A DNA stretch of 64,000 nt, taken from Anaeromyxobacter paludicola. Its GTDB lineage: Bacteria > Myxococcota > Myxococcia > Myxococcales > Anaeromyxobacteraceae. The position numbers and the translations under genes were made by a program. Shown here piece by piece: positions 1-64,000 of the stretch. The number at the start of each line of letters is the position of its first letter. The stretch's first letter is position 1. The notes under the pieces were generated by a model. The model saw only the letters and a program-made list of their open reading frames with translations. It did not search any database and had not been told where the DNA came from. The DNA lies in NCBI RefSeq assembly GCF_023169965.1, contig NZ_AP025592.1:4092001-4156000 (forward strand). The letters are read 5' to 3'.

Positions 1-1183
1 CCGCCGGGTCGAGGCGCAGCATGGCGCCGGAGGCGCGGTCGCCAGCATAGATCTTGCCGCCGCAGAGGGCGACGCTGCCGGGCTGCTGGGTGGTCGCGAC
101 GAGCGACTGGACCGTGGGCACGCTGGTGGAGAGGTCCACCGGGAGGAAGCCGGCGCCGGTCGCCGGGGGCGTGGTGCCGTAGGCCTGGAAGCCGCAGGCG
201 ACCCAGAGGGTGCTCCCCACGAGCGCCAGCTCGGCGGGGTCCTGGCAGCCGGTGAGCGTGACGGTCTGCGCGACGGTCTGGGTGGAGGGGTCGATGACCG
301 CGAGCTTGCCGTCGCCGGCGGGGTTGAAGCTCGCATCGAGGTTGGCGAGCGTCACGTAGACCTTCCCGGTGGCGCCGACGCCCTCGGTGAAGGGGAGGAC
401 GCGGTAGGGCAGCGCGTTCGCGCCGGCGTCGATGCGTGCGAGCACCTGGCCGCAGGAGCCACTCGCGGGGTGGGCGCAGGTGGCCTCCTTCGAGACGTCC
501 ACCACCGCCACCGCGTTGAGCGGCGCGTACCCGTAGTTGGCCTGGAGGGCGACGTAGGCGCGGTCCTGCACGAAGCCGATGCCCTGCGGGTTCACCCCCT
601 CGCCCGCCGCGCCGAGCGGGATCTCGTCCCGCACCGCCTTCGCGACCGGGTCGATCACCACCAGCGTGCCGGCCGGGGCGTTGGAGGCGTAGAGGAGGCC
701 CGCGTGGACCGCGAGGTAGGAGAGGTCCGAGTAGCCGACGCTCGTGAGCGTGACCGCCTGGTTCTGGATGGCGCGGGTGCCGGCAAAGGTCACGCGCGAG
801 AGGGTGTTGCTGAGGTCGTTGGCGACCCAGAGCTCGCCGCCCACCGGGACGAGGGCGTCCGGGCCGGCGTCGGTGGCGAGCGGCTCGCCGGCGGCGACGA
901 GATCCTGCGTCGCCCCCTGGATGGCGTTGGTGTCGAAGCAGGCCGCGTAGACCGCGACCGCGCAGGTGCCGGTGGCGGCGCAGTCGGTGCAGACCCCCGC
1001 CTGGCAGGCCTCGCCGCTGCCGCAGGCGTGGCCGCAGGCGCCGCAGTTCTTCGCGTCGGTGCGGATCGAGGTGCAGGCGTCGGAGCAGACGAGCTGGTCG
1101 CCCGCGCAGACGAGGTCCTTGCTGCAGCCGGAGAGCGCGGCGAGGGCCACGAGGAGGAGGGTGGTGAGGGCGGTGCGCTTCAT
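1..1183 (-). CDS. YncE/BtuG-like beta-propeller lipoprotein (3' end beyond window)
   Basis: The frame starts at an ATG at 1183 and is open to the left edge, so at least 394 residues are present and the C-terminus is missing. The N-terminus is a lipoprotein signal: MKRT, a hydrophobic stretch, then the lipobox LSGC with Cys20. A Cys-rich segment follows (residues about 25-75, with NCGACGHACG), of a kind common on myxobacterial surface lipoproteins. The rest has repeating blade-like units (ELWVAN, LLYASN, LVVIDP, KVYVTL, LAVIDP, KIYAGD), which I read as a YncE/YVTN beta-propeller. The start codon overlaps the stop of the TonB receptor (ATGA), so the two are translationally coupled and share the cobalamin riboswitch. 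Role inferred: a surface lipoprotein helping cobalamin capture, analogous to Bacteroides BtuG. Fold confidence is good; substrate is inferred from context only. Confidence 0.8.
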   Translation of the reverse strand, partial: MKRTALTTLLLVALAALSGCSKDLVCAGDQLVCSDACTSIRTDAKNCGACGHACGSGEACQAGVCTDCAATGTCAVAVYAACFDTNAIQGATQDLVAAGEPLATDAGPDALVPVGGELWVANDLSNTLSRVTFAGTRAIQNQAVTLTSVGYSDLSYLAVHAGLLYASNAPAGTLVVIDPVAKAVRDEIPLGAAGEGVNPQGIGFVQDRAYVALQANYGYAPLNAVAVVDVSKEATCAHPASGSCGQVLARIDAGANALPYRVLPFTEGVGATGKVYVTLANLDASFNPAGDGKLAVIDPSTQTVAQTVTLTGCQDPAELALVGSTLWVACGFQAYGTTPPATGAGFLPVDLSTSVPTVQSLVATTQQPGSVALCGGKIYAGDRASGAMLRLDPA

Positions 1184-3156
1184 GGGGCTCCTGGGGTGGT
1201 GCTCCCGGCGCGCAGGACCAGCAGGATCATGCGGCCGGGGAGCGGGTTTCCGAACGGATCGGTGAGGGTGCGGTCGTCGAGCAGGTTCTTCACCTCCACG
1301 CCGGCGCGGACGTCGGGCCGGGAGAGGAGGCGCAGGGAGGCGCCGGCGTTGAGCGTGGTCGCGGCCGGGACGGCGAGGAGGTTGCGCGAGTCCTGGTACT
1401 GCGACGAGACGTGGTGCAGCTCCACGTGGCCGCCGAAGGGGCCGGGCGCCACCGCCAGCCGGGCGTAGACGCGGTGGCGGGGCCGGTGCGGCACGTCGCG
1501 CCCCAGCTCGGCCGCCTCGCCGCGCAGGGTCTCGGTCACCTGGTAGGTGTAGGCCGCGGCGGCGGAGAGGCCGAGCGGCCCGACCGGCGCGCTCGCCACC
1601 TCCGCCTCGAGCCCCGCCGCGGACGCCTTGCCGTCGTTGAACGGCTTGAGCCGCCCCTGGCTCGCCGGCTGGTAGACGATGAGGTCGTCGTAGAGCGCGC
1701 CGAACGCCCCGAGGCTGGCGAGCCCGAGCCGGCCGTCGGCCACCAGGGCGGCGTCGGCGGTGAAGCTCGTCTCGGAGGCGAGGCCCGGGTTCGGCTGCAG
1801 GATGCCCTGCTGCAGGAAGAGCTCGGCGAAGCTCGGCGCGCGGAAGGTGCGGCCGGCGCTGGCGCGGACCGAGAGCGGCCCCGCGATCGCGAGGCTCGCC
1901 CCGAGCTTGCCCGAGAGCCCGCGGTACTGCCCCTGCGCCTCGGCGCGGCCGGCGGCGGTGAGCCGCAGCCGGCCGTCGGCGACGGCCGCCTCGTGCGAGA
2001 GCGCGACGGCGGCCCGCGGCCTGGCGCGCGCGTCGCCCTCGCCGTCGGACGAGAGCCGCTCGACCCCGGCGCGGAGCTCGGCGTCGGTGACCCGCGCGCC
2101 GCGGGTGAGGGTGGCGCCGAGCCAGGCCTCCCCGTCGAGGTCCCGCTGCCGGAACGGGTCGGGGCGGGTCATGGCGGCGAGGGTGTCGGTGCGGTCGAGC
2201 CGGCCGGAGAGGCCGGAGGAGAGGACGAGCCCGTCGCCGAGCTCGCGCGCGTGGCGCACCAGCAGCGCGGCGCGCAGGTCGTGCTCCCAGTCGCGCGGCG
2301 TGAGCTGGTAGGGGAAGCCGGGGAGGTCCCGCTCCCCGCCGGAGAGCTGCGCCAGCCAGTCGAAGCGGCCGCCCGCCGCGTCGAGCCAGCCCTTCGCGAG
2401 CGCGCCGCCGCTCGCCACGTCGTCGTGGGTGCGCGTCCGCTCGATCCGGGCGCTGCCCGGGACCGTGGGCCGCTCGGCGAAGAGCCAGGTGAAGTCGCCC
2501 TTCGAGCCCTGGGCGGTGGCGGCGACGAGCGCGCCCCAGCCCTCGCCGCCGAGCGCGACGTCGGCCGAGGCCGCGCCGGTGGAGAACGAGCCCCAGGAGA
2601 GCTCGGAGGACCAGCTGCCGGCGGCCGCCGGGCGGGTGACGAGGTTCACGACGCCGCCGAGCGCGCCGGCGCCGTAGCGGGCCCCCTCGGCCCCGCGCAC
2701 CACCTCCACGCGCGAGAGCCACTGGCGCGGCACGGTGGAGAGGTCGAAGCCGCCGCCGGCCGCGCCCGAGAGCGGGAGCCCGTCGAGGAGCACCTTCACG
2801 CCGTCCGAGTTCGAGCCGCGGATCGAGACGGTGGAGAGGTGACCCAGCCCGCCGTACTCGTTCACCGCGACGCCGGGCGCGGTCGAGACCAGCTCGGCCA
2901 CCTCCTTCGCCTCGCCGGCGAAGCGGCGCGCCTCCACGACCGAGGCGGCCGCGGTCGGATCCGCGGCGACCTCGGCGCGGGGGACGCGGACCACCACCTC
3001 GTCGAGGGTGACGGGCGGCGGCTCCTCGGCGGCGGGCGCCGGCGCGCCCTCGCCGGCCGCGGCCGGGACGGGCGCGAGCGCGAGGGCGCCGGTCGCCGCG
3101 AGGGCGAGCGCGAACAGGCGGGCTTCGCCCCCGAGGGCGTGACGGTCGAGCGCCAA
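1180..3156 (-). CDS. btuB: TonB-dependent cobalamin receptor, BtuB type
   Basis: A 658-residue outer-membrane receptor. A signal peptide covers residues about 1-35. A TonB-box-like segment (VTLDEVVV) follows at about 50. The plug domain includes VSIRGSNSDGVKVLLDG and VEVVRGAEGARYGAGALGGV, which are typical TonB-receptor motifs. The remainder is a 22-strand-type barrel ending near GNPLPGRMILLVL. The start is TTG at 3156, supported by GGAGA nine bases upstream. Its leader carries a clear cobalamin riboswitch, which identifies the likely substrate as B12 or another corrinoid. The lipoprotein gene downstream overlaps by four bases. The last residues (AGSTTPGAP) extend past the expected barrel-terminal aromatic. 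No BtuCDF transporter is in view. Confidence 0.88.
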   Translation of the reverse strand: MALDRHALGGEARLFALALAATGALALAPVPAAAGEGAPAPAAEEPPPVTLDEVVVRVPRAEVAADPTAAASVVEARRFAGEAKEVAELVSTAPGVAVNEYGGLGHLSTVSIRGSNSDGVKVLLDGLPLSGAAGGGFDLSTVPRQWLSRVEVVRGAEGARYGAGALGGVVNLVTRPAAAGSWSSELSWGSFSTGAASADVALGGEGWGALVAATAQGSKGDFTWLFAERPTVPGSARIERTRTHDDVASGGALAKGWLDAAGGRFDWLAQLSGGERDLPGFPYQLTPRDWEHDLRAALLVRHARELGDGLVLSSGLSGRLDRTDTLAAMTRPDPFRQRDLDGEAWLGATLTRGARVTDAELRAGVERLSSDGEGDARARPRAAVALSHEAAVADGRLRLTAAGRAEAQGQYRGLSGKLGASLAIAGPLSVRASAGRTFRAPSFAELFLQQGILQPNPGLASETSFTADAALVADGRLGLASLGAFGALYDDLIVYQPASQGRLKPFNDGKASAAGLEAEVASAPVGPLGLSAAAAYTYQVTETLRGEAAELGRDVPHRPRHRVYARLAVAPGPFGGHVELHHVSSQYQDSRNLLAVPAATTLNAGASLRLLSRPDVRAGVEVKNLLDDRTLTDPFGNPLPGRMILLVLRAGSTTPGAP

Positions 3157-3191
3157 GTCTTCGCGTCTCCTTCGGACGCGGACCCGTTGAT

Positions 3192-3214
3192 GCGCCGCGA
3201 ACCATTCGCGGCGC
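3192..3214 (-). promoter_or_regulatory. Leader hairpin between cobalamin riboswitch and btuB
   Basis: GCGCCGCGAA and TTCGCGGCGC form a perfect 10-bp stem around a 3-base loop. It lies between the riboswitch aptamer and the btuB ribosome binding site. It has no U-run, so it is more likely part of a pairing switch or a translation-control platform than a classic intrinsic terminator. The function is inferred from position. Confidence 0.5.
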
Positions 3215-3226
3215 TGCTCGGAGGGA

Positions 3227-3410
3227 GGTCTCCTGGCTCCCGGGGTGCGGCGACGACGCCGCGGCGTCTGCGGCCTTCCCTCCGGCGCGACGGCCGGAAG
3301 TGGCTACTGCGTGCAGACGCTTGACCCCGGCTACAGTGGCGGGACCGCGCCGGACTTGGACCGGCTTCCCTGTTCCTCCGAGCGGGTGAAGCGGCTCGGT
3401 GCGTAACCTT
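3227..3410 (-). promoter_or_regulatory. Cobalamin riboswitch (B12 element)
   Basis: Reading the minus strand, the conserved cobalamin-aptamer blocks occur in order: GGTTACGCACCG, GAACAGGGAAGCCGGT, AAGTCCGGCGCGGTCCCGCC followed by ACTGTAGCCGG (the B12 box region), a second GCCACTT, GGGAAGGC, and finally GGGAGCCAGGAGACC. Block order and spacing match adenosylcobalamin-class riboswitches. It precedes the BtuB-type receptor, where B12 binding would be expected to lower expression. The aptamer is recognised from consensus blocks; I did not run a covariance model. Confidence 0.95.
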
Positions 3411-3425
3411 TCGCGTCGCCGCCTG

Positions 3426-3812
3426 TCAAGGACGCCGGTCCGCGGCGCCGCGCGGCGACCTCGGCGGAAGGTGCGCGCCCGGCCCCTTCGCGTGCGCCAC
3501 CTTGGGGCCGGCGGCGCGGCTCGCGGGCGGCTCCGCGGCCGACAGGTGGGCGCGGACCTTGGCGAACCAGCCCGGGCTCACCCCCTTCACGCGCGTGACC
3601 TGCTCGGCGGCCTGGAAGGGGTGCTGCTGCCGGTAGGCCACGATGGCCTCGGCCTTCTTCCGCCCGACGCCCGGCAGCCGCATGAGCTGGGCGGCGCTGG
3701 CCCGGTTGAGGTCGATCCGCTCGCCCGGCGCGAGCGGCTTCTTGGCGGCGAGGGCCGGGGCGGCCGGGAGGAGCAGGGCGGCCGCGAGCGCCGCGGTGGC
3801 GAGCCGGCTCAC
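3426..3812 (-). CDS. ComEA-like helix-hairpin-helix DNA-binding protein
   Basis: The product has 128 residues from a GTG at 3812. A Sec-type signal peptide (residues about 1-22, LATAALAAALLLPAAPALA) is followed by a helix-hairpin-helix domain: IDLNRASAAQLMRLPGVG, then AEAIVAYRQQHPF and VKGVSP. This is the ComEA C-terminal domain, which binds DNA in the periplasm during natural transformation. The start overlaps the stop of the gene before it (3809). The open frame continues upstream without a good start, but the signal peptide fixes the beginning. The C-terminal 35 residues are basic and low complexity. A role in competence is inferred from the family. Confidence 0.82.
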   Translation of the reverse strand: MSRLATAALAAALLLPAAPALAAKKPLAPGERIDLNRASAAQLMRLPGVGRKKAEAIVAYRQQHPFQAAEQVTRVKGVSPGWFAKVRAHLSAAEPPASRAAGPKVAHAKGPGAHLPPRSPRGAADRRP

Positions 3813-4057
3813 GGCGCGAGCTCCGAGAGGCCCGCCTCGGCGCGGGTGGGGCGCGGGCCGTCGAACGGGCGCGCCTCCCGCACCTGCAGCTTCTGGTGCG
3901 GGCCGAGCGGGAAGGCGTCGAGGTAGAGCGAGATGGAGCCGTCCTGGTTGGTGAAGGCGCTGCCGATCTTCATCCAGTAGGCGGCGCGGTTCGGGTCCTT
4001 GCGGTCGATGATGGCGAACACCGACAGCTGCTTCTTGTGGGTCGTGGGGTCGTTCAC
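3809..4057 (-). CDS. Small conserved hypothetical protein
   Basis: An 82-residue protein from the GTG at 4057, chosen because GGGAG lies about seven bases upstream and the residues before it look like random GC-rich translation. The core reads AIIDRKDPNRAAYWMKIGSAF, then DGSISLYLDAFPL and LQVRE. The W-x-K-I-G-x-A-F pattern followed by N-x-DGS and LYLD recalls small proteins found in many proteobacteria with no assigned function. No signal peptide or membrane segment is seen. It overlaps the ComEA-like gene by four bases, so the two are probably co-translated. I do not recognise a function. Confidence 0.7.
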   Translation of the reverse strand: MNDPTTHKKQLSVFAIIDRKDPNRAAYWMKIGSAFTNQDGSISLYLDAFPLGPHQKLQVREARPFDGPRPTRAEAGLSELAP

Positions 4058-4246
4058 AGGCGCTCCCTTGCGAAGGCGCGCGCGGGAGTGCGCGCGCCGC
4101 GCACCGGGCATCGCAAGGCGCGTGCCCTCGCCGAGCGCTCGCCGGAGCGCGCCTGCGCTCACCGGGAGCGGACCGCGCGGCGGACGCGGGGACGGCGCGC
4201 GGACCGGGGAGGGCGGTCCTGGGGCGGCGCGAGCCGTGGTGACGGA

Positions 4247-4714
4247 TCAGTGGAGCCGCGCGCCGAGCCGCTCCACCGGCCGGGCGCCCTCGCAGCGCAT
4301 CCACTCGGCGGTGTCGAGCTCCACGGCGTCCTCGTGCGTGCCGGCCCGCATGAGCAGGGTCCGCTCCCGCGCCAGGTCGGCGTCCACGTAGATGGGAAGG
4401 CCGAACATCCCCAGCGCCGGCTCGGCGCCCGCCTCGCAGGGCTGGAACAGCTCGGCGAACTCGTCCTCGGTGGCGAGCCGCGCCGGCGCGCCGGTGGCCT
4501 GCTCGAGCGCGCCGAGGTCGAGCCGCTCGGCGGCCGAGACGACGCACAGGGCGAGCTTCCCGTCGAGCCGCACCACGACCGGCTTCGCCACTCTGCGGCC
4601 GCTGATGTGCTCCGCCGCCGCGAGCCGCTGGGCGGTGACGGCGCGGAAGTGGAATCTCGGCTCGCTTCCGGCGTGGTGCTCGTGCAGGTGCGCCTCGATG
4701 CTCCTCGGGATCAT
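4247..4714 (-). CDS. YbaK/EbsC-family aminoacyl-tRNA deacylase
   Basis: A 155-residue protein starting at ATG 4714, with GGAGG seven bases upstream. YbaK/ProX-type proteins hydrolyse misacylated tRNAs (Cys-tRNAPro, Ala-tRNAPro) in the cytoplasm. Visible family features are the conserved Lys in RRVAKPVVV, a hydrophobic beta strand LALCVV, the glycine-rich segment CEAGAEPALGMFGLPIYVD near the C-terminal third, and AGTHEDAVEL. It stands alone as a free-standing trans-editing domain. Which tRNA it edits cannot be told from sequence. 190 bases to the next gene contain no convincing ORF. Confidence 0.82.
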   Translation of the reverse strand: MIPRSIEAHLHEHHAGSEPRFHFRAVTAQRLAAAEHISGRRVAKPVVVRLDGKLALCVVSAAERLDLGALEQATGAPARLATEDEFAELFQPCEAGAEPALGMFGLPIYVDADLARERTLLMRAGTHEDAVELDTAEWMRCEGARPVERLGARLH

Positions 4715-4851
4715 GGCGGCCTCCTCCGGGAGGGCGCGCGGCCCTCCGGTGAACGATCCTGCGCCCCGCTCGCCGGACCGCGCCAGCCCCCGCCCCGCAG
4801 GGGAACCGGGCCCGGCGGGGCGGCCCGCGGCCGCTCGCCCGCTCCACCCGC

Positions 4852-5802
4852 TCAGGCCGCCTCCCGGAGCGGCGGCCTCGGGTGGACCGCGACGGCGAGC
4901 CGCTCCGCCCCCCGCAGCGCCGCGAGCGGCACCTCGCCGGTCCGCCCCTCGCCCCCCGCGAGCACCATGGCGCGGGCGAGGTCGTCGAGCGTGAAGAGCG
5001 GCGCGCCGGCGGCGGCCAGGAGGAGGTCCCCCTCGCGCAGCCCGGCCCGCTCCGCCGGCGAGCCGGCCTCGACCGCCACGAGCCGCACCGCGCGCGGCTG
5101 GCCGCACCGCCGCGCCGCCTCGGGCGACAGCTCCTCGCTGCGGGCGGCGACGCCGAGCACCGGGCGGCGCACCTCGCCGTCCCGCAGGAGCACCGCCGCG
5201 ACCCAGCTCGCGGTGTGGGCCGGCACCGCGAAGCCGATGCCGCGCGCCCAGGGGAGCATGGCGGTGGTGATCCCCACCACCGTCCCGGTGGCGTCGAGCA
5301 GCGGCCCGCCCGAGTTGCCGGGGTTGACCGCGGCGTCGGTCTGGACGAGCCCCTGGAGGAGCCCGCCCTCGGCGGCCGGGAGGTCGCGGTAGAGGGCGCT
5401 CACCACGCCGGTCGAGACCGACCGCTCGAAGCCGAGCGGGTTGCCGATGGAGACGACGAGCTCGCCCACCTCCAGCCGGCGCGCCTCGGCGAGCGCGAGC
5501 GGCGTGAGGGCCGGCGCGTCGGCGCGCAGGACGGCGAGGTCGGTGCGGGCGTCGGCGCCGACGAGCGTCGCCGGGGCGGCCGCGCCACCCGGGAGCCGGA
5601 CCTGCAGCGGCTCGTGGCCGCGGCGGCCGTGGGCGTGCGGCTCGGCGCCGCGCACCACGTGGGCGTTCGTGAGCAGGTAGCCGTCGGGCGTGAGGACGAG
5701 GCCGGAGCCCTGGCCCCGGCGGTGCTCGACGCCGACCACCGACGGCGAGGCGCGCGCCACGAGGTCGGCGAGGTCGCGCGACAGCTGGGCGAGGGCGGTC
5801 AC
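4852..5802 (-). CDS. HtrA/DegP-like S1C serine protease with PDZ domain
   Basis: A 316-residue trypsin-like protease. The triad is intact: His in LLTNAHVV, Asp in ARTDLAVL and Ser in NPGNSGGPLLD. A PDZ domain follows from about residue 220 (VEAGSPAERAGLREGDLLL). Unusually for HtrA proteins there is no signal peptide or membrane anchor: the protein begins directly with MTALAQLSRDLADLVARASPSVVGV. It overlaps the previous protease gene by four bases (5799-5802), so the pair is probably made together and may form mixed oligomers (inference). Alternative: a cytoplasmic protease or a regulator with protease fold. Confidence 0.88.
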   Translation of the reverse strand: MTALAQLSRDLADLVARASPSVVGVEHRRGQGSGLVLTPDGYLLTNAHVVRGAEPHAHGRRGHEPLQVRLPGGAAAPATLVGADARTDLAVLRADAPALTPLALAEARRLEVGELVVSIGNPLGFERSVSTGVVSALYRDLPAAEGGLLQGLVQTDAAVNPGNSGGPLLDATGTVVGITTAMLPWARGIGFAVPAHTASWVAAVLLRDGEVRRPVLGVAARSEELSPEAARRCGQPRAVRLVAVEAGSPAERAGLREGDLLLAAAGAPLFTLDDLARAMVLAGGEGRTGEVPLAALRGAERLAVAVHPRPPLREAA

Positions 5803-6710
5803 GGCCGCGCCCCCGGCCGCTCGCCGACGGTGATCGCGAGCTCGCGCACCTCCCCGGCCCGCAACACGCGCAGGCGCGCGGCGGCGCCGATCCGTTCCTC
5901 CTCGAGGATGGGCTGCAGGTCGCCGGGGTGGCGCAGCGGCTCGCCGTCGGCGGCGAGCAGGACGTCGCCGAGCAGGAGCCCCTCCCGCCCGGCCGGGCTC
6001 TCCTCCTCCACGGCCGTCACGAGGAGCCCCGCGCCCGCGCCGGCGGCGCGCGCCGCGGCGGGGGAGAGCGCCACCGGCAGGCTGGCGAGGCCGAGGTAGC
6101 CGCGCCGCACCCGCCCGTGCGAGAGCAGGGCCCCGACGACGCGGCGCAGGGTGGCGGGCGGCAGGGCGACCGGCGCGCCCCGGCCGAAGCCGGCGGTGGC
6201 GATCCCGACGGCGGCGCCGTCGAGCGAGAGCACCAGGCTCCCGGAGAGCCCCGGGGCGGCCGAGAGGTCGAGCTCCACGTAGCGGTCGAGCCGGCCGCCG
6301 GCGGGGGTGCGCCAGGGGCGCGGCGAGACGCGGGCCGCGACGGCGAGCCCGGCCCGGACGGCGCGGCCCGGGCGCGAGAGGGCGAGGAGGAGCGCGCCGG
6401 CGCGGGGCGGCGCCTCGGCGAAGGCGGGCACCGGCAGCCCGCCCGTGGCGGCCCGCAGGACCGCGAGGTCGGTCGCCGGGTCGGCGCCCACCAGCTCGGC
6501 GCGGACCGTCTCGCCGCCCGGGAGGCCGACCTCGATCCCCTCGTCGCGCTCGAGCCCGTGGTGGCAGGTCACCACGACGCCATCGGCGGACCAGGCCGCC
6601 CCGCTCATCGGGAAGCGCCCGCCGCCCTCCACGCGCACCACGCTCGCCTCGGCGCGCTCCGCGAGATCCGCGAGGGCGTCCGAGAGCTGCACCGCCAGGC
6701 TCCGTTCCAT
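5799..6710 (-). CDS. Divergent HtrA-like protease with PDZ domain, no signal peptide
   Basis: A 303-residue product from ATG 6710, with GGAGAAGGA just upstream. Its first 25 residues (SLAVQLSDALADLAERAEAS) resemble the start of the downstream protease, pointing to tandem duplication. The catalytic motifs are altered but present: His in VTCHHGLE, Asp in ATDLAVL, and Ser in APGLSGSLV, where the usual GNSGGP is changed around the oxyanion hole. A C-terminal PDZ domain contains VEEESPAGREGLLLGDVLL. Activity may be reduced or specialised. It is followed with four-base overlap by the canonical copy and preceded by a LuxR-type regulator gene on the same strand. Confidence 0.83.
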   Translation of the reverse strand: MERSLAVQLSDALADLAERAEASVVRVEGGGRFPMSGAAWSADGVVVTCHHGLERDEGIEVGLPGGETVRAELVGADPATDLAVLRAATGGLPVPAFAEAPPRAGALLLALSRPGRAVRAGLAVAARVSPRPWRTPAGGRLDRYVELDLSAAPGLSGSLVLSLDGAAVGIATAGFGRGAPVALPPATLRRVVGALLSHGRVRRGYLGLASLPVALSPAAARAAGAGAGLLVTAVEEESPAGREGLLLGDVLLAADGEPLRHPGDLQPILEEERIGAAARLRVLRAGEVRELAITVGERPGARP

Positions 6711-6820
6711 CGTCCTTCTCCTCCGGCCCGCGACGGCGGGCGCGAGGGAGAGGTAGCCCGGGGCCGCCGGCGCCACATCGTGCGGAGGGACGGGGCGGGA
6801 CCTGTCCGGAAGGACAGGGG

Positions 6821-7429
6821 TCAGAGCACCAGCCAGCCCTGCCGGGCGGCGCGCACGATGGCCTCGGCGCGGCTCTCGGCCCCGAGCTTCGTGAGGATCG
6901 CCTCGACGTGGAACTTGGCGGTGCGCTCGCTCACCCCGAGCCGCTGCGCGATCGACTTGTTGGCGAGCCCCTCGCCGAGGAGCGCCAGCACCTCGCGCTC
7001 GCGCGGCGTGAGCGGCTCGGGGTCGGCGAGGGCGGGGGGCGGGCGGAGGAGCCGGTCCGAGAGCGGCGCGTCGAGGACCAGGAGCCCCTCGGCGGCGGCG
7101 AGGAGGGCGGCCGCGAGCCGCGCCGGGCCGGCGTCGCGCCGCACCACCCCGCGCGCGCCGGCGGCGAGCGCGCCGGGGGCCTCCGCCTCGGAGGAGACGA
7201 GCGCGATGGCGGGGAGGGCGGCGGCGACGGCGCGCAGCGCCTCGAAGCGGGCGGGGAGCCCCGGGTCCACCACCGCGGCCGCGGCCCCGGCCGACGCGAG
7301 GGCGCCGGGGGACGCCTGCTCCGGCGCGAGCTGCGCCACGAGCGAGAGCTCGGGGCGCGCGGCGAGGAGCGCGGCGAGGCCGCCCAGCGAGAGCGGGTCG
7401 GGTCCGACGAGGGCGACGGGGAGGGGCAC
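6821..7429 (-). CDS. NarL/LuxR-family response regulator
   Basis: A 202-residue protein from GTG 7429. The N-terminal half has a receiver-like pattern: PLPVALVGPDPLSLGGLAAL at the start and VVDPGLP, where the Asp is the likely phosphoacceptor. The acidic pair expected after the first strand is not evident, so the receiver may be degenerate. The C-terminal 65 residues form a LuxR helix-turn-helix (LTPREREVLALLGEGLANK, then RTAKFHVEAILTKLG). The gene lies 110 bases upstream of the protease pair on the same strand, so it may regulate or belong to that unit. An upstream extension of the frame is proline-rich noise. Confidence 0.8.
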   Translation of the reverse strand: MPLPVALVGPDPLSLGGLAALLAARPELSLVAQLAPEQASPGALASAGAAAAVVDPGLPARFEALRAVAAALPAIALVSSEAEAPGALAAGARGVVRRDAGPARLAAALLAAAEGLLVLDAPLSDRLLRPPPALADPEPLTPREREVLALLGEGLANKSIAQRLGVSERTAKFHVEAILTKLGAESRAEAIVRAARQGWLVL

Positions 7430-7722
7430 GCCCCGCACATAACGACGCCGCGCCCGCGAGGCTGCGGGGCGCGGCGGGTGGGTGGGCGGCGGGGCCGCGG
7501 ATCCTGCTGGCCGCCCCTCCCTGGCCCTCCCCGCCCGGCGGGGAGGGGAAGGGCCGCGGGGGAGCGGCTCGGGCGCAGCGGGCTGCTGCGAGGTACTGCG
7601 AGGTGGCCGAGGTGCCGCGGGCCGGCTCACCAGGGACCCTCTTCCCCTCTCCCGCGCGAGCGGGGGAGGGTGAGGGAGGGGGCGGCGGCCCGCGGAGGAC
7701 CGGGGCCGCCCGCCCGGCGCGG
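7430..7722. other. Intergenic region with GC-rich hairpins
   Basis: This 293-base gap separates the porin stop from the regulator start. It has no convincing gene. It holds a perfect inverted repeat at 7525-7547 (CCTCCCCGCC against GGCGGGGAGG) and the dispersed repeat at 7644-7684. The porin transcript must end here and the regulator promoter must lie upstream of 7429, but no clear promoter boxes are visible. Confidence 0.6.
7644..7684. repeat. Dispersed hairpin repeat, copy 1
   Basis: CCCCTCTCCCGCG, a short loop, GCGGGGGAGGG and the tail TGAGGGAGGGGGCG. A near-identical copy is at 59738-59777. Each copy lies just beyond the 3' end of a minus-strand gene (porin here, clpA there), so it may act as a terminator or REP-like element. 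Confidence 0.7.
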
Positions 7723-9165
7723 CTAGAAGATGTAGTACTTGGCCGAGAAGTTCAGGCGGGCCATGTCGCCCTTCTCGCCCTTGAGCGTCTCGCGATCGCC
7801 CCAGATGCCCTCGACGCCCAGGTCGATGTTCCGCACCGGCGTGAAGATGGGGCCGAAGTGGACCTGGCGGACCATCCGGTTGATGCCGAAGCGGCCGGAG
7901 TCGAGCCCGTTGGCGGCGGCGTAGGTGGTGTACTCGTTGTCGAAGTTGCGGGTGAACCCGCCCACGAGGTTGAAGCGCACCCAGTCGGTCGGCTTGAACT
8001 GGTAGCCGACGACCGCGCCGATGGCCTGCTCCACGATGACCCGATTGGTGTTCGGGTCGTAGAAGGCGCCCTCGATGTAGTTCATGTAGCGGCCGATGCC
8101 GTCGCCGTAGGTGACGCCCAGGCTGAGGTAGTCCTGGTTGTCGCGCATCTTCACGAGCGCGGTGGCGGCGACGCCGTAGCCGCGGTACGAGGCGGCCTGG
8201 GCGCTGTTGCCGGCCTGCACCCGGATCTCATGGGTGAGGGCGCGGGCGCTCATGGTGCCCCAGTCGAACGAGCCGTCCCAGCGGGCGATGAGGTCGGGCA
8301 GCCGCGAGAAGCCGGCGGTGGTCGGGGTGAGGTTCTGGTCGAGCGCGTAGGCGTCCGAGTTCTCGAGCGCGACGGTGAAGTTGCCCCAGGTCGGCGTGGC
8401 GTAGGTGTAGCGGAGCTGCGCCTGGCGGATGAAGGTGGCGCCGATGGGGCCGTTGTAGTCCACGGTCTCCGGCGAGTTGTCCACGTCCATGAAGGTGGAC
8501 CAGGTCTCGCCGGCGAGGAGGCCGGCGAACACGCCGTAGGCGTGGCGGATGCGGAAGCCGTAGCTGCTCGTCGCCTGCTGCGTGTAGATGTCCTTCACGC
8601 TGCCGTAGAGGTCGGTCCCGCCGGTGCGCGGCTCGTTGTTGAAGTCGCCCTCGATCTTGATCACCAGCGGCCCGAACTTCGTCGGGGTGGAGGCGTCGAT
8701 CCCGACGCGCGAGGTGCGGGCGGTGAGGTAGTCGCGCCCCTTGCGCTCCGACTCCGCCGACCCGTAGAGCGGCAGGTACGGCGCGAAGGTCGAGTAGTCG
8801 ATGTCGGCGTTGTCGCCGCGGAACTCGTGGACGTAGTTGAGCTCGGCGAAGCCGTAGAGGTGGAGCGAGGTCTCGGTCCCGGGGATGCGGAACGAGTTCG
8901 GGATGTCGCCCGCGACCACCGCGTCCTTCTGCTTGATCTCGAGGAGGTCGAGCCGGTCGGCGACCGACGGGCCCTCCTCGGCGCCGGCCTGCGCCTCGGG
9001 GGCCGGGGCCTTCTGGGCCTTCAGCGCGTCGAGCTCGGCGCGGAGCTTCTTCACCTCGGCGCGCAGGTCGTCCTGGCTCGGGGCGGGGTCGGCGGCGAGG
9101 GCGGGCGAGCCGAGGAGGAGGGCGGCGGCGGCGCAGGCGCCGCCGAGCGTGCGAGTCACTCTCAT
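7723..9165 (-). CDS. DcaP-family trimeric outer-membrane porin
   Basis: The 480-residue protein has a signal peptide (residues about 1-24, ending SPALA), then a short heptad-like coiled coil (DDLRAEVKKLRAELDALKAQK) typical of DcaP porins. The barrel begins with DIPNSFRIPGTETSLHLYGF, the hallmark DcaP start, and continues with alternating aromatic strands to the terminal SAKYYIF, whose last Phe is the usual outer-membrane assembly signal. It lies 51 bases after the ABC transporter genes on the same strand, which suggests that porin and transporter import the same small, probably anionic, solute. Substrate specificity cannot be read directly. Confidence 0.85.
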   Translation of the reverse strand: MRVTRTLGGACAAAALLLGSPALAADPAPSQDDLRAEVKKLRAELDALKAQKAPAPEAQAGAEEGPSVADRLDLLEIKQKDAVVAGDIPNSFRIPGTETSLHLYGFAELNYVHEFRGDNADIDYSTFAPYLPLYGSAESERKGRDYLTARTSRVGIDASTPTKFGPLVIKIEGDFNNEPRTGGTDLYGSVKDIYTQQATSSYGFRIRHAYGVFAGLLAGETWSTFMDVDNSPETVDYNGPIGATFIRQAQLRYTYATPTWGNFTVALENSDAYALDQNLTPTTAGFSRLPDLIARWDGSFDWGTMSARALTHEIRVQAGNSAQAASYRGYGVAATALVKMRDNQDYLSLGVTYGDGIGRYMNYIEGAFYDPNTNRVIVEQAIGAVVGYQFKPTDWVRFNLVGGFTRNFDNEYTTYAAANGLDSGRFGINRMVRQVHFGPIFTPVRNIDLGVEGIWGDRETLKGEKGDMARLNFSAKYYIF

Positions 9166-9216
9166 GTGTCGGGAGCTCCGGGTCTGGGGTGTCTGAAGCG
9201 GCGTTGCGGTGGAGCG

Positions 9217-9987
9217 TCAGTGCTCGATCTGGCCGAGGAAGGCCCGGATGCGAGGGTGCTGCTGGTCGTCGAAGAACGGGTCGGGGGCGGCCTCCTGGAG
9301 GATGCTGCCCTGGTCGAAGAAGAGGATCCGGTCGCCGGCCTCGCGGGCGAAGCGCATCTCGTGGGTGACGACGACCATCGTCATCCCGGCCGCCGCGAGG
9401 TCCTTCATCACGTCGAGCACCTCGTTGATCATCTCCGGATCGAGGGCGCTCGTGGGCTCGTCGAAGAGCAGCACCTTGGGCTGCATCGCCAGCGAGCGCG
9501 CGATGGCGACGCGCTGCTGCTGGCCGCCGGAGAGCTGGTGCGGGTGCTTGTGGGCGTGGTCCTGGAGCCCGACGCGGGTGAGGATCTCGAGCGCCGCCCG
9601 GTTCGCCTCCTCGCGCGGCGCCTTGCGCACCTTGCGCGGCGCGAGGGAGACGTTCTCGAGGGCGGTGAGGTGCGGGAAGAGGTTGAACTGCTGGAACACC
9701 ATCCCCACCTCGCGCCGGATGGCGTCGAGGTTCCTCACGCTGTCGTCGAGCTCGATGCCGTCCACCACGATGCGGCCGGAGTCGTGCTTCTCGAGCCGGT
9801 TCAGGGTGCGCAGGAAGGTGGACTTGCCCGAGCCGGAGGCGCCGACGATCACCGCCACCTCGCCCTCGTAGAAGGCGGTGGTGACGTCGCGCAGGACGTG
9901 GGCGGGGCCGAAGTGCTTGTTGACGCGCTCGGCGGTGATGAGCGGCGCGCGCGGCGCGGCCGCCGCCGTGGGGTGGACGTGCGACAT
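9217..9987 (-). CDS. Polar amino-acid ABC transporter, ATP-binding subunit
   Basis: A 256-residue ATPase from ATG 9987. Motifs in order: Walker A GASGSGKST, Q-loop VFQQFNLFPHLT, signature LSGGQQQR, Walker B VLLFDEPTSALDPE, and the switch His in VVTHEM. The sequence is of the GlnQ/ArtP/HisP class that drives uptake of polar amino acids. A 15-residue Ala/Pro-rich N-terminal extension precedes the domain. It starts two bases after the permease stop, so the genes are co-translated. It energises the permease encoded at 9990-10790 at the inner membrane. Confidence 0.93.
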   Translation of the reverse strand: MSHVHPTAAAAPRAPLITAERVNKHFGPAHVLRDVTTAFYEGEVAVIVGASGSGKSTFLRTLNRLEKHDSGRIVVDGIELDDSVRNLDAIRREVGMVFQQFNLFPHLTALENVSLAPRKVRKAPREEANRAALEILTRVGLQDHAHKHPHQLSGGQQQRVAIARSLAMQPKVLLFDEPTSALDPEMINEVLDVMKDLAAAGMTMVVVTHEMRFAREAGDRILFFDQGSILQEAAPDPFFDDQQHPRIRAFLGQIEH

Positions 9988-9989
9988 GG

Positions 9990-10790
9990 CTAGTGGCGCT
10001 GCTCGACGTCCATCCGCAGCTCGATGGCGCCGGCGATCTGGGTGAGGACGGTGGTGAGCACGAGGTAGATGCTCGCGGTGGCGATGAAGACCGGCACCGG
10101 CTGGAAGGTGGCCGCCTGGACGCGGTTGCCGATGTTGGAGAGCTCCACCACGCCGATGACGTAGGCGAGGGAGGAGTCCTTGAGGAGCGCCACCACGTTG
10201 TTCACGAGCGGCGGCAGCGCGATCTTGAGGGCCTGCGGGAAGACGATCGAGCCGAAGGTCTGGAGCGGCGAGAGCCCGAGCGAGCGCGCCGCCTCGGTCT
10301 GCCCCTTGGGGATGGCGCCGATGCCGGCCCGGATGGCCTCGGCGTTGTAGGCGCCCACGTTGACCCCGAGCGCCAGGGCCGCCGAGTTGAAGTCGGAGAG
10401 CTTGAGCTGCGGCACCATCATCGGCAGGGCCAGGTAGACGAAGAGCACCTGGACCAGCAGCGGCGTGCCGCGGATCACCCAGACGTAGAACTCGGCCGCC
10501 CAGCGCAGCGGGGCGAAGCGCGACAGCTTCCCCACCGCCGCGAGCACCCCCGCGACCATCCCCATGAGCCCGGCGACGAGCGTGAGCTCGACGGTGACCC
10601 GGGTGCCCTCCGCGAACTGCTCCGCGGCCGGGCCGATCGGCTCGGGCATGCGCGCCAACGGGCGGGCCACGAGCCACATGAAGAGCACCAGCGCGAAGCT
10701 CGACACCAGGATGGTGGCGGTGCTCCGCTGCTGGCGGGTCCAGCTCGCCGGCCAGAGGGTCCGGGAGCCGTCCTGCGGGGCGGTCGGCAT
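9990..10790 (-). CDS. Polar amino-acid ABC transporter, permease subunit
   Basis: The frame gives 266 residues from ATG 10790. It is a HisM/GlnP-type membrane subunit with about five to six hydrophobic segments, the first near ATILVSSFALVLFMWLVA. The conserved cytoplasmic EAA-type loop appears as EAARSLGLSPLQTFGSIVFP. FYVWVIRGTPLLVQVLF is typical of the amino-acid permease family. Only one permease gene is present, so a homodimer is expected. It lies between the binding-protein gene (38 bases upstream) and the ATPase gene (2 bases downstream). Confidence 0.92.
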   Translation of the reverse strand: MPTAPQDGSRTLWPASWTRQQRSTATILVSSFALVLFMWLVARPLARMPEPIGPAAEQFAEGTRVTVELTLVAGLMGMVAGVLAAVGKLSRFAPLRWAAEFYVWVIRGTPLLVQVLFVYLALPMMVPQLKLSDFNSAALALGVNVGAYNAEAIRAGIGAIPKGQTEAARSLGLSPLQTFGSIVFPQALKIALPPLVNNVVALLKDSSLAYVIGVVELSNIGNRVQAATFQPVPVFIATASIYLVLTTVLTQIAGAIELRMDVEQRH

Positions 10791-10828
10791 GGGGGGGCGG
10801 TGCGGGTGGCGCGGGTGGAGCGGAGCCG

Positions 10829-11587
10829 CTAGCGGCAGCGGATGTCCTCGCCGAAGTACTTCTGCGAGAGGGCGCCGTAGCTGCCGTCCGCCATCATCTC
10901 GGCGAGGGCCTTGTCGAGGGCCTTGGCGAGCGAGGCGTTGCCCTTCTTCACGGCCGGGGCGATCCGCTCGACGAACACGAACTCGCCCATGTGCATGCCG
11001 CCGGGGTTCGACGCGAGGGCCGCCTTGGCGACGAACTTGTCGGTCACCCAGGCGTCCACGCGGCCGTTGGCGAGCGCCGAGCGGGCGTCGGTGTCGCGCG
11101 GGAAGTTCTTCACCTCCTTGACGGAGGAGAGCTTCTTCACGTTCTCGAGGTAGGTGGTGCCGGTCTGGACCGCGACCACCTTGCCGGCGAGGTCCTTCGA
11201 GGCGCGGATGGCCGGGTCCTTCGCCACGATGATGCCGCCCGAGCAGTACTCGGGGCTGCTGAAGGTGACGGCCTTGGAGCGCTCGTCGGTGATGCCGAAG
11301 GAGGCGATCACCATGTCCCAGCGGTCCTGGCGCAGCCCGGCGAGCAGCGCGTCGAAGGAGAGCGCGCGCCACTCGACCTGCAGCCCCATGCGCTTCGCGA
11401 GCGCGTTCGCGAGGTCGATCTCGAAGCCGCTGAGCGTCGGGCCCTGGAAGTAGTTGAAGGGAGGGAAGGCGCCCTCGGAGGCGATGACGATCTTGCCGTC
11501 CTTCTTGATCTCCTCGAACGTGCGGGCCTGGGCGGTCACCGCGACGGAGGCCAGCACCAGGACTGCGAGCCACTTCGGCAGGGTCAT
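10829..11587 (-). CDS. Amino-acid ABC transporter, periplasmic binding protein
   Basis: A 252-residue family-3 solute-binding protein. The signal peptide is residues 1-21 (LAVLVLASVAVTAQA). The mature start KKDGKIVIASEGAFPPFNY and the following GFEIDLANALAKRMG are the classic ligand-contact and domain-1 motifs, and the ITDERSKAVTFSSPEY block is also present. Binding-site residues that would discriminate arginine, glutamine or glutamate are not decisive by eye. It is the first gene of the transporter operon; GGAAACG-like bases precede the ATG, giving a modest ribosome site. Confidence 0.92.
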   Translation of the reverse strand: MTLPKWLAVLVLASVAVTAQARTFEEIKKDGKIVIASEGAFPPFNYFQGPTLSGFEIDLANALAKRMGLQVEWRALSFDALLAGLRQDRWDMVIASFGITDERSKAVTFSSPEYCSGGIIVAKDPAIRASKDLAGKVVAVQTGTTYLENVKKLSSVKEVKNFPRDTDARSALANGRVDAWVTDKFVAKAALASNPGGMHMGEFVFVERIAPAVKKGNASLAKALDKALAEMMADGSYGALSQKYFGEDIRCR

Positions 11588-11703
11588 TGTCGTTTCCTCT
11601 GGAGGTGTAGGCGGCGCAGACTAGTCACCTGCGCCGCGTCCCGCAAGGGGTGCCCCCGTCGCCCGCCCGGCCGCCGTCCAGCCCCGCGGGATGACTCGCC
11701 GCG

Positions 11704-12021
11704 TCAGTTGACGATCGGGTTCCCGGGGGTCCCCGGGAAGTGCGGCGTGTCGAGGTCGATCGGGCCGAAGCGGGCCTCGTAGCGCGCCAGGTTCTCCTGG
11801 AGGGCGTGGAGCAGCCGCTTCGCGTGCTTGGGGGTGGTGATGGCCCGGGCGCGGACGGTCGCGCGGGGGGCCTGCGGCTGGAGGTACATGAGGTCGAGCG
11901 TGAACTCGGTCTCGGTGTGGTTCACCATCGCGAGGTTCACGAACGCGCCGTTGGCGATGGCGGGGTCGAGCTCGATCTGGATCTGGACGGGCTGCGGCGG
12001 CTTCGGCGGCTGGTCGGGCAT
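11704..12021 (-). CDS. DUF3467 domain protein
   Basis: A 105-residue cytoplasmic protein from ATG 12021. A longer GTG start at 12069 is possible but adds non-conserved residues. The pattern [20 protein letters not shown], then [30 protein letters not shown], is the DUF3467 family, a short protein widespread in bacteria whose biochemical role is unknown. The N-terminus is a Pro/Lys/Gln-rich leader. It is divergent from glpK, whose start is 95 bases away, so both promoters must fit in that gap. Confidence 0.85.
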
Positions 12022-12116
12022 GGGCCACGCTCTACCCGAATCCGCGCGGCGAAAGAAGGTCGAGGTCACGTCAGGAGCATGGTCGATGTCGGCCCTTCCG
12101 GGTAAACAGGGCGACC

Positions 12117-13717
<1,601 letters not shown>

Positions 13718-13721
<4 letters not shown>

Positions 13722-15097
13722 AAGAGCCGCTCGAGCGCCTCGTCCACCGTCGTCACCGCCACCGCCTCGAGCCCGGCCGGCAGCTCGGCGTGGCGCGCGT
13801 TGGCGGCCGGGAGCAGCACCCGGTCGAACCCGAGCCGGGCCGCCTCGGCGAGGCGCGACTCGGCCTGCGAGACGGCGCGGACCTCGCCCGCGAGCCCCAC
13901 CTCGCCGAGGACGAGCGTGCGCTGCGGGATCGACCTCTCGCGGAAGCTCGAGGCGAGCGCGGCGATGCAGGCGAGGTCGGCCGCGGGGTCGTCGAGGGTG
14001 AGGCCGCCGGCCACGTTGACGAAGAGGTCGCAGCCCAGGATCTCGAGCCCCACCTTCTTCTCCAGCACCGCGGCCAGCAGCGCGACGCGGTTGGAGTCGA
14101 GGCCGAGGGCGGTGCGGCGCGGGGTGCCGAAGCCGGTCGGCGCCACCAGCGCCTGCACCTCCACGAGCACGGTGCGGCTGCCGTTCAGCGCCGCCGTGAC
14201 CGCGCTCCCCGGGGCGTCCTCCGGGCGCTCCGCCAGGAACAGCGCCGACGGGTTCGGCACCTCCTGCAGCCCCCTGGCCTTCATCTCGAAGACGCCGATC
14301 TCGCTCGCCGAGCCGAAGCGGTTCTTGTGCGAGCGGAGCACGCGGTACGGGTGCGCGCCGCCGCCCTCGAAGTAGAGGACGGTGTCCACCATGTGCTCGA
14401 GCACGCGCGGGCCGGCGATGGCGCCGTCCTTGGTGACGTGGCCGACGAGGAAGGTGGCGGTCTCGCTGGTCTTCGCGAAGGCCATGAGGCGGGCCGTGAC
14501 CTCCCGGATCTGCGACACCGTGCCGGGCGCGCTCGCGAGCTCGGGGAGGTACTGGGTCTGGATCGAGTCCACCGCCAGCACCGCGGGCTTCAGCTGCTCG
14601 GCGGCGTGGAGCACCTTCACGGCGTCGGTCTCGGCGAAGACCCGCAGGCTGCCCGCGGCGACGCCGAGCCGGTCGGCCCGGAGCTTCACCTGGCGGGCCG
14701 ACTCCTCGCCGGAGACGTAGAGCACGGGGCGGTCGCCGAAGGCGCGGCAGAGCTGGTCGAGGGCGGCGAGGAGCAGCGTGCTCTTGCCGATGCCGGGGTC
14801 GCCGCCGAGGAGGATGAGCTGCCCGGGCACGAGGCCGCCGCCGAGCACGCGATCGAGCTCGCCGATGCCGGTGCGGGTGCGGGCCGCCTCCCCGGCCTCG
14901 ACCTCCGAGAGCGGCAGCGGCCGGGCGCTCCCGAAGCCGGCCGGGTGGACGCGCCCGCCGGCGCGGGGCTCGGGGACGGCCACCTCCTCCTGCAGCGTGT
15001 TCCACTTCCGGCAGGCGGGGCACTGGCCGAGCCACTTGGGGCTCGACTGCCCGCACTCGGTGCAGGCGTAGACGGTCTTCACTGCGGCGCGGGCCAT
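13718..15097 (-). CDS. radA: DNA repair and branch-migration protein RadA (Sms)
   Basis: The 459-residue RadA starts at ATG 15097. The N-terminal zinc finger is [18 protein letters not shown] (two CxxC pairs). The RecA-like core has Walker [12 protein letters not shown], the Sms motif KNRFGS (in [17 protein letters not shown]), and a C-terminal Lon-protease-like domain ([13 protein letters not shown]). RadA acts with RecA in processing recombination intermediates and, in competent bacteria, in transformation. Divergent from bioB; the 108-base gap between them contains the BirA-type operator. Confidence 0.96.
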
Positions 15098-15141
15098 GCG
15101 GCTCCATAGCAGGCGCCCCTGACGAAGTGGCGGCCGGTCCG

Positions 15142-15174
15142 TGGTCAACCCTGGTGTGTGGGGCTGGTTGACGA
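15142..15174 (+). promoter_or_regulatory. Probable BirA operator upstream of bioBF
   Basis: TGGTCAACC, a 15-base spacer, then GGTTGACGA: a perfect 7-bp inverted repeat (GTCAACC/GGTTGAC). The known bacterial BirA site is TTGTAAACC, 14-16 bases, GGTTTACAA; each half here matches at 7 of 9 positions and the spacing is right. It sits 32 bases before the bioB start, a natural place to block transcription when biotinoyl-AMP is plentiful. Recognised from consensus by eye. Confidence 0.8.
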
Positions 15175-15205
15175 CGCCTTCCTCCCTGGTAAGGTTCCCC
15201 CACCC

Positions 15206-16312
15206 ATGAGCAAGCGACCGCTCCCTCCCGGCATCGAGCCCATCTCCGCCGAAGAAGCCTACCGACTCATCCGCCAGACCGATCCCGAGGGGCTCGCCGC
15301 CCTGATGGCGCGCGCCAGGGCGGTGCGCGAGGCGGTGCACGGGAAGGAGGTCTCGCTCTGCGGCATCACCAGCGCGAAGAGCGGCCACTGCCCCGAGGAC
15401 TGCGGCTTCTGCCAGCAGTCGGCCCACTTCAAGGACACCGGCGCGCCCGAGTACCCGATGATCGGCGCCGACGAGATGGTGGCGCAGGCGAAGCTGGCCG
15501 AGCAGGCCGGGGCGCGCGAGTTCTCCATCGTCGCGTCGGGCACCCGCGTCTCGAAGGAGTCGGAGCTGCGCACGCTCGAGGAGGCGGTGCGGCGCATCCG
15601 GGCCGAGACCACCGTCGAGCCCTGCGCCTCGCTCGGCCTCATGCGCCGCCCGGAGCTCGAGCGGCTCAAGGCGGCCGGGCTCATGCACTACCACCACAAC
15701 CTCGAGACGGCCCGCAGCCACTTCGGGAACGTCTGCACCACGCACACCTACGACGAGCAGCTCGAGACCGTCCGCGCCGCCAAGGCGCTCGGGTTCGAGC
15801 TCTGCACCGGCGGCATCCTCGGCATGGGCGAGACGCCCGAGCAGCGGGTCGAGCTGGCGCTCACGCTGCGCGAGCTCGAGGTGGACTGCATCCCGGTGAA
15901 CTTCCTCAACCCGCGGCCCGGCACGCCGATGCAGGACCTGAAGGCCATCACGCCGGAGGAGTGCCTCGCCGCGCTGGCGGTCTTCCGGCTGGTGATGCCG
16001 GCGGCCCACGTCTTCGTGATGGGCGGGCGCGAGGTGAACCTGGGCGGCCGGCAGGACCTCATCTTCGAGGCCGGCGCCGACGGCACCATGGTCGGGAACT
16101 ACCTGACCAGCGCCGGCATGACCCCGGAGCAGGTGGTGTCGATGATCCGCGGGCAGGGGCTCGAGGTGCGCCCCACGCCCGAGCCCGAGCGCTGGGCCTT
16201 CCGCGGCCAGGCGCCGGGGCAGACGGGGTGGAACACGCGGGCGCCGGAGGGTGACGCGCGCACGGCGAAGCCGCGGCTGCCGGTCGTGGGCCAGCGGCCG
16301 GGCTGCGCGTGA
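15206..16312 (+). CDS. bioB: Biotin synthase
   Basis: A 368-residue radical-SAM enzyme from ATG 15206. It inserts sulphur into dethiobiotin to form biotin. The radical-SAM cluster motif [11 protein letters not shown] (CxxxCxxC) is at residues about 64-74. Other landmarks are [30 protein letters not shown] and [12 protein letters not shown], where conserved residues ligate the second Fe-S cluster. The C-terminus runs 40 residues beyond the core, with an Ala/Pro/Arg-rich tail. It overlaps bioF by four bases (GTGA) and lies behind a BirA-type operator. Confidence 0.97.
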
Positions 16313-17481
16313 GCGGCGCCCTCGACTGGATCCCCGGCGCCCTCGAGAAGCTCGAGGCGCAGGGGCTCCGCCGCGGCCTCGAGCCGCTCGGCTCGCCGCA
16401 GGGGCCGGTGGTCCGGCTCGGCGGCGCCGCGCTCGTGAACCTCTGCTCCAACGACTACCTCGGGCTCGCCGCCCACCCGCGCGTGCGCGCCGCGGCCGCG
16501 GCGCGGAGCGAGGCGGAGGGGGCGGGCGCCGGCGCGTCCCGGCTCGTCTGCGGGGACCTCCCGGTCCACCGGGAGCTCGAGGAGCGGCTGGCGCGGCTCA
16601 AGGGCAAGGAGGCGGCGCTCCTCTTCTCCTCGGGCTACCACGCCAACCTCGGCGTGCCCGCCGCGCTCACCGGCAAGGACGACGCCATCTTCTCCGACGT
16701 CCTCAACCACGCCTCGATCGTGGACGGCTGCCGGCTCTCCTTCGCGCGCACGGTGCGCTACCGGCACAAGGACCTGCAGGAGCTCGACGACCTGCTCGCG
16801 GCGAGCCGCGCCCGGCGCAAGCTGGTGGTGACCGACGCCGTCTTCTCGATGGACGGCGACGCCGCCCCGCTGGCCGAGCTCACCGCGCTCTGCGAGCGGC
16901 ACGGCGCCATGCTGTACGTGGACGAGGCGCACGCCACCGGGATCCTCGGGGCGCGGGGCGGCGGCCTCTGCGAGGCGCTCGGCCTCTCCGGCCGCGTGGA
17001 CGTGGTGATGGGCACGCTCGGCAAGGCGCTCGGGAGCTTCGGGGCGGTGGTGGCCGGCAGCCACGACCTGCGCGAGTGGCTCGTCTCGCGCGCCCGCACC
17101 TTCGTCTTCACCACCGCGCTCCCGCCCGGCGCCTGCGCGGCGGCGCTCGCGGCGCTCGACCTCCTCGCGGCCGAGCCGGAGCGGCGCGAGCGGCTCGGCG
17201 CGCTCACCGCCCGCATGAAGGCGGGGCTCGAGCGGCTCGGGTTCCCGATGGGCGAGGTGGTCGCGCCCATCTTCCCGGTGATCCTCGGCGACGAGCGGCT
17301 CGCCCTCGAGGCCTCGCGCCGGCTGCGCGAGCGGGGCTTCCTCGTGCGCGCCATCCGCCCGCCCACCGTGCCCGCGGGGACGAGCCGGCTGCGGGTCACG
17401 CTCTCGGCGGATCACGCCCCGGAGCAGGTGGACGGGTTCCTCGGCGCGCTCGGCGACGTGCTGGCGGGGCTGCCGCGGTAG
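16309..17481 (+). CDS. bioF: 8-amino-7-oxononanoate synthase
   Basis: A 390-residue PLP enzyme with GTG start at 16309 inside the bioB stop. It condenses pimeloyl-ACP/CoA with L-alanine, the first step of the biotin ring pathway. Motifs: [34 protein letters not shown], the PLP-face [10 protein letters not shown], and the Schiff-base lysine in [13 protein letters not shown]. bioA, bioD and bioC are not within the window, so the rest of the pathway must be elsewhere. Regulation is expected from the BirA-type operator ahead of bioB. Confidence 0.96.
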
Positions 17482-17514
17482 GGACGGCGAGCCTCACGGA
17501 GCGGCCCGGCGAGC

Positions 17515-17802
17515 TCACCGCGCGACGGTGGCGGTGGCGCACGGAGGGTAGAGCGCCGGCGTGCCGGTCGCGAAGGCCCCGAGGTCCTGGGCGCCGCGCC
17601 GGCCCAGTCGCTCGCGAGAGGGGGTGCGCTCCGCCAGGAGCGGCGCGCCCGCGAGCGAGGCGGCCGGCGCGGAGGGCGTCATCGACGCCTGGGCCACGAA
17701 CCCTCCGATGATCGACAGGCAGGCGGTCACCATGATCGCGTCCCGGACGTAGTGCCGCCTCGGCAGCGTGAACGGCGACGGCGTGGGCTTGGACGACAGC
17801 AT
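17515..17802 (-). CDS. Small single-pass membrane protein downstream of ECF sigma gene
   Basis: A 95-residue protein from ATG 17802, chosen because GGAGG lies five bases upstream. One hydrophobic segment (residues about 21-40, DAIMVTACLSIIGGFVAQAS) follows a short basic N-terminus, so an N-in, C-out topology is likely. The remainder is Ala/Pro/Arg-rich with two cysteines or fewer and no known domain. It is the next gene after an ECF sigma factor on the same strand (111 bases apart). Small membrane proteins next to ECF sigma genes are sometimes anti-sigma factors, but nothing in this sequence shows that. Function unknown. Confidence 0.6.
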   Translation of the reverse strand: MLSSKPTPSPFTLPRRHYVRDAIMVTACLSIIGGFVAQASMTPSAPAASLAGAPLLAERTPSRERLGRRGAQDLGAFATGTPALYPPCATATVAR

Positions 17803-17913
17803 GGCGACCTCCAGAGTCCCGGCCACGAGGATGGCGTGGGGACGCATCATGGAGTCCGGCGGTCGATGTTTGTGACGGCCCTCTGCGTGACCCGCGCCAC
17901 GGCGACCGGGACC

Positions 17914-18528
17914 TCAGCCTCGGGTCCGCGCCGGGACCGTCGATCCGAGCAGCCCGATGGCCTGCGCCTGCCGGCCCAGCTTCGCGATGAGCCGCTCGAA
18001 GCGCTTCCGGAGCGCGCTCGGCTGGGCGGGCGGCTCGCCGGGCCGTGACAGCACCGCCGCGACCTGCTCCCACGAGAGCCGCTGATCGACGCGCAGCGCG
18101 AGCAGGGTCCGCTCCGCCGGCCGGAGCTGCTCGCGGAGCGCCGCCACGGCCCGCGTCCGCTGCTCGGCCCGATCCGACGAGGTCGGCTGCGCGGCGCCGG
18201 GCGCGAGGTCGTCCGCCGCGTCGAGGCCGGCGCCGGGCCCGAGCGGCACCGCGCGCCGCCGCCACGGATCGCGCAGGTACCGGATGGCGGCGTGCAGGGC
18301 GAGCCGGTAGGCCCAGCTCTTGCGTGAGCACTCGCCGCGGAAGGAGGGGAGCCCTCGCCACAGGTCCTCCTCGAACGCGCCGAAGACGTCGGCGGCCGCC
18401 TCCCGGTCGTGCAGCAGGGCGGAGAGGTAGCGGAGGATCTGCCTGCCGTGCTGGCGCAGGAGCGAGGTGGCGGCGTCCCGGAGGGCCGCTTCACCGTCCG
18501 CTCCTCGCGCGCTCCTGCGCTCCACCAT
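17914..18528 (-). CDS. ECF-type RNA polymerase sigma factor
   Basis: A 204-residue sigma-70-family protein. Region 2 spans about residues 20-90 with the -10-recognition helix around GECSRKSWAYRLALHAAIRY. Region 4 spans about 125-190 (LRPAERTLLALRVDQRLSWE and VAAVLSRPGEPPAQPSALRK). The region between them is Ala/Pro/Gly-rich. The helix of region 4 carries an unusual Pro-rich insertion (RPGEPPAQP), so the promoter it reads may be non-standard. Small membrane gene follows. Divergence from textbook ECF groups keeps the subfamily open. Confidence 0.83.
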   Translation of the reverse strand: MVERRSARGADGEAALRDAATSLLRQHGRQILRYLSALLHDREAAADVFGAFEEDLWRGLPSFRGECSRKSWAYRLALHAAIRYLRDPWRRRAVPLGPGAGLDAADDLAPGAAQPTSSDRAEQRTRAVAALREQLRPAERTLLALRVDQRLSWEQVAAVLSRPGEPPAQPSALRKRFERLIAKLGRQAQAIGLLGSTVPARTRG

Positions 18529-18628
18529 GGCCCGAGCCCCGCGCTGAGATGGGCGCGGCTCCCGCCCGCGTCAACCGCACCGGCGGGGCCGGATCCGGAG
18601 CGGCCGGGCGGGGGCCGCGCGGCGCGCC

Positions 18629-19837
18629 TCAGGAGCGCTCGACGTGGTAGCCGCGCTCGCGCAGCCCGCGCATGACCTCCTCGGCGTGGTCGGGGCCGCG
18701 GGTCTCGAGCGTGAGCTGCAGCCGGGTGTCGCCGAAGCGGTCGGTGAAGGCGCGCGTGTGGTGCACCTCGATCACGTTGGCCTTGTGGGTGGCGATGATC
18801 GACGAGACCTTGGCGAGCTGGCCCGGCTTGTCGAGGAGGGCCACGTCGATGCGCACGAGGCGGCCGTCCTTCACCAGGCCGCGCTCGATCACCCGGGCGA
18901 TGACGTTCACGTCGATGTTGCCGCCGGAGAGGACGAGCGCGACCTTCTTGCCGGCGAGCCCGGAGAGCTTGCGGTGCATCGCCGCCGCCACCGGCGCGGC
19001 GCCGGCGCCCTCGGCCACCGTCTTCTCCTTCTCGATGAGGTAGAGGATCGCGCTCGCGATCTCCTCCTCGCTCACGGTGACGATCTCGTCCACGTAGCGC
19101 TTCACGTGCTCGAAGGTGCGCTCGCCCGGGCGCTTCACCGCGATGCCGTCGGCGAGCGTCGAGGCCGACTCCAGGGTCACGAGCTCGCCCGCCTCCACCG
19201 AGGCCAGCATCGAGGGGAGCACCTCGGTCTCGACGCCGATGACCTTCACGCGCGGGGCGCGCTCCTTCACCGCGACGCCGATGCCGGAGACGAGGCCGCC
19301 GCCGCCGACCGGCACCACCACCGCGTCGAGCCCCTCGACCTGCTCGAGCAGCTCGAGGCCGATGGTGCCCTGGCCGGCGATCACCGCCGGGTCGTCGAAC
19401 GGGTGGATGAAGGTGAGCTTCTCCTCCTGCTCGAGCCGCCGCGCCTCGGCGTAGGACTCGTCGTAGGAGGAGCCGTGGAGCACCACCCGCGCGCCGTGGG
19501 CGCGGGTGTTGGCCACCTTCATGATCGGGGTGGCCTCCGGCATCACGATGGTGGCGGAGAGGCCGAGGCGGCCGGCGTGGTAGGCCACCGCCTGCGCGTG
19601 GTTGCCGGCGCTCGCGGCGATGAGGCCGCGCTTCTTCTCCTCCGCCGAGAGGAGCAGCAGCCGGTTGAGGGCGCCGCGCTCCTTGTAGGCGCCGGTCATC
19701 TGCAGGTTCTCGAGCTTGAGCAGCGCGCGGAACCCGGTGAGGCGCGACAGGAGCTCGCTCGGCGAGCAGGGCGAGAGGTAGATGTGGCCCGCGATCCGTT
19801 CGCGCGCCGCCGCGATCTCTTCGAGCGTGACGTACAT
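18629..19837 (-). CDS. ilvA: Threonine ammonia-lyase (threonine dehydratase) with ACT domain
   Basis: A 402-residue PLP enzyme that deaminates threonine to 2-oxobutanoate, the first step to isoleucine or a catabolic step. The Schiff-base lysine is in MTGAYKERGALNRL. Substrate and cofactor motifs SAGNHAQAVAYHAGRLG and VPVGGGGLVSGIG (glycine loop) are present. The C-terminal ~75 residues form a single ACT domain (VRIDVALLDKPGQLAKVSSI), so amino-acid feedback is likely. It is shorter than the 514-residue E. coli biosynthetic IlvA, which has a double ACT-like domain. Start at ATG 19837 has no clear ribosome site; the N-terminus VTLEEIAAARERI matches the family. Confidence 0.93.
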   Translation of the reverse strand: MYVTLEEIAAARERIAGHIYLSPCSPSELLSRLTGFRALLKLENLQMTGAYKERGALNRLLLLSAEEKKRGLIAASAGNHAQAVAYHAGRLGLSATIVMPEATPIMKVANTRAHGARVVLHGSSYDESYAEARRLEQEEKLTFIHPFDDPAVIAGQGTIGLELLEQVEGLDAVVVPVGGGGLVSGIGVAVKERAPRVKVIGVETEVLPSMLASVEAGELVTLESASTLADGIAVKRPGERTFEHVKRYVDEIVTVSEEEIASAILYLIEKEKTVAEGAGAAPVAAAMHRKLSGLAGKKVALVLSGGNIDVNVIARVIERGLVKDGRLVRIDVALLDKPGQLAKVSSIIATHKANVIEVHHTRAFTDRFGDTRLQLTLETRGPDHAEEVMRGLRERGYHVERS

Positions 19838-19930
19838 GGGGAGGAGCGACGCTACCCCCTGCGCTCCCCTGGAGCAAGGGGCAGCGGGCGCTCCCGCCGG
19901 TGCCGCGAGCCGTCTCCTCCCGCTGCGGCG

Positions 19931-20473
19931 CTACGCGCCGAGCCGGCGCGCCAGCTCGACGCGGTTGCGCACGCCGAGCTTGTCGAAGATGGTCTTGAGG
20001 TGGCTCTTCACCGTCTGGGCGGCGATCCCGAGCCGCTCGGCGACCTCGCGCGACCGCAGCCCGTCGGCCACCAGCAGCGCCACCTCGCGCTCGCGCTGCG
20101 TGAGGTTGTCGGAGACGTGCGGCGGCTCGATGCCGGCACCCTCGACGGTGGCGGGCGGCGCGGACTGAAGGGCGGCGAGCATCCGCTCGCGCCACAGGTG
20201 GAGGTGCGTCCGGCCGCGACCGACGGCCGTCACCTCGATCCGCAGCCGCTCGCCCGGGCGCTCCATGGTGAGCGCGCGACGCACGCCCGGCGGACCGGAC
20301 TGCGCCCCCTCCGCGAGCCCGCGCAGCTCCGCCGGCATCGGGGCGCCGTCGTGGACGTCTCCCCAGAACGAGCGGAGCAGCTCCTCCGCCTGACGATCAC
20401 AGGCCAGCACACCGCTCACATCACAGTACGCTGACGCACCTCTGGGCATCGCTGCCCGGACGCTGGACTCCAT
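19931..20473 (-). CDS. LuxR-family transcriptional regulator
   Basis: A 180-residue protein from ATG 20473, preceded by GGGGGAG. The N-terminal 100 residues look like a small PAS-like sensor: CDVSGVLACDRQAEELLRSF and later GRTHLHLWRERML. No phosphoacceptor pattern is seen, so it is not an ordinary response regulator. The C-terminal LuxR helix-turn-helix is clear (LTQREREVALLVADGLRSRE, then TVKSHLKTIFDKLGV). It is upstream of ilvA on the same strand with a 93-base gap. The ligand or signal is unknown. Confidence 0.82.
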   Translation of the reverse strand: MESSVRAAMPRGASAYCDVSGVLACDRQAEELLRSFWGDVHDGAPMPAELRGLAEGAQSGPPGVRRALTMERPGERLRIEVTAVGRGRTHLHLWRERMLAALQSAPPATVEGAGIEPPHVSDNLTQREREVALLVADGLRSREVAERLGIAAQTVKSHLKTIFDKLGVRNRVELARRLGA

Positions 20474-20643
20474 GGCGACTCCCCCCAACGCAATGAGTCG
20501 AGCGGAATACTAGCGCAAAAGCAGTACTCGGGGGCGAAGAGCGCTCGGGTCCCCGTGATCGAGGGGTGCCCCGTTCAGGTGAGTCGCGCGCGAATTGCCC
20601 GTTTTGCAGGCCAATCCGCGCACCTTCTCCCCCAGTGCACACA

Positions 20644-20680
20644 GACGGAGCGTCTCACCGGTGAGACGGAGTGTTTCACG
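20644..20680. promoter_or_regulatory. Palindrome with repeated GAGYGTYTCAC motif
   Basis: The 18-bp perfect palindrome CGTCTCACCGGTGAGACG (20651-20668) lies 33 bases past the dnaE stop. It is flanked by two near-identical direct repeats, GACGGAGCGTCTCACCG and GACGGAGTGTTTCACGG. It could be a terminator stem for dnaE or an operator for the downstream luxR-type gene. A related GTGTCTCACCGG hairpin lies against the HNH gene start at 56690. The remaining intergenic bases (20474-20643) show no gene. Confidence 0.55.
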
Positions 20681-20700
20681 GGGGCGTTCGCCGCCGGCCC

Positions 20701-24321
<3,621 letters not shown>

Positions 24322-24498
24322 GGCGGTGCGCTCCCTTGGGGAGGGGCAGTTCTAGCAGGCGGGTCTGACGGGACGCCAGGGGATCCAGGCCCGCGAAATT
24401 CCAGCCGGAACGGGGGTGCCGGGCCGACGGGCGAGCCCCCAGCTTGGAGGGGGCGGACCGGCGGGGCGCCCCGCTCGGCCGACCCGGAGGCGAGGGCG

Positions 24499-25464
24499 AT
24501 GACGCGGATCCGTGCGCTGCTCCTGCTGCTCTTCCTCGTGGCCCTCGCCGCGGTCGGGGCGAGGACCTGGCGCGGGCGGGCGGAGGCCCGGCGGCGGGTC
24601 GCGACCGTCGCCTCCGCGGACGCGCGGCGGGACGGCGCCGGTGAGCCCTCCGCCTTCCCAGCCGCCGGCGGCGACTCGCCCGCGGACGCGCCGGGCGCGG
24701 CCCCGTCCCCGATCGGCGCGCCGGCGCCAGCCCCGGCTGCTGCTCCGCCCGCCGTGGCTTCGGCGCCGCCTGCGACCGCGCCCGACCAGCCGCCACCACC
24801 GTCCGGGGCGCGCGAGGCGACGGCTTCCGCAGCTCCCGCCCTGGCCGCGGGCGCGAGCCCGCCCGAGGAATCCTCCGCCGCGGCGGGTGGAGCGGGGCCG
24901 GCGTCGCCGCGGCCGGAGACCACGCCGCCCTCGGAGGCGGCGCAGGCCGACTCCGCGCGGCGGCTCGCGGCGCTCGAGTCGGAGCTCGGGGCGCTCCGCG
25001 CGCGGGACGAGGCGCAGCAGGCGGCGCTGGCCGCGATGCGGGAGCGGGTGACCGCCCTCGAGGGGCAGCTCTCGGCGGTGGACGCCGACCGGCAGGCCCA
25101 GGCCCGGAGCCCGCAGGTCCGGGCGAGCCTCGCGGCGGAGGCGCTCGCCACGACCCAGGAGGCGGCCCAGCTCCTCTCGCTCGGCACCGGCTCGGTCGGC
25201 GACGACCTCGACGCCGCCCAGGCACGGCTCACGCGGCTGCGCGAGGAGGCGGCCCGGTTCGGCGTGGGGGCCGAGGCGGCGCAGGCGCGCGCCGCCGACG
25301 AGGCGCTCGCGACCGCGCGGGCCCTGGTCGCGCAGGGCGACCTCTACGGCGCCCGCCTGGCGCTGGCCGCCGCCGTGGACGCGACCCGCCAGGCGCTCGC
25401 GACGGCCAGCCAGGGGGCCGCGGCCGGGGCCGCGACCGGGGGAGCCGGGATGAGCGGGTACTGA
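24499..25464 (+). CDS. Membrane-anchored Ala/Pro-rich coiled-coil protein
   Basis: A 321-residue protein from ATG 24499, with GGAGG eight bases upstream. A transmembrane segment at residues about 5-21 (RALLLLLFLVALAAVGA) anchors it. A long Ala/Pro/Ser-rich stretch (residues about 40-155) would span the periplasm. A heptad-like coiled coil follows at residues 153-195 (RRLAALESELGALRARDEAQ, ALAAMRERVTALEGQL), then a helical Ala-rich end. This layout suits an envelope-spanning scaffold; no enzyme motif is visible. It is divergent from dnaE and unrelated to it functionally. Function unknown. Confidence 0.72.
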   Translation: MTRIRALLLLLFLVALAAVGARTWRGRAEARRRVATVASADARRDGAGEPSAFPAAGGDSPADAPGAAPSPIGAPAPAPAAAPPAVASAPPATAPDQPPPPSGAREATASAAPALAAGASPPEESSAAAGGAGPASPRPETTPPSEAAQADSARRLAALESELGALRARDEAQQAALAAMRERVTALEGQLSAVDADRQAQARSPQVRASLAAEALATTQEAAQLLSLGTGSVGDDLDAAQARLTRLREEAARFGVGAEAAQARAADEALATARALVAQGDLYGARLALAAAVDATRQALATASQGAAAGAATGGAGMSGY

Positions 25465-25545
25465 CGGCGGAGCGGGCGGAAGGCTCGCCAGGAGCGCCCA
25501 CCGTTCCCCTTGCCGCCCGCCGCCGCCGGCGGGATGCTCGCCGCC

Positions 25546-26340
25546 ATGGCCAACGACGGCGACTTCCTCCACCGCGCCCCGCCCGCCTTCGCGGGCAAGC
25601 GCGCCTTCCGGCTCGGGCTCTCCGCGAGCTACGGCCTCGACGAGGCCGGGATCCGCGAGGCGCTCGACCGGGGGATGAACTACGTCTTCTGGAACCCCAT
25701 GGCGAAGAAGCTCACCCGCGTGCTGCGCGAGGTGGCGCGGACGCGGCGGGAGGAGCTCATCCTCGCCACGGGGCCGACCTTCGGCTTCCTGCCGGGCTCG
25801 CTGCGCAAGCGGGTGGAGCGGGCGCTCACGGTGCTCGGCACCGACTACCTCGACGTCTTCCAGCTCTACTGGCTCGGGAAGATGTCGGCCTTCACGCCGG
25901 CGGTGGTGGACGAGCTCGTCCGGCTCAAGGCGGAGGGCAAGGTGCGCGCGCTGGGGTGCTCCATCCACGACCGCCCGCGGGCGGGGCGGCTGGCGGAGGA
26001 CTCGCCGCTCGACCTCCTCATGATCCGCTACAACGCCGCGCACCCGGGCGCGGAGCGGGAGATCTTCCCGCACCTCGCGGCGCGCCGCCCGGCGGTGGTG
26101 GCCTACACGGCGACGAGCTGGACGAAGCTCCTGCGCCCGCCGAAGGGCTGGAAGGGGAAGGTCCCCACGGCGGGCGACTGCTACCGGTTCTGCCTCACCT
26201 CGCCGCACGTGGACGTGGTGCTCTCGGCCCCGGGCACGCCGGAGCGGCTGCGCGAGAACCTCCTGGCGCTGGAGCGCGGGCCGATGTCGGAGGAGGAGCT
26301 CGCCTGGATGCGCGAGCTCGGGCGCGTGGTCCACGGGTGA
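25546..26340 (+). CDS. Aldo/keto reductase fold protein, catalytic tetrad absent
   Basis: A 264-residue AKR-like TIM-barrel protein. The start at ATG 25546 gives MANDGDFL; an ATG at 25534 is also possible. The fold is recognised from RLGLSASYGLDEAGIREALD, VERALTVLGTDYLDVFQLYW, VDELVRLKAEGKVRALGCSI and the late LSAPGTPERLRENL. In the family, the Asp and Tyr of NFFDTAxxYG, the Lys of VIATK and the His of DLYQIH are catalytic. Here the corresponding spots read NYVFWNPMAKK, ILATG and DVFQLY, so all four appear lost. It may bind a dinucleotide or be a structural or regulatory relative. Alignment was done by eye. Confidence 0.75.
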   Translation: MANDGDFLHRAPPAFAGKRAFRLGLSASYGLDEAGIREALDRGMNYVFWNPMAKKLTRVLREVARTRREELILATGPTFGFLPGSLRKRVERALTVLGTDYLDVFQLYWLGKMSAFTPAVVDELVRLKAEGKVRALGCSIHDRPRAGRLAEDSPLDLLMIRYNAAHPGAEREIFPHLAARRPAVVAYTATSWTKLLRPPKGWKGKVPTAGDCYRFCLTSPHVDVVLSAPGTPERLRENLLALERGPMSEEELAWMRELGRVVHG

Positions 26341-26364
26341 GCTCGGGGCCGCGCCCGCCCGGGC

Positions 26365-26874
26365 TCACGGCCGCTCGCGCACGAACCAGCGGATGGCGCC
26401 GAAGGTGCCGGGGGCCGTGCGGATCTGGCGGAACCCGAGCCGCGCGATGAGCGCGAGGGAGCGGAAGTTGGGGGCGTCGGCGCACGCCAGCGCGCGCGCG
26501 AGGCCGAGCCGGCCGAAGGCGTCGTCGAGGACGGCGCGGCACGCCTCGGAGGCGAGCCCGCTCCGCCAGTAGCGCGGCCAGATCCCGGCGCCGAGCTCGA
26601 GCCCGCCCTCGGGCGCGTGGGCGGGCAGCAGGCCGGCGTACCCGACGAAGGCGCCGCCGGCGCGGAGCCGCAGCCCGAAGGCGCCGGTGCCGTGGCGCTG
26701 GAAGGTCGCGAGGCTCCGCAGGGTCAGGTAGCGCACGCGGGCCTCGGAGAGGACGCGTCCCTCCGCCGCCCAGCGGCGCACGTCCGGGTCGATCATCAGC
26801 GCGCGCAGGGTGCCGACGTCGCCGAGGGTGAGCGGCGTGAGGAGGAGCCGGGGGGTCTCGAGCGACGGGTCCAT
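26365..26874 (-). CDS. GNAT-family N-acetyltransferase (RimJ/RimL type)
   Basis: This 169-residue protein opens with LETPRLLLTPLTLGDVGTLR, the RimJ/RimL-like start. The acetyl-CoA-binding region is ELGAGIWPRYWRSGLASEA, where the Q/R-x-x-G-x-A pattern is partly conserved as YWRSGLA. It ends with the ADAPNFRSLALIARLGFRQI segment typical of these acetyltransferases. The substrate (ribosomal protein N-terminus, small amine or other) cannot be read. No clear ribosome site precedes the ATG at 26874. It converges with the aldo/keto-reductase-like gene. Confidence 0.85.
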   Translation of the reverse strand: MDPSLETPRLLLTPLTLGDVGTLRALMIDPDVRRWAAEGRVLSEARVRYLTLRSLATFQRHGTGAFGLRLRAGGAFVGYAGLLPAHAPEGGLELGAGIWPRYWRSGLASEACRAVLDDAFGRLGLARALACADAPNFRSLALIARLGFRQIRTAPGTFGAIRWFVRERP

Positions 26875-26902
26875 GCCCGCGTCGTACCATGGCGGGCGGC
26901 CG

Positions 26903-27775
26903 CTACGCTCCCGCCCAGAGCTGCATCACCGCGTACGCCCGGAACGGCCGCCACCGCTCCGCCCGCCGCTCCGCCTGCGCCACCGTGGGCAGCGCGCCGC
27001 CGCGCGCCAGCGCCTTCCGCACCCCGAGGTCGCCGGCGACGAAGGCGTCCTTCTCCCCGAGCGCGCGCATGGCGATGTACTGGGCGGTCCAGGGGCCGAT
27101 GCCGGGGAGCGCCACGAGGCGCGCGACCGTCTCCTCGAGGGAGGGCCCGCGCTCGAGGGAGAGGGCGCCGTCGCGGAGGGCCCGGGCGATGCGCCGGACC
27201 GCCTCGGCGCGGGCGCGGGTGAGGCCGAGCGGCGCGAGGTCGGCCTCGGCGAGCGCCTCCGGCCCGGGGAAGAGGCGGGTGAGCCCGCGGGCGTCCTCGA
27301 GCGGCGCGCCGTGCGCCTTCGCGATCCGCCCCAGGATCGTCACCGCCCCCTTCACCGAGATCTGCTGCCCCACGATCCCGCGCACCGACATCTCGAAGGG
27401 ATCGAACGCGCCGGCGATGCGCAGGCCGGGCCGGGCGGCGAGGAGCGGCGCGAGGCGCCGATCCTTGCCGAGGTGGGCCTGGACCGCCTCCGGGTCGGCG
27501 TCGAGGTCGAAGACGCGCGTGACGCCGCGCCGGATCGCCTCCACCACCGGGGCGGCGGGGCGCCGCGCCGAGGTGAGGGAGAGCTCGAGGGCCGGCGAGC
27601 CGTCGGTGGCGGCCCGGACCGAGATCACGCCCTGGAAGCCGGGCGTGGAGACGGCGCGGCGCCAGGCGCCGCTCTCCACCTGCTCCACGCCGGGGATGGC
27701 GCGGGCGGCGAAGAAGCGGAGCAGCGCCTCGAGATCGTAGGGCGGGCGGTAGGGGAGGGTGAGCTCGAGGCGCAT
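26903..27775 (-). CDS. alkA: DNA-3-methyladenine glycosylase II (AlkA-type)
   Basis: A 290-residue base-excision glycosylase, started at ATG 27775. The AlkA N-terminal domain (RLELTLPYRPPYDLEALLRF) precedes a helix-hairpin-helix/GPD domain: FEMSVRGIVGQQISVKGA, PGIGPWTAQYIAMRALGEKD and the catalytic Asp in AFVAGDLGVRKAL. It excises N3-methyladenine and similar lesions. The stand-alone gene lacks an Ada-type DNA-methyltransferase N-domain, unlike some alkylation-response fusions. An in-frame upstream GTG at 27811 would add 12 residues. Confidence 0.93.
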   Translation of the reverse strand: MRLELTLPYRPPYDLEALLRFFAARAIPGVEQVESGAWRRAVSTPGFQGVISVRAATDGSPALELSLTSARRPAAPVVEAIRRGVTRVFDLDADPEAVQAHLGKDRRLAPLLAARPGLRIAGAFDPFEMSVRGIVGQQISVKGAVTILGRIAKAHGAPLEDARGLTRLFPGPEALAEADLAPLGLTRARAEAVRRIARALRDGALSLERGPSLEETVARLVALPGIGPWTAQYIAMRALGEKDAFVAGDLGVRKALARGGALPTVAQAERRAERWRPFRAYAVMQLWAGA

Positions 27776-27821
27776 CGCGCCATTCTCGCGCGGGGCCCCG
27801 GGCCGCGCCACCGCCGCGTCA

Positions 27822-28313
27822 TCAACGCGCGCCGCGGTACTCGCCCCCCGAGACCCAGCCGGCCTGCGCGAAGCCGCCGACGTAGTGCGCCTTCTCCACC
27901 GCCAGCCGGTAGAGCCGGAAGTCGCCGAGCTCGAAGTAGGGCTCGGTCTCGGGGTGGCGCGCGAGGTAGCGCTCCTTCACCGGGGCGAGCTCCGCCTCGG
28001 GCACCGCGGCGACGCGTCCGAGCAGCGCGGCGCGCGCGCCGGTCTGCGGGTCGTCCCGGGCCCCGGCGTCGGCCACGAAGAGGCAGGCGCGGGGGTCGGC
28101 GAGGACGTTGCGGGTGTGCTGGGCGAGGCCGCTCATGAGGAAGAGCGGCTGGCCGTCCCCGTCGAGCGCGTAGGGGGTGAGCGAGCCGAAGGGCCAGCCC
28201 TGCTCGCGGGCGGACAGGGTCGCGAGCACGCCGGTCCGCTCCTGGGTCAAGAGGCGCAGCACCGCGCGGGCGCGCTCGGCGGGGCCGCCGGACTCGAGGG
28301 GCTCTTCGGCCAT
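27822..28313 (-). CDS. HugZ/PPOX-class flavin-binding protein
   Basis: A 163-residue pyridoxamine-5'-phosphate-oxidase-like protein from ATG 28313, with GGAGGA six bases upstream. LTQERTGVLATLSAREQGWPFGSLTPYAL opens the split-barrel, and MSGLAQHTRNVLADPRACLFV is the conserved second block. DFRLYRLAVEKAHYVGGFAQA is the end seen in HugZ-like heme-utilisation proteins. Members bind FMN, F420 or heme. This one may bind heme or FMN. No partner genes are nearby. Confidence 0.85.
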   Translation of the reverse strand: MAEEPLESGGPAERARAVLRLLTQERTGVLATLSAREQGWPFGSLTPYALDGDGQPLFLMSGLAQHTRNVLADPRACLFVADAGARDDPQTGARAALLGRVAAVPEAELAPVKERYLARHPETEPYFELGDFRLYRLAVEKAHYVGGFAQAGWVSGGEYRGAR

Positions 28314-28408
28314 GAGGTGATCCTCCGGCCGGGGAGATAAGCGGGGGCCCGGGCGATCGCACCCGGCGCGCGCGGGGTGCCCCGGGGGAGCGAGCGGTGG
28401 AAACGAGA

Positions 28409-28442
28409 AGCCCCTCCCCGCCGCCAGCGGCGAGGAGGGGCT
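28409..28442 (-). terminator. Intrinsic terminator after the triheme cytochrome gene
   Basis: Read on the minus strand, AGCCCCTCC and GGAGGGGCT pair with a GC-rich inner stem (CGCCGCTGGCGGCG), followed by the T-rich run TTCTCGTTTCC. It begins 16 bases after the cytochrome stop. Confidence 0.8.
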
Positions 28443-28457
28443 GCAAGGACCGAAGGC

Positions 28458-28742
28458 CTACGCCTTCTTGTGGCACTGCGTGCAGTTCTTCTCGGTCGGG
28501 CCCTTCTGCTGCTCGGCGTGACAGCTCCAGCAGAGCTTGTGGGCCGTCTCCTTCGTCAGCTCGAGCTTCTTCGGCGCGCCCTCGTGGCACTTCTTGCAGC
28601 CCTGCGTCTGGTGGGCCTTGTGGTCGAAGGTCACGTTGCCGTTCTTGGCCGGCAGCGTCACGGTGGTGGGGGGCGCGGCCAGGGCGGCGGTGGCGCCGGC
28701 GAGCAGGGCAGCGGCGAACAGGGTCTTCAGGGTGCGGGTCAT
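28458..28742 (-). CDS. Triheme cytochrome c7-family periplasmic protein
   Basis: The 94-residue product has a signal peptide (residues 1-22, ending ALA) and three CxxCH heme sites: CKKCH, CWSCH and CTQCH. Extra histidines (FDHKAH, ETAHKL) can be axial ligands. Size, heme count and spacing match small periplasmic c7-type cytochromes used by Geobacter and Anaeromyxobacter to carry electrons between inner-membrane and outer-membrane redox systems. It is preceded by GAGGGAGGA and followed by an intrinsic terminator. A CCTCGGG/CCCGAGG inverted repeat lies in its leader. It may be monocistronic or cotranscribed with the upstream membrane gene, 61 bases away. Confidence 0.93.
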   Translation of the reverse strand: MTRTLKTLFAAALLAGATAALAAPPTTVTLPAKNGNVTFDHKAHQTQGCKKCHEGAPKKLELTKETAHKLCWSCHAEQQKGPTEKNCTQCHKKA

Positions 28743-28803
28743 CTGGTCCTCCCTCGGGCTCCGTTGCCCGGTTGGTTACCCGAGGGACGGCCCTGCCCCG
28801 AGG

Positions 28804-29217
28804 TTATTCAACGGCCGGCGCGACGGCCGCATCCCCCTGGAAGATCGCCCGGATCGAGGGGCGCGCCAGCACGAGGATGGTGAACACCCCGAGCACGGTG
28901 CCGAAGGGGAAGAAGCCGCACGAGAGCGCGCCCACCACCACGCAGAAGGTGTGATGCCGGCGCCGCTGCAGCGCCCTCGCCGCGAGGACGACGAGGGCGG
29001 TGAAGCCGAGCCCGCAGATGACGAGCGCCACGCCCAGGACGGCCATCGCCCAGCCGAAGAGCGGCGGCGGCAGGCCCGGCTGGCGGGGGCCCGTGGTGGC
29101 CATGTAGACGCCGAGCCCGATCCAGATGGAGGGGAAGAGCGAGAAGAGCCCGGCGATGCCGGCCAGCACGTAGTGGAAGATCGAGAGCAGCCGGAGCTGC
29201 TCGAGGTCGCGGTCCAT
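28804..29217 (-). CDS. Small four-helix membrane protein
   Basis: A 137-residue integral membrane protein with GGAGGAG at the right distance from ATG 29217. Four hydrophobic segments are visible: FHYVLAGIAGLFSLFPSIWI, LFGWAMAVLGVALVICGLG, FTALVVLAARAL and FFPFGTVLGVFTILVLA. The basic patch ALQRRRHH lies in the loop between helices three and four. No enzymatic or channel motif is recognised. It is upstream of the cytochrome c7 gene on the same strand. Function unknown. Confidence 0.72.
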   Translation of the reverse strand: MDRDLEQLRLLSIFHYVLAGIAGLFSLFPSIWIGLGVYMATTGPRQPGLPPPLFGWAMAVLGVALVICGLGFTALVVLAARALQRRRHHTFCVVVGALSCGFFPFGTVLGVFTILVLARPSIRAIFQGDAAVAPAVE

Positions 29218-29281
29218 TCACTCCTCCGCCGCGCATGGTAGCGCACGCGGGCGGCCGGCGGGCGGGCTCGCGGCGGGTTTC

Positions 29282-30175
29282 TCAGGCCGCCCACTCCCGG
29301 AAGGCGTCCCGGGCGCGGGCCAGGAACCCGCTCCAGGCGGGACGCCAGCCGAGCCGCTGAGACGCCTCGCCCCGGACCACCTGGTCGAGGGCGAGCGCGT
29401 CCGCCATCGGCCCCATGCCGCGCCGGGCCTCCTCGAGCGGCACCGGCCGGACGGCGCCCTCCTTGCCGGCGGCCTGCGAGGCGGCCCGCGCCAGGTCGGC
29501 GAGGGTGGGGGCCTCGCCGTCCACGCCGTGGTAGACGCCGCTGGCGCGCGACTCGAGGACCCGGAGGTAGAGCCGGGCGAGGTCCTCGCGGTGCACCAGG
29601 CTCCAGCGGTTGCGCCCCTCGCCGACGAAGGCGGCCGCGCCGTCCTTCACCGCGGTCTCGAAGAACGGCGCCAGCAGCCCGCCCTTGCCCCCGTAGACCA
29701 TCCCCGGCCGGATCACCGCGGTGACGAGCCCCCCGGCGGCCGCGCCGAGCGCGAGCTGCTCGTGCGCGGGGCGCCACGCCACGGCGGCGGCGGGGTGGGT
29801 GATCGCGGTGGACTCGTCGGCCCCCTCCGGCCCGGTGTCGCCGAGCACCCAGACGCCGGAGGTGTAGACCAGCACCCGCGGCCCCTCGCCCTGGCGCGCG
29901 GCCTCGAGGAGCGCCTCGAGCGCGGCCCGGTCGGCCGGCGGTCCGAGGCCGTAGTCCATGGCGGCGTGGACGAAGCCGTCGCTCCCCCGGGCGGCGCGGG
30001 CGATCCCCGCCGGGTCGGAGAGGTCGCCGCGGATCGCCCTGGCCCCGAGCCGCGACAGCGCCGCCTCCTTCGCGGCGCTCCGTGCGAGCGAGGTGACCTC
30101 GTGCCCCGCCTCCACCAGCGCCCGGACCACCGCCGAGCCGACGTACCCCGTACCACCCGTCACGAACACGCGCAT
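29282..30175 (-). CDS. NAD(P)-dependent epimerase/reductase (extended SDR)
   Basis: A 297-residue Rossmann protein from ATG 30175, with GGGAGG eight bases upstream. The nucleotide-binding motif is VTGGTGYVGSAVVRALVEAG. LSRLGARAIRGDLSDPAGI and GFVHAAMDYGLG are standard SDR features. The usual Tyr-x-x-x-Lys is not obvious: the corresponding region reads AAAVAWRPAHEQLAL, so the enzyme is an atypical SDR or a reductase-like relative. A transcript unit with neighbours is not evident. The substrate is unknown. Confidence 0.82.
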   Translation of the reverse strand: MRVFVTGGTGYVGSAVVRALVEAGHEVTSLARSAAKEAALSRLGARAIRGDLSDPAGIARAARGSDGFVHAAMDYGLGPPADRAALEALLEAARQGEGPRVLVYTSGVWVLGDTGPEGADESTAITHPAAAVAWRPAHEQLALGAAAGGLVTAVIRPGMVYGGKGGLLAPFFETAVKDGAAAFVGEGRNRWSLVHREDLARLYLRVLESRASGVYHGVDGEAPTLADLARAASQAAGKEGAVRPVPLEEARRGMGPMADALALDQVVRGEASQRLGWRPAWSGFLARARDAFREWAA

Positions 30176-30327
30176 GTCGCCTGCCTCCCCGGTGCGGGTT
30201 AACGGCGCGGGCGCCCCCTGTCCAGCCGGACGTCTGGAGCGCCGTCCACCCGCGCGGGAACCCACCTTCGACGCGCCGCGGAACTAACTTTTCCCCGGGG
30301 CGGCCCGTCGGCCGCCGGGGAGGGGAC

Positions 30328-30873
30328 ATGATCCGTCGTCTCGCAATCTTCGCCGCGGCGTTCGCCGCGATCACCGCCGCCGCGCCCGCGCGCGCCGGCA
30401 GCTCGCTCACCATCGAGGGGTTCGGCGGCATCCAGAGCTTCCGCCGGCCCGCCGCGAGCCAGACCGGCGTATCCGACTTCGTCCGCGACGCGAGCGGCAT
30501 GGTCGGCGGCAGCGCGCTGGCGCGGCTCGAGGGCTTCGGCCTGGGCGTCGGCGTGGACAAGACGCTCAACAGCGGCGGCCCCGAGCCGTGGGCCGGGTTC
30601 ATCATGGCCGGCTTCCTGGTCGACCCGCTGCCGAGCCTCCGGCTCGAGCTGCTGGGCGAGGTGGGCCGCTGGGGCAACTCGAGCTTCGGCGACATCTTCT
30701 CGAGCGACAAGGGGCAGATGTTCCTCGGCGTGCGCCCGGGCGTGAGCTTCCGGCTCTGGCCGTCGCCCATCCGGATCGGGATCACGGGCATCGTGCGCTG
30801 GCCGACCTCGGGCGGCGAGTTCGGGAACCCCGACTACGGCGCGGTCGGCCGCGTCGGCTTCGAGCTCGGCTAG
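30328..30873 (+). CDS. Predicted outer-membrane beta-barrel protein
   Basis: The 181-residue product has a signal peptide (residues 1-23, ending APARA) after which alternating hydrophobic strands appear: LTIEGFGGIQSF, ALARLEGFGLGVGVDK, WAGFIMAGFLVD, LRLELLGEVGRWG, MFLGVRPGVSFRLW and IRIGITGIVRWP. This is an eight-strand-like small barrel. No named family is recognised. The ATG follows a GGGGAGGGGAC stretch. It stands between the epimerase gene, which it diverges from, and a small plus-strand gene. Confidence 0.72.
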   Translation: MIRRLAIFAAAFAAITAAAPARAGSSLTIEGFGGIQSFRRPAASQTGVSDFVRDASGMVGGSALARLEGFGLGVGVDKTLNSGGPEPWAGFIMAGFLVDPLPSLRLELLGEVGRWGNSSFGDIFSSDKGQMFLGVRPGVSFRLWPSPIRIGITGIVRWPTSGGEFGNPDYGAVGRVGFELG

Positions 30874-30912
30874 CCGCTGGCGCGAGGAGGGCTCCCGTGG
30901 TCTCATGGCCGC

Positions 30913-31128
30913 ATGGAGCTCTCCTCGCAGGCGGCGCAGGCGCTCGACGTGGTGCGCCGGACCGGCGCCGAGCTGACGTACGAGGTCACGGAGATCTGCC
31001 ACTCGAAGCGGTGGCGGCTCTCGGTGCGCTGGGTGGCCGGCTCCGGCGAGCGGCAGCGGCTCGGCCTCCTCTACTCCGAGGACCGGGCCGGGCTCGAGGC
31101 GCTGCGCGAGCGGCTGGCGCAGGCCTGA
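30913..31128 (+). CDS. Small hypothetical protein
   Basis: A 71-residue protein with mixed alpha/beta composition: MELSSQAAQALDVVRRTG, then LTYEVTEICHSKRWRLSVRW and GLLYSEDRAGLEALRERL. No signal peptide, membrane segment or motif is seen. It is 39 bases after the barrel gene, possibly co-transcribed, and converges with the esterase gene one base away. Codon use is ordinary for the window, which supports it being real. Confidence 0.55.
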   Translation: MELSSQAAQALDVVRRTGAELTYEVTEICHSKRWRLSVRWVAGSGERQRLGLLYSEDRAGLEALRERLAQA

Positions 31129-31129
31129 C

Positions 31130-32134
31130 TCACCCGCGCGCGAGCCGCGGGGCGAGGAAGGCGAGCGAGCGATCGTAGCGGTAGCTCGTGCCGCGGTGCC
31201 CGTCGTCGAACTCCTCGTGGACCACCGCGACGCCGCCCTGGCGGAGCGTCTCGACGAGCTGCCGCGCGCCCCAGCGGAGCTGGTACTCGTCGCGCCGCCC
31301 GCAGTCCACGAACACGCTCCCGAGCCGGCGGAAGGCCTCGAGCGACCGCGGCGCGAACCGGACCGGGTCGTGCGCGAGCCAGCGCTCCCAGACCTCGGTC
31401 CGCAGCCGCGCCGTGCCCGGCTCGAAGGGCAGCTCGAGCCCGAGCGGCTGCCCGGCGCGCGGCGAGTAGGCCGCCGCCATCGCGAGCACCGTCAGCACGG
31501 CGTGGTCGTCGGAGCGGGGCTTGGTCTCGCGCGCGCGGCGCAGGAACTCCGCGTGCCAGCTCGCCGGATCGGTCCCCTCCAGCGCCGCCGCCGCCCGCGG
31601 CAGGTCGGGGAGGTAGCAGTACTCGAAGGCGGCGTCGGCCGAGTGGGCCGCGAGGTGGCCGAAGACGTCCGGGCGGTGGCGCGCGACCGAGAGCGCGCCG
31701 TAGCCGCCCGAGCTCTTGCCGACGAGCGCGCGCGCCTCCGGGGCCGGCACGGTCCGGGCGCGGGCGTCCACCGCGGCGACCACGTCGCGGGCGAGGTAGT
31801 CCTCGTACCGGCCGCTGGCCTCGCTGTTCACCCACTGGCTGCCGCCGAGCGCCGTGAAGCCGTCGGGGAAGGCGGCCACCACCGGCGGGATGACCCCCGC
31901 GGCCACGAGCGCGTCGAGCCGCTCGGGCACGGTGGGCTGGAACGGGCTGCGGGCCACCCAGCCGTCCGCCGTCCCGAAGAAGCCGTGGAGGAAGTAGACG
32001 ACCGGGAAGCGCTCCCGCGCGCCGTCGTGCCCCGGCGGCAGGTAGAGGTGGAGCGGGCGCTCCGCCGGGTCGCCGAGCGGATTGCCGTCGAGCGACGGCG
32101 CGCGGAGGGTCAGGAGCTCGAGGCGTCCTTGCAT
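31130..32134 (-). CDS. Esterase D-like alpha/beta hydrolase
   Basis: This gene gives 334 residues of the putative-esterase family. The chain has FPVVYFLHGFFGTADGWV (oxyanion region), the nucleophile elbow GKSSGGYGAL, and the catalytic His in DDGHRGTSYRYD. The acid would lie near DCGRRDEYQLRWG. There is no signal peptide, so it is cytoplasmic. Relatives include S-formylglutathione hydrolase and enterochelin esterase, but the substrate cannot be fixed. An upstream in-frame extension exists but is low quality. It converges with the small gene at 30913. Confidence 0.86.
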   Translation of the reverse strand: MQGRLELLTLRAPSLDGNPLGDPAERPLHLYLPPGHDGARERFPVVYFLHGFFGTADGWVARSPFQPTVPERLDALVAAGVIPPVVAAFPDGFTALGGSQWVNSEASGRYEDYLARDVVAAVDARARTVPAPEARALVGKSSGGYGALSVARHRPDVFGHLAAHSADAAFEYCYLPDLPRAAAALEGTDPASWHAEFLRRARETKPRSDDHAVLTVLAMAAAYSPRAGQPLGLELPFEPGTARLRTEVWERWLAHDPVRFAPRSLEAFRRLGSVFVDCGRRDEYQLRWGARQLVETLRQGGVAVVHEEFDDGHRGTSYRYDRSLAFLAPRLARG

Positions 32135-32224
32135 GCGGCACCGCTACACCAGCCGGAGCGGCCGGGGAAGGACCCTTCCGCTTCCCTGGCGCGCCGGCGG
32201 CTCTGGTATGCTGCCGGCGCACCC

Positions 32225-33424
32225 ATGTTCCACCGCAGCATCAAGCTCAAGATCGTGGCCGCCCTCCTCGTCGGGGTGGTCGGCATCGCCCTCGTGTGCA
32301 TGGCGCTCACCCGCTTCGTCTACGAGCGGGCCATGCACGCCGCCGCGGCGCAGGCGGTCCGCAACGCCCAGGCCACCTTCGACGGGCTCGAGCGGGCCGA
32401 CGTGGACAAGCTCGCGGCGCTGCTCGACGGCCTCGTCGCCGACGAGCGGTTCAAGGCCGCCTTCGTGGCCCGGGATCGGGAGCGGCTCCAGCAGCTCGCG
32501 AAGCCGCTCTTCGACGAGCTCCGCGACGAGCACTCGGTCACCCACTGGTACTTCATCGACACCGACCGGACCTGCTTCCTGCGGGTGCACGCGCCGCAGC
32601 TGCGCGGCGACCGCATCCCCCGGCTCACGCTGGCGCGCGCCGCCGAGGTGCGCACCTACTCGGCCGGCAAGGAGCTCGGGGCCACCGCCTTCGCGCTGCG
32701 GGTGGTGAAGCCGCTCTACGACGGCGACAAGCTCCTCGGCTACTACGAGCTGGCCGAGGAGATGGACCACTTCCTCGCCCGCATGAAGAAGCAGACCGGC
32801 GACGACTTCGGCCTGCTGGTGGACAAGGACTTCCTCGACGCGCAGGCCTGGGCGCGGATGCGGGCCAACAACCACGAGCGGGACGACTGGGGCGATCGGC
32901 CGCACACGGTGGTGGTGGACTCCACCACCGGCGGCGAGCGGCTCTTCGACTCGGGGCGGCGGGTGAAGGAGGTCCCCGACGACGGGCTCGTGCTCGACAA
33001 CCTCGACCGCTCCCTCCCGCACCAGGTCCGCGGCGTCTTCCCGGTGCGCGACGCCTACGAGCGCAAGGTGGGCATGGTCTACGTGCTCCACGACACCTCG
33101 CGGCTCCACGCCGGGGTGGACGAGGTGCGCGTCCGGGTGGTGGCGGTGGTGGTGCTCATGGCCCTCGGGCTCGCCGCCCTGGTCGTCTTCCTGCTCGAGG
33201 CGCTGGTGTTCGACCGGCTCGCGCGGATGACGGCGGTGGTGGAGAACCTCCCCGCCCGGCTGCAGAGCGGCGACTACTCGGTCGGCGGCGAGATCGTCCC
33301 CGGCCCGGACGACGAGCTCGGCCGCTTCGAGCGGTTCTTCTCGCGCTTCCTCGACGCCCTCGGCGGCACCCTGCGCGATCTCTCGGGAGAGCGGGACGCG
33401 GCCCGGCGCCGCAACGGGCGCTAG
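32225..33424 (+). CDS. Double-CACHE sensor with HAMP but no output domain
   Basis: A 399-residue membrane receptor. A transmembrane helix at residues about 8-30 (IKLKIVAALLVGVVGIALVC) and a second at about 300-327 (VVAVVVLMALGLAALVVFLL) bracket a 270-residue periplasmic double-CACHE domain, with HWYFIDTDRTCFLRVHAP and DDFGLLVDKDFLDAQ. A HAMP linker (DRLARMTAVVENLPARLQ to FFSRFLDALG) follows. The protein stops 20 residues later (GERDAARRRNGR), where a histidine kinase, MCP or cyclase domain would be expected. No frameshift continues the frame. The gene is intact by codon use. It may signal through a partner. Confidence 0.85.
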   Translation: MFHRSIKLKIVAALLVGVVGIALVCMALTRFVYERAMHAAAAQAVRNAQATFDGLERADVDKLAALLDGLVADERFKAAFVARDRERLQQLAKPLFDELRDEHSVTHWYFIDTDRTCFLRVHAPQLRGDRIPRLTLARAAEVRTYSAGKELGATAFALRVVKPLYDGDKLLGYYELAEEMDHFLARMKKQTGDDFGLLVDKDFLDAQAWARMRANNHERDDWGDRPHTVVVDSTTGGERLFDSGRRVKEVPDDGLVLDNLDRSLPHQVRGVFPVRDAYERKVGMVYVLHDTSRLHAGVDEVRVRVVAVVVLMALGLAALVVFLLEALVFDRLARMTAVVENLPARLQSGDYSVGGEIVPGPDDELGRFERFFSRFLDALGGTLRDLSGERDAARRRNGR

Positions 33425-33556
33425 CCGCTTCGCGCCCGCGGGCGCGGAGCCCGCCCGGTCCAGTCGCGAGCGGTTCCTGGGAGTCGCTCCCGCCGCGGGC
33501 GCGGCTGGCCACCTCGCGGTTGCGCGCCCGGCCGGAGGTGAGCACCTCATCCGGGA

Positions 33557-34747
33557 GTGAACCAGCTCGAGCGGCTCAGCACCCGCGGCTACCGCCGCGT
33601 CGGCTCCCCGGAGAAGGGCTTCCGCTGGATCGACCCCGAGGGCCGGGCCGCGGCCGGGGAGGAGCTCGAGCGGCTGCGGGCGCTCGCCCTGCCGCCCGCC
33701 TGGACCGACGTGCACGCGAGCCCGGTCCCCGGCGCCAAGCTGCAGGCGGTGGGGCGCGATCGCGCCGGCCGCTGGCAGTACCGCTACCACGACGCCTTCA
33801 CGCGCCGCCGCGCCGAGGCGAAGTACCGCCGGCTCCTGCGCTTCGCCGCCGCGCTGCCGCGCCTGCGGGCGGCGGTCGAGCGCGACCTGCTCCTCCCCGG
33901 GCTCCCGAGGGAGCGGGCGCTCGCGGCGGCGGTGCGGCTGCTCGGGAGCTGCTTCATGCGCGCGGGGAGCAAGGTCTACGCCGAGCGGAACCGGAGCTAC
34001 GGCATCGCCACCCTGCGCAAGCACCACGTGACCGTGGAGCGGGACGTGGTCCGCTTCGACTACCCGGGGAAGTCGGGGCGCAGGCACGTGCGCGAGCTGC
34101 GCGACCTGCGCGTCGCCCGGGTGGTCCGGGAGATGCTGAAGCTGCCCGGCCCCGAGCTCTTCCTGTTCCTGGCCGACGACGGCCCGGTGGACGTCCGGCG
34201 CCGGCACATCAACCAGTACGTGAAGGAGGTGATGGGCGGCCCCTTCACGGCGAAGGACTTCCGCACCTGGGCCGGCACGGTGATCTGCGCCTCGGAGCTG
34301 GCGCGGCGCCGGCGCGAGATGATCCCGGGGCGGACCGATCCGGCCCGCGTGCTCACCGCGGCGGTGAGGGAGACCGCGGCCAGGCTCGGGAACACCCCCG
34401 CCGTCTGCCGGTCGAGCTACATCGCGCCGCAGGTGCTCTCGGCCTGGCGGCAGGGGCGGGTGGTGTCGCGGCCCTTCCGCTCGGTGGAGGAATTCGCGCT
34501 GGAGGGGCGCGGGCTGCACGCGTCGGAGCGATCCCTCCTGGCCCTGCTCCGGGCCGCCGTGCCGCACGCCCCTCGTCCACGACAGGTGCTGGACGGCGCC
34601 ATTGCATTCCCGCGCCGGCCCCGCCATGCTGCTCCCGAGGAAAAGGCATGCAGGGCTCGGCGCAGTACCCCATCGGCGCGGTCTCCAAGCTCACCGGGAT
34701 ACCGGTCGACACGCTCCGGGCGTGGGAGCGGCGCTACCGGCTGGTGA
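33557..34747 (+). CDS. DNA topoisomerase IB
   Basis: A 396-residue bacterial type-IB topoisomerase, GTG start at 33557. Nicks one strand by a 3'-phosphotyrosine link and relaxes supercoils. N-terminal WIDPEGRAAAG and the DNA-contacting GRWQYRYHDAFTRRRAEAKY match the family. The catalytic region includes FRTWAGTVICASELA and the nucleophile Tyr288 in CRSSYIAPQVL. The family fold should end near residue 330-350. The frame runs on for about 45 basic residues and overlaps the next gene by 100 bases in another frame. A later stop loss would explain this. Confidence 0.88.
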   Translation: MNQLERLSTRGYRRVGSPEKGFRWIDPEGRAAAGEELERLRALALPPAWTDVHASPVPGAKLQAVGRDRAGRWQYRYHDAFTRRRAEAKYRRLLRFAAALPRLRAAVERDLLLPGLPRERALAAAVRLLGSCFMRAGSKVYAERNRSYGIATLRKHHVTVERDVVRFDYPGKSGRRHVRELRDLRVARVVREMLKLPGPELFLFLADDGPVDVRRRHINQYVKEVMGGPFTAKDFRTWAGTVICASELARRRREMIPGRTDPARVLTAAVRETAARLGNTPAVCRSSYIAPQVLSAWRQGRVVSRPFRSVEEFALEGRGLHASERSLLALLRAAVPHAPRPRQVLDGAIAFPRRPRHAAPEEKACRARRSTPSARSPSSPGYRSTRSGRGSGATGW

Positions 34748-35559
34748 CGCCGGAGCGCGACGAGCGCGGCCGGCTCTACTCCGACGACCACGTCCGCAAG
34801 CTGCGGCTCCTCCGGATGCTGGTGGAGCGCGGGCACTCCATCGGCCGGCTCTCCCGGCTCGACGAGCGCGCCCTCTCGGACCTCGCGACCTCGTCCGGCG
34901 CCGCGGCCGTGGCTCCGCCCGCGCCGGAGCGGCCGGGGAGCGGCTGGCGCACGGTCGCCGACGCGGTCGAGCGGTTCGACGCCGCGGCGGCCGACCGCGA
35001 GCTGCGGCGGGTGGCGGCCATCTACCGGCCGCGCGAGCTGGTGCACGAGGTGATGCTGCCCCTCATGCGCTGGGTGGGCGACGCCTGGTACGCGGGCCGG
35101 CTCACCGTCGCCCAGGAGCACCTCACCTCGGCGCTCCTGCACGGGGTGGCCGGCACGCTGGTGGGCGCGGCGCGCGAGACCCCGGTGCGGCTGCTCTTCG
35201 CGACGCCGCCGGGCGAGCGGCACGAGCTCGGCCTGCTCGCCGCGGCCGCGCTGGCGGCCGCGGGCGGGCTCGCCCCGGTCTACCTCGGCGCCGAGCTGCC
35301 GGCGGCGGAGGTCGCCGCGGCCGCGGCCCGGAGCGGCGCGCGGGCGGCGGTCGTCGCCGCGACCGGCGTGGCCGACCCGGCCCTCGCGATCGCCGAGATC
35401 GGCGAGCTGCGGCGCCTGCTGCCGGGCGGGGTGGAGGTGCTCACCGGCGGCGCCCGCGATCCCCGCTTCGGCGCGGCGCTGCGCGACGCGGGCGCGACGC
35501 AGGTGCCCGATCTCGAGCGCTTCGAGCAGGACCTGGCGCGGCACGGGGCGCGGTTCTAG
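34648..35559 (+). CDS. MerR-family regulator with B12-binding photosensor domain (CarH-like)
   Basis: A 303-residue protein from ATG 34648 (GAGGA upstream). MerR helix-turn-helix: YPIGAVSKLTGIPVDTLRAW, RRYRLVTPER. A helical-bundle domain follows with the W-x9-EH motif (Trp147, Glu157, His158), which in CarH caps the upper face of adenosylcobalamin. The C-terminal Rossmann-like cobalamin domain has E190-x-H192-x-x-G195, whose His is the lower axial ligand. These are the key residues of CarH light-dependent repressors. Expected: binds DNA as an AdoCbl tetramer in the dark and releases on light. No carotenoid genes lie nearby, so the target is unknown. Confidence 0.9.
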   Translation: MQGSAQYPIGAVSKLTGIPVDTLRAWERRYRLVTPERDERGRLYSDDHVRKLRLLRMLVERGHSIGRLSRLDERALSDLATSSGAAAVAPPAPERPGSGWRTVADAVERFDAAAADRELRRVAAIYRPRELVHEVMLPLMRWVGDAWYAGRLTVAQEHLTSALLHGVAGTLVGAARETPVRLLFATPPGERHELGLLAAAALAAAGGLAPVYLGAELPAAEVAAAAARSGARAAVVAATGVADPALAIAEIGELRRLLPGGVEVLTGGARDPRFGAALRDAGATQVPDLERFEQDLARHGARF

Positions 35560-35580
35560 CCTCGGGCGTGGGGCGTCCAC

Positions 35581-35805
35581 TCAGGGGATCTGATCCTCGC
35601 TCCGCTTGCGGGACTCGGCCTCGTCGTTGCCGTGCACCTCCGCCGCGGGCCGCTCGTCCTGCTCGTCGGTCCAGGTGGTCTTCGCGTGCGAGAACCCCTC
35701 GAGCGGCCGCCGGCCGATGGTGCGCTCGGTCTCGAGGTCCTTCCTCTCCTGCTCCCGGCGGAGCGCCAGCTCCCGCTCGCGCTGCTTCTGGATGGAGTCG
35801 CTCAT
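35581..35805 (-). CDS. Small charged hypothetical protein
   Basis: A 74-residue, highly hydrophilic protein: IQKQRERELALRREQERKD, then TIGRRPLEGFSHAKTTWTDE and a Glu/Asp/Arg-rich end. No signal, membrane segment or fold is seen. It probably forms one helix and a disordered tail. There is no obvious ribosome site before ATG 35805. It sits between the CarH-like gene (convergent) and the chromate transporter. Function unknown; coding status rests on a clean frame only. Confidence 0.5.
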   Translation of the reverse strand: MSDSIQKQRERELALRREQERKDLETERTIGRRPLEGFSHAKTTWTDEQDERPAAEVHGNDEAESRKRSEDQIP

Positions 35806-35843
35806 GACGGAAGGATGCGCACGCCCCGGGCGGCGTCGCCGGG

Positions 35844-37118
35844 CTACGCGCCCAGCAGGCCGGCGGCGAGGCGGACGAGGCCACCGGCGGCGATGAGCAG
35901 CACGGGGTCGATGGGGAAGCGCTGCAGCGTGAGCCCGGTGGCGATGGCGATCGCCACCGCCGGCGCCCCGTCGAGCGAGCGGCCCATCGTCACCGCCGCC
36001 GCGGCCATGAGGCCGACCACGGCCGGGGTGAGGCCGCGCAGGGCGGCCCGCACCGCGCGGCTGCGGCGCACGCGCTCGAGCCAGGCGCCGATGCCGATGA
36101 CGAGCAGCAGCGGCGGGAGGAAGATCCCGAGCGTCGCGGCGAGCGCCGGCAGCGGGCCGCCGAGCAGGTAGCCGGCGAAGGTGGCCATGAGCAGCACCGG
36201 CCCCGGCGTCAGCTTGCCGATGGCCACGGCGTCGGCGAACTGCCGCGCCGAGAGCCAGCCCGAGCCGACGAGCACGCCCTGCAGGTGCGGCACGATCGCG
36301 AACCCGCCGCCGTAGGCGCCGAGCCCCGTCCGGAAGAAGGTGACGAAGATGCGGAAGAGCGCGGTGTCGAGCCCGGCGAAGTGGATCCCGGCCCCGCCGG
36401 CGAGGGCGATGGCCGGGAGGAGCGGGCCCCGCCGCTCCGGCGCGGGCGCGTCGGCGCCGGCGGCCGGCGCCGCGGGCTCCTCCTCCGGCAGGAGCTCCCC
36501 CTCGTCCGGCAGCGCCACCGGCGCGGTGCGCTGGCGGGCGCGGAACCGGTAGAGCCGCGCCCGCTTCTGCGACACGTCGGCGACGAGCCCCACCACGAGC
36601 CCGAGCAGCGCCACCTCGCCCGCGCTCGCGCCGCCCGGCAGCGAGAGGAGCAGCGCCGCGCCGGCGAGCCCCATCTGCCAGAGCCGGCCGATGCCGCTGC
36701 GCACCATCTGGATGGTGATGGAGCCGATGATGCCGACCACCGCGGCGTTGAAGCCGTCGAGCACGAGCCCGGCGCGCGGGCTCACCCCGAGCTTCACGTA
36801 GAGCACGGCGAGGGCCAGCGTGGCCACGAGCCCCGGGAGCACGAACCCGGCGTAGCCCGCGATCGCGCCGCGCCGGCCGGCGTAGCGGAAGCCGAGGTAG
36901 GCGAGGGCGTTGGCGGCCGCGCCGCCCGGGATCATCTGGGCCACGGTGGCGACGCGCGTGAACTCGCGCTCCGTGGTCCAGCGCCGCCGCTCCACGCAGA
37001 CGGCGCGGATGGTGGAGAGGACGGAGAGGCCGCCGCCGAACCCGGTGGCGCCGAGCCGGAGCGAGGTCCGGAAGATCTCGCCCGCTTCGGGCCGCGTGGT
37101 CTGTCTGGCGCTCTCCAT
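35844..37118 (-). CDS. chrA: Chromate transporter, ChrA family (long-chain, two CHR domains)
   Basis: A 424-residue membrane protein started at ATG 37118, giving MESARQTTRPEAG. ChrA proteins export chromate and are also called CHR transporters. The N-terminal CHR domain opens with SLRLGATGFGGGLSVL; the second repeat opens with TFFRTGLGAYGGGFAIVPHL. About ten to twelve hydrophobic helices are seen. A charged 45-residue linker (LLPEEEPAAPAAG) joins the halves. No chrB regulator is adjacent. Substrate chromate is family knowledge; other anions are possible. Confidence 0.92.
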   Translation of the reverse strand: MESARQTTRPEAGEIFRTSLRLGATGFGGGLSVLSTIRAVCVERRRWTTEREFTRVATVAQMIPGGAAANALAYLGFRYAGRRGAIAGYAGFVLPGLVATLALAVLYVKLGVSPRAGLVLDGFNAAVVGIIGSITIQMVRSGIGRLWQMGLAGAALLLSLPGGASAGEVALLGLVVGLVADVSQKRARLYRFRARQRTAPVALPDEGELLPEEEPAAPAAGADAPAPERRGPLLPAIALAGGAGIHFAGLDTALFRIFVTFFRTGLGAYGGGFAIVPHLQGVLVGSGWLSARQFADAVAIGKLTPGPVLLMATFAGYLLGGPLPALAATLGIFLPPLLLVIGIGAWLERVRRSRAVRAALRGLTPAVVGLMAAAAVTMGRSLDGAPAVAIAIATGLTLQRFPIDPVLLIAAGGLVRLAAGLLGA

Positions 37119-37599
37119 CGGCGTCACTCTAGGGCCGCGAGCGGGGCGGACGGAAGGCGCGAAGCAGGACGCCCCATCCTCGCGCAAGCGCCCGGCATCC
37201 CGGCGAGCGCGCTCCCGCGGAGTCCCGGCCCGTGTCCCGCACGCCCGGGAAGCCCATGGAGGGACGCTTCCCTGGCCGGTGAGCGAGCACCATCGTCATG
37301 CCTCGTGACGCGCGGATTCACCACTCCGGCCTACCGGCCCTTCATGAGGCAGCTCTCCCGGTCGAGGGGCCGCGTGATGGTCCTGCCGTCGCGACCCGCG
37401 CTCCACGCCCAGCTCGCCACCGCGGCGGAGTGGCTCCTCGGCGGACTCACCATCGCCATGCTGGCGCGGGGGCTCATCGGGTAGGGGGGTGCGGGGGCGC
37501 CGGCGGGATCCGGCGGCGGACGGGGTCTCCGCCGCCGGATCGCGCCCGGTGTCCCGGTGAATCCCCCGGGGCGGTGCGAGGCGAGCTCCTCACGAGCGC
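37119..37599. other. Intergenic region with a possible 46-residue ORF
   Basis: This 481-base gap has no strong gene. A 46-codon plus-strand frame from ATG 37344 to the stop at 37484 encodes a basic start followed by a hydrophobic segment (TAAEWLLGGLTIAMLARGLI), so a tiny single-pass membrane protein is possible. It has no clear ribosome site, so I leave it as a candidate. The stretch 37150-37343 and 37485-37599 shows only GC-rich sequence without convincing promoter or terminator motifs. Confidence 0.35.
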
Positions 37600-38208
37600 T
37601 CACCCGCGCGGGAGATCTCGGACCCGCTTCAGGCCCAGCTTTCGGCGCAGCACGAGGAAGAGCTCCGCGGCGGCGAGGGCGTCGTGGAGCGCCCGGTGGG
37701 GCGGGTAGTCGGGGAGACCCAGCTGGCGCCGCGCCGCCTGGAGCTCGAGCACCGGATCGCCGCCGACGCGGTCGGGGTCGAGGAAGCGGGCGCGCCGCTC
37801 GAGGGCGAGCAGGAGCTCCGCCGTGTCCACCACCCGCGGCCTCGGCCAGACCAGGTCCACCGTCGCGTAGGCGCGCCGCAGGAAGCCCACCTCGATGCCG
37901 GCGTGGTGGGCGAGGAGCGCGCCCTGGCGCAGCCGCGCGTGCACCTCGCGCAGCACCACCGGGAGCGGCGGCGCCCCGCGCACGTCGCGCGGCACGAGCT
38001 GGTGGGCCCGCACCGAGTCGGGCCGGATGGTCGCGCCGTCCTCCGGCCGCACCAGCGACTCGAAGGCCTCGCCGAGCTGCACCACGCCGCCGCGGATCGG
38101 CACCATCCCGACCGCCAGGATCGGATCGCGCTTCGCGTCGAGGCCGCCGGTCTCGAGGTCGATCGCCCAGTAGGTGATCTCGTCCCACGCGGGCGAGCGG
38201 AAGAGCAT
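37600..38208 (-). CDS. DnaQ-like 3'-5' exonuclease (DEDDh)
   Basis: A 202-residue nuclease. The three ExoI-III motifs are present: YWAIDLETGG (Asp, Glu), LLAHHAGIEVGFL (His then acid replaced region) and the HRALHDALAAAELF signature ending in Asp. It is of the stand-alone DNA Pol III epsilon-like type, not a polymerase-associated exonuclease proven by context. It is downstream of the CNMP/CBS/DUF294 gene on the same strand. In many bacteria such an exonuclease gene sits next to or fused to a DUF294 protein, suggesting a joint nucleotide-signal function. Its substrate is unknown. Confidence 0.87.
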   Translation of the reverse strand: MLFRSPAWDEITYWAIDLETGGLDAKRDPILAVGMVPIRGGVVQLGEAFESLVRPEDGATIRPDSVRAHQLVPRDVRGAPPLPVVLREVHARLRQGALLAHHAGIEVGFLRRAYATVDLVWPRPRVVDTAELLLALERRARFLDPDRVGGDPVLELQAARRQLGLPDYPPHRALHDALAAAELFLVLRRKLGLKRVRDLPRG

Positions 38209-38247
38209 GCGCCGAAGATACCAGAGCCGAAGAGATCAGAGCCGGGA

Positions 38248-38359
38248 GGGGCCCCACCGCAGGTGGGGAGGGCGGAGCCCTCCAAGGCGGGCGAGCCTCC
38301 GAGCCTGCGAAGGCAGGCGCGGAGGCGCAAGGGCCCCGCCGAGCGGAGGGTGGGGCCCC
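38248..38359. repeat. Structured intergenic element with 11-bp inverted ends
   Basis: GGGGCCCCACC (38248-38258) and GGTGGGGCCCC (38349-38359) are perfect inverted repeats. Between them are further small stems, including GCCTGC-GAAG-GCAGGC. The element lies between the exonuclease start (38208) and the DUF294 stop (38401). It could be a terminator, a REP-like repeat or a structured leader. I saw no second copy in the window. Confidence 0.5.
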
Positions 38360-38400
38360 GACGGCTCTGCCGGCGGGGCGGGACAGCATGTCCCGTGTCA

Positions 38401-40206
38401 TCAGAACAGATCCGTCCTGTAGTGAAACGCCGCGGTCTCCTGCCAGTCGCGGATGGCGCGGAAGGCCTCCTTGAGCCGGCTGCGCTCGGCGGCGGAGAGC
38501 CGGGCGTAGGTGATCTCGTTCCCGGCCCGCTCGCCCTGCGCCATGCGCTTGAGCTGCTCGCGGAGCCGCAGCCAGAGCAGGAACCGGTAGGCCTCGGCGA
38601 GGTTGTCGCGGACCTCCCCGCCGATGAGCCCCGCCGCCACCGCCGCGTCGAGCCGCGCCACGGTGCCGCGCGCCGCCGCGCCGGCCTCGAGGCCGTAGCA
38701 GCGCGCCAGGAAGACGATGGGCGAGATGCCGGAGAGCTTGAGGTCGAGCTCGGTCGAGCCCTTCGAGATGCGCAGCAGGAGCCCCGGTGGCGGCTTGAAC
38801 CCGAGCGCGCTCTTGGCCATGGCGGCGAGGAAGGTGCGCTGCCGGCCGGCGGCGCGCAGGAGCTCCTCGAGCGGCTCGACCGGGAGCGCGCCGTGCACCG
38901 GCCGGAAGTCGAAGAAGATGGAGGCGGAGAGGAGGGCGTCGGGCGTGGGCCGGTCGATCCAGCCGGCGAAGCGCGCGCGCCACTCGGCGAGCGGCCCGTG
39001 CCACTTCTCGGCCATGTAGCCGCCCGGGCAGCGCGGGAAGCCGGCGCGCCCGAGGTCGCGGTTCGCCACCTCGGCGAGCCTCCCGAACCAGGCGCGGGCG
39101 GCCTCGCCGTCCTCGGCGTAGACGAGCGCGTTGTCCTGGTCGGTGAGGAGCGTCTGCTCCATCCGGCCCTCGGAGCCGAAGACCAGCCAGGCGTAGGGGC
39201 AGGGGGGCGGCCCGAGCTCGGCCTCCGCCCAGCGCAGGATCCGGGCGAGGAGCGCGTCGTTGAGCCGGGCCACGAGGCCGGCGATGCGCGACGGCTCGAG
39301 CCCGCCGGCGAGGAGGGCGCGGGCCATGTCGGCCACGAGCGCCCCGTAGCCCGGGAGGCTGTCGCGCCCCTCGAGCTGCTCCACCCGCCGCATCACCACC
39401 ACCGGGCCGCGGGCCGAGGCGCGCAGGAGATCGCCGCTCGTCACCACGCCGAGGACGCCGGCCGGGCCGGTCACCGCGAGGTGGTGCATCCCCTTCGCGA
39501 GCAGCGCCTGCCACGCCTCGTACACCGGCGCCGCGGCGGGGATGCCGGCCAGCGGCGCCGACGCCACCTCGGCCACCGGCGTGTCCGGCCCGAGCCCCTC
39601 GGCGAGGACGCGGTTGCGCAGGTCGCGGTCGGTGAGGATGCCCGGCGGCTCCGACTTCACCAGCACCGAGCTCACGCCGTGGTGGCGCATCACCCGGGCC
39701 GCGGCGCCCACGCTCGCGTCGGCCTCCACCCAGATCGGCGGGCCGCGCAGGAGCCCCTCCACCTCCACCGTGAGGTCGGCGCCGGCCCCGGCGTCCGCGT
39801 CGGCGGCGCGCTCGAGGCTGTTCTTCAGCCGGTCGGCGAGCCCGGTGGCGAAGTGGCCGGCGAAGGCGGCGTGCGCGAGCAGCCGCTCGAACGTGGCGCG
39901 GGGCAGCCGGTACGAGAGCAGGTCCTCCTCCACCACCGCGTCGAAGGGGGTGCGCCGCGACACGAGCGAGGTGACGCCGACGAGCTCGCCCTCCTCGAGC
40001 ACCTGCACCGTCTGCCCGTCGCGCTCGAGCCGGACCGCGCCCTTACGGATGACGTGCAGGTGATCGAGCGGCGGCCCGCCGCGCTCCACGAGCCGGGTGC
40101 CGGCCGGGAAATAGGCCACCTCCAGCGCCTTCGCGGCGAGCGCGAACGCCTCCTCCGGGAGCGCGTCGAACGGGGGCGTGGCGCGCACGAACGCGATGGG
40201 GTCCAT
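38401..40206 (-). CDS. CNMP-binding/CBS/DUF294 putative nucleotidyltransferase
   Basis: A 601-residue cytoplasmic protein started at ATG 40206. Domains in order: a cyclic-nucleotide-binding domain (residues about 10-125, with AGTRLVERGGPPLDHLHVI), two CBS motifs (about 140-270, VGAAARVMRHHGVSSVLVK, LAVTGPAGVLGVVTSGDLL), a nucleotidyltransferase core with GSEGRMEQTLLTDQDNALVY, and a DUF294 C-terminal helical domain. The motif GSEGR...TDQDN fits a GlnD-like transferase. It is likely a signal-integrating enzyme whose substrate is unknown. The exonuclease gene follows 192 bases on. Confidence 0.88.
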   Translation of the reverse strand: MDPIAFVRATPPFDALPEEAFALAAKALEVAYFPAGTRLVERGGPPLDHLHVIRKGAVRLERDGQTVQVLEEGELVGVTSLVSRRTPFDAVVEEDLLSYRLPRATFERLLAHAAFAGHFATGLADRLKNSLERAADADAGAGADLTVEVEGLLRGPPIWVEADASVGAAARVMRHHGVSSVLVKSEPPGILTDRDLRNRVLAEGLGPDTPVAEVASAPLAGIPAAAPVYEAWQALLAKGMHHLAVTGPAGVLGVVTSGDLLRASARGPVVVMRRVEQLEGRDSLPGYGALVADMARALLAGGLEPSRIAGLVARLNDALLARILRWAEAELGPPPCPYAWLVFGSEGRMEQTLLTDQDNALVYAEDGEAARAWFGRLAEVANRDLGRAGFPRCPGGYMAEKWHGPLAEWRARFAGWIDRPTPDALLSASIFFDFRPVHGALPVEPLEELLRAAGRQRTFLAAMAKSALGFKPPPGLLLRISKGSTELDLKLSGISPIVFLARCYGLEAGAAARGTVARLDAAVAAGLIGGEVRDNLAEAYRFLLWLRLREQLKRMAQGERAGNEITYARLSAAERSRLKEAFRAIRDWQETAAFHYRTDLF

Positions 40207-40301
40207 GGCCGGCACGCCGGCGAGCATACCCCGCCCAAAGCCTCGCCGGGCGGGGCGGCTCGTGCTAAACGACGCCCGTCCAGCGAACCCGGGGGGAAGC
40301 C

Positions 40302-40997
40302 ATGGCCCGCAGCGATCGTCAGGCGTCGCCGAAGAAGACCGACCGGAAGTCGAAGGGCGCCGCCCCCCGCAAGCCGGCCGCCCGCGCGGCGAAGCCGTCG
40401 CAGGCGCTCTCGAAGGCCCCGGCGGTCGAGGTGATCCCCTCCCGCGCCCGCGCGCAGGTGGAGGGCCAGGAGCGGCTCGCGGGTCAGCGGCTCTCCGGCG
40501 CCGACCTGTCGGGGGTGAACCTGGCCGGGGCGTCGCTCCTCGCCTGCGACCTCAAGGGGGCGAACCTGCGCGGCGCCAACCTCGACGGGGCGAGCCTCGC
40601 GCTCTGCGACCTGCGCGGCGCGGACCTCTCGCAGGCGTCGCTGCGCGAGACGCGCTGGGTCGGGTGCCTCGTCAACCTGGCGCAGCTGCGCGACGCCGAC
40701 CTCGACCGCGCCATCCTCACCGCGGTCGCGCTCTCCGGCGCCGATCTCGAGCGCGCCTCCCTCGACGACGCCACCTTCATCCTCTCCAACCTCGGCGGCG
40801 CCCGGCTCGTCCGCGCCCGCGCCAACGAGGCGAGCTTCCTGCTCTCGGCGCTCTCCGGCGCCGACTTCACCCGGGCCCGGCTCAAGGACGCGCAGTTCGT
40901 CCTCTCCTGGCTCAAGGACGCCACCTTCGACCGGGCGGGCGGGCTGGTGCCGGACACCTTCCGCTTCGCGCCCTTCGCACCACTCGAGCTCGCGTGA
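40302..40997 (+). CDS. Pentapeptide-repeat protein
   Basis: A 231-residue protein. The first 55 residues are Lys/Ala/Pro-rich and disordered. From about residue 60, A(D/N)LxG-type five-residue repeats follow: [34 protein letters not shown] and further copies to about residue 210. Such repeats form a right-handed square beta-helix that can mimic DNA. Some family members protect gyrase, but nothing here shows that. It overlaps lgt by four bases (GTGA), so the two are co-translated. Confidence 0.9.
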
Positions 40998-41779
40998 TCC
41001 CCTACCTCGAACCTCCTTCGCTCAGCTTCGGGCCGTTCCACCTCCAGGTCTTCGGGCTCTTCGCGGCGGCCGGCGTCTACGCCGGGGCCGTCATCGCCTC
41101 CCGCGCCGCGCGCCGCCAGGGGCTCGCGGTCGAGCCGCTCGCCGACTTCGCCGTCTGGGGCGTCGCCTCCGGCGTCCTCTTCGGCCACCTCGTGCACCTG
41201 TTCCTCTACCACCCGGAGGAGCTCTCCGACTGGCGCAAGGTGGTGGAGTTCTGGCAGGGGCTCTCCTCCTTCGGCGGCCTGCTCGGCGGCATCCTCGCCG
41301 CGGCGGTCTTCTTCCACCGCAGGCGGCTGCGCTTCCACGACTACGGCGACGCGCTGGCGCTGGGCGTGGCGCCGGGCTGGGGCATCGCCCGGCTCGGCTG
41401 CTTCGCCATCCACGACCACCCCGGCGTCCACACCGACTTCCCGCTCGCGGTGGCCTTCCCCGACGGGCCGCGCCACGACCTCGGCCTGTACGACGCCGTC
41501 GTGCTCTTCGCGCTCGCGGCGCTGCTCTTCCAGCTCTCGCGCCGCGGGATCCTGCGCGGCCGGCTGCTCGCCGTGCTGGCCGCCCTCTACGCCGTCTGCC
41601 GGTTCCTGCTCGATTTCCTGCGCGCCAGCGACGTGCCGTACCCCGACGCCCGCTACTTCGGGCTCACCCCCGCCCAGTACGGCTCGATGCTCCTCGTGGC
41701 CTACGCCGCCTGGCGGTTCTCGAAGGTGGCGAGCGCCCCTCTCGGGCAGCAGGGAAGAGCCTCCGGGGCTGGTAGGTAG
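40994..41779 (+). CDS. lgt: Prolipoprotein diacylglyceryl transferase
   Basis: A 261-residue membrane enzyme that transfers diacylglycerol to the lipobox cysteine of prolipoproteins. GTG start at 40994, inside the stop of the upstream gene. About seven hydrophobic segments are visible. [30 protein letters not shown] and [17 protein letters not shown] match the conserved Lgt signature regions, with the last close to the GRxGNFINxE motif but varied. The C-terminus [23 protein letters not shown] also matches. It probably serves lipoproteins such as the propeller protein at the window start, though the genes are not linked. Confidence 0.9.
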
Positions 41780-41787
41780 GAAGGGCC

Positions 41788-42174
41788 ATGGGCTCCGGCG
41801 CCAACATCCTGCTCGTCGAGGACGACGCCGCCATCCGCGAGAGCGTCGCCGACTGCCTCGTCTTCGAGGGCTACCGCGTCCGCTCCGCCTCGAACGGGCG
41901 CGACGGGCTCGACCTCCTGCGGCGCGAGAAGCCGGCGGTGGTGGTGCTCGACCTGCTCATGCCGGTGCTCGGCGGCGCCCAGTTCCTCGAGGAGCAGCGG
42001 CGCGACCCGGAGATCGCGGGGGTGCCGGTGGTGCTCATGACCGCCGCCATGCCGTCCGGCCGCAACGACATCCCGCAGGCCACCGCCTACCTGCCGAAGC
42101 CGTTCGACCTCGCCGACCTGCTCGCCGTGGTGGCGCGCTTCGCCGGGCCGGGGGGCGCGGGGAAGCCGGCGTGA
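41788..42174 (+). CDS. Lone receiver-domain response regulator
   Basis: A 128-residue single-domain CheY-like protein. The acidic pocket is ILLVEDDAAIRES, the phosphoacceptor Asp is in VVVLDLLMPVLGG, the Thr/Ser is in VPVVLMTAAM, and the Lys is in YLPKPFDLADLL. No output domain is attached. AGGAAGG lies upstream of the ATG at 41788. It overlaps the following SDR gene by four bases, an unusual partner. The kinase that phosphorylates it is not adjacent. Confidence 0.92.
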   Translation: MGSGANILLVEDDAAIRESVADCLVFEGYRVRSASNGRDGLDLLRREKPAVVVLDLLMPVLGGAQFLEEQRRDPEIAGVPVVLMTAAMPSGRNDIPQATAYLPKPFDLADLLAVVARFAGPGGAGKPA

Positions 42175-43184
42175 GGGTCCTCGTCACCGGCGCGAGCGGC
42201 TTCATCGGCTCGTGGGTGGCGCGCGAGCTCGCCGAGCGGGGCTGCGAGGTCCGGGCCCTGGTGCGGCCGACGAGCCGGCTCGACAACCTGCGCGGCCTCG
42301 CGGTCGAGCGCGCCGAGGGCGACGTGCTCGACGCCGCCTCGGTGGCGCGCGCGCTGCGCGGCTGCGAGGGGGTGGTGCACACCGCCGGCGTCGTGGCCTG
42401 GAGCCCGGGGAAGGCCGGACGGATGCACGCGGTCAACGGCCGCGGCGTCGAGGTGGTGCTCGGGGCGGCGCTCGAGGCCGGCGTGGAGCGGGCGGTGCTC
42501 ACCTCGTCGGTCTCGGTGACCGGCGGCGCCCCGGAGCCGCGCGTCGCCGACGAGGCCACGCCCTCCAACGCCGCGCAGCTCGGCATCGACTACTTCACCT
42601 CCAAGCTCCACGGCGAGGAGGCGGCCCGGGTCCTCGCCTCGCGCGGGCTGCCGGTCCGGATCGTGCGGCCGGCGGTGGTGCTCGGGCCGGGCGACCTGTA
42701 CCGCTCGAGCGCGGGGCTGGTGCTCGGGCTGGCCCGGCGCCGCTACCCGGTCTACGTCGAGGGCGGCTCCTCGTTCTGCGACGTCCGCGACGTGGCCCGG
42801 GGGCACGTGGACGCGCTCCTGCGCGGCCGGCCGGGCGAGGTCTACGTGCTCGGCGGCCACAACCTCGCCACGAGCGACCTCATGGCCCGGGTGTCGCAGC
42901 TCGCCGGCGTGGCGCCGCCGCCCCGGATCCCGTACGCGGCGGCGCTGGCCGCGGCGACGGGGGCGGAGTGGCTCGCGGCGGTCCGCGGCAAGGAGCCCAG
43001 GCTGACGGCCCAGCTCGTGCGGGCGAGCCACCTCTACACCTGGGTGTCGAGCGCCAAGGCGCAGGCGGAGCTCGGCTACGCCATCCGGCCGTTCGAGGAC
43101 TCCCTGCGCGACACGCTGCGCTGGTTCATCGCGCAGGGGCAGCTCCGGCCCGAGACCGCAGAGCTGCGCGCGCTCGCCGCCTGA
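42171..43184 (+). CDS. NAD(P)-dependent dihydroflavonol-reductase-like SDR
   Basis: A 337-residue extended SDR with GTG start at 42171. The nucleotide motif is VLVTGASGFIGSWVARELAE. The catalytic Tyr and Lys are in IDYFTSKLHGEEAA (YxxxK). The upstream Ser is in VLTSSVSVTGG. It resembles dihydroflavonol 4-reductase and hydroxysteroid or polyketide sugar epimerases. The C-terminal region is VSSAKAQAELGYAIRPFEDS. Overlap with the receiver gene suggests joint expression. The substrate is not shown. Confidence 0.87.
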   Translation: MRVLVTGASGFIGSWVARELAERGCEVRALVRPTSRLDNLRGLAVERAEGDVLDAASVARALRGCEGVVHTAGVVAWSPGKAGRMHAVNGRGVEVVLGAALEAGVERAVLTSSVSVTGGAPEPRVADEATPSNAAQLGIDYFTSKLHGEEAARVLASRGLPVRIVRPAVVLGPGDLYRSSAGLVLGLARRRYPVYVEGGSSFCDVRDVARGHVDALLRGRPGEVYVLGGHNLATSDLMARVSQLAGVAPPPRIPYAAALAAATGAEWLAAVRGKEPRLTAQLVRASHLYTWVSSAKAQAELGYAIRPFEDSLRDTLRWFIAQGQLRPETAELRALAA

Positions 43185-43284
43185 GCCTCGCCCCCCGGAG
43201 TCCCCGCCCCCCTCCGGCCGCCCCGCGCCGGGCCTTCCCTTCCGGTCCCGCGCTGCACAGATCCGTCGGCCGGGGGAGGGGGCC

Positions 43285-44310
43285 ATGCCGGAGGCGACAG
43301 ACGCGACGCGCGAGCTCGTCCGGCTCGCCGGGCTCGCCCCCTCGCGCCACAACGCCCAGCCCTGGGCCTTCGAGGTCGAGGGCGAGGAGCTGCGGCTCTA
43401 CGGCGACCCGGCGCGCGCCCTGCCGGTCTCCGACCCCGCCGGCCGCGAGCAGCTCATCGGCTGCGGCGCGGCGCTCGCGAACCTGCGGCTCGCCGCGGCC
43501 TGGCAGGGGCGGGCCACCAGCTGCGAGCTCATGGGCGGGTCGCGCCACGACTTCCTCCTCGCCCGCGTGCGGCTCGAGCACGCCGCGCGCCCCACCGCGC
43601 TCGCCGCCCGCCTCGCCGACGCCATCCCGGCCCGCCGCACCGTCCGGCTCGCCATGGAGCAGCGGCCGCTCCCGCGCGGCCTCGTCTCCGAGCTGGCGCG
43701 CATCGCCTGGGAGGAGGGCGCGTCGCTCCGCCCGGTGGAGCCGTCCACGGCGCGGGCGGTGGCGGAGCGGGTGGCGGAGGCCGACCGGCGGCAGTGGGCG
43801 AGCGCGGCCTTCCGCGCCGAGGTGGCGCGCTGGACGCGCCCCTCCGCGAGCCGGTCGCGCGACGGCATCCCCGGGTACGCCCGCGGCCTCTCCGGCGCCG
43901 CCTCCTGGCTCGAGCCGGTTCGGCTGCGGTTCGCGCGCGACGCCGCCGCCGAGGCGGCCCGCGACCTCGCCCGGGCCCTCGGGGCGAGCGCGCTCGTGGC
44001 CCTCTCGACGCCGGAGGATCGCGGCGCCGACTGGCTGCGCGCGGGGCAGGCGATGGAGAAGGTGCTCCTGCGCGCCGCCGCGGAGGGGCTCTCCGCCTGC
44101 TGGCTCAACTCGCCGCTCGAGCTGCCCGACCTGCGCCAGGAGGTGCGCGAGGTCCTGGGCGAGCGCTGGCACCCGCAGCTCCTCTTCCGGCTGGGCGCCG
44201 ACGCCGCCGGGACGCCCTCGCGCCCCACGCCGCGGCGCGCGCCGGAGGAGCTGATCCGCCGGCTGGCGCCCGCCTCCCCCCGCCGTCAGGAGCTGGCGCT
44301 GAGGACGTAG
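43285..44310 (+). CDS. Acg-like nitroreductase-family protein
   Basis: A 341-residue protein in the nitroreductase superfamily, close to mycobacterial Acg (Rv2032). It has the duplicated flavin-binding fold: LAPSRHNAQPWAFEVEGEEL and the later YGDPARALPVSDPAGREQLI, then LLRAAAEGLSACWLNSPLEL near the C-terminus. Acg-type proteins bind FMN in a closed, probably non-catalytic form and are tied to dormancy or redox stress. CGGGGGAGGG precedes the ATG. The last 25 bases overlap the 3' end of the convergent methyltransferase gene. Confidence 0.85.
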   Translation: MPEATDATRELVRLAGLAPSRHNAQPWAFEVEGEELRLYGDPARALPVSDPAGREQLIGCGAALANLRLAAAWQGRATSCELMGGSRHDFLLARVRLEHAARPTALAARLADAIPARRTVRLAMEQRPLPRGLVSELARIAWEEGASLRPVEPSTARAVAERVAEADRRQWASAAFRAEVARWTRPSASRSRDGIPGYARGLSGAASWLEPVRLRFARDAAAEAARDLARALGASALVALSTPEDRGADWLRAGQAMEKVLLRAAAEGLSACWLNSPLELPDLRQEVREVLGERWHPQLLFRLGADAAGTPSRPTPRRAPEELIRRLAPASPRRQELALRT

Positions 44311-45401
44311 AGCGTCGTCACCTCGGCCGCGCGGGCGGCGTGGAGGGGGTCCGAGGCGTCGCGGGCGCGGGGGTGCGCGGGGCGGGCCTCGGCGCGCGAG
44401 GTGACGGTGAGCCCGGCGGCGGCGAAGGAGGCCTCCAGCGCGCCCGCGGGGCGCAGCCCGAGCCGCTCCGCCAGGTCGGACAGGACGAGCAGCCCCTCGC
44501 CGCCCGGCGCGAGGTGGGCGGCGAGGCCGGCCACGAACCCGGCGAGGAACCGGCCCCCCGGATCGTAGACCGCGGCGTCCACCGGGCCGAGCGGCTCGCC
44601 CGGCAGCCAGGGCGGGTTGCAGAGCACGAGGTCGGCGCGCCCCTCGGGGAAGAGGTCGGCCTCCTCCACCTCGACGGCCGACGCGAGGCCGAGCCGCGCG
44701 GCGTTCTCGCGCGCGCAGGCGACCGCGCGCGGGTCGGCGTCCGTGGCGCGGACCCGCGCCCCGGCGCGCGCGGCGAGGAAGGCGAGCACCCCGGTGCCGG
44801 TGCCGACGTCGAACGCGGCCCGCCCGCGCAGGTTGCGCCGGCCGAGCGCCTCGGCGACGAGGCCGACGTACTCGCCGCGGACCGGGGCGAAGACGCCGTA
44901 GTGGGGGTGGACCGAGCCGCCGAGCGCCGGGACGGCGACGCCCTTCCGGCGCCACTCGTGGGCGCCGATCAGGCCGAGGAGCTCGCGCAGGGGCACCACC
45001 GAGGGCTCCCCGTCGGGAGCGCCCCAGACCTCGCGGAGCGCGGCGGGGGCCACCTCCGGGGCGCGGCGGAGCGCCACCGCGAACTCCGCGTCCACCGGGA
45101 CGAGGAGCCGCGACAGCACGTCCCGCTCGAGCCTCCGGAAGCGGCGCTCCGCCCGGAAGGCCTCGGCGAGGCTCGGCTGCGGCGGAGGCGGGCGGAGCCG
45201 CCGCCCCAGGGCGGCGAGGAGCTGGCGGGCGTTGTGGTAGTCGCCGGAGTAGAGCAGCGACTCGCCCCGGAAGAGGCGACGGAAGGCCGGGTCGGCGCGG
45301 GTCGCGTCGGTCGCCTCGCCGACCCGGCCCGGTGCGGGCAGGCCGGCGGAGCGCCAGCGCGCCTGCCGCGGCGCGCCACCTTCACGGATCGTCACGTACA
45401 T
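44286..45401 (-). CDS. Class I SAM-dependent methyltransferase with NPPW motif
   Basis: A 371-residue enzyme from ATG 45401. The N-terminal 150 residues are a non-standard helical domain. The SAM-binding domain reads DVGTGTGVLAFLAARAGARV and RATDADPRAVACARENAARL; the catalytic motif is DLVLCNPPWLPGEPLG. NPPW/Y marks enzymes methylating amide or amino groups, such as PrmC, RlmG or 16S rRNA-modifying proteins. Which substrate is used cannot be read. Its stop end overlaps the nitroreductase gene by 25 bases. Confidence 0.87.
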   Translation of the reverse strand: MYVTIREGGAPRQARWRSAGLPAPGRVGEATDATRADPAFRRLFRGESLLYSGDYHNARQLLAALGRRLRPPPPQPSLAEAFRAERRFRRLERDVLSRLLVPVDAEFAVALRRAPEVAPAALREVWGAPDGEPSVVPLRELLGLIGAHEWRRKGVAVPALGGSVHPHYGVFAPVRGEYVGLVAEALGRRNLRGRAAFDVGTGTGVLAFLAARAGARVRATDADPRAVACARENAARLGLASAVEVEEADLFPEGRADLVLCNPPWLPGEPLGPVDAAVYDPGGRFLAGFVAGLAAHLAPGGEGLLVLSDLAERLGLRPAGALEASFAAAGLTVTSRAEARPAHPRARDASDPLHAARAAEVTTLYVLSASS

Positions 45402-45473
45402 CGAAGGTTCTCCGGGCCGCGCGGCGCGATGAAGGGGGGCGGCGGGCCGCGCCCCTGTTAAAATAGGAGGCCC

Positions 45474-48308
45474 ATGCAACCGGTACCAGAATCGGCGACC
45501 GCGCCGAGCGCGGCCAACCTCGCGTTCGTCGAGGAGCTCTACTACGACTACCTGCGCGATCCGTCCACCGTGCCGGAGACGTGGCGCCGCTACTTCGACG
45601 CGCTGCCCCGCCCGGAAGGCGACGTCGCGCCCCCGCCCGAGCCCGCCTGGCGCCGGAACGGCTTCACCGCCGCGCTGCCCGGCGAGCTGGCCGCGAAGGA
45701 GCCGCCGGCCGGGCCGGGCGCCTCCTCGGAGGAGGCCTTCCAGTTCCGCGTGGACAAGCTCGTGGAGACCTACCGGGACTACGGCCACCTGCGCGCCCGG
45801 CTCGACCCGCTCGGGCTGGCGCGCCGCGAGCACCAGGGGTTCGGCCTCGAGTCCTTCGGCCTGCGCGAGGAGGACCTCGCCCGCCCGGTGGCCGTGGGAG
45901 ACCCGCAGGCGGCCGGCGCCACCACGCTCGGCGCGCTGCGCGACCGGCTGGAGGAGACCTACTGCCGCACGCTCGGCGTGGAGCTCGCCCACCTGCACGA
46001 CCAGGAGCTGCGCGGCTGGCTGCAGGACCGGATGGAGCGGACCCGCAACCACATCACCCTCGCGCCCGAGGTGCAGCTCCGGCTCTACCAGAAGGTCATG
46101 GAGGCGGAGCTGCTCGAGCAGTTCCTCGGGACCCGCTTCCTCGGCGCCAAGCGCTTCTCGGTGGAGGGGGGCGAGTCCACGGTGGCGCTCCTCGAGCTCG
46201 CCATCGACCGGGCCGTCGGCCACGGCGTGCGCGACGTGACCATCGGCATGGCGCACCGCGGCCGGCTCAACGTGCTCGCCAACGTCTGCGGCAAGCCGCT
46301 CCGCCAGATCTTCGCCGAGTTCCGCGACCGGGCCGTCATCGGCGGGAACGGCGGGGACGTGAAGTACCACCTCGGCTTCACCGGCGAGCGCGAGACGCCC
46401 GACGGGAAGGTGCTGGTGACGCTGGCCTTCAACCCGAGCCACCTCGAGTGGGTGAACACGGTCGTGCAGGGGCGCGTCCGGGCCAAGCAGGACCGCCGGG
46501 GCGACGTGGAGCGCAAGGAGGTGCTGCCGCTGCTCGTGCACGGCGACGCCGCCTTCGCCGGGCAGGGCATCGTGGCGGAGGCGCTCAACCTCGCCGCCCT
46601 CGACGGCTACACGGTCGGCGGCACCGTCCACGTGGTGGTGAACAACCAGGTCGGCTTCACCACCTCTCCCGCCGACGCCCGCTCCACCACCTACGCCACC
46701 GACGTGGCGCGCATGCTCCAGATCCCGGTCTTCCACGTGAACGGCGAGGACATGGAGGCGGTGGCGCAGGCGGTGCTGCTGGCGGTGGACTTCCGCCAGC
46801 GGTTCCACCGCGACGCCGTGATCGACCTCTGGTGCTACCGGCGCCACGGCCACAACGAGGGGGACGAGCCCTCGTTCACGCAGCCGGTCATGTACCGCGC
46901 CATCGCCGGGCGCGAGACCTTCCCGAAGCTCGAGGCCGCCCGGCTGGTCCGGGAGCGGGTCGCGACGGCGCCGGAGCTCGACGGGCTGGCGCAGGGCTAC
47001 CGGGCCCGGCTCGAGGAGGCCTTCCACGCCTCGGCCGCCATCGCCGCCAGCCCCTCCGCGCCGGTGCTCGAGGTGGGCGAGCGCCGCTACCGCGGCGGCG
47101 CCATCGACGGCGCGCCGCCCATCGCCACCGCCGTCTCGCCGGAGGTGATCGCGGAGGTCTCGCGCGCGCTGGTGACCCCGCCCCCCGGCTTCAACGTCCA
47201 CCCCAAGGTGGCGAAGCTGCTGGAGGGGCGCGCCCAGATGGCCGCCGGCCACCGCCCGCTCGACTGGGGCATGGCCGAGGCGCTCGCGTACGGCACGCTC
47301 GCCTGGGAGGGGACGCGGGTGCGGCTCTCCGGCCAGGACAGCCGGCGCGGCACCTTCAGCCACCGGCACGGCGTGCTCTACGACACGCAGTCGAACCGGC
47401 CGTACACGCCGCTCGCCCACCTGCGGCCCGGGCAGGGGGTGGTCGAGCTGCGCGACAGCCCGCTCTCCGAGGCCGCCGTGCTCGCCTTCGATTACGGGTA
47501 CAGCCTCGACATGCCCGACGGGCTCGTGATCTGGGAGGCGCAGTTCGGCGACTTCGTGAACGCCGCCCAGGTGGTGATCGACCAGTTCCTGTCCTCGTCC
47601 GAGGCCAAGTGGAACAAGCTCTCCGGGCTCACCCTGCTCCTGCCGCACGGCATGGAGGGGCAGGGCCCGGAGCACAGCTCGGCCCGGCTCGAGCGCTTCC
47701 TGGCGCTCTCGGTGGACGACAACTGGCAGGTCGTGAACCTCACCACGCCGGCGCAGATCTTCCACGCGCTGCGACGGCAGGTGCTCGCCCCCTGGCGCAA
47801 GCCGCTCGTCGTGATGTCGCCGAAGAGCCTGCTGCGGCACCCGCAGGCGGTGTCGCCGGTGGAGGCGCTCTCGAAGGGCGGCTTCCAGCCGGTCCTCGGC
47901 GACGCCGGGGTGGAGGACGCCGCGGCGGTGACCCGGGTCCTCCTCTGCACCGGCAAGCTCTACTACGAGCTCCTCGCCGCGCGGGAGGCGCAGCGGGCGC
48001 GCCACGTGGCGCTGGTCCGGGTCGAGCAGCTCTACCCGCTCGACCGCGACGCCGTGCTCTCCGAGCTGGCGCGCTACCCCGACGGGCTCGAGGTGGTCTG
48101 GGTCCAGGAGGAGCCGCGCAACATGGGGGCCTGGGACTACGTGGACCTGCACCTCGGGCCGTTCCTGCGCGGGTTCTGCGAGTTCAGCTGCGTGTCGCGC
48201 CCCCCGAGCGCCGCGCCCGCCGCCGGGTCGGCCACCCGCCACAAGCTCGAGCAGCAGGCCCTGGTGGCGCAGGCCATCGGCGTGGCCGCGCGCGTCGAGG
48301 TCGCCTAG
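45474..48308 (+). CDS. sucA: 2-oxoglutarate dehydrogenase E1 component
   Basis: The 944-residue thiamine-diphosphate enzyme decarboxylates 2-oxoglutarate in the TCA cycle and hands the succinyl group to E2. AGGAGG lies before ATG 45474, and TTAAAAT at 45458-45464 could be part of a -10 element. Landmarks: an N-terminal FVEELYYDYLRDPSTVPETW, GMAHRGRLNVLANVCG, GDVKYHLG, NPSHLEWVNTVVQGRVRAKQ, VNNQVGFTT, and RRHGHNEGDEPSFTQP. It is followed by sucB 21 bases on, forming the complex with E3 encoded elsewhere. Confidence 0.97.
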   Translation: MQPVPESATAPSAANLAFVEELYYDYLRDPSTVPETWRRYFDALPRPEGDVAPPPEPAWRRNGFTAALPGELAAKEPPAGPGASSEEAFQFRVDKLVETYRDYGHLRARLDPLGLARREHQGFGLESFGLREEDLARPVAVGDPQAAGATTLGALRDRLEETYCRTLGVELAHLHDQELRGWLQDRMERTRNHITLAPEVQLRLYQKVMEAELLEQFLGTRFLGAKRFSVEGGESTVALLELAIDRAVGHGVRDVTIGMAHRGRLNVLANVCGKPLRQIFAEFRDRAVIGGNGGDVKYHLGFTGERETPDGKVLVTLAFNPSHLEWVNTVVQGRVRAKQDRRGDVERKEVLPLLVHGDAAFAGQGIVAEALNLAALDGYTVGGTVHVVVNNQVGFTTSPADARSTTYATDVARMLQIPVFHVNGEDMEAVAQAVLLAVDFRQRFHRDAVIDLWCYRRHGHNEGDEPSFTQPVMYRAIAGRETFPKLEAARLVRERVATAPELDGLAQGYRARLEEAFHASAAIAASPSAPVLEVGERRYRGGAIDGAPPIATAVSPEVIAEVSRALVTPPPGFNVHPKVAKLLEGRAQMAAGHRPLDWGMAEALAYGTLAWEGTRVRLSGQDSRRGTFSHRHGVLYDTQSNRPYTPLAHLRPGQGVVELRDSPLSEAAVLAFDYGYSLDMPDGLVIWEAQFGDFVNAAQVVIDQFLSSSEAKWNKLSGLTLLLPHGMEGQGPEHSSARLERFLALSVDDNWQVVNLTTPAQIFHALRRQVLAPWRKPLVVMSPKSLLRHPQAVSPVEALSKGGFQPVLGDAGVEDAAAVTRVLLCTGKLYYELLAAREAQRARHVALVRVEQLYPLDRDAVLSELARYPDGLEVVWVQEEPRNMGAWDYVDLHLGPFLRGFCEFSCVSRPPSAAPAAGSATRHKLEQQALVAQAIGVAARVEVA

Positions 48309-48329
48309 CCCCGTTCCGGGAGGGAGCAC

Positions 48330-49571
48330 ATGTCGGTCGAGTTGAGGGTTCCGAGCATCGGAGAGTCCATCACGCAGGCCACGCTGGGCGCCTGGCTCAA
48401 GCAGGAGGGGGAGCCGGTGCGGGCGGACGAGCCGGTGGTGGAGGTGGAGAGCGAGAAGGCCACGGTGGCGCTGCCGGCGCCGGTCTCCGGCGTGCTCTCG
48501 CGGGTCCTGAAGGGACCGGGCGACACGGTCGCCGTGGGCGAGGTGATCGGTTACCTGGAGGAGGGCGCCGCCGCGACCGCCGCCTCCGGCCCGGGCGCGA
48601 ACCCGGCGGTGAACGCCGCGCCGCGGGCCGCCCCCGCGAGCCCGGCCCCGGCCGCGCCGATCGCCGCCGCCCCGGCCCCGGCGCCCACCGCGGCTCCGAG
48701 GGCGGCCCCGCCGCCTCCCCCCGGCCGCGGGCCGCGCCTCCCGCCCTCGGCGCGCCGGCTCCTCGCCGAGAACGGCCTCTCCGCCGACGCGCTCGCGGGG
48801 CGCGCGCTGCGCAAGGACGACGTGCAGCGGGCGCTCGAGGCCCCCGCGCCGGCGGCGCCGGTGGTGGCCGGCGAGCGCGAGCGGGTGGTGGCGATGACGC
48901 CGCTCCGCCGCACGGTGGCGCGGCGGCTCGTCGAGGCGCAGCGCACCGCCGCCATCCTCACCACCTTCAACGAGGTGGACATGACGCGGGTGCTGGCGCT
49001 GCGCGAGCGGCACCAGGCCGCCTTCACCGAGCGGCACGGGGTGAAGCTCGGGTTCATGTCCTTCTTCGTGAAGGCGGCGGTCGAGGCGCTCAAGGCCATC
49101 CCGGCCGTGAACGCCGAGGTGCGCGGCGAGAGCATCGTCTACAAGGAGCACTACGACGTCGGCGTGGCGGTCGGCGGGGGCAAGGGGCTCGTGGTCCCGG
49201 TGGTGCGCGACGCCGACCGGCTCTCCTTCGCCGAGGTGGAGCTCGCCATCGCGCAGCTCGCGAAGAAGGCCCGCGAGAACCGGATCACGCTCGACGAGCT
49301 CTCGGGCGGCACCTTCACCATCTCGAACGGCGGCATCTACGGCTCGCTGCTCTCCACCCCCATCCTCAACCCGCCGCAGTCCGGGATCCTGGGGCTGCAC
49401 AAGATCGAGCAGCGGGCGGTGGTGCGCGACGGGCAGGTGGTGGCGCGCCCGATGATGTTCGTGGCGCTCTCCTACGACCACCGGCTGGTGGACGGGCGGG
49501 AGGCGGTCACCTTCCTCGTCCGGGTGAAGGAGTGCATCGAGGATCCGGAGCGGCTCCTGCTCGAGGTCTGA
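48330..49571 (+). CDS. sucB: Dihydrolipoamide succinyltransferase, E2 component
   Basis: A 413-residue E2. The lipoyl domain has the swinging-arm Lys in [15 protein letters not shown] (residue about 43). An Ala/Pro hinge of about 60 residues links to the E3/E1-binding peripheral domain ([20 protein letters not shown]). The catalytic acyltransferase domain ends with [19 protein letters not shown], carrying the catalytic His and Asp. GGGAGGGAG precedes the ATG. It is in operon with sucA; no lpd follows, so E3 must be elsewhere in the genome. Confidence 0.97.
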
Positions 49572-49602
49572 CGGGCCGGCGGAGCGGCAGGCGGGAGGCC
49601 AC

Positions 49603-52074
49603 ATGGTCGAGCTCTTCCGGCGCCTCTTCCTCTCCGAGGAGTACATGCCCCACGGCCACTGCTACCTGTGGCAGCCGGGGCTGGTGTCCCTGCACGTCGT
49701 CTCCGACGCGCTCATCGGGACCGCCTACCTCGCCATCTCGGTCATCCTGTACCAGCTGGTGCGCCACATCCGGCTGCCGTTCAGCCCGATGATCCTGGCC
49801 TTCGGCGTGTTCATCGGGGCCTGCGGCCTCACCCACTACATGGAGGTGCTGACGCTCTGGTTCCCGGACTACTGGCTCTCCGGCGGCGTGAAGGCGGTCA
49901 CGGCGGTGGCCTCGGTGGCCACCGGCGTCTACCTGTTCCGGGTCCGCCCGACCATCCTCTCCGTCACCCGCGGCGCGCAGCTCGCCGAGGAGCGCCGGGT
50001 GCGGCTCGAGAGCACCCACCGCGAGCTGGAGCGGCTCTACGAGCGGGTGAAGGACCTCGACGACGCCAAGACCCGCTTCTTCGCCAACGTGAGCCACGAG
50101 CTGCGCACGCCGCTCGCCCTGGTGCTCGGGCCGGTGGAGAAGCTCCTCGCCGGGCCGCTGGAGGAGCGGGAGCGGCGGGAGCTCGAGGTGGTGCGGCGCA
50201 ACGGCCGGCTCCTGCTCCGGCACGTGAACGACATGCTCGACCTGGCGCGGCTCGACGAGGGGCGGCTCACCCTCGACTACGCGCGGGTGGACCTCGCCGA
50301 GCGGCTCCGCGGGCTCGCCTCCGCGTTCGAGGGCGTCGCGCGCGACCGGGGCGTCCGGCTCGAGGTGGAGGCGGGGGCGCCGGTGCCGGTGGAGGCCGAC
50401 GCGCCCAAGCTCGACCGGGTGGCGCTCAACCTGCTCGGGAACGCCTTCAAGTTCGCGCCGCCCGCGAGCGCGGTGCGCTGCGCGGTCCGCGCGGAGGGCG
50501 ACCGCGCGGTGCTGGAGGTGGAGGACCAGGGGCCGGGCGTGCCGCCGGAGCTGCGCGAGGCCATCTTCGAGCGGTTCCGGCAGGGCCGGGGCGCGCCGGA
50601 GGGCGCCGGGCTCGGGCTCGCCATCTCGCGCGAGCTGGTCGTGCTGCACGGCGGGACCATCGGCGTGGGGGACGGGGCGCGCGGCGGCGCGCGCTTCACC
50701 GTCGCCGTCCCCCTCCGCGCGCCGGCCGGCGCCCCGGTCGCGGCGGCGCCGCCGCCGCTCGGGCTCGAGGCGGCCCGCGCCACGGCCGACCTCCCGCCCG
50801 GCGCGGCCCGGGAGCTCCCCGCCCTGCCGGTGGACCCGAGCGCCCCGCTCGTGCTGCTCGTGGAGGACAACGCCGAGATGGGCCGGTTCGCCGCCGCCGC
50901 GCTCGCGGCCGAGTTCCGGGTGGCGACCGCGTCGGAGGGGGCGGAGGGGCTCCGCAAGGCCGAGGCGCTCGAGCCCGACCTCGTGGTGACCGACCTCATG
51001 ATGCCCGGGCTGCCGGGCGACGCGCTGGTCTCGGCCCTCCGCCGGCTGCCCGCCCTCGGGCGCACGCCGGTGATGGTGCTCACCGCCCGCGCCGACGAGC
51101 GGCAGCGGCTGGCGCTGCTCCGGGACGGGGCCCAGGACTACCTCGTGAAGCCGTTCCACCCGGAGGAGCTGCTGGCCCGGGCCCGGAACCTCGTCGCCAT
51201 GAAGCGCTCGAGCGACGTGCTGCGGGCGGAGCTGGCGCAGCGGAGCGGCGATCTCGAGGCGCTCGCCCGCGAGGTGGCCCGGCGCAAGCGCGAGCTGGAG
51301 GTGGCGCTCGAGACCGCGCAGGTGGCCCGCGAGCAGGCCGAGCGCGCCAGCCAGGTGAAGAGCGTGTTCCTCGGCATGGTCTCGCACGAGCTGCGCACGC
51401 CCATCACCTCCATGCTCCTCACGCTCCAGAGCCTGCAGCGCCAGGGCGCCGCGCCCCCCGAGGCGAGGGCCCGGGCCATGCAGCGGATCGAGCAGGCGGC
51501 GCGGCGGCTCCTCGAGCTCATCGAGTCGCTCCTCGAGTACACCCGCGTCGAGAGCGGCCGGCTCGTGGTGCGGCCGGAGCGGGTGGACCTGGCGCGGCTC
51601 GCCCGCGAGGTGGCCGACGAGCTCCTGCCGCAGGCCCAGGCCAGGCTGCTCAAGCTGGAGGTGGAGGCCGCGCCCCTGCCGCCGCTCGAGGCCGACCCGC
51701 GGCTCCTGCGGCTCGTGCTCATCAACCTCGTGGTGAACGCCATCAAGTACACCGAGCGGGGCGGCGTCCGGATCACCGCCGGCGAGGACGGGGACCGGCA
51801 GTGGGTCGCGGTGGCCGACACCGGGCCGGGCATCCCGCCGGAGGCGCGGGACCGGATCTTCGAGCCCTTCGAGCAGGTCGGGGCGCTCGAGAACAAGCAC
51901 CAGCCCGGGGTCGGCATCGGGCTCTCGCTCGTGCGCGGGATCGCGGCCGCCATCGGCGGCCGGGTGGAGCTGGTGGAGAGCGGTCCCGCGGGGACGGTCT
52001 TCCGCGTCGCGGTCCCGCTCCGGCCCGCGCTCAAGGAGCCGGAGCCGGCCCCGGGGGCTCCGGCGCCGCGCTGA
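49603..52074 (+). CDS. Hybrid histidine kinase with ETR1-like ethylene-binding membrane domain
   Basis: An 823-residue kinase. Residues about 27-115 form three membrane helices like plant ETR1: SDALIGTAYLAI (Asp35, Tyr42), FGVFIGACGLTHYMEV (Ile71, Cys74, His78) and VKAVTAVASVATG (Lys97). In ETR1 and cyanobacterial Etr1 the Cys and His ligate the copper that binds ethylene. Then HisKA (His165 in SHELRTPLALV) with HATPase, a receiver (Asp464 in VVTDLMMPG), a coiled coil, and a second HisKA (His595) with HATPase. ETR1 Pro36 is Ser here. It lies 31 bases after sucB. Confidence 0.85.
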   Translation: MVELFRRLFLSEEYMPHGHCYLWQPGLVSLHVVSDALIGTAYLAISVILYQLVRHIRLPFSPMILAFGVFIGACGLTHYMEVLTLWFPDYWLSGGVKAVTAVASVATGVYLFRVRPTILSVTRGAQLAEERRVRLESTHRELERLYERVKDLDDAKTRFFANVSHELRTPLALVLGPVEKLLAGPLEERERRELEVVRRNGRLLLRHVNDMLDLARLDEGRLTLDYARVDLAERLRGLASAFEGVARDRGVRLEVEAGAPVPVEADAPKLDRVALNLLGNAFKFAPPASAVRCAVRAEGDRAVLEVEDQGPGVPPELREAIFERFRQGRGAPEGAGLGLAISRELVVLHGGTIGVGDGARGGARFTVAVPLRAPAGAPVAAAPPPLGLEAARATADLPPGAARELPALPVDPSAPLVLLVEDNAEMGRFAAAALAAEFRVATASEGAEGLRKAEALEPDLVVTDLMMPGLPGDALVSALRRLPALGRTPVMVLTARADERQRLALLRDGAQDYLVKPFHPEELLARARNLVAMKRSSDVLRAELAQRSGDLEALAREVARRKRELEVALETAQVAREQAERASQVKSVFLGMVSHELRTPITSMLLTLQSLQRQGAAPPEARARAMQRIEQAARRLLELIESLLEYTRVESGRLVVRPERVDLARLAREVADELLPQAQARLLKLEVEAAPLPPLEADPRLLRLVLINLVVNAIKYTERGGVRITAGEDGDRQWVAVADTGPGIPPEARDRIFEPFEQVGALENKHQPGVGIGLSLVRGIAAAIGGRVELVESGPAGTVFRVAVPLRPALKEPEPAPGAPAPR

Positions 52075-52798
52075 CGCGCCCCTCGAGCAGCCCCCGCAGC
52101 GAGAGCGCGTCGGCCACCGCGTGGCCGTGCAGGTCGTTGTTGAAGAACACCCAGGCGTCGCCGCCGCCGCGGGCGTGCCGCGAGAGGTCGCGGGCCACCG
52201 GCTGCAGCGCCTCCGGCCCGTAGCGCCCGTCGTAGTGGCCGGTGGTGCCGTGGAAGCGGAGGTAGCGGAAGGGGCCGGTGAGCCGCGGCGGGTGGGTGTC
52301 CACGAGGTCGTGCTCGCAGAAGGCGGCGCCGCGCCGGTCGAGCACGTCGCAGACGTCGCGGCGGTACCAGCGGTCGGAGCGGAACTCGACGGCGCTCGCG
52401 AGCCCCTCCGGCACCGCCGCCAGGAAGGCGTCGAGCCGCCCGGGGTCGGGCGCGAGCCTTGGCGGGAGCTGCCACAGGATGGGACCGAGCTTGCCGCCGA
52501 GCCGGCGGACCGGGTCGAGGAACCGGGCCAGGCCCGGCTCCGGATCGAGGAGCTGCTTCATGTGCGTGAGGTACCGGCTCCCCTTCACCGCGAAGCGGAA
52601 GTCGCCGGGGACCTGCGCGCGCCAGCGCTCCACCGCGCCGGGCAGGGGCAGCCTGTAGAACGTGGCGTTGAGCTCCAGGCAGTCGAAGGAGCGGGCGTAC
52701 CGGGCGAGCCAGAGCCGCTGCGCCAGCCCCTCCGGGTAGAGGACCCCGCGCCAGTGCCGGTACTGGTAGCCGCTCGTGCCGACGCGGATGGCTCCCAT
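52031..52798 (-). CDS. DUF72 (YecE-like) family protein
   Basis: A 255-residue TIM-barrel-like protein, family DUF72. Conserved blocks: IRVGTSGYQYRHWRGVLYPE, FDCLELNATFYRLP, FRFAVKGSRYLTHMKQL, GPILWQLPP, AVEFRSDRWYRRDV, and AWVFFNNDLHGHAVADAL. No enzymatic activity is established for the family. It converges with the hybrid kinase and overlaps its 3' end by 44 bases. The last 25 residues are Pro/Ala-rich, translated over the overlap. Confidence 0.92.
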   Translation of the reverse strand: MGAIRVGTSGYQYRHWRGVLYPEGLAQRLWLARYARSFDCLELNATFYRLPLPGAVERWRAQVPGDFRFAVKGSRYLTHMKQLLDPEPGLARFLDPVRRLGGKLGPILWQLPPRLAPDPGRLDAFLAAVPEGLASAVEFRSDRWYRRDVCDVLDRRGAAFCEHDLVDTHPPRLTGPFRYLRFHGTTGHYDGRYGPEALQPVARDLSRHARGGGDAWVFFNNDLHGHAVADALSLRGLLEGRVSAAPEPPGPAPAP

Positions 52799-52874
52799 GG
52801 CCCTAACCTAGGCGCGGGGCGCCGCCGGCGCGGCACGGGACAGGGGACGCGCCTGCGACGGGCGTCGCCAGCGC

Positions 52875-55487
52875 TCAGCGGCCCGGCGCCCCTCGCGGCG
52901 GCCGCGGCGCGGGCGGCGACGCGGTGAGCGGGTCCTCCGGCCAGGCGTGGCGCGGGTACCGGCGCGAGAGCTCGCGCCGGATCGCCGGGTAGTGCCGCTC
53001 CCAGAACCCGGCGAGGTCGCTCGTGACCTGCACGGCGCGGTGGTTCGGCGCGAGCAGGTGGAGCGTGAGCGGCACCCGTCCCCCGGCGAGCGCCGGGCCG
53101 CGGGCGAGGCCGAAGAAGTCCTGCAGCCGGCTCTCCACCCAGGGCGGCTTGCCGGCCGCCTCGTACCGCACCTCGAGGGCGCGGCCGGAGGGCAGCCGGA
53201 TCCGCTCCGGCGCGAGCTCCTGGAGCGCCGCCCGGGCCCGCCCGGGCAGGGCGGCGAGGACCGCCTCCTCGAGCCCGGCCTCGCGCAGCTCGGCGAACGA
53301 GGTGCGCCCCTCGCAGAGCCCGGCGAGCGCCGCCGCGAGGTCGGCCTCCGACGGCGCGGCGAGCCCCGCCGCGGGCGCGTGGCGGGCCGCGAAGTCGAGC
53401 CGGGCGAGGAGCCGGTCGAGCGCGCCCTCGGCGGCGAAGGCGCGCGGGCCCCGCTCCTGCGCGGCGCGCGCGAGCACCGCCGCGGCGCGGGCCGGATCCG
53501 GGCGGGCGAGCCGCTTCTCCTCGAGCACCAGGTCCCGGTAGAGGAGCCGCTCGCGGGCCTCGACCCGCTCGCCCGCGGCGTTCCAGGCCACCTCCTCGTC
53601 GTAGCGCAGGTCCCCGGCGAAGAGGTCGAGGAGCAGCTCCTCCGAGGCCGCGCTCGCGAGCCGCACCACCGGGCCGCCGCGCGCGCCCGGCGCGGGCCGC
53701 GCGCCACGCCGCTCGCCCGCGTCCACCGCCACGAGGAGCGGCGCCTCGCGGACCACGCTCGCCTCGTCGAGCCGGGCGCTGCCGCCGCCCACCAGCACCA
53801 CCTCGTCGGAGCCGGGCGCGCGCCGCCGGCCGACCCGGTCCGGGTAGGCGGCGAGCGTGGCCGCCAGCAGCGCCCCCTCGTCGTCGCCGCGGGTCCGGAC
53901 GAGCCGGCAGAGCTGGCGGAAGCTGCGGCCCACCGACGCCGCGGCCCCCGGGGAGAGCCCCAGCCGCCGGCAGCGCTCGGGGGAGGGGCCGCCGCCGTCG
54001 GACGCCTGGTGGAAGAGGTGCGCCAGCTCGAGCAGGTCGGAGGGGCCGGTGGGGGTGTCGAGCCTGCCCCCCGCACCGAAGGGGCTCCGCTCGCGCAGGT
54101 CGCGCTCGCCGAGGATGGCGGCGAGGAGCGCGCCCTCCTGGCCGGCGCCGCGCGCGTCGGCCTCGAGGACCAGCCGCGCCAGGCGCGGGTGGAGCGGGAA
54201 CCGGAGCATCCGCCGGCCGGGCTCGGTGATCCGGCCCTCGGCGTCGAGCGCCCCGAGCTGGCGGAGGAGGCCCACGGCCGCCTCGAGCGCGGCGGGCGGG
54301 GGCGGCTCGAACCAGGCGAACGCGCCCTCGCCGCCGGCCTCGGGCCCCGCCCCGAGCTCGCGCGCCGCGAGGCCGAAGGAGGCGAGCGAGAGCACCGCCT
54401 CCGAGAGGTCCTCGCGGGCGATCTCCGGGAGGTCGAACTCGGGGCGGCCGTCGTGGTCGTGCCGGGTGTAGAGCCGCACGGCGCGCCCGGGGCCGGTGCG
54501 GCCGGCGCGCCCGGCCCGCTGCGCCGCCGAGGCGCGGCTCACCTTCTTCACCTCGAGCGTGGGGAGGCCCGACCAGGGCGAGTGCGAGGCGACGCGGGCG
54601 AGGCCGGAGTCGATCACCGCGGTGACGCCGGGGATGGTGACCGAGGTCTCGGCCACGTTGGTGGAGAGGATCACCTTGCGCCGCGGGCCCGGGCGCACGG
54701 CGCGGTCCTGCTCCTCCGGGGCGAGGTCGCCGTGGAGCGGCACGAGGTCGAGGCCGGCCGACTGCGCGAGCGGGGCGAGCGCCTCCCGGGCGCGCCGGAT
54801 CTCGGCGGCGCCGGGGAGGAAGACGAGCACGTCGCCGGCCGGCGCGGCGGAGACCGCCTTGCGCACCGCCGAGGCGACGAGCTGCTCGAGCCGGACGTCG
54901 GGCCGGGCGGCCTCGGCGGGGGAGAGGTACTCCACCTCCACCGGGAACATCCGCCCCTCGGAGCGGAGGGAGGGCGCGCCGAGGAAGCGCGCCACCGGGG
55001 CGGCGTCGAGCGTGGCCGACATGGCGACGAGCCGGAGCTCGGGGCGGGCGGTGCGCTGGAGCCGCCGCAGGAGCGCCAGCGCGAGGTCGCCGTGCAGGTG
55101 GCGCTCGTGGAACTCGTCGAGGAGGACGGCGGCCACCCCGGGCAGCCCCGGGTCGGACAGGAGGCGGCGCGTCAGCAGCCCCTCGGTCACGAAGCGGAGG
55201 CGCGTGCGCGGCCCGGCCACCTCCTCGAAGCGGACCTGGTAGCCGGCGGTCTCGCCGGGACGCTCACCCAGCTCCTCGGCGACGCGGCGGGCCGCCATGC
55301 GGGCCGCGAGCCGGCGCGGCTCGAGCACCACCACCTCGCCCGCCCCGGCGAGCCCGGCCTCGAGCAGCGCGCGGGGGACCCGGGTGGTCTTGCCGGCCCC
55401 GGGCGGCGCCTCGATGACGAGCGACGGCCCGCGGCGGAGCGCCTCGGCGATCTCCGGCAGGAGCGGGTCGATGGGGAGGGGCTGCAT
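52875..55487 (-). CDS. hrpB: ATP-dependent RNA helicase HrpB-type
   Basis: An 870-residue DEAH-box helicase starting at ATG 55487 (an alternative six codons up). Walker A is APPGAGKTTRVPRALLEAG and the DEAH-type box is LLDEFHERHLHGDLALAL; SATLDAAPVARFLG and helicase motif IV-VI regions follow, with VRLYTRHDHDGRPEFDLPEI. The HrpB C-terminal domain (VTSDLAGFWERHYPAIRREL) ends the protein. HrpB helicases are widespread but poorly characterised; they process RNA in some species. The gene stands alone. Confidence 0.94.
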   Translation of the reverse strand: MQPLPIDPLLPEIAEALRRGPSLVIEAPPGAGKTTRVPRALLEAGLAGAGEVVVLEPRRLAARMAARRVAEELGERPGETAGYQVRFEEVAGPRTRLRFVTEGLLTRRLLSDPGLPGVAAVLLDEFHERHLHGDLALALLRRLQRTARPELRLVAMSATLDAAPVARFLGAPSLRSEGRMFPVEVEYLSPAEAARPDVRLEQLVASAVRKAVSAAPAGDVLVFLPGAAEIRRAREALAPLAQSAGLDLVPLHGDLAPEEQDRAVRPGPRRKVILSTNVAETSVTIPGVTAVIDSGLARVASHSPWSGLPTLEVKKVSRASAAQRAGRAGRTGPGRAVRLYTRHDHDGRPEFDLPEIAREDLSEAVLSLASFGLAARELGAGPEAGGEGAFAWFEPPPPAALEAAVGLLRQLGALDAEGRITEPGRRMLRFPLHPRLARLVLEADARGAGQEGALLAAILGERDLRERSPFGAGGRLDTPTGPSDLLELAHLFHQASDGGGPSPERCRRLGLSPGAAASVGRSFRQLCRLVRTRGDDEGALLAATLAAYPDRVGRRRAPGSDEVVLVGGGSARLDEASVVREAPLLVAVDAGERRGARPAPGARGGPVVRLASAASEELLLDLFAGDLRYDEEVAWNAAGERVEARERLLYRDLVLEEKRLARPDPARAAAVLARAAQERGPRAFAAEGALDRLLARLDFAARHAPAAGLAAPSEADLAAALAGLCEGRTSFAELREAGLEEAVLAALPGRARAALQELAPERIRLPSGRALEVRYEAAGKPPWVESRLQDFFGLARGPALAGGRVPLTLHLLAPNHRAVQVTSDLAGFWERHYPAIRRELSRRYPRHAWPEDPLTASPPAPRPPRGAPGR

Positions 55488-55535
55488 GGGGGGAGTCCAT
55501 AGCACGGGATGGCGGGGGAGGCCGCGACCGCCCTC

Positions 55536-56690
55536 TCATCGCTCGTCTTCGGTTGCAGCGGGGCTCGCACTGCCGGCCGTGCGTCGCGTGAACCGGTCCA
55601 TCCACTCGTCCCCGTATGCGCCTCGAGCGGCGAGGTCGTTGTGGGCTCGGCAAAGCACCCTCAAGTTAACGGCGGTCGTTCGTCCTCCGAGCGCGCGCGG
55701 GATGACGTGGTCCAGCTCGAGGCGGCGCGTCGAGCCGCAGACGCCGCCCGAGGCGAGGGGCCACTGGCAGCGCCCTTCATCGCGCTTCCAGACCTCGCGC
55801 CTCACGTGGGCAGGGACGTAGCGGTCGCGAGCGGCAGCCTCTGCCTCCGGCTCGTCCGGCACCTCGGTGCGGCCGGTCGCAGCCCGGGGCTTTGCCACGA
55901 GCCCCTTCCGCCTGGCGCTCCGGTCGAGGAGGAGGTCGAGGCCGGCCTCGAGGATCTCCTCCGCGAAGCCGCCGGGGCATGCGTGAGAGAGGGCGTCGCG
56001 GGCGGCTTCGAGCTTCTCGAGGAACCGGCGGGAGACGGTGATGTGGAGGCGACGGAGGTCGGCGGTGAGCGGGTCCGCCGCAGCGCGCGGGGGGTGGGGA
56101 GGAGCCGGTGGAGTCGGGGTCGCCGTCGCGGTGGACGTCAAGGGTGCAGTCGAGGTCGGAACGGGAGCGATCGTCCGATCCAGTTCAACCGGTTGAACCA
56201 GAAGCTGCGTGTTCTCACCCATCCCGCTTCCGGCAGATGCGGCAATCGTTCGGGTCCCTGAACCCACCGGCACCGCCGTGACCACCTCTCGCCGCGGCGT
56301 TGCCTCGGCCGGCGAGATGGCCGCCGCTTCCGCCATCGCCTCCCGCTTGGAGCAATGGAAGAAGCGCGGCAGCACCTCGTGCCGGTTCTCGGGCGTCATC
56401 ACCTTCGCGAGCGCGACGACGCTCGTGATGCAGAGCTTGCCTTCCCGGAGCGGCTCGACCACCTCGGGAAATCGCCGCACCAGCTCGTCCGCCACCTTGC
56501 GGTAATGGGCAGCGCCCTTGGACAGTCCGAGCTCTCGGTGGAGATAGTAGAAGAGGCTCGAGTGGCCGAGCTCGAGCCAGCGCCGCTGGCGGTCGAAGTC
56601 CGCGAGGGCGAGGAGGAACTCGGCGAGGGCGCCCTGCTCCTTGCGGAGGAGCTGGGCGAGGCGGGCGGTCTCGGAGAGCGCGCTGTTCAT
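55536..56690 (-). CDS. HNH endonuclease-domain protein
   Basis: A 384-residue protein from ATG 56690. The N-terminal 170 residues are a helical domain (LSETARLAQLLRKEQGALAE, LSKGAAHYRKVADELVRRFP). A Thr/Pro-rich low-complexity linker follows. The C-terminal HNH is CQWPLASGGVCGSTRRLELD, then HVIPRALGGRT, NLRVLCRAHNDLAARG: two Cys and the H-N-H residues are present. Similar N-domain/HNH proteins are often multi-copy in Anaeromyxobacter-like genomes (general knowledge). It starts directly behind a perfect GGTGAGA/TCTCACC hairpin. Function in defence or mobility is not shown. Confidence 0.82.
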   Translation of the reverse strand: MNSALSETARLAQLLRKEQGALAEFLLALADFDRQRRWLELGHSSLFYYLHRELGLSKGAAHYRKVADELVRRFPEVVEPLREGKLCITSVVALAKVMTPENRHEVLPRFFHCSKREAMAEAAAISPAEATPRREVVTAVPVGSGTRTIAASAGSGMGENTQLLVQPVELDRTIAPVPTSTAPLTSTATATPTPPAPPHPPRAAADPLTADLRRLHITVSRRFLEKLEAARDALSHACPGGFAEEILEAGLDLLLDRSARRKGLVAKPRAATGRTEVPDEPEAEAAARDRYVPAHVRREVWKRDEGRCQWPLASGGVCGSTRRLELDHVIPRALGGRTTAVNLRVLCRAHNDLAARGAYGDEWMDRFTRRTAGSASPAATEDER

Positions 56691-56707
56691 GGTGAGAGTG
56701 TCTCACC
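56691..56707. promoter_or_regulatory. Hairpin abutting the HNH gene start
   Basis: GGTGAGA-GTG-TCTCACC is a perfect 7-bp inverted repeat, adjacent to the HNH start codon on the minus strand. On the mRNA it would sit over the ribosome site, so it could block translation, or act as an operator. Its GTGTCTCACCGG half resembles the repeats at 20644-20680. Confidence 0.55.
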
Positions 56708-57069
56708 GGATCTTTGGGCTCCGCCAAACGCACGAGGATGCTTCCTGGCGCGAGATCGGGCGCGGGGAGCTTGGCGACGGCGAGAGGGCGCCGAGGTCCG
56801 CACCTCGGCAGCGCATCGCCTCGTGAAGGCCGCTCTTTGGGCGCGAGCGGATCGCGGGCGCGAAGCGAGCGGAATCGCGTCAACCATTCACCATGGGGAA
56901 ATGGGTACCCGCCTTCGCGTCCCGACCTCACGGCTCGTAATCGGCCCGGCTCGGCCTCGCGTCCTCCGCCCTCCGGCACCAACCCCCACCCACGCAGTTC
57001 GTGGAACCCGGCACCCGCGCCTGCGTTAGGCTTTCCGAACGGCGCCTCTCTCGTCTGTGGGGTAACGGC
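56708..57069. other. Intergenic region, no gene seen
   Basis: This 362-base stretch lies between the divergent HNH and cytochrome c genes and must hold both promoters. Frames on either strand lack good starts, motifs or codon bias. It is slightly less GC-rich than its surroundings. A GCCTGCGTTAGG-like segment near 57022 could be part of a promoter, but no box is convincing. Confidence 0.4.
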
Positions 57070-57591
57070 ATGAGGTTCGTCTCAGGGATGCTCTTCACCC
57101 TCGGGATGCTGGTCGTCGGCGGCGCGGCGGTGGTCGCCTCGGGGCTGGTGGACATGTCGGCCACCCGGCCGCCGTCCGCCCTGGAGCGGCTCGTCGGATC
57201 GGTGCTGGCCGACCGGTCCACCGCCCGGCGGGCACCGCGGACCGGGAACCCGCTCCCGGGCACCCCGGAGGTGCTTGCGGCGGGGCTGGCCCTCTACCGG
57301 CGCGACTGCCTGCAGTGCCACGGCGCGCCCGGCGTGTCGCCCTGGGGCGCGGCGCTGGGGCTCAACCCCTCGCCGCCGGACCTCGCGGCGCCCGACGCGC
57401 AGGAGGGCTCGGACGGGGACCTCTTCTTCGTCATCTCCCACGGCGTGCGGATGACCGGGATGCCGGGCTGGGCCACGTCGCACGACGAGCGGGAGCTCTG
57501 GCACCTCGTCGCCTTCGTGCGCCACCTGCCGCGGCTCGCGCCGGCGGAGAAGCAGGCCCTGAAGGCGGCGGCGGAGGCGGCGAGGCGGTAG
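57070..57591 (+). CDS. Membrane-anchored monoheme cytochrome c
   Basis: A 173-residue protein from ATG 57070. An uncleaved N-terminal helix (residues about 3-27, FVSGMLFTLGMLVVGGAAVV) anchors it. A class-I cytochrome c domain follows at residues 70-155: heme site CLQCHGAP and a probable axial Met in MTGMPGW. Expected in the periplasm, passing electrons between respiratory enzymes. There is no neighbouring oxidase or reductase, so its partner is open. An in-frame upstream start at 57001 adds a basic leader and seems less likely. Confidence 0.9.
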   Translation: MRFVSGMLFTLGMLVVGGAAVVASGLVDMSATRPPSALERLVGSVLADRSTARRAPRTGNPLPGTPEVLAAGLALYRRDCLQCHGAPGVSPWGAALGLNPSPPDLAAPDAQEGSDGDLFFVISHGVRMTGMPGWATSHDERELWHLVAFVRHLPRLAPAEKQALKAAAEAARR

Positions 57592-57642
57592 CGCCCCGCG
57601 CGTCGCCTCGGCGCTCCGCCGGCTCGAGCGAGAACGCCGCGT

Positions 57643-58158
57643 TCAGCGGTCGCTCGCGGGGATCGGCCACGGTCCAGCCCCCGGCCAGGCACCCGCCCCG
57701 GGAATGACGCAGGCCTCCTTCGCCTCGACGAGCGGCAGCAGCCGGGAGTCCTCGAGGGCCGCGAGCCGGTGCCCGAGCCCCGTCCCGTATTCCTCGTTGG
57801 ACGCGAAGGCGACGAAGTCGGCCACGCTGCGTTGCCGCACCAGCATCGCGGCGTCCCACCGCGCGTCGGCAGGACCGATCAGGAACGGCCCCCCGGCGCC
57901 CAGGAACATCACCTCGCCACCCGAGGCGCGAAGGTGCGGCAGCGTGAGCTCCATGTAGCGCCGGTACGCGGCGGCCCCGCTGATGGGATGCGCGGGCGCG
58001 AGACCGGGGGTGGCCGAGTAGTCGGCCACCGCCCTGAACCGAAGCAGGTTCAGCATGACCACCGGCCCGGAGATGGCTCGCTTCATGAGGGCGATCCCCG
58101 CCTCCTGCGTCACCTCGAGGTATCCCTGGTCCACGCGCTCGCTCGTCGGTCGGTTCAT
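57643..58158 (-). CDS. DUF1330-like protein
   Basis: A 171-residue protein from ATG 58158. The chain has SGPVVMLNLLRFRAVADYSA, GAAAYRRYMELTLPHLRASG, GEVMFLGAGGPFLIGPADAR and MLVRQRSVADFVAFASNEEY: a ferredoxin-like alpha/beta fold typical of DUF1330 or NIPSNAP-type proteins. The family has no agreed function. An alternative ATG at 58218 would add 20 residues (MEYFTQTELIDPFYPDIKTA), so the start is uncertain. Longer in-frame extensions above are likely noise. Confidence 0.7.
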   Translation of the reverse strand: MNRPTSERVDQGYLEVTQEAGIALMKRAISGPVVMLNLLRFRAVADYSATPGLAPAHPISGAAAYRRYMELTLPHLRASGGEVMFLGAGGPFLIGPADARWDAAMLVRQRSVADFVAFASNEEYGTGLGHRLAALEDSRLLPLVEAKEACVIPGAGAWPGAGPWPIPASDR

Positions 58159-58390
58159 GGCCGTCTTAATATCCGGGTAGAACGGGTCGATCAATTCTGT
58201 CTGGGTAAAATATTCCATCCGGGCGAAATTCCCGGGCCGGGCACCGCCAGGCGGGCGAGCGGCGGTCGTCCACACCGCCTCGCCCCTCTTTTCGGGCGGG
58301 TGGGCGCGCGATCGCGCGGAGGGCGAGCCCGGCTCGAGGTCCGGTGATAAGGCTGTGGAGATCGATCCGGGATCGTCCGGAAGGATTCCC

Positions 58391-59359
58391 ATGCCCGAGC
58401 TCCCCGACGTCGAGGTCTACCGCGAGGCGATCGAGGCGCGGGTCCGGGGCGCCCCGCTCCAGAAGGTCCGGCTCGCGAGCCCGTTCCTCCTGCGCACCGT
58501 GGAGCCGCCGCTCGGGGCGGCGGAGGGCAGGGAGGTCCGCGCGGTCCGGCGGCTCGGCAAGCGGCTCGTGCTCGCGCTCGAGGGCGACCTCTTCCTGGCG
58601 CTGCACCTCATGATCGCGGGGCGCCTGCACTGGAAGGAGGCCGGCGCGAAGCTCGGGGGCAAGGCGGCGCTCGCGGCCTTCGACTTCCCGCACGGCGCGC
58701 TCACCCTCACCGAGGCCGGCTCCAAGCGGCGGGCGGCGCTGCACCTCGTCCGCGGCGAGGCGGCGCTCCGGGCCCTCGACCGCGGCGGGGTCGAGCCGCT
58801 CGAGGTGGACCTCGCCGGGTTCGCGGCGGCGCTGCGGCGCGAGCGGCACACGCTGAAGCGCGCGCTCACCGACCCGGGGATCCTCGCCGGCATCGGCAAC
58901 GCCTACTCGGACGAGATCCTGCACCGCGCGCGGCTCTCGCCGACGCAGCTCGCGCAGAACCTCTCGGAGGAGGAGCTGGCGCGGCTCCACGCGGCCACGC
59001 GCGCGGTGCTGACCGGGTGGACGGAGCGGCTCCGGCGCGAGGCGGGCGGGGACTTCCCGGAGGGGGTCACGGCCTTCCGCGAGGGGATGGCGGTCCACGG
59101 CCGGCACCGGCAGCCCTGCCCGGACTGCGGCGCGCCGGTGCAGCGGATCGTCCGGGCGGAGAACGAGGTGAACTACTGCCCGCGGTGCCAGACCGGCGGG
59201 AGGATCCTCTCGGACCGCTCGCTGGCGCGGCTCCTGGCGGAGGACTGGCCGAAGACGCTCGAGGAGCTCGAGAAGAACCCGGGCCTGGGGCTGCGGCCGC
59301 CCGCGGCGCCGGCGCGGCGGGGCGCGGTCACTGCCCGTAGTAGTACGCGAGCACGATGA
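58391..59359 (+). CDS. mutM: Formamidopyrimidine-DNA glycosylase
   Basis: A 322-residue Fpg/Nei-family enzyme from ATG 58391. Pro2, the nucleophile, opens the mature protein (PELPDVEVYREAI). Other conserved parts are LMIAGRLHW, GIGNAYSDEILHRARLSP and the zinc finger CPDCG...YCPRC at residues about 243-266. It removes 8-oxoguanine and ring-opened purines. It is longer than the usual 270 residues because of a C-terminal extension (KTLEELEKNPGLGLRPP) rich in Ala/Arg. Its last 32 bases overlap the convergent membrane gene. Confidence 0.94.
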   Translation: MPELPDVEVYREAIEARVRGAPLQKVRLASPFLLRTVEPPLGAAEGREVRAVRRLGKRLVLALEGDLFLALHLMIAGRLHWKEAGAKLGGKAALAAFDFPHGALTLTEAGSKRRAALHLVRGEAALRALDRGGVEPLEVDLAGFAAALRRERHTLKRALTDPGILAGIGNAYSDEILHRARLSPTQLAQNLSEEELARLHAATRAVLTGWTERLRREAGGDFPEGVTAFREGMAVHGRHRQPCPDCGAPVQRIVRAENEVNYCPRCQTGGRILSDRSLARLLAEDWPKTLEELEKNPGLGLRPPAAPARRGAVTARSSTRAR

Positions 59360-59588
59360 GCTTCAGCCCGAGCCAGTCGAACACCAGGCAGAAGAAGAGC
59401 GCGGCGAGGGAGGCCCACACGGCGCGGCTGCCGCGGAACTCGGCGGTGCTGGTGCGGAGGTGGCGCCGGACGAGCCCGTCGCGCACGAAGACCCAGGTGG
59501 AGACGAGGCTCCCGACGACCGTCACCACCCCGAGGAAGCCGAGCGCGGAGCGGGCGAGGAGGTAGGCCGCGAGGGCGGGGCGGAGCAT
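59328..59588 (-). CDS. Small two- to three-helix membrane protein
   Basis: An 86-residue integral membrane protein: ALAAYLLARSALGFLGVVTVVGSLVSTWVF forms one or two helices, a basic loop (RDGLVRRHLRTST) follows, and RAVWASLAALFFCLVFDWLGLKLIVLAYY another one or two. No family is recognised. The basic loop suggests that it lies on the cytoplasmic side. It converges with mutM, with a 32-base overlap at the 3' ends. Function unknown. Confidence 0.65.
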   Translation of the reverse strand: MLRPALAAYLLARSALGFLGVVTVVGSLVSTWVFVRDGLVRRHLRTSTAEFRGSRAVWASLAALFFCLVFDWLGLKLIVLAYYYGQ

Positions 59589-59637
59589 CCTGACACTCTA
59601 GCGGGCGAGCGGGCGGAACGCTGGGGGATCCCTGGCA

Positions 59638-59777
59638 GCCCCTCCCCATCCCTCCCCACCCGGTGGGGAGGGAGTCCCGAGATTCCCCCTCCCGCGAAGC
59701 GGCAGAGGTTCGAGGCAGGGGAGCGAGTCCCGAGGTTCCCCTCTCCCGCGAAGCGGGCGAGGGTCAGGGAGGGGGCG
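59638..59777. repeat. Hairpin-rich intergenic region with dispersed repeat, copy 2
   Basis: The 202-base gap between clpA's stop and the membrane gene holds a CTCCCCACC/GGTGGGGAG inverted repeat (59652-59670 or so) and the dispersed hairpin repeat CCCCTCTCCCGCG...GCGGGCGAGGGTCAGGG at 59738-59777. That last unit matches the unit at 7644-7684. No gene is present here. It could terminate clpA transcription. Confidence 0.65.
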
Positions 59778-59790
59778 CGGCCCCGGCGCG

Positions 59791-62064
<2,274 letters not shown>

Positions 62065-62066
62065 CG

Positions 62067-62390
62067 CTACTCCGGCTCCACCGTGCAGAGGAGGGGGAAC
62101 TCCGCCGCGCGCGCGAGTGACATCACCTTCGCCGCCTTCGTCTCGGCGATCTCCAGGGAATACGTGCCCGCCACGCCCACTCCGCGCTGGTGGACGTGGA
62201 GCATGATGCGGGCCGCCTGCTCCGGGTCGTGGTGGAAGACCTCCTCGAGCACCGCCACCACGAACTCCATGGTCGTGTAGTCGTCGTTGTGCAACAGAAC
62301 CTTGTAGAGCGGCGGCTTCGCCAGCTGCTTGCCGGTCTTCGACTTCGGCGCGACGACGGCGCCGCCGCCGGGGGTCTTGGGCTCGGCCAT
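62067..62390 (-). CDS. clpS: ATP-dependent Clp protease adaptor ClpS
   Basis: A 107-residue adaptor that binds N-terminal Leu, Phe, Tyr or Trp and delivers proteins to ClpA. The core is [20 protein letters not shown], with the conserved Asn-Asp pair of the N-degron pocket, then [20 protein letters not shown] and the Met/His pocket residues. The first 20 residues are a disordered leader. It lies 11 bases after aat and 2 bases before clpA: aat-clpS-clpA forms one N-degron unit. Confidence 0.97.
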
Positions 62391-62401
62391 GGACCGCTAT
62401 T

Positions 62402-63139
62402 CTAAGCGGAAGACGGGCGCGGTGCCGCTCCGGCGGCGGGCCCGGCCCCGGGGCCCTCCGGCAGCGTCCAGGGGCCGCGGCGGGTGGGCGCCCGCAGCGC
62501 CTCGGCCAGGCGGTCGAGGAAGTCGGCGCGCGGGATCTCCTCCGCGCCCAGGCGGACCAGGTGGTCGGTGCGCACCTGGCAGTCCACCAGCCCGAAGCCC
62601 TCGGCGCCGAGCCACTCCACGGCGCGCGCGAAGGCGGCCTTGGAGGCGTCGGGCCGGTCGGCGAACATCGACTCGCCGAAGAAGGCGGCGCCGAGCGAGA
62701 CGCCGTAGAGGCCGCCCGCGAGCGCCTCGCCCTCCCAGGCCTCGAACGAGTGGGCGAAGCCGAGCGCGTGCAGCCGCTCGTAGGCGGTGATCATCTCGCG
62801 GGTGATCCAGGTCCCGTCCTGGCCCGGGCGCGGCTTGCCCGAGCAGCGCCGGATCACCTGCCCGAAGGCCCGGTCGGCGGTGACGCGGTAGCGGCCGCGC
62901 CGGAGCGTGCGCCGGAGCGACTGCGAGACGTGCAGTCGCGCCGGCTCGAGCACCAACCGCGGGTCGGGCGACCACCAGAGGATGGGGTACTCCTCCGAGA
63001 ACCAGGGGAAGATGCCGACCTCGTAGGCGGCGAGCAGCCGCTCGGGCGAGAGGTCGCCGCCCACCGCCAGGAGCCCGTCCGGCTCGGCGAGCGAGGGGTC
63101 GGGGAAGGCGATCTGGCGCGGGAGTCGGTAGACGGCCAC
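62402..63139 (-). CDS. aat: Leucyl/phenylalanyl-tRNA-protein transferase
   Basis: A 245-residue enzyme that attaches Leu or Phe from tRNA to proteins with N-terminal Lys or Arg, marking them for ClpS. The chain reads [60 protein letters not shown] and [19 protein letters not shown], all classic Aat blocks. The last 25 residues are Ala/Pro/Gly-rich. It precedes clpS-clpA, so the complete pathway is co-encoded. Gap to the upstream sigma gene is 57 bases. Confidence 0.96.
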
Positions 63140-63196
63140 GCGAGGATCATAGCAGCGGGACGGCCACGGCCGCCGCTCACCGCCCCTCCCTGCCGC

Positions 63197-64000
63197 TCAG
63201 GCCTGGGGCGGCCGCTCGGTGAGGAAGCGCTGGAGCGCCTGCCGGACCGAGTGCTGCACGGCCTGGGGGACCTCCGGCGCCGGGGAGCGGGCGCAGAGCG
63301 TGAGCGTCGCCCGCAGGCTGTCGCAGCGCGCCGTGCAGCGGGGGCAGCCGGCGAGGTGCTGCTCCATCTCGGCGCAGAGGTCGCTCGAGATCTCGCCCTC
63401 GAGGTGGCGCGAGAAGAGCGCCGCCACGTCCGGGCAGGCGGCCTCGCCCGCGGGCCTCGCGGGGGCGGGCTCGGGGATGCCGAGGCGCGGCGCCACCGAC
63501 TCCCGGACCGCGACCCGGGCGCGGTGGAGCCGGCTCTTCACCGCGTCCACCGAGAGCCCGAGGATCTCCGCCACCTCCGGCGCGGTCAGCCCCTCCACGT
63601 CGCGCAGCAGCAGCACCTCCCGGTACATGGGCTGGAGGGCGGCGATGGCGGCCTCCAGCGCCGCCTCCACCTGTCGGCCCGCCAGCGTCTCGTCGGCCGG
63701 CCGGGCCGGGTCGGGGAGCCGGGTCACCTCCTCCTCACCCTCGGAGCCGACGCGCTGCTCCTCGGCCGGCTCGTACTTCCCGCGCCGGCGCTTCTTGATG
63801 CAGAAGCTCCGGGCGATGCTGTAGAGCCAGGTGGAGACCGACGACTGCCCGCGGAAGTCGCGGATGCCGCGCGCCACGGCGAGCAGGGTGTCCTGCAGGA
63901 CGTCCTTCGCGTCCTCCTCGTCCCGGCACATCTTGAGCCCGAAGCGGTAGATGCGCCGCTGGTGCCGCTCGAGGAGCTCCTCGAGCGCCTCGCGCCGCCC
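63197..64000 (-). CDS. ECF sigma factor with fused C-terminal zinc-finger domain (5' end beyond window)
   Basis: The frame is open to the right edge, so the N-terminus is missing. At least 267 residues are present. Region 2 includes DEEDAKDVLQDTLLAVARGI and SSVSTWLYSIARSFC; region 4 has LQPMYREVLLLRDVEGLTAP and ILGLSVDAVKSRLHRARVAV. After a Pro/Ala linker, a Cys-rich domain follows: CPDVAALFSRHLEGEIS, EMEQHLAGCPRC, with HxxxCxxC in the style of zf-HC2 anti-sigma domains. Fusing sigma and zinc-finger domains suggests self-regulation by redox or metal, as in CorE-type sigma factors. Confidence 0.88.
   Translation of the reverse strand, partial: GRREALEELLERHQRRIYRFGLKMCRDEEDAKDVLQDTLLAVARGIRDFRGQSSVSTWLYSIARSFCIKKRRRGKYEPAEEQRVGSEGEEEVTRLPDPARPADETLAGRQVEAALEAAIAALQPMYREVLLLRDVEGLTAPEVAEILGLSVDAVKSRLHRARVAVRESVAPRLGIPEPAPARPAGEAACPDVAALFSRHLEGEISSDLCAEMEQHLAGCPRCTARCDSLRATLTLCARSPAPEVPQAVQHSVRQALQRFLTERPPQA

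Follow-up and report, generated by a model that had tools for sequence, protein, structure and literature searches.

Does an ethylene-receptor-type membrane domain in a bacterial sensor kinase mean that the protein senses ethylene, and does the position of its gene reveal what it controls? Both questions are raised by a gene directly downstream of sucAB in the window, the whole 64,000-nucleotide stretch of DNA that was analyzed, for which an earlier note had proposed a hybrid kinase of the ethylene-receptor type with a link to the TCA cycle. Bacteria with such receptors are already known, as represented by SynEtr1, AzoEtr1 and the Pfam family PF25487, and the presence of a PF25487 domain is often taken to indicate that a genome encodes an ethylene receptor. 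Many proteobacteria and cyanobacteria carry ethylene-binding-domain kinases with varied outputs (reviewed in PMC7700396).

The open reading frame at positions 49603–52074 of the plus strand encodes a hybrid sensor kinase of 823 amino acids and is a real gene: it has an ATG start and a GGGAGG ribosome-binding-like site, the upstream sequence ggcgggaggccacATG was judged good in this respect, and full-length relatives exist. It is the only ETR1_N gene in the host genome. The ETR1_N profile PF25487 matches residues 27–120 (E 1e-28 with the whole protein, 3e-30 with the N-terminus alone), scoring 99.8 bits against a curated cut-off of 27 and covering profile positions 2–96 of 97. The homology suggested at first reading is thus borne out, and the sensor domain is, as judged from these matches, genuinely related to that of the plant ethylene receptor. 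From Pfam and the AlphaFold2 model together, this domain extends over residues 25–120 (49675–49962, plus strand), and is followed on the same strand by a signaling helix (residues 122–154; 49966–50064), kinase module 1 (50065–50718; HisKA 155–220 with H165, HATPase 266–372), a receiver domain (50851–51183; residues 417–527 with phospho-acceptor D464, and K516), and kinase module 2 (51355–52023; HisKA about 585–652 with H595, HATPase about 698–807), the borders of the last being set by alignment with its counterpart L010, from another genome of the genus. The two kinase modules and single receiver that had been read from the sequence are recovered by Pfam as two HisKA, two HATPase_c and one Response_reg matches, all far over their cut-offs. 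The residues expected of a hybrid histidine kinase are present: phospho-acceptor histidine, N and G boxes, and the aspartate and lysine of the receiver.

Ahead of the first membrane helix lies a PHGxC motif (MPHGHCYLW, residues 15–23; window 49645–49671), which is almost invariant across the sampled bacterial ETR1_N domains, whatever residue they carry at the position of ETR1 Pro36 (proline, or serine or alanine). A dimer-linking cysteine has been proposed in the literature for cyanobacterial members of the family.

Between the membrane domain and HisKA1, which starts at residue 155, Pfam found no PAS or GAF domain. An AlphaFold2 model of the monomer, of moderate confidence (mean pLDDT 75, pTM 0.50), contains helices at residues 25–53, 60–83 and 90–154. 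The third of these is unbroken to residue 154, at the HisKA start, so the sensor appears in the model to be joined directly to kinase 1. Foldseek returned no significant match (best E 0.86), and sequence and profile searches found no solved structure of an ETR1_N domain.

Near full-length alignments, at 48–75% identity, were obtained with proteins from the same family, from Myxococcaceae-type genomes, from a Polaromonas bin and from bacterium 005FR1. Pfam confirmed the order membrane domain–kinase–receiver–kinase in six of these and other relatives, one of them from the cyanobacterium Kovacikia. Neither the window protein nor any of its 23 whole-length relatives has lost a catalytic residue among those checked in the two kinases and the receiver (His, Asn, Asp and Lys). 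Conservation along the protein is among the highest in the membrane domain and HisKA1.

For the ligand site, the earlier note had listed Asp, Tyr, Ile, Cys, His and Lys as kept. Every listed residue does align: window D35, Y42, I45, I71, C74, H78 and K97 correspond to ETR1 D25, Y32, I35, I62, C65, H69 and K91. The equivalents of the ETR1 copper ligands C65 and H69 lie in Cys74-Gly-Leu-Thr-His78 (49822–49836, plus strand). All seven named residues land on the expected letters of the ETR1 sequence used for the numbering. The list nevertheless omitted a position that is essential, so that the site is incompletely kept: Pro36 of ETR1 is Ser46 in the window protein (codon TCG, 49738–49740, plus strand). 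Alanine scanning, as cited in PMC11819568, identified seven residues that ETR1 needs for ethylene binding, and a second citing paper names I35, P36, I62, C65 and H69 among the essential ones (PMC6586836). Six of the seven are present in the window protein (D35, Y42, I45, I71, C74 and H78), the exception being P36. The substitution P36L is the tomato Never-ripe mutation, which makes plants ethylene-insensitive (PMC7285140), and the etr1a receptor of a squash mutant carries it as well (PMC8012379).

The replacement of Pro36 is not peculiar to this protein. ETR1_N domains were gathered from Myxococcota, samples of two proteobacterial classes and plasmids, and a tree was built from the aligned domains after column 36 had been removed, with 13 very divergent, duplicate or fragmentary domains left out. 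The window protein falls within a supported clade of 32 sampled domains (UFBoot 99, SH-aLRT 95), although single placements in the tree are rough since the bootstrap had not fully settled. The clade spans four phyla, being made up of Myxococcota, some Pseudomonadota, a cyanobacterium and a Deinococcus. Position 36 is serine in 24 of its 32 members, alanine in the remaining 8 and proline in none; 34 of the 35 domains placed elsewhere in the tree have Pro36, AzoEtr1 (L043) among them. All 26 sampled serine codons are of the TCN type, a single base away from the CCN of proline. Serine and alanine have been exchanged several times within the clade, with no reversion to proline. Many of the Myxococcota rows are closely related, so the 32 rows should not be counted as independent events; what is telling is the pattern that the tree suggests, a single change at the base of the clade without return to proline. 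The rest of the site is retained, with equivalents of Cys65 and His69 in 32/32 members, Asp25 in 30/32 and Lys91 in 29/32, and with Asp, Tyr, Ile, Cys and His kept in nearly all. Further shifts within the clade affect, among others, ETR1 positions 97, 99 and 102 in the third helix, and could compensate for the loss of Pro36.

Several sampled domains deserve separate mention. Three of them (L021, L022 and L108), from two genomes of one genus within the same order, carry Asn for D25, Ala for P36 and Arg for K91 in ETR1 numbering, and keep the cysteine and histidine; by its residues, this pattern would be still more remote from the ETR1 site. Plasmid pA of Kovacikia minuta encodes an ETR1_N protein with Pro36 (L111) alongside one with Ser36 and the membrane domain–kinase–receiver–kinase order (L044), offering a natural pair for comparing ligands within one cell. 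The contig CAMAXZ010000031.1 (L019), labelled as belonging to a Klebsiella pneumoniae MAG, carries an ETR1_N sensor kinase with Pro36 and a non-enterobacterial look, and is probably mis-binned.

These observations lead us to favor, with somewhat more belief than doubt, the view that the window protein is a diverged ETR1_N-family membrane sensor kinase from a clade that lost the essential Pro36, retained the copper-site residues and acquired an altered ligand pocket. The copper site itself is probably retained in the window kinase. With one of the seven ethylene-binding residues gone from its entire bacterial branch, the protein may sense something else. In the mechanism that we propose, a homodimer would hold Cu(I) at Cys74 and His78 within the membrane, as the residues there predict. 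A small ligand of conjectural identity, or copper itself or its redox state, would then alter the three-helix bundle. As the third helix runs straight into the dimerization helix of kinase 1, such a ligand-induced change would be expected to set autophosphorylation of kinase 1 at His165. Phosphate could then pass to Asp464 of the internal receiver, in the presumed direction of flow, and the state of the receiver would gate kinase 2 (His595) through a conserved helix at residues 528–584. Finally, kinase 2 would phosphorylate a response regulator encoded elsewhere; none adjoins the window kinase. In the Polaromonas and 005FR1 members a single-domain receiver gene lies directly downstream, as for AzoEtr1, which suggests a separate receiver as the final target. 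A bolder and tentative extension is that an old bacterial branch switched ligand, keeping the copper site while the pocket proline was replaced once at its base, and now may sense another copper-binding small molecule (e.g. CO, another alkene, or copper/redox state) through the kinase–receiver–kinase relay.

The strongest competitor is a functional ethylene receptor, a reading in which the bacterial domain tolerates Ser or Ala at position 36 and the true ligand is ethylene. The six retained residues, both copper ligands among them, and the strong constraint on the domain are in keeping with this, and bacterial family members such as AzoEtr1 do bind ethylene (PMC11819568). However, Pro36 is one of the residues found essential in the alanine scan, and alanine itself is what a quarter of the clade carries there; P36L, moreover, occurs in ethylene-insensitive plants. 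Among the papers examined, every experimentally tested receptor has Pro36, and no tested ethylene-binding domain carries a natural Ser36 or Ala36. With Pro36 replaced, high-affinity binding like that of ETR1 is not predicted. Ethylene binding by the window protein is possible, though unpredicted by the field's own seven-residue criterion, and we regard a true ethylene receptor as rather unlikely. A special case of the favored reading, a diverged sensor with an altered pocket, is that the protein responds to copper, or to redox or oxygen state at a membrane copper site, and not to a hydrocarbon. The invariance of the cysteine and histidine across the clade, in the face of the loss of the ethylene-pocket proline, is what this would lead one to expect, but no conserved copper or respiratory gene was seen among the neighbors checked, and we consider it improbable as a specific identification.

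Comparison with known systems places the divergent sensor in context. AzoEtr1 of Azospirillum brasilense (L043) shares with it the ETR1_N domain (about 43% identity), the N-terminal PHG-x-C, the copper-site cysteine and histidine, and a histidine kinase output. It differs in having Pro36 (by alignment), a PAS domain, a single kinase and a response regulator encoded next to it, whereas the window protein has serine, no PAS, a kinase–receiver–kinase arrangement and no adjacent regulator. Plant ETR1 shares the three-helix copper/ethylene-type domain, the six essential residues and the logic of a hybrid kinase, but the window protein lacks the GAF domain that lies between membrane domain and kinase in plant-type receptors, has serine for Pro36, and contains two kinase modules that flank the receiver. 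SynEtr1 (slr1212) of Synechocystis, likewise a bacterial ethylene-binding-domain kinase, does bind ethylene, and a cyanobacteriochrome separates its sensor from its kinase (PMC6682694). The closest counterparts, full-length orthologues or close relatives with Ser36 or Ala36 and the same domain order, are the proteins of Kovacikia minuta (L044), Polaromonas (L017), bacterium 005FR1 (L018) and Myxococcaceae-type genomes, although their genomic neighbors differ from those in the window; the searchable literature yielded no description of them. This domain order is common to most clade members, and the more distant L134 and L050 have other outputs, to judge from their sequences. No paper on myxobacterial members or on the Pro36-less clade was found in the literature searched, which did not cover key subscription papers and is no proof of novelty. 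A four-phylum clade with the copper ligands but uniformly without the pocket residue provides a natural test of non-ethylene sensing and of the role of Pro36, and is a caution against naming every PF25487 kinase an ethylene receptor.

The position of the gene was also examined. The genes sucA (45474–48308) and sucB (48330–49571), together occupying 45474–49571 of the plus strand, encode by their domains the E1 and E2 components of 2-oxoglutarate dehydrogenase, and are neighbors outside the sensor. The kinase starts 31 bases after the sucB stop at 49571 on the same strand, as the earlier note had said. Its 3′ end is overlapped by 44 nt by a convergent gene (52031–52798, minus strand), presumably of the DUF72 family. 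Promoter and terminator scans of 48200–52900 found nothing, though in a high-GC myxobacterial relative this result carries little weight as regards promoters. The arrangement recurs in one other genome of the genus (L010), with a gap of about 26 nt, a GTG start and only 75% protein identity between the two kinases. Synteny, with sucB located in other genomes through family TIGR01347, gives a different picture further afield. In Anaeromyxobacter and allied genera the convergent DUF72-like gene commonly comes next after sucA–sucB, with hrpB beyond it and the kinase absent, and four genomes of related genera have no kinase in the sucB–DUF72 gap of about 40–100 nt. Three other genomes of the family have the kinase away from sucAB, with other neighbors, and in other sampled genera it is located elsewhere or missing. 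Orthologues of the Myxococcaceae type lie beside genes for a glycosyltransferase, a PLP-dependent decarboxylase and a Na/H exchanger, and no partner gene common across the clade was seen among the neighbors checked. Linkage to sucAB is thus absent beyond close relatives in the genomes sampled, and synteny rejects a TCA link as a conserved feature. Most simply, the kinase gene took up its place after sucB, next to the DUF72-like gene, in the common ancestor of the window genus, and its position looks accidental. Co-transcription with sucB is plausible, and a functional link to sucAB is unsupported beyond that. A regulator of the TCA cycle, or a sensor tied to it through co-expression with sucAB, is accordingly a very improbable account of an adjacency confined to two genomes of one genus.

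Further downstream in the window, near hrpB, positions 55536–56690 of the minus strand encode a protein with an HNH-endonuclease-like C-terminus, a 41% identical copy of which also adjoins hrpB in another genus (L085).
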